A stretch of DNA of 24,666 nt from Microcystis aeruginosa W13-11 (GTDB taxonomy: Bacteria; Cyanobacteriota; Cyanobacteriia; Cyanobacteriales; Microcystaceae). Below, in pieces: positions 1-24,666 of this stretch (within the stretch, counting starts at the first letter, position 1; each line of letters opens with the position of its first letter). The notes under the pieces were generated by a model. The model did no database searches, was not told the origin of the DNA, and saw nothing but the letters and a program-made list of their open reading frames with translations. The DNA lies in the NCBI GenBank assembly GCA_009995705.1, contig JAADBR010000103.1:1-24666 (forward strand), given 5' to 3'. Both the position numbers and the translations under genes were made by a program.

Positions 1-108
1 AAACTACCCTCTCTTTGGACAAAAAGCTATTTTTATGACACTTCGGGTAAAGTTAGTACAGCAAAAGTGATGGCTTATATTAATGACCCACATCATGACA
101 GACATTAG
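1..108 (+). mobile_element. IS200/IS605-type TnpA transposase, C-terminal end (partial)
   Basis: The frame is open from base 1 and reads 35 residues to TAG at 106-108. It begins KLPSLWTKSYFYDTSGKVST and ends in YINDPHHDRH. The pattern of an LW, then a few residues, then SYF, a short Gly-containing turn and a terminal YI(E/N) helix is what I know from the end of Y1 (HUH tyrosine) single-strand transposases of the IS200/IS605 family. The catalytic HUH and tyrosine lie outside the window, so activity cannot be judged. The element's right end should lie between the stop codon and the aat stop codon at 146. A small possible stem (TCCG/CGGA, about 123-138) is there, but I cannot fix the cleavage site. 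Assignment rests on this short tail only. Confidence 0.6.
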
Positions 109-145
109 GACGGCAGATAAATCCGCTTACAATCGGAAACAATAT

Positions 146-715
146 TTAAACAAAATGGCAATGCTTCAACAGAGCGCTTTTCAATAGGAGATGATACTCT
201 TTTTCGGGGATAGTATAGGACCCAAATCTAGCCAGATGGGGATTTTGCATTTGGGCATCAAATAGACAGAAATCCCGTTCTCTGAGGTGTTCAACTAACT
301 TGACCATGGCTACCTTAGAACCATCAGGAATTTTATAAAACATCGATTCTCCGATAAAAACCCCGCGAATTGCTAAACCTAAAATCCCCCCCGCTAATTG
401 ATCCCCTTGCCAAGTCTCGAAACTGTAGGCCCAACCGGCTTGGTGTAATTGCTGATAGATTTGGATTAACTCCGGGGAAATCCAAGTCAGCGAGCGATCG
501 GCACAACCGGCACAAACCCCAGCAAAATCGCGGTTAATAGCCACGGTAAAGCGATTTTGATTCAAAACTCGTTTTAGGGACTTGGGATACCTAAAACGCC
601 GATCTAGAGGGATAAGAGCGCGATTTTTACTAGAATACCAATCCAATCGCCCCCCCTCATCAGCCATGAGAAAGTAACCGTGTGCGTATCCTTGTATAAT
701 AGAGGCGGTATCCAC
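146..715 (-). CDS. aat: Leucyl/phenylalanyl-tRNA--protein transferase
   Basis: Aat transfers Leu or Phe from aminoacyl-tRNA to the N-terminus of proteins with Arg/Lys N-termini, marking them for ClpS/ClpAP (N-degron pathway, cytosol). Family signatures are visible: the N-terminal [14 protein letters not shown] block, the central GESMF motif, and [14 protein letters not shown] near the C-terminus. At about 189 residues it is the short form usual in cyanobacteria, which begins close to the GY(F)xMAD block. The frame is open back to a TTG at 727. I prefer the GTG at 715 because cyanobacterial homologues begin a few residues before ASIIQGY, and GGAG lies just upstream (with short spacing). The gene is divergent from the small gene at 762, leaving under 50 bp for both promoters. 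Function is confident; the exact start is not. Confidence 0.9.
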
Positions 716-761
716 AACTCCCCCCAAGAATTCAGTCTCGTAGCCTGATCATTCTCTAATT

Positions 762-1103
762 ATGGCCGATCATCCCGCACCAATTCCGCCTATTACTTTA
801 CCACCGATCGAAAATCCCCAACAGGAACAAACTTGGCTGCGCACCGCTTTACATCGTTGGTTAGATGCAGAATTTATTCCCGAAGCTATTAATGAAACTA
901 TCGCTGAACGCGCTAGTCAAATTTTTCTGCGTCAGCGCTTGGAAGGGGAAAACGATCTCGGTTGTCTAGTAATTGCGATCGTTACCGAGATGCAAGCTTT
1001 TGACTTTCGCGAAAGTTTTTATAGTGAATTTGCCATCGCTAACGCCGTCAGTGATTTGATTTTAGATAGTTTAGGGATCGATCGCTGTTGTGGCCAAACT
1101 TAG
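762..1103 (+). CDS. Conserved hypothetical protein, 113 aa
   Basis: I do not recognise a named domain. The product is a small soluble acidic protein with a Pro-rich N-terminus (about residues 5-20) followed by predicted helices. It has no membrane segment and no signal peptide. It ends in a cysteine pair (DRCCGQT), which could be a redox or metal site but is not diagnostic. The ATG at 762 is the first start after the divergent aat gene. Codon use and the HIP1-like CGATCG words inside the frame resemble the neighbouring genes, so it is probably native. A hairpin just downstream may terminate it. Confidence 0.7.
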   Translation: MADHPAPIPPITLPPIENPQQEQTWLRTALHRWLDAEFIPEAINETIAERASQIFLRQRLEGENDLGCLVIAIVTEMQAFDFRESFYSEFAIANAVSDLILDSLGIDRCCGQT

Positions 1104-1129
1104 ACAGTTTTTCTCTGCTATTGGAGTTT

Positions 1130-1162
1130 AATTTCTATTAGCTGCTCTACCTATTAGAAATT
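1130..1162 (+). terminator. Stem-loop after the 113-aa gene
   Basis: AATTTCTATTAG (1130-1141) pairs with CTATTAGAAATT (1151-1162) over 11 of 12 positions around a 9-nt loop, 27 bp after the stop of the preceding gene. The stem is AT-rich and the following T-run is short, so terminator function is only likely. Confidence 0.4.
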
Positions 1163-1303
1163 TTAGGACAAATGATCAAACCCTCTCTCCTCGATCATAG
1201 ACAGTCTTAACCAGTAATTTAGATAGTCAACAGCTTATTGCTTATTTAAGAAGTTAACAAAATCCTTAATCGATAAGAATTAATTGATAGTTGTTGGGCA
1301 GGT

Positions 1304-2242
1304 TTAATTGATTTCCAACCCAGCGATTTCAGCGATCGTATAAGCGGGTCTGCCTTTAACTTCTTCGTAAATTCGACCGACGTATTCCCCTAATATGCCA
1401 ATACTGATCAATTGTACTGAACCCAAGAAAAACACAGCGATCAAGATAGTAGCTAAACCAGTAACAGGAGAGTCGGGTTGCTGTAAGCGCCAGTAGAGAA
1501 CCAGTAAGGCCATCAACAGGGCAATTAAAGCAGAAAATAAGCCTAAATAAGTGGAAAGACGCAGGGGAATCTTAGAAAAAGATACTAAGCTATTAATCGC
1601 TAAAGCTAGGGATTTTTTAAAAGTGTACTTGACTTCCCCAGCAAACCGGGGATCCCGCTCAAATTTAACAGCAGTTTGTCGGAAACCAATCCAAGCTCGC
1701 AAACCGCGAATATAACGATTCCGTTCCGGCATAGAATTTAATAGGTCCACTACCTGACGATCCATCAGACAAAAATCCCCCGTGTCCGCAGGGATATCCA
1801 CGTCGGCTAATTGTCGCAGCAATCTATAGAAAACGTAGGCAGTCAGGCGTTTAAACCAACTTTCTTTTTTCCGTTTTGTTCTCTGGGCGTAAACCACATG
1901 ATAACCTGCTTGCCAAGACTCAATCATTTTGGGAATCAATTCTGGTGGATCTTGCAAGTCGGCATCGAGGACAACAATAACTTGACCCCTCGCAAAATTA
2001 AGTCCTGCCGTTACTGCTGCCTGATGGCCAAAGTTACGAGCAAAGCTAATGTAACAGACCCTAGCATCTCTTTCCTGTAGTTCCCGCATTAAATTTAAGG
2101 AACGGTCGCGACTGCCATCATTAATCAGAATCAGTTCCACAGAATCATCTAAACTATCCATGACATCACTGACACGGCGATAGAGTTCTGGAATGGTTTC
2201 TTCCTCGTTATAAATCGGGATAATTAGCGAATATTTCGGCAT
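1304..2242 (-). CDS. Family 2 glycosyltransferase, GtrB/DPM1-like, membrane-anchored
   Basis: A predicted polyprenyl-phosphate glycosyltransferase that would move a sugar from a nucleotide donor to undecaprenyl/dolichyl-type phosphate at the cytoplasmic face of the membrane. The N-terminus has the GT-A signature [16 protein letters not shown] (residues 5-20), an NDGS motif at 41-44 and a DAD metal motif at 93-95 in DADLQDPPE. Two C-terminal membrane helices (about 231-250 and 262-285) are followed by [15 protein letters not shown], the usual ending of the GtrB/ArnC/DPM1-like bacterial subgroup. The total of 312 aa is typical. The frame is open to a TTG at 2266, but the ATG at 2242 places the GT motif at the normal distance from the N-terminus. 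The acceptor and sugar cannot be told from sequence. Confidence 0.88.
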
Positions 2243-2353
2243 TTTCGAGAGGTTGAACGGACACAAGCCTGGTTTTTATGGCGGCTGCTACGCTAAATAT
2301 TCTGCTAAAGCATCCCTTTTGTCAACTTAATAGATTACTGCTAGACAGTGCCT

Positions 2354-3136
2354 TTAAATTGCCAAGGAATGATCGAGCGTTGCTTGCCGCCGTAAACAAT
2401 TCCAGTAGGCCGCATAGAGATCCGTCTGTTGACCGCGCAGGGAAGCGATCGCAGGTGCAGCAGGAAAAGGCCAGAGACGATCAAAAACCACTTCTCGATG
2501 AGACAGACGAAACTGTAGTAAATAAACAGAAGCAGGAGCCTGTAAATTATCCAGTAATTGCGCTGCCAGCCGATATAAAGACTTAAGACTCTCTCTTTCT
2601 AGACTAATCGGCTGACTGTAGGCGTTAGGGATCATACCCTCCCCGATTACCTCACCGTATTCTAAACTCTTAGATGTCACCGTGATCGGCAACCAAAGAT
2701 CGCCAAAAGAAGAATCTCCCTGACTGGTTCTATAGTGCAGGGTATGGGCAACCCAAGCGCGTCTTTCCTCGATATCCCGACAAGCTTGATAAACTTTTTT
2801 ACCCGGAAAATTCACCCAATTGGGCAATTGAATTGTTAAGGGACACCAGATTAAATTATTTTGGCTGGTTTTACCCGACTCCATTTTTGACCACAAAGAA
2901 GCCGTCCCCGTCACCTCCACCGCCAAGGATTTAGGAACCGCATTTTTTAAGGCAATCACCATCTTTTCGGTAACGGGCGATAGCCGAGACATCTGACCAC
3001 TGGCTTGAGCTTCGGCATTAACGAGAATGATAACTTTGTCCATTTCTTCTTGTGGGTTGGGTGAACTTGAAAGATCAGCGGTGAGGTTGGTTAAGAATGC
3101 GAACTGACTGGGGTTCAATGCTTCTGTAGTCGCCAT
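2354..3136 (-). CDS. Conserved hypothetical protein, about 260 aa
   Basis: Not recognised as a named family. The product is soluble, with no signal peptide or membrane span. The centre is rich in Trp and Pro (WCPLTIQLPNWVNFPG, about residues 97-112) and is followed by a DIEERRAWVAHTLHYRTSQG stretch. The C-terminal half has long helices and ends near WNCLRRQATLDHSLAI. The ATG at 3136 (MATTEALN) is chosen over an upstream in-frame TTG at 3175, which has no support. It lies downstream of pdhA on the same strand with a repeat-containing gap of about 185 bp, so it is probably a separate transcript. An open frame on the opposite strand (2278-2586) is treated as its shadow. Confidence 0.7.
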   Translation of the reverse strand: MATTEALNPSQFAFLTNLTADLSSSPNPQEEMDKVIILVNAEAQASGQMSRLSPVTEKMVIALKNAVPKSLAVEVTGTASLWSKMESGKTSQNNLIWCPLTIQLPNWVNFPGKKVYQACRDIEERRAWVAHTLHYRTSQGDSSFGDLWLPITVTSKSLEYGEVIGEGMIPNAYSQPISLERESLKSLYRLAAQLLDNLQAPASVYLLQFRLSHREVVFDRLWPFPAAPAIASLRGQQTDLYAAYWNCLRRQATLDHSLAI

Positions 3137-3259
3137 GGCAAAAGCTATTGCTCTGGATTTTAGCGAATTATACAAGAGCGCAACTATTTTTTATGGATTT
3201 TTTTGACAACAACCAGATTCAAGGCGGGATTTTGCTGCTCCCCCTCATAGAATACCTTA

Positions 3260-3324
3260 AGTAATCAGTGGTCAGTGAACTGAAAACTCAACTCTGAATG
3301 ACTGGTAACTGATCACTGAAATTA
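3260..3324. repeat. Palindromic dispersed intergenic repeat (ATCAGTG type)
   Basis: TAATCAGTGGTCAG (3262-3275) is inverted relative to CTGATCACTGAAATTA (3309-3324), so the stretch can fold into an imperfect stem. The 11-mer AGTAATCAGTG (3260-3270) recurs exactly at 24208-24218, and CTGATCACTGAA (3309-3320) recurs exactly at 6922-6933. The right arm includes the pdhA stop codon (minus strand), so the repeat abuts the gene and may act as its 3' hairpin. Short words of this kind are widely dispersed in cyanobacterial intergenic DNA. Confidence 0.55.
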
Positions 3325-4356
3325 CTCGTCTTCGGCGAAAATAAAGCGAGTTAGTTCACTAGGATCGGGTTCGGGGCTAGATTCGGCAAATTTAACCGCT
3401 GCCTCGATTTCAGCTTGAATTTTCTCCTCGATTTCTTTTAATTCTTCTCGCGTGGCCAGCTCTCGCTCGTAGAGGTAGGCGGCAAAGCGAGTGATCGGAT
3501 CTCTTTCGCCCCAGAATTGTTTCTCGTCAGCACTGCGTAACTCGTCGGGATCTGCCAGAGAGTGACCCCGGAAACGATAGGTTAAGGCCTCAATCAAAGT
3601 CGGTCCCTCACCAGCCCGGGCGCGGGCCACGGCTTCTCTGGCGGCGGCATGAACGGCGACCACATCCATTCCGTCCACTTCCACACCGACCATACTAAAA
3701 ACACTGGCTTTTTTATAGATTTCCGGTTGAGAAGTAGCTCGATCGTGGGCCATACCGATCGCCCACTTATTATTTTCCACCACATAGATAATCGGCAACT
3801 TCCAGAGGGCGGCCATATTCAGACACTCAAAAAACTGGCCATTATTGCTCGCCCCATCCCCAAAGAAACAGACCGTTACCTGATCGGCACTGGCATCACC
3901 CATGGCTTCCCGACGGTATTTACTCTGAAAAGCCGCTCCGGTAGCGACGGGAATCCCCTCGGCCACGAAAGCGTAACCCCCTAAAAGCTTATGTTCGGCG
4001 GAAAACATATGCATCGAGCCGCCCCGTCCTTTACTACAACCGGTAGCTTTGCCAAATAACTCCGCCATCACCTCTTGAGCGGGAACTCCGGCACTGAGGG
4101 CGTGGACGTGATCGCGATAGGTACTAGAAACGTAATCTTCTCCCTGACGCAAGGCTTTAACAATACCGCTAGATATGGCTTCCTGACCGTTGTAGAGATG
4201 GACAAAACCGAACATTTTGCCCCGATAATACATTTCGGCACATTTATCTTCAAACATCCGCCCCAAAACCATATCCTCGTATAGGCGAAGACCTTCAGCT
4301 TTGGTGATAATGATGGAAGCAGGATTAAAGGTTGGTAAAGTACGTTCGGAAATCAT
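3322..4356 (-). CDS. pdhA: Pyruvate dehydrogenase E1 component, alpha subunit
   Basis: E1-alpha, with E1-beta, decarboxylates pyruvate using thiamine diphosphate and passes the acetyl group to the E2 lipoyl domain. The product is 344 aa. The ThDP-binding signature is intact: GDGASNNG starts at about residue 166 and the closing NN of YVVENNKW is at 195-196, giving the expected spacing. Also visible are [18 protein letters not shown] (about 43-60), the substrate-channel block GRGGSMHMF (about 110-118) and the [14 protein letters not shown] loop near the C-terminus. The ATG at 4356 ([10 protein letters not shown]) matches the usual cyanobacterial N-terminus; the frame runs back to a TTG at 4392 without support. 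As often in cyanobacteria, pdhB is not adjacent. It is divergent from ftn2/zipN. Confidence 0.96.
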
Positions 4357-4603
4357 AGGGTCTGTAGTATCATTTAGACAACAAAAAGGCAAGGGGAGAG
4401 GAAGCGGTAGATTTTTCGAGAATTCTGGCAGTGAATTTTTTGGTCTTAAACCAAGGGGTTCTGAGTATTTTCTCTCTCAAATCTAATCTTAGTCAGTCAG
4501 AGATTGGCTAGGATAAGATGGTATCTTGTTATTTTACTCGCTCCGCTCTCACTTACATCATTTAATTCACTAAGGACTCTCCAAAGTTGAGGTACAGCTG
4601 ACC

Positions 4604-6844
4604 GTGCGAATTCCTCTCGACTACTACAGGATATTGGGAATCCCTTTTCAGGTGAGTGCCGAGCAGATTGATTTGGCCCACGCCGATCGGGGACGGCAAT
4701 TGCCGCGTCAAGAATACAGTCAAACAGCGATCGTTGCCCGTCAGCACTTGTTAGATGAAGCTTACCAAGTGTTAAGTGATCCAGATCGCCGTCGTGATTA
4801 CGATGCCCAATTTTTCGCTCCCAATCCTTTGCTTCTCAACCCAGAAAGCAGCACCGAAAACCTCGATTCTCAGGAGGGGGAGGTGGCTGCGACTTCCGCA
4901 GAATATCCCACTCCCCAGATTACCATTGCCCCCGCCGATCTGGTGGGAGCTTTGCTCATCCTGCAAGAGTTGGGAGAATACGAGTTAGTGATTCGTTTGG
5001 CTGAAACTTATCTGGATCTGGAGCCAACTACTCGCCCAGACATGATCTTAACCTTGGCTTTGGCCTACGGGGAATTAAGTCGCGAATATTGGCAGGATAA
5101 AAATTATGAACAGGCGGCCAGCACCGCAGCCAAGGCCCTGACCTGCTTGGAACAAGAACAAATGTTCTCAGAAGTGGCTGGCGAGATTCGTCATGATTGC
5201 GATCGCTTGCGTCCCTACCGGGTTCTGGAATTGTTATCCCAAGAAAAAAACCCCGGTCTTGCCCGTCAGCGCGGCTTAAATCTCTTGGAGGAGATGTTGG
5301 CCGCTCGCGGCGGCATTGATGGCCAAGGCGACGATCGCTCTGGGTTGGGGGTGGATAATTTTTTACGCTTTATTCAACAGTTACGGGTTTATTTAACTCA
5401 GACCGAACAGGAAAAAATCTGGGCAAAAGAGGCAGAACGCCCCTCGGCGGTGGGTAATTATCTGCTGGTTTATGCCTTGATTGCCCGCGGTTTCGCCCAA
5501 AAACAACCCGCCGCTATTGTCGCGGCCAGCGATCGCCTGCAGCAATTACAAGAACATCAGGATGTTTCCATCGAGCGATCGATCTGCGCCCTGCTACTCG
5601 GTCAAACCGAACAGGCAGGCACAATTTTAGAAAAAAGTCAAGAGCAAGAAATATTAAATTATATTAAGGAACAATCCGGGCAATCTCCCGATCTTTTACT
5701 TGGGTTATGTCGTTACGGTGAGCGTTGGTTACAAACAGAAGTTTTCTGCCATTTTAGTGATTTAGTCGAGCGGAAAGCCTCACTCAAAGAGTATTTTGCC
5801 GAAGAAGGGGTACAAAATTATTTAGAAGAATTGTCAGGTTTTCCTGACGAAACAGTTCCCGTGTCAGTTCAAGAAAAGGTTGGGGAACCTTTAGAATCGG
5901 AAGTAAATGTTCTCAAAACCCACACCCCCCCCACCCATTTAAACCCAGTGCCAGGAGCGACACCGATGAGGGAATCTGCTTATTCTTCCCATTCTCGTCC
6001 CCAAAAACCGTCTTTAGCTAGAGTTAACGGTGAGGGGACAAGCTCTGCCGTACCTGCCCTGAGAGCCGCCGCTCAGGGGGAAACTCTTACCCCCTATACT
6101 CAGGGCAGTGTGGTGGTGACAGCAGCCTATCGTCAACCGGCACTTAATCCCCCCCGTCGTCCTAGTCGCTCCCGTCCCCTAGCAGCGGGTAACTCCAGGC
6201 AGGCAGCCCCAGAAACGGTAAAAACTGCCCTAGTCCCACCGAAACGGAGACGACCGGCCCGCAGAAAACTACGACTCGATCGAGTGGCAATATTGGGGGT
6301 AGGATTAGTGGGAACGCTCGTGGTTTTGTCCTTGGGGGTAAAGGCAATTGTCGATAGTCAATCTCCTTTGGCAGCCTTGCAAGGGGAACAGTTGCCGATT
6401 TCTTTAAGTACCCCCATACTAGAAATTCCCTCGGCTAACGCGGAGGTGATGGAAAGGACTCCCTTAGACAAGGAAAAGGGAAAGGAGACGATTCAAGCTT
6501 GGTTAGGGGCAAAATCGGCGGCTTTTGGCAGTGAACACCAAAAAGAGCCACTGAAAGAGGTTTTAACGGGTTCAGCTTTGGAAATTTGGCAAAAACGGGC
6601 GGCGGCTTTGCAGGGAAATAACTATTGGCGCTACGATCATCAGGTGGATGTGCGATCGGTTACTAATAATCCGAAAAATCCTAATTTAGCGACGGTGGAA
6701 GCGATAGTCAACGAAAAGGCCATGTATTTCCATAATGGCAAGGAGATCGTCAATCGTTCCTATAATGAGTCCTTGAAGGTGCGCTATGATTTGGTACGGC
6801 AAGGAGATAAATGGTTGATTGAAAAAACCCAAGTCTTACCCTGA
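4604..6844 (+). CDS. ftn2: ARC6-type cell division protein Ftn2/ZipN with J-like domain
   Basis: Ftn2/ZipN is the cyanobacterial counterpart of plastid ARC6: an inner-membrane protein that tethers FtsZ and organises the divisome. The order seen is: N-terminal J-like domain (about residues 6-67, from YYRILGIP to DPDRRRDYDAQF); a long helical region (about 100-400); a low-complexity, Pro/Arg-rich linker (about 430-555); one membrane segment (about 561-583, after a basic RRRPARRKLRLDR stretch); and a C-terminal ARC6/IMS-like domain (about 627-746) ending in WLIEKTQVLP. The J domain lacks the HPD motif, having AHADRG where it would be, so DnaK stimulation is not expected. The start is GTG at 4604 with a GAGG at 4589-4592; no better start puts the J domain at the N-terminus. 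The length, 746 aa, fits the family. Confidence 0.93.
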   Translation: MRIPLDYYRILGIPFQVSAEQIDLAHADRGRQLPRQEYSQTAIVARQHLLDEAYQVLSDPDRRRDYDAQFFAPNPLLLNPESSTENLDSQEGEVAATSAEYPTPQITIAPADLVGALLILQELGEYELVIRLAETYLDLEPTTRPDMILTLALAYGELSREYWQDKNYEQAASTAAKALTCLEQEQMFSEVAGEIRHDCDRLRPYRVLELLSQEKNPGLARQRGLNLLEEMLAARGGIDGQGDDRSGLGVDNFLRFIQQLRVYLTQTEQEKIWAKEAERPSAVGNYLLVYALIARGFAQKQPAAIVAASDRLQQLQEHQDVSIERSICALLLGQTEQAGTILEKSQEQEILNYIKEQSGQSPDLLLGLCRYGERWLQTEVFCHFSDLVERKASLKEYFAEEGVQNYLEELSGFPDETVPVSVQEKVGEPLESEVNVLKTHTPPTHLNPVPGATPMRESAYSSHSRPQKPSLARVNGEGTSSAVPALRAAAQGETLTPYTQGSVVVTAAYRQPALNPPRRPSRSRPLAAGNSRQAAPETVKTALVPPKRRRPARRKLRLDRVAILGVGLVGTLVVLSLGVKAIVDSQSPLAALQGEQLPISLSTPILEIPSANAEVMERTPLDKEKGKETIQAWLGAKSAAFGSEHQKEPLKEVLTGSALEIWQKRAAALQGNNYWRYDHQVDVRSVTNNPKNPNLATVEAIVNEKAMYFHNGKEIVNRSYNESLKVRYDLVRQGDKWLIEKTQVLP

Positions 6845-7240
6845 TTTTTCCCAGTTAAATCCCCAAAAAACCTCGGAATTATGAATTGGGAAGTGGGGAG
6901 ACGGGAGCAGGGAGAAAAAAGCTGATCACTGAATTCCGACTCCCGCAAAGGCCAACTTTGTCCTTCGCCATTAAGATAACTTCTGTATCTTTAGACTGAT
7001 AAATGCTCAATTTGCTTAATATTTTTTAACATAAAATAAGCCCTTTGATTGCTGTAATTGGTTCCCTAGAAGTCAAGCTAATGAGTTATGATCGTAGATG
7101 AGAATCCGTAGTTCTTAGAGGAAAAGAGCGGGGCAATCTCAATGTTTTGCCCACCCACAAGACCATGATTTTGATGTTTTAAAAATCTCGTATAAGTCTT
7201 TAAGAACTTTCAAAATCAGCATTCACACAGGAGGGATATT
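6845..7240. other. 396-bp intergenic region with degenerate repeats
   Basis: I see no convincing gene. The left part (about 6885-6940) holds a degenerate cyanobacterial intergenic repeat: GGGAAGTGGGGAGACGGGAG followed by CTGATCACTGAATT, which shares 12 bases with the repeat after pdhA. The right part should carry the promoter of the KGG-repeat gene. A TATAAG at 7191-7196 is a possible -10, but the nearest -35-like word (TTGATG, 7171-7176) is too close at 14 bp, so any sigma assignment would be a guess. Confidence 0.5.
7229..7240 (+). promoter_or_regulatory. Strong Shine-Dalgarno of the KGG-repeat gene
   Basis: AGGAGG at 7229-7234 sits six bases before the ATG at 7241. This is an unusually complete Shine-Dalgarno for this window, where most genes have weak ones. 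It implies high translation, as expected for a stress-accumulated protein. Confidence 0.8.
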
Positions 7241-7558
7241 ATGACAGGTAAGAGTAAACGCGGTTTTGCCTCTATGGATCAAGCTAAACAAAAAGAAATC
7301 GCTAGTAAAGGTGGTAAAGCTGCTCATCAAAAAGGTACAGCCCACGAATTTACCTCCGAAGAAGCTCGCGAAGCGGGACGAAAGGGTGGTGAAGCAGTTA
7401 GCCGGGATCGCGCCCACATGGCAGCTATTGGACGGGAAGGGGGCAAAAATTCCCACAAAGGCAGTCGCAAAAACCTAAACTACGGGGAAAATTCGCCAGT
7501 TAACGAGTCTATGGCTGAAAATTCCTCAGATTTTGGTAACTCGGAAGCAAATAGTTGA
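7241..7558 (+). CDS. KGG-repeat stress-type protein (Con-10/GsiB-like)
   Basis: A small hydrophilic protein of 105 aa with repeated KGG/EGG motifs: SKGGKAAHQKG (about residues 22-32), GRKGGEAVSRDRA (about 46-58) and GREGGKNSHKG (about 64-74). KGG repeats define the Con-10/GsiB-like family, whose members are associated with sporulation, desiccation or general stress in fungi and bacteria; the molecular role is unknown. The first two thirds are strongly charged. The tail (from about residue 80) is Asn/Ser/Glu-rich and looks disordered. The ATG at 7241 has an AGGAGG Shine-Dalgarno. It stands alone, with its own leader, and converges with the DUF2808 gene. Confidence 0.85.
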   Translation: MTGKSKRGFASMDQAKQKEIASKGGKAAHQKGTAHEFTSEEAREAGRKGGEAVSRDRAHMAAIGREGGKNSHKGSRKNLNYGENSPVNESMAENSSDFGNSEANS

Positions 7559-7647
7559 CTTTGGTTGACCTTTTCTCGGACTGAGAGGGTTTTGGGGTGT
7601 TGGGGTTTTTAGTTAAATTCCCCATTTCCCCATCCCCAATAAATACT

Positions 7648-8196
7648 TTAAGGTTCAATACTGACAATCCAAGTACCGACGTAGAGACGGACGGGAATAT
7701 TGCCAGAGGCAGTCACATCACAGGTAAGGTAATAAGTGCCTAATTCGGGATTTCTGACATTAGACATGACGATTTCAACTTTGCTGGTGGGATCGATCGC
7801 TTGTTCGGGGACAATTTGAATAACGCGACTATCCTTATCCCAAACCACTTCCTTTAAAGGTAAAGATTTGCCGTTGATGCGTACCTCGATTTTATTGGTG
7901 TCAAACTGGCCGTTAAAATAATCGGGATAGGAAATAAAAAAAGCTGAAGCCCCTTGGGAGAGTTTTTTCGGGGGAATATAGAGTTTATAACGATCCATTT
8001 GCTTGGGACGACCGCCAAATTGCAAGAAATAATCTAAGATATCCTTGCGATCGACTCCACTAAAAATTGTTAGGCCAGGGTTGCCATTGGCTAAAGTTAT
8101 TTTTGGTAGAATAATTCCCGCACCCACCCCTAGGGATAGAGCGATCAAAGCGGGTATCCTAGCATATTTAATTACTTTTGTCAATAGTTTTAACAT
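7648..8196 (-). CDS. DUF2808 family exported protein
   Basis: A 182-aa protein with an N-terminal signal sequence or anchor: basic residues at the start, then a hydrophobic stretch (about 14-36) ending in ITLANG. A beta-rich domain follows, with YKLYIPPKKLSQGASAFFISYPDYFNGQFD (starts at about residue 70), IEVRINGKSLPLKEVVWD and a C-terminal YYLTCDVTASGNIPVRLYVGTW. This is the pattern of DUF2808, a family of small secreted proteins common in cyanobacteria with no known function. It is likely periplasmic. The ATG at 8196 gives a normal n-region. Upstream, at 8246-8260, is a 7-1-7 palindrome that could be an operator. smpB follows upstream on the same strand, about 120 bp away, so the two are probably separately controlled. 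Confidence 0.82.
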   Translation of the reverse strand: MLKLLTKVIKYARIPALIALSLGVGAGIILPKITLANGNPGLTIFSGVDRKDILDYFLQFGGRPKQMDRYKLYIPPKKLSQGASAFFISYPDYFNGQFDTNKIEVRINGKSLPLKEVVWDKDSRVIQIVPEQAIDPTSKVEIVMSNVRNPELGTYYLTCDVTASGNIPVRLYVGTWIVSIEP

Positions 8197-8245
8197 AAAT
8201 TTTAACTCAAGGTGAAGGGGATGGTGATGGCTGCAAGGAGCCGAA

Positions 8246-8260
8246 TACAGTTCAACTGTA
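8246..8260. promoter_or_regulatory. Perfect 7-1-7 palindrome upstream of the DUF2808 gene
   Basis: TACAGTTCAACTGTA is two perfect 7-bp arms around a central C. It lies 50-64 bp upstream of the DUF2808 ATG (minus strand), a fitting place for a dimeric regulator. I do not match it to a known cyanobacterial operator; NtcA's GTA-N8-TAC does not fit. Confidence 0.3.
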
Positions 8261-8314
8261 ACAAAACTCGCTCGTTTCTTACCTAGACCTTTGCCAGTCC
8301 GATAAGTGTCTTGG

Positions 8315-8779
8315 TTAACGCTTCATCGCTCGTGCCATATCCCGTTGATCCTGACGACGTTTCAAATCTTCGCGTTTATCGTGTAATTTCTTGCCTCTAC
8401 CGAGGCCAATGCTGATTTTTACCCAACTGCCTTTAAAATACATCTTCAAAGGCACAAGAGTTAAGCCTTTCTGTTCCACTTGACCGATGAGTTTGCTGAT
8501 TTCCTTTTTGTGCATCAACAATTTTCTCGTCCGGCGCGGATCGTGATTAAAATATTCGCTACTCTGTTCGTAGGGGGAAATATGAACATTAATTAACACC
8601 GCTTCACCATTGCGGACTAAAACGTAACCATCCCGCAGGTTTACCTTACCAGCGCGCACAGATTTAACCTCGGTACCGAGCAACTGCACTCCCGCTTCAA
8701 AAGTCTCTAAAATCTCGTAGAGATGGCGTGCTTGCCGGTTATCAGTGATAATTTTGATTTTGTCGTCTTGATTGGCCAT
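8315..8779 (-). CDS. smpB: SsrA-binding protein SmpB
   Basis: SmpB binds tmRNA and delivers it to stalled ribosomes for trans-translation. The 154-aa product has the family features: the N-terminal beta-barrel region with [17 protein letters not shown] and [19 protein letters not shown] (about residues 14-52), HISPYEQ (about 67-73), [16 protein letters not shown] (about 79-94), and the basic C-terminal tail [13 protein letters not shown] to MARAMKR, which fills the decoding centre in place of mRNA. The ATG at 8779 gives the normal N-terminus; there is no clear Shine-Dalgarno. The tmRNA gene (ssrA) is not in this window. The gene is divergent from thf1. Confidence 0.97.
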
Positions 8780-8980
8780 ATAGTCAAGTGAAAAGTGAAA
8801 AGTAAAAAAGCGATTGGTAGAGGCAGTATCGGCTAATTATCTCGATTTTTCCGTGTCCTTATCTTTATATCTTACTCGCTCTTTTGCTCTCTGGGGACTG
8901 ACTGCTGGCGGCTCTTTGGTGATCACCGGCCTTGTCAGGGGGAACGAGAAGGGGGAAAATGAGAGCAGTGTTAAATTTTT

Positions 8981-9682
8981 ATGAAGTTTGGTTCTGTGGA
9001 CAAAATTCGTACTGTTTCCGATAGTAAGCGTGATTTTTATACTCGCCACACCCGCCCCATCAATTCGGTATATCGGCGCGTGGTTGAGGAATTATTAGTT
9101 GAGATGCACCTGCTCTCCGTTAATGTAGATTTCCATTATGATCCAATTTATGCCCTTGGTGTGGTTACTTCTTTCGAGAAGTTCATGGAAGGCTATCGTC
9201 CGGGGGAGGATAAACCGAATATTTTTAATGCTTTGTGCCAAGCGGTTAACGGTAATCCCGAAGTCTATCGTCGTGATGCCGAAAATATGATCGCTATTGC
9301 CAAAGAAACTAATATTGATTCCTTGCTTTCCCAACTGCAAAACCCTGCTCTAGGTGCTAACAATCAGTTGTCTGATAGTCTAGTTTCGGTGATTAATGCG
9401 CCTAAGTTTAAGTATAGTCGCCTGTTTGCCATCGGTCTTTATACTATTTTGGCCGAAGCACAACCGGACATGATCAAGGAAAAAGAAAAACGCGAACCAA
9501 TTTTGCAAAAGTTCTCAGAAATTCTGCATCTGTCTAGCGAGAAACTGCAAAAAGACCTCGATGTTTATCGCGGTAATCTCGATAAAATGGATCAGCTGCT
9601 CAAGGTTATCGAAGATGCTCTAGAAGCAGAAAAGAAAAAACGTCAACAAAAAGAACAGGAAAAACAAACCACCCTGCAATAA
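8981..9682 (+). CDS. thf1: Thylakoid formation protein Thf1 (Psb29)
   Basis: Thf1/Psb29 is needed for normal thylakoid biogenesis, photosystem II repair and FtsH protease stability in cyanobacteria and plastids. The sequence shows the conserved N-terminal block RTVSDSKRDFYTRHTRPINS, then YRRVVEELLVEMHLLSVNVDFHYDP, YALGVVTSFEKFMEGYRPGED, and SRLFAIGLYTILAEAQPD further on. The C-terminus from about residue 185 is a charged coiled coil ending in a Lys/Gln/Glu-rich tail. The length of 233 aa is normal. The ATG at 8981 gives five extra residues before V6. The GTG at 8996 would give the shorter N-terminus usual in the family, with GAAG eight bases upstream. Both are possible. No transmembrane segment is seen, consistent with peripheral membrane association. 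Confidence 0.94.
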   Translation: MKFGSVDKIRTVSDSKRDFYTRHTRPINSVYRRVVEELLVEMHLLSVNVDFHYDPIYALGVVTSFEKFMEGYRPGEDKPNIFNALCQAVNGNPEVYRRDAENMIAIAKETNIDSLLSQLQNPALGANNQLSDSLVSVINAPKFKYSRLFAIGLYTILAEAQPDMIKEKEKREPILQKFSEILHLSSEKLQKDLDVYRGNLDKMDQLLKVIEDALEAEKKKRQQKEQEKQTTLQ

Positions 9683-9819
9683 AGGCTCTCAACCGGAAAT
9701 TACCGCGTGCAGACAAGGGAATAGGGAACAGAAAAAGGATTTAATCGGCTCTCTTTCTTTACTGTTCCTTCTGACCTCGTTCTACAATTAGGATCGGCAA
9801 CCCTCAATATTTATTTCCC

Positions 9820-10956
9820 GTGACTAACTCCTCCATCACCGCACCCGTAACCGATATTTTGGCAAAAGCGCGGTCAGGGGCAAATTTATCGGCAAAAGAA
9901 GCGATTATCTTGCTAGAAACTACCGATAACCGTTTAATTGCCCAGATTCGGGAAACGGCCGACTTTTTGCGTCGTCAACAGGTGGGAGATACCGTCACCT
10001 ACGTGATCAATCGCAACATTAATTTTAGTAACATTTGTGAGCAACATTGCAGTTTTTGTGCGTTCAGACGCGATGAAAATGAAGAGGGGGCCTTCTGGCT
10101 TAATTTAGAGGAAATTATCGCTAAAGCGACGGATGCTGTCCATCGTGGGGCCACAGAAATTTGTATGCAGGGAGGATTAAACCCAAAAGCCAAGATTAGG
10201 GGCAATTCCCTGGACTATTACCTCGAAATTGTTAAAAACCTGAAACAAGCTTTTCCCAACCTGCATTTACACGCTTTTTCGCCTCAAGAAGTCCAATTTA
10301 TTGCTAGAGAGGACGGTTTAAGTTACGAAAAAGTTATCGCTTCCCTGCAAGAAGCAGGAGTCAATTCTCTGCCTGGGACAGCTGCCGAGGTGTTAGTCGA
10401 TGAGGTAAGACGGGTAATTTGTCCGGAAAAAATCGATGCCGCCACTTGGTTAGAAATAGTCGGTATTGCTCATCGCTTGGGGTTACATACCACCAGTACC
10501 ATGCTCTGTGGTCATATTGAAACCCCTAGCCAACAGGTGCAGCACCTTGAAAAAATTAGAAAACAGCAAGAAATCGCCCTAGAAAACAATTATCCAGCTA
10601 AAATCACCGAATTTATTTTATTGCCTTTTGTGGGACAATCGGCCCCCAAACCCCTGAGAAATCGAGTCGGACGGGATCAACCAATTTTAGCTGATACATT
10701 AAAATTAACAGCAGCGGCGCGGATTTATTTGGGCAATAGCATTAAAAATCATCAACCCAGTTGGGTAAAATTGAGCTTACAGGGGGCGACAGAAGCCTTA
10801 AACTGGGGTTGCAACGATCTCGGTGGTACTCTCATGGAAGAACATATTACCACTATGGCCGGGGCCCTGGGCGGTACTTGTTTGACCGTCGAGGAGTTAG
10901 AAACGGCGATTAAATCCCTCGACCGCCCCGCCCGTCAACGGGATACAATCTATTAG
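9820..10956 (+). CDS. cofH: F0 synthase subunit CofH (radical SAM, tyrosine-adding enzyme)
   Basis: CofH, a radical SAM enzyme, joins a tyrosine-derived 4-hydroxybenzyl group to 5-amino-6-ribitylaminouracil; CofG then completes the deazaflavin F0. In cyanobacteria F0 is mainly known as an antenna chromophore of photolyase. The [4Fe-4S]/SAM motif is intact at C73, C77 and C80 in [12 protein letters not shown], preceded by [21 protein letters not shown] follows the cluster and [15 protein letters not shown] lies near the C-terminus, both typical of CofH rather than CofG. The length is 378 aa. The start is the GTG at 9820; the frame before it offers nothing better. cofG is not in the window, as is usual where the two genes are unlinked. 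It converges with the dynamin cluster. Confidence 0.92.
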
Positions 10957-10962
10957 AGTCTA

Positions 10963-11013
10963 TTTAACCTCAATCCTGGATTAGCTGAAAGCTTAATCCT
11001 GTCCTGGGTTAAA
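10963..11013 (+). terminator. Large stem-loop between cofH and the dynamin cluster
   Basis: Outer arms TTTAACC (10963-10969) and GGTTAAA (11007-11013) enclose an inner hairpin, GGATTAGCT pairing with AGCTTAATCC (one bulge, loop GAA). It lies just after the cofH stop and between convergent genes, so a 3'-end or bidirectional terminator role is likely. There is no long T-run. Confidence 0.45.
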
Positions 11014-11066
11014 ACTTTCCTTCTCCCGTCCGAGTCCTGACAAAATCCCCCTAACCCGAACTGACG

Positions 11067-13373
11067 TTATTGAGAGGAACTATTTCTTTTCAAGGCAATT
11101 GCTAATTGTCTCAGTCGTTCACTAACTTCTAAATTAAATTCTTGAGATTTCAAATTGGCGGGTAATTCTGCTACAAGCTGAGGATTCTCCTTATACCATT
11201 CGTTTTGGGCGACACCTGCCCATGTTCCTTCTTTTTCTCGAAAAATATCCACTAATCCTCTTAATTCTTGAATACAGTAGGACTCAAATCCTGCAGCTTC
11301 AAAAATACCATGGCGTAGATATTCTTCAAAAGCGTTAATATCATTAGTTACTTCAAAGGTAACAACCTCTCTGGGTGGGGTTAATTGGTCAGCCAAATCG
11401 ATAACTGTATCTACTGTCATTCCGATAACGTTTTTGGCAATTTCTGTTACACCTAACACCTGTTGACGAAGATTAGGATCAAAGAGTAAATCAGAACCAT
11501 ACTTAACGTATTTTTTTAAGACTCTAAAAGCAGGTTCATCTCCTTGATAATAGTTATCAATCAGTTCCACATCAGCCCCTAAGGATTTGACAATTTGGCT
11601 GCGGGTATCACTGTTAACAGGACCGCGAATTAATGCTTCAGCAACGGGACGAGCAAATCTTAAAAATAACACTGATAAGCTATTTTCTAAGCGAGTTAAA
11701 AACTCCTGTTCTGAATAACCAATAAGTCGTTCTTTTACTTGAGAACTTCCCCATAATAAAGAGGACATATAATCGACTAATTTTAAGGCTTCATCTTTTA
11801 ATTCTGCCGCTAATTGTCGAGCAAGGGCATCCAAAAATGTTCTAACATCCCCATACAAGTCATCCCGCCAGGCATAATTAGCTTTTGCCTTGTCGAAGTC
11901 TGGAAAAGAATTTGCATCAAAAATAGTTTCTTTTTTTCTTAAAGTTTCTTGTCTTAATTTTGCCATTTCACTGGCTAACAGTTGCCCATAGCGTTCTTTA
12001 AACTTTTCGATACTACTAGAAGATTCGTTATTAACTTTTTCTAAAGGTTTGTTAATGGCAGATGTTTCATAAAAGTTTTGTAAATCAGCTTTTATCTGTT
12101 CCCATTTTCTATGCCACCATTCTGAAAAATCAATTCTTCTTCTTTCTTCTTCAAAGCGTTGTGCTTCTTCAGGATTTTCGGGAAATCTTTGACTGACAAA
12201 ATGGTGAATATCCTCTGAGGTGCTGACAATTTTATCAATGGAAGCTTGACAGCGTTTCTTGAGAATTGCCACTCGCTCAGTATTAATATAATTAAAGATT
12301 TTTTGTTTAATTTCAGGGATTCCTGTAGCTTGAGTTCTTAACATTTCATCATCTATAAGTCCAGTTAAAGTTTTTAATTTATCCTGAATATTACTGGCTT
12401 TTCCGATTTCTAATTGAGTATGTTCTTCCGCCAGATTATTTAAGATTAAATAAGCTCCTGCCGAACCAGAAACAATGCGATTAACTGGTAAATTAGCGCG
12501 TTTTAACCAATCCCGAGAGGCTTCTGTAATATGAGTTTTAAGGGCTTCTGAGCTACCGAGAGAGTCAATATGACTTAAAAAGACAAATAATTTATCAGCA
12601 ATGGTAACATTCTTATCACCTTGTTCAGTAAATTTAATAATTTCTAATTCGGCTTCTCGAATACTGCGAAAACGCTGAATTACGATGACTGCATCACAGT
12701 CGGATAACATTTGTTGGGCTTCATCAACGTGCTTGGCTAACCCAGAATCTGAACCAGGGACATCATAAAAGACGATTCCTTCTGCTTGAGCGAGTTTATT
12801 AGTATAAAGTCGGGCTGCTAGGACTGCATGGGCGTATTTTTCATCGGCAACGTATTTTTTTAGTTGTTCTCGGATGTCTTCTAGTCGAGTAAAAGGAATA
12901 ACTAAATTACCTTCTTGTCTGACTTGTTTTAGAGTGATTTCGTTTTCTCTAATAGTGTTTAAGTCTTCTTTTGCGCCAACGGTTTCTAATTCTTTGAGAA
13001 GATGAAGAAATTGTTCTTCGCTGCGGGTTTGCACTTCTAATCTTTGTTCAGATTCGCTTTTAACGGAATAAATTTGCGTGGTGGTAAAGGTACATCTTCC
13101 TCCTTTGGCAGGAAGTAAATCACATTCTAACCAGGCGTTAATAAAGGTACTTTTTCCTGCCTTTTCTAAGCCAACCACAGCAATACGAAATTCTCTTTTT
13201 CTCAGTCTTTCCAGTTGACGGTTAGCAGGTATTGCCTCTTGCAGGAGGATTTCTGTTAATTTAGAGGGAACTTCAGCTTGGGGAAGTTTGGCTAAGTCAA
13301 CGGCAAAATGTTGGATATTTAAGACATCACTGAGGCGGGTTTCATAGTAGGATGAGGCCGATTTCCAATCCAT
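11067..13373 (-). CDS. Dynamin-like large GTPase (second of the pair), 768 aa
   Basis: A bacterial dynamin-like protein: a large GTPase expected to bind and remodel membranes. The G domain is near the N-terminus after about 60 helical residues. G1 is GLEKAGKS (residues 68-75), G2 is a Thr in RCTFTTT (about 93-99), G3 is DVPG (204-207), and the G4 position holds SHID (267-270) instead of NKxD. About 500 residues of mainly helical, heptad-like stalk follow, with possible membrane-contact stretches around VDYMSSLLWGSS and NVIGMTVDTVIDLAD; no classic membrane span is visible. AAGGAG overlaps the stop of the preceding gene, 12 nt from the ATG, so the two are co-translated. It is the last gene of the cluster and is intact, unlike the first GTPase. 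Base composition is AT-richer than the housekeeping neighbours, suggesting an accessory origin. Confidence 0.87.
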   Translation of the reverse strand: MDWKSASSYYETRLSDVLNIQHFAVDLAKLPQAEVPSKLTEILLQEAIPANRQLERLRKREFRIAVVGLEKAGKSTFINAWLECDLLPAKGGRCTFTTTQIYSVKSESEQRLEVQTRSEEQFLHLLKELETVGAKEDLNTIRENEITLKQVRQEGNLVIPFTRLEDIREQLKKYVADEKYAHAVLAARLYTNKLAQAEGIVFYDVPGSDSGLAKHVDEAQQMLSDCDAVIVIQRFRSIREAELEIIKFTEQGDKNVTIADKLFVFLSHIDSLGSSEALKTHITEASRDWLKRANLPVNRIVSGSAGAYLILNNLAEEHTQLEIGKASNIQDKLKTLTGLIDDEMLRTQATGIPEIKQKIFNYINTERVAILKKRCQASIDKIVSTSEDIHHFVSQRFPENPEEAQRFEEERRRIDFSEWWHRKWEQIKADLQNFYETSAINKPLEKVNNESSSSIEKFKERYGQLLASEMAKLRQETLRKKETIFDANSFPDFDKAKANYAWRDDLYGDVRTFLDALARQLAAELKDEALKLVDYMSSLLWGSSQVKERLIGYSEQEFLTRLENSLSVLFLRFARPVAEALIRGPVNSDTRSQIVKSLGADVELIDNYYQGDEPAFRVLKKYVKYGSDLLFDPNLRQQVLGVTEIAKNVIGMTVDTVIDLADQLTPPREVVTFEVTNDINAFEEYLRHGIFEAAGFESYCIQELRGLVDIFREKEGTWAGVAQNEWYKENPQLVAELPANLKSQEFNLEVSERLRQLAIALKRNSSSQ

Positions 13374-13385
13374 TAAATTAACTCC

Positions 13386-14177
13386 TTAAATACGGTTGAA
13401 TTCTCTGAGAATAGAGACATTTTTGAGAAACCCTATCTGGATAACTTTTCCTGTTACATTAAGTGGAAGTTCTCGCTTCATTCCATACTGAGTTTCTTTA
13501 CCAATGATATTACCTCCATTTTTGAGATTAATTCTAACGTAGAATTTTAATCGACTTTCAGGAGAGCGTCCTTCGTCCGGTATAGTCTCTACAGATATTT
13601 TTTTATACTCTGGCACACATAAAAATTCTGTAGCACAATCAATTAATCTTACAACATCATCTCTATTAAGATTATACCCTTCATGTAAATTATAAACTTC
13701 TGATGCAGGAACAGCTAGACATAAAGAAGCTGTCGGACTAATTTCATTTTTAGAACGAGTCCTTTGTAGATATTTAAAACAAGTAAATGCCCCTACCATT
13801 AAACAAGCTACTGTAATAATTAATTCCATTTGGCGTTCTTCCTTTGATTGATTTGATTTTGTTAGATCAACGTTATCTAAGATATCACTTATGCCAGTTG
13901 CAAGATTTGTTGAATTAAAGTCCCCGAATTTAAGCCTTTCTACATAAACGAGCTTTGTTACATCATTAAGAAATTCACCAGACAACCTTTTATCTTCATC
14001 TAAACAAGAGGATAGATTAATTCCAAAATAACGACATAGATCATCTCTCTGAGATTCTTCTCCTTCAAGAATAATATTTAAAACATGATAGAGTACACCT
14101 CCTTTTTTAGATTTTATTTTTGGATACACAATTGCAAAAACATCTTTACAAATACTCGAAAAATATTCATTACTCAC
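13386..14177 (-). CDS. Unknown one-TM protein between two dynamin-like genes, 263 aa
   Basis: Not recognised as a named family. The N-terminal 115 residues are soluble and charged. One membrane helix follows (about 117-137, LIITVACLMVGAFTCF), then a basic stop-transfer KYLQRTRSK and a C-terminal domain of about 120 residues with alternating beta-like segments (KISVETIPDEG, RLKFYVRINLKNGGNIIG). The start is GTG at 14177 with a strong AGGAGG; this start codon shares one base with the TAG stop of the upstream dynamin gene (TAGTG), and the next gene begins 12 nt after its stop. Such tight packing implies a joint complex. By position it may be the membrane anchor or partner of the two GTPases. That role is inference. 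Confidence 0.75.
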   Translation of the reverse strand: MSNEYFSSICKDVFAIVYPKIKSKKGGVLYHVLNIILEGEESQRDDLCRYFGINLSSCLDEDKRLSGEFLNDVTKLVYVERLKFGDFNSTNLATGISDILDNVDLTKSNQSKEERQMELIITVACLMVGAFTCFKYLQRTRSKNEISPTASLCLAVPASEVYNLHEGYNLNRDDVVRLIDCATEFLCVPEYKKISVETIPDEGRSPESRLKFYVRINLKNGGNIIGKETQYGMKRELPLNVTGKVIQIGFLKNVSILREFNRI

Positions 14178-14389
14178 TAATTCACCTCCTCTTTTTCAAA
14201 ATTTTCTAATTCCGCAAGGCTTTGTTCTAAAAATTTAGCTCTTTCTTGGATAGGGTTCCATATAATTTGTGTTTCCTCGTAGTTAGTAGTTATTTCCTGT
14301 TGAGCTTTTTCTAGGCTGGCTAAATAACTATTAAAAATGTCATGGGTTTTATGATCTACATTTTTTTTTAAATTATCAATCTGTTCTAA

Positions 14390-14486
14390 TATAGCGGTAT
14401 GCAGTCGAATGAGGTATAGTGCAACAAGCTATGAGTCAGTCTAGGCAAGACTTTGTCTGTATCTCACTCAAGCGAATACCGCTATA
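14390..14486. mobile_element. 93-bp MITE with TA target duplication (IS630/Tc1-mariner type)
   Basis: The ends are inverted: TATAGCGGTAT at 14390-14400 and ATACCGCTATA at 14476-14486. The similarity continues inward, to about 23 of 30 positions overall. The element proper is 14392-14484 with a TA on each side (14390-14391 and 14485-14486). It has no coding capacity. A small internal stem (AGTCT/AGACT) is present, so the whole element can fold as a hairpin. TA duplication and palindromic structure are the hallmarks of MITEs mobilised by IS630/Tc1-mariner transposases. Excision with one TA restores the surrounding reading frame exactly, which shows it is an insertion. Its terminal TAG supplies the stop of piece 2. 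Confidence 0.85.
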
Positions 14487-15582
14487 GCCATTCAAACATT
14501 GAACATAACATTTCAGGTTCGCCCTGTTGCTGGAATTGATGAATCCAATTCTGTAAAAGAGTTTCAGTGCTTGGAATTTCTGCAATCATGCTTTCCTTTT
14601 TTTTCATCCATAGCCAGTGTTTAAAACTTCTGTAAGTACCAGAACTGATTTCAATATCAGACTCCAAATTAAAGTCAAATTCCAGTTTTCTAGTAAATGT
14701 ATTAAGTTCAGATTGTGGAAATTTTATAACAAAATTTGGTGCTTTTTCTTCAGCACCCTTTTCTATATGTTTAATATGGAATCTAAACAATTCAGATACA
14801 GATTCCTCTATTCTGTTAATCTCCTGAGCAGACACTCTCTTTAATATTTGCGATAATATGATAGTTAGATTAATTGATAAATTATTTAACTCTTTTTTAA
14901 TTATTTGAATACTTAATTTCTCTTTATCCCTTTTTGCTGTGATTAATAAACCATTTCTTGCATCTGAACCTGTATAGCCCAATTGAATCAGGATATCCAA
15001 GTTGTTTCTTAGCATATTAACCTGATTAACATTGGCCTTTTTAAAGTTGATATTGTCCAAATCAACTCTGCCATTATCTAAAGATTTAACTACTGCTTCT
15101 AAGACGTTTCTAATAACAGTCTTTAGCGCCTCTCTCCACTCAACTAAGGGAACTAATTTCTCTTGAATTTGGTCATAAGGGGGAGTAAATTGAAGTTCAT
15201 TGATAGCCTCTCTTAAACTAGCTACTAAATTATCGGCTGTTTTGGTATCAATATCTAATTTTTCAAAAACGGCTAGAGGCTGTCTTAATTTGGCATTACT
15301 AGCTTGGAGAAAAGAATCAAGATTTTCTTTTGTTTGTGATAATAATTCAGATTCTTGCTGATAATTTTCTTCCGAACTGTTAAGAATTGCCGTGGTCGTT
15401 TGTACTGCCCATTGTGCAATACTATTTCCCGCCGCTACATTAAATTTTTCTATAGCTTGGGGAATAACTAATTTAGGAAAATGTTCTGCTATGTGCTTGC
15501 TTAGTTTCTTTTCAAATTCTTCTGCATAGGATTGTTTGAATAACTCTTTAGCAATTTGTTCTTGTTGAGAGATAGTAAGGAT
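14482..15582 (-). pseudogene. Middle fragment of the split dynamin-like gene (stalk region)
   Basis: The frame is open from a TGA at 15583-15585 (inside the 106-bp insert) to a TAG at 14482-14484 (inside the MITE). It encodes about 361 residues of native sequence, rich in helices with heptad-like spacing: FEKKLSKHIAEHFPKLVIPQ, then LVASLREAINELQ, then LEAVVKSLDNGRVD and onward. There is no ATG or GTG start in the upstream half. A TTG at 15060 could open a 192-residue piece, but has no ribosome binding site. It is probably untranslated, or translated only by reinitiation. This is the stalk of the dynamin-like protein, whose GTPase domain lies upstream. Confidence 0.75.
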
Positions 15583-15690
15583 TCAGGTGTCTCAAATGCA
15601 GTCACAGAGCGGCTTCTAAAATCTCAGAACTCGCTAAACTAACAGTTTTATTCTCAATAAGCACGAAAATTAAGGCTTTCAGGAGATAGT
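15569..15690. mobile_element. 106-bp insertion of unknown type with 8-bp target duplication
   Basis: GAGATAGT occurs at 15569-15576 and again at 15683-15690, bracketing 106 bp (15577-15682) that encode nothing. Deleting insert plus one copy (114 bp) keeps frame and joins two halves of one gene. The insert has no obvious inverted ends. Instead, AAGGATTCAG at its left and AAGGCTTTCAG at its right are similar in direct orientation. A short stem (AAACT/AGTTT) lies inside. An 8-bp duplication occurs with several IS families, so this may be a non-autonomous derivative or the residue of a larger element; I cannot name the family. Confidence 0.7.
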
Positions 15691-16815
15691 CCATTGTTTA
15701 GGATCAAGATTTAAGTTTCCTCGCTTCATCATTTCCTTAATTAAAACTTGAAAGTTATCTATGGCTTGCTCATAGGGTTTTAATACTTTCTCAAGTCTAG
15801 TTTGATCATGCTCTGACCAATTTTCCTCTCTTTTAGGTAATTCCTCTAACAGATCCTGAAGCAATTTCTTATTATCCTGAATTTGTAAAGCTAATAAGGC
15901 TGGCCATGTACTCAGTTTTACAATTCTCAAATTTTCAATATCTTCTCTATATTCTCTTAAATTCTCGATCAGTTTTTCCTTAATGTTTTCAGTCGTTTCT
16001 TCAACAAACTCACTTTCGCTTTCTTGCCAATTATCATCTGATCTGAATATATCAATTCGATTTAAAATAAATAGCATTCGTGCAGGAGAGCCGCCTAAAT
16101 CTTTAACTTGATCAACAACTTCTGATAACAAATTATCAACTTTGTAAGGATCTGTTTCTGCGCTGTTATATGTTACTAAACATAAAGCTTCACGACATTG
16201 TTTGATAATCCCAAGATTTCCCTCATCTCCTACATAAGATAACCCGGGTAAATCTAATAATTTAACTCTAACCCCTTTAGGCAATTCTAAGAAACTTTCA
16301 TCTTTAACCAGTCTAAAAGGATAATAAATAATAGATCGAGGATAAGCTAAATCAGGTTGTTTTTTTCTGGCTTTAATATAAGCCTTCATTAACTGTTTTA
16401 AGCGACTATAAATATCTTCATCGCTAATCTTTTCCCATTTCCCGCATTCCCACAACGCCCCCGGTGTTTCTTCAATAATTAAAGTCTTTTCTTCGCTATA
16501 CTCAATGGTAACTGTTCCTGCACTCATTTCTCGCTGTGCCATCGGTACAATATCAGCACCACAGAGGAAATTAACTAAGGTACTCTTACCACTGCTCGTT
16601 GTGCCAGTCGTCGCTAAAATCAGGGTAGGATGGCGCAATTCATTGATTAACACTTCTAAAGCTTTCTCTAGGTTACTAGAAAGTTCGTGGATTTCACCAT
16701 GATAGGATTCAGGCAAATGCCGAATAATCTCCGTTTTGAAGTCACCCCAATAACCCGCTAGAAGGTTAGCTTTATTTTCCACTGCTTGGAAAACTTCGTA
16801 AGATTTTTGACTCAT
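15679..16815 (-). CDS. N-terminal GTPase fragment of the split dynamin-like protein, 378 aa
   Basis: This is the only part of the split gene with a proper start (ATG at 16815). It carries a complete G domain: G1 GTTSSGKS (residues 71-78), G2 within MSAGTVTIEY (about 97-106), G3 DLPG (188-191) and G4 NRID (252-255), followed by helical sequence to WTIS and a TGA supplied by the 106-bp insert. If stable it would be a GTPase domain without the stalk needed for oligomerisation, so it is probably non-functional or dominant-interfering. In the G domain it is clearly different from the 768-aa partner (canonical NRID here against SHID there), so the two are a heterologous pair and not a recent duplication. 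Confidence 0.82.
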   Translation of the reverse strand: MSQKSYEVFQAVENKANLLAGYWGDFKTEIIRHLPESYHGEIHELSSNLEKALEVLINELRHPTLILATTGTTSSGKSTLVNFLCGADIVPMAQREMSAGTVTIEYSEEKTLIIEETPGALWECGKWEKISDEDIYSRLKQLMKAYIKARKKQPDLAYPRSIIYYPFRLVKDESFLELPKGVRVKLLDLPGLSYVGDEGNLGIIKQCREALCLVTYNSAETDPYKVDNLLSEVVDQVKDLGGSPARMLFILNRIDIFRSDDNWQESESEFVEETTENIKEKLIENLREYREDIENLRIVKLSTWPALLALQIQDNKKLLQDLLEELPKREENWSEHDQTRLEKVLKPYEQAIDNFQVLIKEMMKRGNLNLDPKQWTIS

Positions 16816-16850
16816 AATACTCTACCGCTGACAGAATAAGCCACAACTTT

Positions 16851-16879
16851 ATTATAACGATAATTTTTTTTCTTGCCTA
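16851..16879 (-). promoter_or_regulatory. Candidate promoter of the dynamin cluster
   Basis: On the minus strand TATAAT (16856-16851) is a perfect -10, with TAGGCA (16879-16874; four of six matches to TTGACA) 17 bp upstream. It lies about 35 bp before the ATG of the first GTPase gene, giving a short leader. The spacer contains a run of eight A. Confidence 0.5.
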
Positions 16880-17071
16880 GATCTCCTGCAAAAATCAAAA
16901 ATCTTCCCTTATGTAAAGAGACGAAAGACAGGAGGAGAAAAAAGACAAAAAACAAATACACTCTCGATAAAACCCAAGATTATGTCAAATTTATCTGAAG
17001 TTTTAGATATTTTGAACCGATGGCTCCTCGATAACTTACTTTTACAGCAGGTCTCCTTTAATTCTCCTATT

Positions 17072-17563
17072 CTAAACTGGCAAAAAGTCAAAATCTATAA
17101 TTTCTGCAAAGGTATAAGGACAAACTTGCGGAAACGTATCAACAGATAAACCAGTTTTTTTGATCACCGATCGCTTGGCTTTATCATAAATTATATCTAA
17201 CCTAGAAGCCCCATAATTGTAGAGGGTTTTTGACTGGAATAAAATTTCTAGTTCTAGACGGAAATTATCGATTTCATCGGCCAATCCCTGGCCACAATTA
17301 CCTTTTTCAGTCAGCCAATACTGATACATTAATAAATGTTTAACGGTTTGAATTAGATAGCTTTCCACTTGGTTTCTTTGTTCTCTCCCCAAATCTTCTA
17401 TCTCCGTTAAAAGATGTTCCCAATCTAAATTTTTCATCTCCCCGCGTCGAATTTGTTCGGTGGTTCGCTCAATCCACAAAACAAAGTCCTGATCATAAAG
17501 CTGTTTTAATTCTTCCAACTGCATAGATTTTTGAGATTGAGCCGCGCTTTTATGATCAATCAT
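17072..17563 (-). CDS. DUF29 family protein
   Basis: DUF29 proteins are small helical proteins abundant in cyanobacteria, with no proven function. The family pattern is clear: LYDQDFVLWIERTTEQIRRGE, then LDWEHLLTEIEDLGREQRNQVESYL, then HLLMYQYW. The C-terminal half is more divergent. Two ATG starts are possible. The one at 17563 gives 163 aa but lies inside a perfect palindrome five bases from the psaB terminator. The one at 17521 (MQLEELKQLYDQDF) gives 149 aa, closer to the usual family N-terminus. Neither has a Shine-Dalgarno. I list the longer form without strong preference. There is no room for a promoter between the psaB terminator and the longer start. Confidence 0.83.
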   Translation of the reverse strand: MIDHKSAAQSQKSMQLEELKQLYDQDFVLWIERTTEQIRRGEMKNLDWEHLLTEIEDLGREQRNQVESYLIQTVKHLLMYQYWLTEKGNCGQGLADEIDNFRLELEILFQSKTLYNYGASRLDIIYDKAKRSVIKKTGLSVDTFPQVCPYTFAEIIDFDFLPV

Positions 17564-17566
17564 AAA
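17549..17566. promoter_or_regulatory. Perfect 18-bp palindrome at the DUF29 gene start
   Basis: TTTATGAT-CA-ATCATAAA has two perfect 8-bp arms with a 2-bp centre, overlapping the upstream ATG candidate of the DUF29 gene and lying 28-45 bp before the second ATG at 17521. It would suit a dimeric repressor if the second ATG is the true start. No known regulator is matched. Confidence 0.35.
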
Positions 17567-17567
17567 C

Positions 17568-17600
17568 AAAAACCCCCCACCAATGGGCGGGGGGTTTTTT
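17568..17600 (-). terminator. Rho-independent terminator of psaA-psaB
   Basis: A5C6 (17568-17578) pairs with G6T5 (17589-17599) around a 10-nt centre, only about 18 nt after the psaB stop. Reading on the minus strand the GC stem is followed by five T, a G and three T. It is symmetrical enough to work in both directions. Confidence 0.88.
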
Positions 17601-17618
17601 AGTTACCTGATTCAAGGT

Positions 17619-19832
17619 TTAGCCGAACTTGCCAGCAGTGGAAGCGATCAAGAAGGCGGCGTAGGTGAAGATATAGCCAACGGTGAAGTGAGCTAAACCA
17701 ACCAAACGAGCCTGAACGATCGAGAGAGCCACGGGTTTGTCTTTCCAACGAACCAGGTTCGCCAGAGGAGTGCGTTCGTGGGCCCAGACGATAGTTTCGA
17801 TCAACTCTTGCCAGTAACCACGCCAAGAGATCAGGAACATGAAACCGGTTGCCCAAACGAGGTGTCCAAAGAGGAACATCCAGGCCCAGACAGAAAGGTT
17901 ATTAACACCGTAGGGGTTGTAACCGTTGATTAACTGAGCCGAGTTAGCCCAGAGGTAATCGCGGAACCAGCCCATCAGGTAGGTGGAGTTTTCGTTAAAC
18001 TGAGCCACGTTACCCGACCAGACACCGAGGTGTTTCCAGTGCCAGTAGAAGGTTAACCAACCCAGGGTGTTCAACATCCAGAACATGGCTAGGTAGAAGG
18101 AATCCCAAGCAGAGATGTCGCAAGTACCGCCACGGCCCGGACCGTCGCAAGGGAAGGAATACCCGAAGTCTTTTTTATCGGGCATTAATTTGGAACCACG
18201 AGCGTCTAAAGCACCTTTAACCAGGATTAGAACGGTGGTGTGTAAACCAAGAGCGATCGCATGGTGAACGAGGAAGTCGCCAGGACCGATGGTTAAGAAG
18301 AGGGAGTTAGTGCCGCTATTGATTGCGTCTAACCAACCGGGTAACCAAACATCACCGTAGTTGGGATAGGCGGTGTAAGCGATACTATCGGGGTTAGACA
18401 ACAGTACGTTCATACCGTACAGGGTTTTACCGGAAGCTGCTTGCACGAATTGAGCGAACACAGGTTCGATCAAGATTTGTTTTTCGGGAGTACCGAAAGC
18501 GACAACCACGTCGTTATGAACGTAGAGGCCGAGGGTGTGGAAACCTAAGAAAAGGGAAACCCAGCTTAGGTGAGAGATGATCGCTTCTTTATGCTCCAGC
18601 ATCCGCGCCAGCACGTTATCTTTGTTCGCTTCGGGATCATAGTCACGCACGAAGAAGATAGCACCGTGGGCGAAAGCACCCACCGCTAGGAAACCAGCGA
18701 TGTATTGGTGGTGGGTATAAAGAGCCGCTTGGGTAGTGTAGTCCTTAGCGATAAAGGCATAAGGGGGTAGCGCGTACATATGCTGCGCCACCAGAGAGGT
18801 GATCACGCCTAAAGAAGCCAGTGCCAAACCGAGTTGGAAGTGGAGAGAGTTGTTAACCGTGTCATAAAGATTTTTGTGACCGGCTCCTAACTTACCACTG
18901 GGGGGTCTGTGGGCATTGAGGATGTCCTTGATGCTGTGACCGATGCCCCAGTTGGTGCGGTACATATGACCAGCCACAATGAAGATCACAGCGATCGCCA
19001 AGTGGTGGTGAGCCATATCGGTTAACCAGAGGGACTCGGTTTGGGGATGGAAACCACCTAAGAAGGTGAGAATCGCAGTTCCCGCGCCTTGGGCAGTACC
19101 GAAAATGTGACTAGCCGTATCGGGGTTTTCTGCATACACACTCCAGTTGCCGGTGAAGAAGGGTAGTAAACCCGCCGGGTGGGGGGGAGTGGAGAGGAAG
19201 TTGTCCCAACCAACGTGCTGACCGCGGGATTCGGGGATAGCAACGTGAACGAGGTGTCCGGTCCAAGCCAGAGAGCTAACACCGAACAGAGCGGCGAGGT
19301 GGTGGTTCAGGCGAGATTCAGCGTTTTTGAACCAAGCGAGGCTAGGACGGAACTTAGGTTGTAAGTGTAACCAGCCAGCAAAGAGGAAAATCGCCGAGAG
19401 AATCAGCAGGAACACCGCACCTTGGTAGAGGTCTTGGTTGGAGGTCATCCCGATGGTGTAGAACCAGTGGTAAACCCCGGAATAGGCGATGTTAACCGGA
19501 TTAGAAGCGCCAGCTTGGGTGAAGGCATCCACAGCGCCTTTACCGAACTGGGGATCCCAAATCGCGTGGGCGATGGGACGGATATTTAAGGGATCTTTGA
19601 TCCACTGCTCGAAGTTGCCTTGCCAAGCGACGTGGAATATAGTGCCGGAAGTCCACAGGAAAATGATTGCAATGTGGCCGAAGTGCGACGCGAAAATCTT
19701 TTGGTAGAGATTCTCTTCCGTCATGCCATCATGACTTTCAAAATCGTGGGCTGTGGCGATCCCGTACCAAATCCGACGGGTGGTCGGATCTTGGGCTAGA
19801 TCTTGGCTAAATTTAGGGAATTTAGTTGCCAT
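17619..19832 (-). CDS. psaB: Photosystem I P700 apoprotein A2
   Basis: PsaB forms with PsaA the heterodimeric core of photosystem I in the thylakoid membrane. It binds half of the electron transfer chain (P700, A0, A1) and many antenna chlorophylls. The protein is full length at 737 aa, beginning [16 protein letters not shown] and ending ASTAGKFG. The FX iron-sulfur cluster ligands are present as C562 and C571 in [12 protein letters not shown]. Numerous His-rich membrane helices are visible (for example NHHLAALFG and [10 protein letters not shown]), fitting the 11-helix fold. It follows psaA after 178 bp that contain a hairpin, and is followed by a strong terminator. The start is the ATG at 19832. 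No broken residues were seen. Confidence 0.99.
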
Positions 19833-19968
19833 AGCTGTTTAGGAAATTCTCCTCTCTAAATAACTGAGGCTCTTACACGAGTGCTGGTTATTTCCTTTTT
19901 TAAATTCACCTTCTGTAATAGGAAACGCTTACAGAGGTATCGGTCAATCGACGCCCGTTGAGCCTAGT

Positions 19969-19995
19969 CTTGCCAATCCCTGGGGGACTGGCAAG
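19969..19995 (-). promoter_or_regulatory. Stem-loop in the psaA-psaB spacer
   Basis: CTTGCCAATCCC (19969-19980) pairs with GGGACTGGCAAG (19984-19995) at 11 of 12 positions with a 3-nt loop, 15 nt after the psaA stop. No T-run follows on the minus strand, so it is more likely an mRNA stability, processing or partial attenuation element than a full terminator. Confidence 0.6.
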
Positions 19996-20010
19996 CCCTT
20001 ATAGGCAAGT

Positions 20011-22260
20011 TTAGCCAATCGAGAGACTTCTGGCCAAGAAGAATGCCCAAGTGGTGACAATACCGCCTAAGAGGTAGTGAGCCACACCAACGGCACGACC
20101 TTGAATGATGCTCAGGGCGCGAGGTTGGATAGCGGGGGCAACTCTTAACTTGTTGTGCGCCCAAACGATCGACTCGATTAATTCTTGCCAGTAGCCGCGA
20201 CCACTGAACAGGAACATCAAGCTAAACGCGAAGACGAAGTGACCAGCTAGGAACATGATTCCGTAGGCAGACAGGGCAGAGCCATAGGAGTTAATCACCT
20301 GAGCTGATTGCGCCCAGAGGAAATCGCGTAACCAACCGTTGATGGTGATGGCACTTTGGGCGAAGTTACCGAGGGTAACGTGGGTGACAGTGCCATCGGG
20401 GGCGACGGTTCCCCAGACATCGGACTGCATTTTCCAGCTAAAGTGGAAGATTACAATCGAGAGGGAGTTGTACATCCAGAACAGGCCGAGGAAGACGTGA
20501 TCCCAACCCGAAACTTGGCAGGTACCGCCGCGACCGGGACCATCGCAGGGGAAACGGAAACCGAGATTTGCTTTATCCGGAATCAGACGGGAACCACGAG
20601 CGTAGAGAACCCCTTTGAGGAGAATCAACACGGTGACATGGATGGTGAAGGCGTGGATGTGATGCACGAGGAAATCGGCAGTACCGAGAGTGATCGGCAT
20701 CATGGCCACTTTGCCACCCACTGCCACTACGTCGCCACCGAAAGCATAACTAGCGGTAGTGAGAGCGTTAGGAGCGGTGTTGCCGGGGGCTAGGGTGTGG
20801 AGACTTTGTACCCATTGGGCAAAGATGGGTTGTAGTTGAATTCCCGTATCCGAGAACGTATCTTGGGGACGACCAAAAGCCCGCATGGTGTCGTTGTGAA
20901 TGTATAAACCGAAGCTATGGAAGCCGAGGAAAATACATACCCAGTTCAGGTGGGAGATAATTGCGTCGCGATGACGGATCATCCGATCGAGCAGGTTATC
21001 CACGTTTTTGGCCGGATCGTAGTCCCGCACCATGAAGATCGCTCCGTGCGCTCCCGCACCGACGATTAAGAAGCCACCGATCCAAGTGTGGTGAGTGAAC
21101 AAGGATAGTTGGGTGGCGTAGTCAGTCGCCTGATAGGGATAGGGCGGCATGGCGTACATATGGTGGGCCACGATGATGGTTAGCGAACCTAAGAGAGCCA
21201 GGTTAATCGCTAACTGGGCGTGCCAAGAGGTGGTCAGGATTTCGTACAGTCCTTTGTGACCCTGACCGGTGAAGGGACCTTTGTGGTTTTCGAGGATTTC
21301 CTTCATGCTGTGACCGATACCCCAGTTGGTACGGTACATATGACCAGCAATAATGAATAATACAGCGATCGCCAAGTGATGGTGAGCGGTATCGGAAAGC
21401 CAGAGACCACCAGTCACGGGGTTCAAGCCACCTTTGAAGGTGAGGAAATCCGAGTAAGCACCCCAGTTAAGGGTAAAGAAGGGGGTCAAACCCTGGGCGA
21501 AACTGGGATATAAATCCGCCATCTTGCTCGGTTCGAGGATGAACTCGTGGGGCAAGGGGATATCTTGGGGAGCGACTCCCGCATCGAGGAGTTTGTTCAC
21601 CGGTAAAGAAACGTGAATCTGATGACCGGCCCAACCTAGGGAACCTAAGCCGAGTAAACCCGCCAAGTGGTGGTTCATCATCGATTCCACGTTTTGGAAC
21701 CATTCCAGTTTCGGTGCGCTTTTGTGGTAATGGAACCAACCGGCAAACAGCATCAGGCCCGCCATAACTAAACCACCGATAGCGGTGCAGTATAGCTGAT
21801 AGCTGTTGGTGAACCCGGAAGCCCGCCAGAGGTAGAACAGACCAGAGGTGATCTGAATACCGTGGAAACCACCGCCCACATCGCCGTTGAGGATGCCTTG
21901 ACCGACGATCGGCCAGACCACTTGGGCGCTGGGTTTGATGGCGAGCGGGTTGGTTAACCAAGCTTCATAGTTAGAAAATTTCGCGCCGTGGAAGTACATT
22001 CCACTTAGCCAAACGAAGACAACGGCGAGATGTCCGAAGTGGGCGCTGAAGATTTTCCGAGAAATATCTTCGAGATCGCTGGTTTGACTATCAAAATCGT
22101 GGACGTTGGCGTGTAGGTTCCAAATCCAGGTGGTGGTTTTGGGTCCTTTGGCTAAAGTGCGATCAAAATGCCCCGGTTGACCCCACTTCTCAAAGGAAGT
22201 AGGTACTGGGTCTTTATCTACAATCACTTTAGCTACCGCCTCTTTGGGGGGGAGTGCCAT
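20011..22260 (-). CDS. psaA: Photosystem I P700 apoprotein A1
   Basis: PsaA pairs with PsaB as the photosystem I reaction-centre core. The protein is full length at 749 aa, from [20 protein letters not shown] to LARSLSIG. The conserved N-terminal [20 protein letters not shown] follows the variable start. The FX cluster ligands are C572 and C581 in [12 protein letters not shown]. Chlorophyll-binding His-rich helices such as [17 protein letters not shown] and [14 protein letters not shown] are intact. The ATG at 22260 has GAGGAGAA about eight bases upstream. It is first in the psaA-psaB operon, with a long unannotated leader region upstream. No truncation or missing ligand was seen. Confidence 0.99.
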
Positions 22261-22766
22261 GAGGATTCTCCTCTCTCGACAATAGACTTAGCGTTTTATT
22301 TGAGGATAGATTTTTTAACCTAAAAAAGGCAAGTTGAAATCTGACCCACCTTTTGTTAATGTCGCTTGACTTTCCTCTTGGGTGAGATTCCAGTCGAAAG
22401 CATCAATAGTAGATGATAAGTCTTTGTTCTCTCCTCTGTTCGTTGTGCTTAACAATAATTAAAATTCTCTCAATCCTTGATAGGAGAGACATTTTCTGCT
22501 ATGGACGGTCTTAGTCAGGGTCAGATCGGTAATTTTTCTTTACAAAAGTTTATTAATTGTCCCCCCAGAAGCCGATTTCCCCCTTTTCTCCCTCACCAGA
22601 CCATATAGAAAATTCAATAGATAGATTCTCAAAAAACAATCAAACAATTCTGTAGAATTGAGACGATAACCTGATCTTCTCGCGCTTTTGCTGACACCAG
22701 AGCATTCAATGACTCTGGCAAAAATCAATGGTTTGTATAGATTTTGGCCTTGGCTCTAGGAGGAAC
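22261..22766. other. Shared psaA / lipoprotein upstream region, about 500 bp
   Basis: This gap separates the divergent psaA and lipoprotein genes. On the psaA strand it contains a 46-codon open frame (22455 to 22315, TTG start) ending about 55 bp before psaA. TTTACAAA at 22539-22546, followed after 4 bp by a poor second half (TATTAATT), resembles the HLR1 site bound by RpaB at photosynthesis genes; only one half matches well. I could not place a convincing -35/-10 for psaA. On the plus strand the last 20 bases carry the lipoprotein Shine-Dalgarno. Confidence 0.45.
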
Positions 22767-23999
22767 GTGCTATCCCTACTACATAAATTAATCCCAGTCA
22801 AAACCCTTCGCATATGTCTTGTGATCGGTTTACTGACCACCCTGTTAACCGCCTGTGGCGATCGCTTGACGGCCAGCAATCTCCCCACTTCCGAAACCTC
22901 TAATCTTCCCGTCCTCCAAGGCCGCATTTCTGAGGTTGCTCCCCCCTCCCTAATTCAGGAACTGCGCCCCAGTTTAGAGCGTTACGCCCCCCAAGTAACC
23001 ATTCTCAGCCCTCTGGCCGAACAAGTTTTCGATGACACCCAGGTGATAGTTAAACTACAAGTGTCAGATCTGCCAATTTTCCAAGACGATACCCTAAAAC
23101 TAGGCCCCCACTTGAGCCTAATTGTCGATAATGAACCAGCAGCCGCTATTTACGATCTCAAACAGCCGATTATCCTAGAAAATCTTGCCCCTGGTACTCA
23201 CACCCTCCGCGTCTTGGCCCTGCGGCCTTGGCAGGAAAGTTTTAAAAATGATGGGGCATTTGCTGAAACAACCTTTCATATTCTGACAAAAACAGGCAAA
23301 AATGCTCCTGATCATAACTTGCCCTTATTAACCTACAGTAGTCCGCAAGGAATCTACGGTGCAGAACCGATCCTGCTCGATTTTTATCTGAGCAATGCTC
23401 CTCTACGTCTGTCCAATACTGCCAACGAAGATAATAATCTTCAAGATTGGCGCATTCGTGTCACAGTCAACGGTGAAAGCTTTCTGCTTGATACTTGGGA
23501 ACCGATCTATCTCAAGGGTTTTAACAAGGGCAATAACTGGGTACAACTAGAATTTATCGATGGTCAGGGAAATAAAGTCGAAAACGAGTTTAATACCAGC
23601 GTGCGCGTGATTAGCTTTGATCCCTCTTACCAAGACGGCCTCAGTCAATTAGTCCACAGCGATTTATCCCCTACAATTGCCCGTAGCATTGTTGATCCCA
23701 ACTATCAAACTATTCCCAGTCCAGAGGAAGAAACCCCTGTCGTTGAGGAAACCCCTGTTATTGAGGAAAACCCCGTTATTGAGGAAGAAAGCCCTATAGT
23801 TGAGGAAACCCCTGTTATTGAGGAAGAAAGCCCTATAGTTGAGGAAAAACCAGTAGAGACAGAAACAGTCGAAAAGCTAGAGGAAACCCCTGAAGCGATC
23901 GAATCTCCCCTAACCACCATACCAGACACAAAGGAGATTAACAAACCGGCCTCCGTTATTCAGCCTCCGCTAAAAGTGGAACCTATTCCCGAACCCTAG
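22767..23999 (+). CDS. Cyanobacterial lipoprotein with Glu/Pro-rich repeat tail
   Basis: Not a named family. The N-terminus is a lipoprotein signal: basic and hydrophobic residues ending in LLTTLLTAC, with the acylated Cys at residue 30 from the GTG at 22767. That GTG has AGGAGG three bases upstream (short spacing); the frame also runs back to an ATG at 22728 without a Shine-Dalgarno. A beta-rich, Ig-like-looking body follows (about residues 60-320), with VTILSPLAEQVFDDTQVIVKL and LAPGTHTLRVLALRPWQ. The C-terminal about 85 residues are a disordered tail of ETPVIEE/ESPIVEE repeats encoded by tandem DNA repeats. The product is probably an envelope lipoprotein whose tail spans the periplasm or wall. 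The TAG at 23997 is followed by 47 more in-frame codons that look coding, so it may be truncated. Confidence 0.78.
   Translation: MLSLLHKLIPVKTLRICLVIGLLTTLLTACGDRLTASNLPTSETSNLPVLQGRISEVAPPSLIQELRPSLERYAPQVTILSPLAEQVFDDTQVIVKLQVSDLPIFQDDTLKLGPHLSLIVDNEPAAAIYDLKQPIILENLAPGTHTLRVLALRPWQESFKNDGAFAETTFHILTKTGKNAPDHNLPLLTYSSPQGIYGAEPILLDFYLSNAPLRLSNTANEDNNLQDWRIRVTVNGESFLLDTWEPIYLKGFNKGNNWVQLEFIDGQGNKVENEFNTSVRVISFDPSYQDGLSQLVHSDLSPTIARSIVDPNYQTIPSPEEETPVVEETPVIEENPVIEEESPIVEETPVIEEESPIVEEKPVETETVEKLEETPEAIESPLTTIPDTKEINKPASVIQPPLKVEPIPEP
23724..23850 (+). repeat. In-frame tandem repeats coding the Glu/Pro tail (39-bp period)
   Basis: A 34-base stretch at 23775-23808 recurs exactly at 23814-23847, a 39-bp period coding 13 residues around the words VIEEESPIVEE. 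Shorter, degenerate units (EETPVVEETPVIEENP) lie before it. Every unit keeps frame, so copy number can vary without breaking the gene. Confidence 0.8.
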
Positions 24000-24143
24000 A
24001 ACAATAGCGAGGAAAAAATCACCATTTTTGATCGCGTTCAACAAACCTTAAATCGCCTCCAGTTACCCTCTCCCCCAGCAGAAAAAGATATCGAACTACC
24101 CACCCTCGATCCTCAATTATTCGGCAATGTCGAGCGGTCTTAG
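24000..24143 (+). other. In-frame coding-like extension after the lipoprotein stop
   Basis: Directly after the TAG at 23997-23999 the same frame continues for 47 codons, starting NNSEEKITIFDRVQQTLNRL and ending LFGNVERS, to a second TAG at 24141. It has an amphipathic helix and a Pro-rich link like the protein before it. This is best read as the original C-terminus cut off by a nonsense change, or as a readthrough extension. Confidence 0.5.
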
Positions 24144-24190
24144 AGCCTAGCTTAATCCAGTTTTCAGGGGAAGTGAGGAGGTGGGGGTTT

Positions 24191-24220
24191 TTCAGTGAGC
24201 AGTAAACAGTAATCAGTGAA
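24191..24220. repeat. Dispersed intergenic repeat (ATCAGTG type)
   Basis: CAGTGAGCAGTAAACAGTAA and the following TCAGTGAA form tandem-like CAGTRA words. AGTAATCAGTG at 24208-24218 is identical to 3260-3270. It is the same class of short cyanobacterial intergenic repeat as that after pdhA. Confidence 0.45.
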
Positions 24221-24340
24221 AAGAAAGTTCCCAAGTTTGGTTCTATTGGAGTTAAAGTGATGAGCTTATCTTATCGAAAAAAGGGTTAGATACAGAAGCC
24301 AAAAACCTAACTAATACTATCCAAAATTACTCATGACTTG

Positions 24341-24349
24341 TGCTATAAT
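24341..24349 (+). promoter_or_regulatory. Extended -10 promoter of the IS607-type recombinase
   Basis: TGCTATAAT is an extended -10 (TGn plus a perfect TATAAT). With the -10 ending at 24349, transcription would begin at about 24356, which is the A of the ATG. A leaderless mRNA is therefore predicted. Confidence 0.55.
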
Positions 24350-24355
24350 CGTTTT

Positions 24356-24666
24356 ATGAGTAAGTTAACCATATCGGAAGCAGCTAAATTGAAAGGTGTA
24401 AGCGTATCGACGTTAAGGCGTTGGGAGTCTGAAGGTAAACTAATTCCAGAACGGACTGCTAATGGGCATCGTCGTTATACAATTTCTCAGTTGCTTGGTT
24501 TAAAAGAGAATCTCTCTTATACTGTTGGCTATTGCCGTGTTTCTAGTCATGACCAAAAGAAGGATTTAGAACGTCAAAAAGAAGTTGTCGAACTGTTTTG
24601 CGCTCAAAACGGTTGGCAAGTTGAAATTATAGACGACCTAGGTTCAGGACTTAACTACAACAAAAA
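24356..24666 (+). CDS. tnpA: IS607-type serine recombinase TnpA, N-terminal part (runs off the window)
   Basis: The first 103 codons are visible and the gene runs off the window's right edge. The N-terminus is a MerR-like winged helix (about residues 1-48): LTISEAAKLKGVSVSTLRRW, then IPERTANGHRRYT. A serine recombinase domain follows, with the catalytic block GYCRVSSHDQKKDLERQ (about 58-74), where the second Ser of the VSS is the expected nucleophile, then FCAQNGW and DDLGSGLNY. A MerR-type DNA-binding head ahead of a small serine resolvase domain is the architecture of IS607-family transposases, which usually precede a TnpB gene. An extended -10 lies directly before the ATG and there is no Shine-Dalgarno. 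Confidence 0.9.
   Translation, partial: MSKLTISEAAKLKGVSVSTLRRWESEGKLIPERTANGHRRYTISQLLGLKENLSYTVGYCRVSSHDQKKDLERQKEVVELFCAQNGWQVEIIDDLGSGLNYNK

What the first reader, a model, noticed from the sequence alone, without database searches (positions are those of the whole stretch)
14177..16815. A dynamin-like GTPase gene broken twice by independent small insertions, fully reconstructable to 809 codons
Two unrelated inserts (106 bp with 8-bp duplication; 93 bp with TA duplication) interrupt one gene. Removing each with one duplicate copy gives one uninterrupted frame: WTIS joins QQEQIAKEL, and SMFEWL joins LEQIDNL. The rebuilt stop then overlaps the next gene's GTG start by one base. Two separate hits in one accessory gene, with both downstream genes intact, suggest relaxed or adverse selection on the first GTPase in this lineage. 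An automatic annotation would show two or three unrelated hypothetical proteins here and miss the gene.
Basis: seen in the sequence. Interest (0 to 1): 0.75.

Follow-up and report, generated by a model that had tools for sequence, protein, structure and literature searches.

The report
Dynamin-like gene broken by MITEs
In a Microcystis genome, a gene for a dynamin-like membrane GTPase has been knocked out by two small transposable elements of different families; related strains still carry the intact 809-residue version, so this is an ordinary kind of gene loss, although unrelated lesions also break this gene in some relatives.

Summary
Window 16815-14177 (minus strand) is one gene interrupted by 114 bp and 95 bp. 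Four of 12 Microcystis genomes hold uninterrupted homologues (809, 809, 823, 800 aa), all without both inserts. Insert 2 is a 93-bp TA-flanked MITE, 103 hits in 11 of 12 genomes. Insert 1 is the right-hand 108 bp of a 201-bp element that has an 8-bp target duplication in another genome; here its left half is missing. A third repeat (176 bp) lies upstream, but intact relatives carry it too. In the piece between the inserts 172 codons lack any ATG/GTG/TTG start, so the pieces cannot jointly replace the protein. Substitutions still look purified, so the break is recent. The gene belongs to a three-gene cassette (dynamin-like gene, variable small gene, conserved second dynamin-like gene) with mosaic alleles. 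Verdict: a real MITE-made pseudogene of a known kind; selection for loss and an antiviral role are unproven.

The parts
14177..16815 (-). interrupted dynamin-like GTPase gene (DLP1), 809 codons in intact relatives
   Evidence: alignment with four intact homologues; Dynamin_N in the N piece
15679..16815 (-). N-terminal ORF, 378 aa plus stop: GTPase domain, codons 1-375 plus three codons
15683..15690 (-). left copy of ACTATCTC
15577..15682 (-). insert 1: 106 bp (108 bp with the next AC), right-hand part of a 201-bp transposable element; adds in-frame stops
15569..15576 (-). right copy of ACTATCTC
14487..15576 (-). middle coding piece (codons 376-739); no ATG/GTG/TTG in frame before codon 548
14392..14484 (-). 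insert 2: 93-bp MITE, ends TAGCGGTAT/ATACCGCTA, TA at 14486-14485 and 14391-14390
14180..14389 (-). C-terminal coding piece
16879..17054 (-). third repeat element (176 bp) in the upstream spacer, also beside intact genes in G002 and G003
13386..14177 (-). gene 2: 263 aa, open, own ribosome-binding-like GGAGG before its GTG; variable N part, conserved C part
11067..13373 (-). gene 3: second dynamin-like GTPase, 768 aa, open

Best explanation
Shown by comparison: an accessory dynamin-like GTPase gene in Microcystis was interrupted by two non-autonomous transposable elements of different families. Element 1, of a 201-bp family, lies after codon 375 and lacks its left half; element 2, a 93-bp TA-flanked MITE, lies after codon 739. 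Both bring in-frame stops, and element 2 also shifts the frame. What can still be made is a 378-residue piece with the GTPase domain but no trunk. Inferred: element 1 inserted whole and was then cut by a deletion; both were moved in trans by transposases encoded elsewhere; the piece is non-functional; the intact protein is a membrane-remodelling GTPase that acts with the second dynamin-like protein two genes downstream, perhaps in membrane repair or defence (this last step about 0.4 likely).
Against: The window's own assembly is not held, so copy number there and read support were not seen. No parent transposase was found for element 1. dN/dS of the fragments is still that of a working gene, which fits a recent break but would also fit a retained N piece. 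Most database alleles are intact.
Confidence: 0.9

Rival explanations
1. The gene now works as split parts, as leoC and leoB may in E. coli: a separate GTPase piece and a separate trunk piece.
For: In LeoABC the first dynamin-like gene is divided into two genes (PMC4159319, passages). Insert 1 falls between the GTPase domain and the trunk. The N piece is a clean 378-codon ORF with low dN/dS.
Against: In the middle piece 172 codons have no ATG/GTG/TTG start, and insert 2 cuts off the last 70 codons, which have no start except a GTG three codons before the stop. No database protein that I read ends at this boundary.
Confidence: 0.05
2. The shortened 378-residue GTPase is itself kept for a function, for instance as a regulator of the second dynamin-like protein.
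For: dN/dS 0.19 in the N piece against G001; GTPase motifs intact (seen in the sequence); other proteins of about 380-430 aa with this domain are in the database.
Against: The same low ratio is seen in the middle piece (0.14), which cannot be fully translated, so it reflects the time before the break. Database pieces may be contig ends or other lesions.
Confidence: 0.06
3. The inserts are assembly errors at repeats.
For: The elements are repeated, and the window's own assembly and reads are not held.
Against: Both inserts are about 100 bp, shorter than ordinary reads (recalled), and fit the empty sites with their duplications; insert 1 is a shortened form not seen whole elsewhere in the 12 genomes.
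Confidence: 0.02

Closest known systems
[quoted passage not shown] passages read)
   Same: A MITE splits a Microcystis protein gene; target duplication; many copies in the genome.
   Different: That element is a 187-nt ISL3-type MITE; here two other families hit one gene, one of them partly deleted.
LeoABC of enterotoxigenic E. coli (PMC4159319; passages read)
   Same: Dynamin-like genes close together in one orientation, the first of them divided; PADLOC LeoBC model matches the N piece (E 4.2e-5).
   Different: Here a small variable gene lies between the two; the division is made by transposable elements; the match covers profile positions 50-247 of 601.
SynDLP of Synechocystis and BDLP of Nostoc (PMC10104851, passages; PDB 7zw6, 2j68/2j69)
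   Same: Similar overall fold of the intact homologue's model.
   Different: Sequence identity in the structural alignments only 11-14%; a sequence search of the PDB with DLP1 found neither.

Membership tests
MITE (insert 2) | inverted terminal repeats | tested here: met
   ends TAGCGGTAT/ATACCGCTA
MITE (insert 2) | target duplication | tested here: met
   TA on both sides in the window and in 15 of 15 distinct copies read, of 103 hits
MITE (insert 2) | many copies, no transposase | tested here: met
   93 bp; 103 hits in 11 of 12 genomes, 0 in G001
MITE (insert 1) | inverted terminal repeats | tested here: inconclusive
   only the right end is in the window; the 201-bp G012 copy has both ends
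MITE (insert 1) | target duplication | tested here: met
   8 of 8 bases in G012; in the window a reduced form that fits loss of the left part
MITE (insert 1) | mobilised by a transposase with the same ends | tested here: inconclusive
   no full element with a transposase ORF between such ends within the 22 loci examined, which have about 1.5 kb of flank
bacterial dynamin-like protein (intact form) | Dynamin_N GTPase domain | tested here: met
   N piece E 1.8e-11, intact G001 homologue E 1.6e-10, both above the curated score
bacterial dynamin-like protein (intact form) | neck and trunk helices built round the GTPase domain | tested here: met
   G001 homologue's model, mean pLDDT 81.6, similar to BDLP and SynDLP over its length with modest TM-scores; not true of what the window can encode
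bacterial dynamin-like protein (intact form) | GTPase activity and membrane binding | not testable with these tools
   needs purified protein
LeoABC | match to LeoA/LeoBC over most of the profile | tested here: not met
   LeoBC 50-247 of 601 (E 4.2e-5), LeoA 50-106 of 559 (E 0.032); gene 3 LeoBC E 0.024
LeoABC | tandem dynamin-like genes | tested here: met
   DLP1 and gene 3 with gene 2 between, in 7 of 7 genomes that hold DLP1
anti-phage defence system | protection against phage | not testable with these tools
   no assay; variability and patchy presence are only circumstantial

The most novel reading that the evidence does not exclude
The pseudogene is one casualty of a mobile, fast-diversifying two-dynamin conflict cassette that sits behind psaB in three cyanobacterial genera (g1, g11, g14). 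Conserved stretches (psaAB, about the first 90 codons of DLP1, a 90-bp patch at 15465-15376, gene 3) would let variable modules (GTPase core; trunk plus gene 2) be swapped by recombination, and DLP1, as a costly effector, would be switched off again and again by whatever lesion comes first.
Probability: 0.25. Interest if true: 0.55.

Novelty: new member of a known kind. Interest (0 to 1): 0.32.

Why it matters
The disruption itself is one more MITE-made pseudogene in a genus known for them. What may matter is the cassette: two dynamin-like genes of which the last is conserved across genera, while the first and the small middle gene vary strongly and are missing or broken in several relatives. 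That offers natural knock-outs of bacterial dynamins and a testable link to conflict or membrane repair.

Tried and rejected
Rejected: inserts retained in homologues (absent from 4 of 4 intact loci). Rejected: insert 1 as a complete 106-bp element, because other copies go on to the left and the G012 copy shows both ends and its own 8-bp duplication. Rejected: the third repeat upstream as the cause of loss, because G002 and G003 carry it beside intact genes. Rejected: functional split.

Led nowhere: parent transposase of insert 1 (flanks of about 1.5 kb only); fold of gene 2 (no Foldseek match at E 0.001 or better); gene 2 in phages (no match at E 0.01); the gene in plasmids (no near match); tRNA in the window (none) and in 9 fetched loci (none); Rfam at gathering scores (none); promoter and terminator scan (17 found against 12.2 +/- 3.7 in shuffles, and 3 against 1.7). 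The idea that a recombination breakpoint sits exactly at insert 1, suggested by BLAST pieces, was dropped: the sliding comparison puts the G009 change near 15375 and the G003 changes near 16545 and 15690. Some lines for the C piece were out of register and were not used, so dN/dS covers only codons 1-375 and the middle piece. The last command failed on a missing argument; its earlier table was used. In one search the flanks of 7 loci with the third repeat were read, and no common target duplication was evident; in the window AGG is repeated on both sides.

Not in print: the searches listed no paper on this cassette in Microcystis; the library holds open-licence papers only. PMC10969869 was seen in the search listing only; PMC11448079, PMC10104851, PMC4159319 and PMC11265339 in passages only.

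Full report
What is there. The window is from Microcystis: a scan of named genomes with the N-terminal ORF confirmed two loci, Microcystis sp. LSC13-02 and M. viridis FACHB-1342, both 97% identical, and the nearest held genome, G001, shares 43% of the window's sampled words. On the minus strand, 16815-14177 is one gene with two inserts; each piece is open in one frame. Against homologues in G001, G003, G009 and G002 the stretches that the window has in excess of all four are 114 bp at 15690-15577 and 95 bp at 14486-14392. The G001 and G003 genes have exactly 809 codons, G009 has 823 and G002 800, none with a stop inside. The stop overlaps the GTG of the next gene by one base in the window, and in G001 and G003 the two ORFs overlap by one base.

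Insert 2 (14484-14392) is an intact 93-bp MITE with ends TAGCGGTAT/ATACCGCTA and TA on both sides. It gives 103 hits, 73-99% identical, in 11 of 12 Microcystis genomes, with none in G001; the 15 distinct copies that I read all have TA on both sides. TA targets suggest an IS630/Tc1-type transposase (recalled; no parent was sought).

The 106 bp match six places in 5 of 12 genomes, and the other copies go on to the left. In G012 the element is 201 bp, begins GTAAGGATTCAGG, ends CCTGAATCCTTAC and is flanked by the same 8 bases. The window keeps its right-hand 108 bp. A full insertion would add 201 + 8 bp; minus the missing 95 bp (93 of the element and 2 of the duplication) this gives the 114 bp seen. 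So the left half was deleted after insertion (inference), and the apparent 8-bp repeat owes two bases to an AC in both target and element end. Insert 1 adds six in-frame stops; insert 2 adds two and shifts the frame.

A third repeat of 176 bp lies at 17054-16879 in the upstream spacer. Matches to it occur in 12 of 12 genomes. It is absent at this site in G001 and G009 but present beside the intact genes of G002 and G003 and beside the remnant in G006, so it is not the cause. Apart from these three, the window shows no insertion of 50 bp or more against L002 over 7635-24282.

When and why? Against G001 the N piece has 14 synonymous and 11 non-synonymous differences (dN/dS 0.19) and the middle piece 7 and 4 (0.14): the record of a working gene, so the break is recent. 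Elsewhere the gene is broken too. Of 50 genomes of the family, 7 hold DLP1 at E 1e-60 or better. Five are open (G001, G002, G003, G009, G050). G030 has a 19-bp tandem duplication that shifts the frame (my reading). G006 keeps only the first 69 bp of DLP1, joined to a damaged 3' part of gene 3. Among the database proteins are truncated alleles of 704 and 651 residues, one of the latter on 57 contigs; an error in a run of A could explain the first. Against a general trend to loss: the first 24 rows are full-length 809-residue proteins, one standing for 162 sequences. Gene 3 is shortened in G030, damaged in G006, and ends near the contig end in G043, and gene 2 is short in G003, so damage is not confined to DLP1. 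The numbers do not allow a test of adverse selection.

Surroundings. All 7 genomes with DLP1 also hold gene 3 (the eighth gene 3 match is the G006 remnant), with a gene 2 ORF between. In G043 and G050 the cassette also follows psaB; in G030 no psaB lies in the 9 kb fetched. Seven of the 12 Microcystis genomes have neither a DLP1 nor a gene 3 match at E 1e-20. In four of these (G004, G010, G011, G012) similarity to the window stops at 17055 or 17056 within the stretch fetched, and in G008 at 17502; G005 and G007 were not fetched at this locus. Gene 3 is conserved: 84-92% identical across three other genera, where another protein of the window (9823-10956) is 66-71% identical. Its dS (0.55-0.82) is below that of psaB (1.1 and 2.0 in the two genera with psaB in the fetched DNA), which suggests transfer between genera (inference). 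DLP1 is 47-88% and gene 2 34-53% identical by part. Within Microcystis, DLP1 alleles are mosaic: G009 matches the window to about 15375 and then falls to about 60%; G003 differs between about 16545 and 15690 and matches elsewhere; a 90-bp patch (15465-15376) is alike in all four. One gene 2 homologue (P0243) has another N part with a weak ribosomal L12-like match (E 1.6e-4, below the curated score). This looks like a cassette under diversifying exchange, as conflict genes often are (recalled), but no test of function was possible.

Place among the known. MITEs splitting Microcystis genes are in print: a 187-nt ISL3-type MITE in sbp (PMC11448079, passages). Tandem bacterial dynamins are usual, and in LeoABC the first one is divided into two genes (PMC4159319, passages). 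A role in phage infection is reported for Bacillus DynA and thought possible for SynDLP (PMC10104851, passages), and one bloom study lists dynamins among cyanobacterial defence systems (PMC11265339, passages). The finding is a new instance of a known kind.

Noticed in passing
window 16879-17054: A third repeat element, 176 bp, in the spacer upstream of DLP1, with many copies in 12 of 12 Microcystis genomes and AGG on both sides here.
   Followed up: partly
L037 8049-8958 (G006): Deletion remnant: first 69 bp of DLP1 joined to the 3' part of gene 3, which also carries an insertion of about 98 bp.
   Followed up: partly
window 13386-14177; alignment A2: Gene 2 has a conserved C-terminal part of about 110 residues, a hydrophobic stretch near residues 113-134 (my reading) and exchangeable N parts; no known fold was found.
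   Followed up: partly
window 11067-13373; L101, L102, L103: Gene 3 is unusually alike across genera (84-92%) beside very variable DLP1 and gene 2.
   Followed up: partly
L034 5693-6148 (G003): Gene 2 is only 151 aa with a different, short N part (similar to P0244-P0247).
   Followed up: no
P0032: A 1279-residue homologue with two Dynamin_N domains, as if two DLP1-like copies were fused.
   Followed up: no
window 23727-23847: Against L002 this in-gene repeat region differs in copy number: the relative has about 114 bp more.
   Followed up: no
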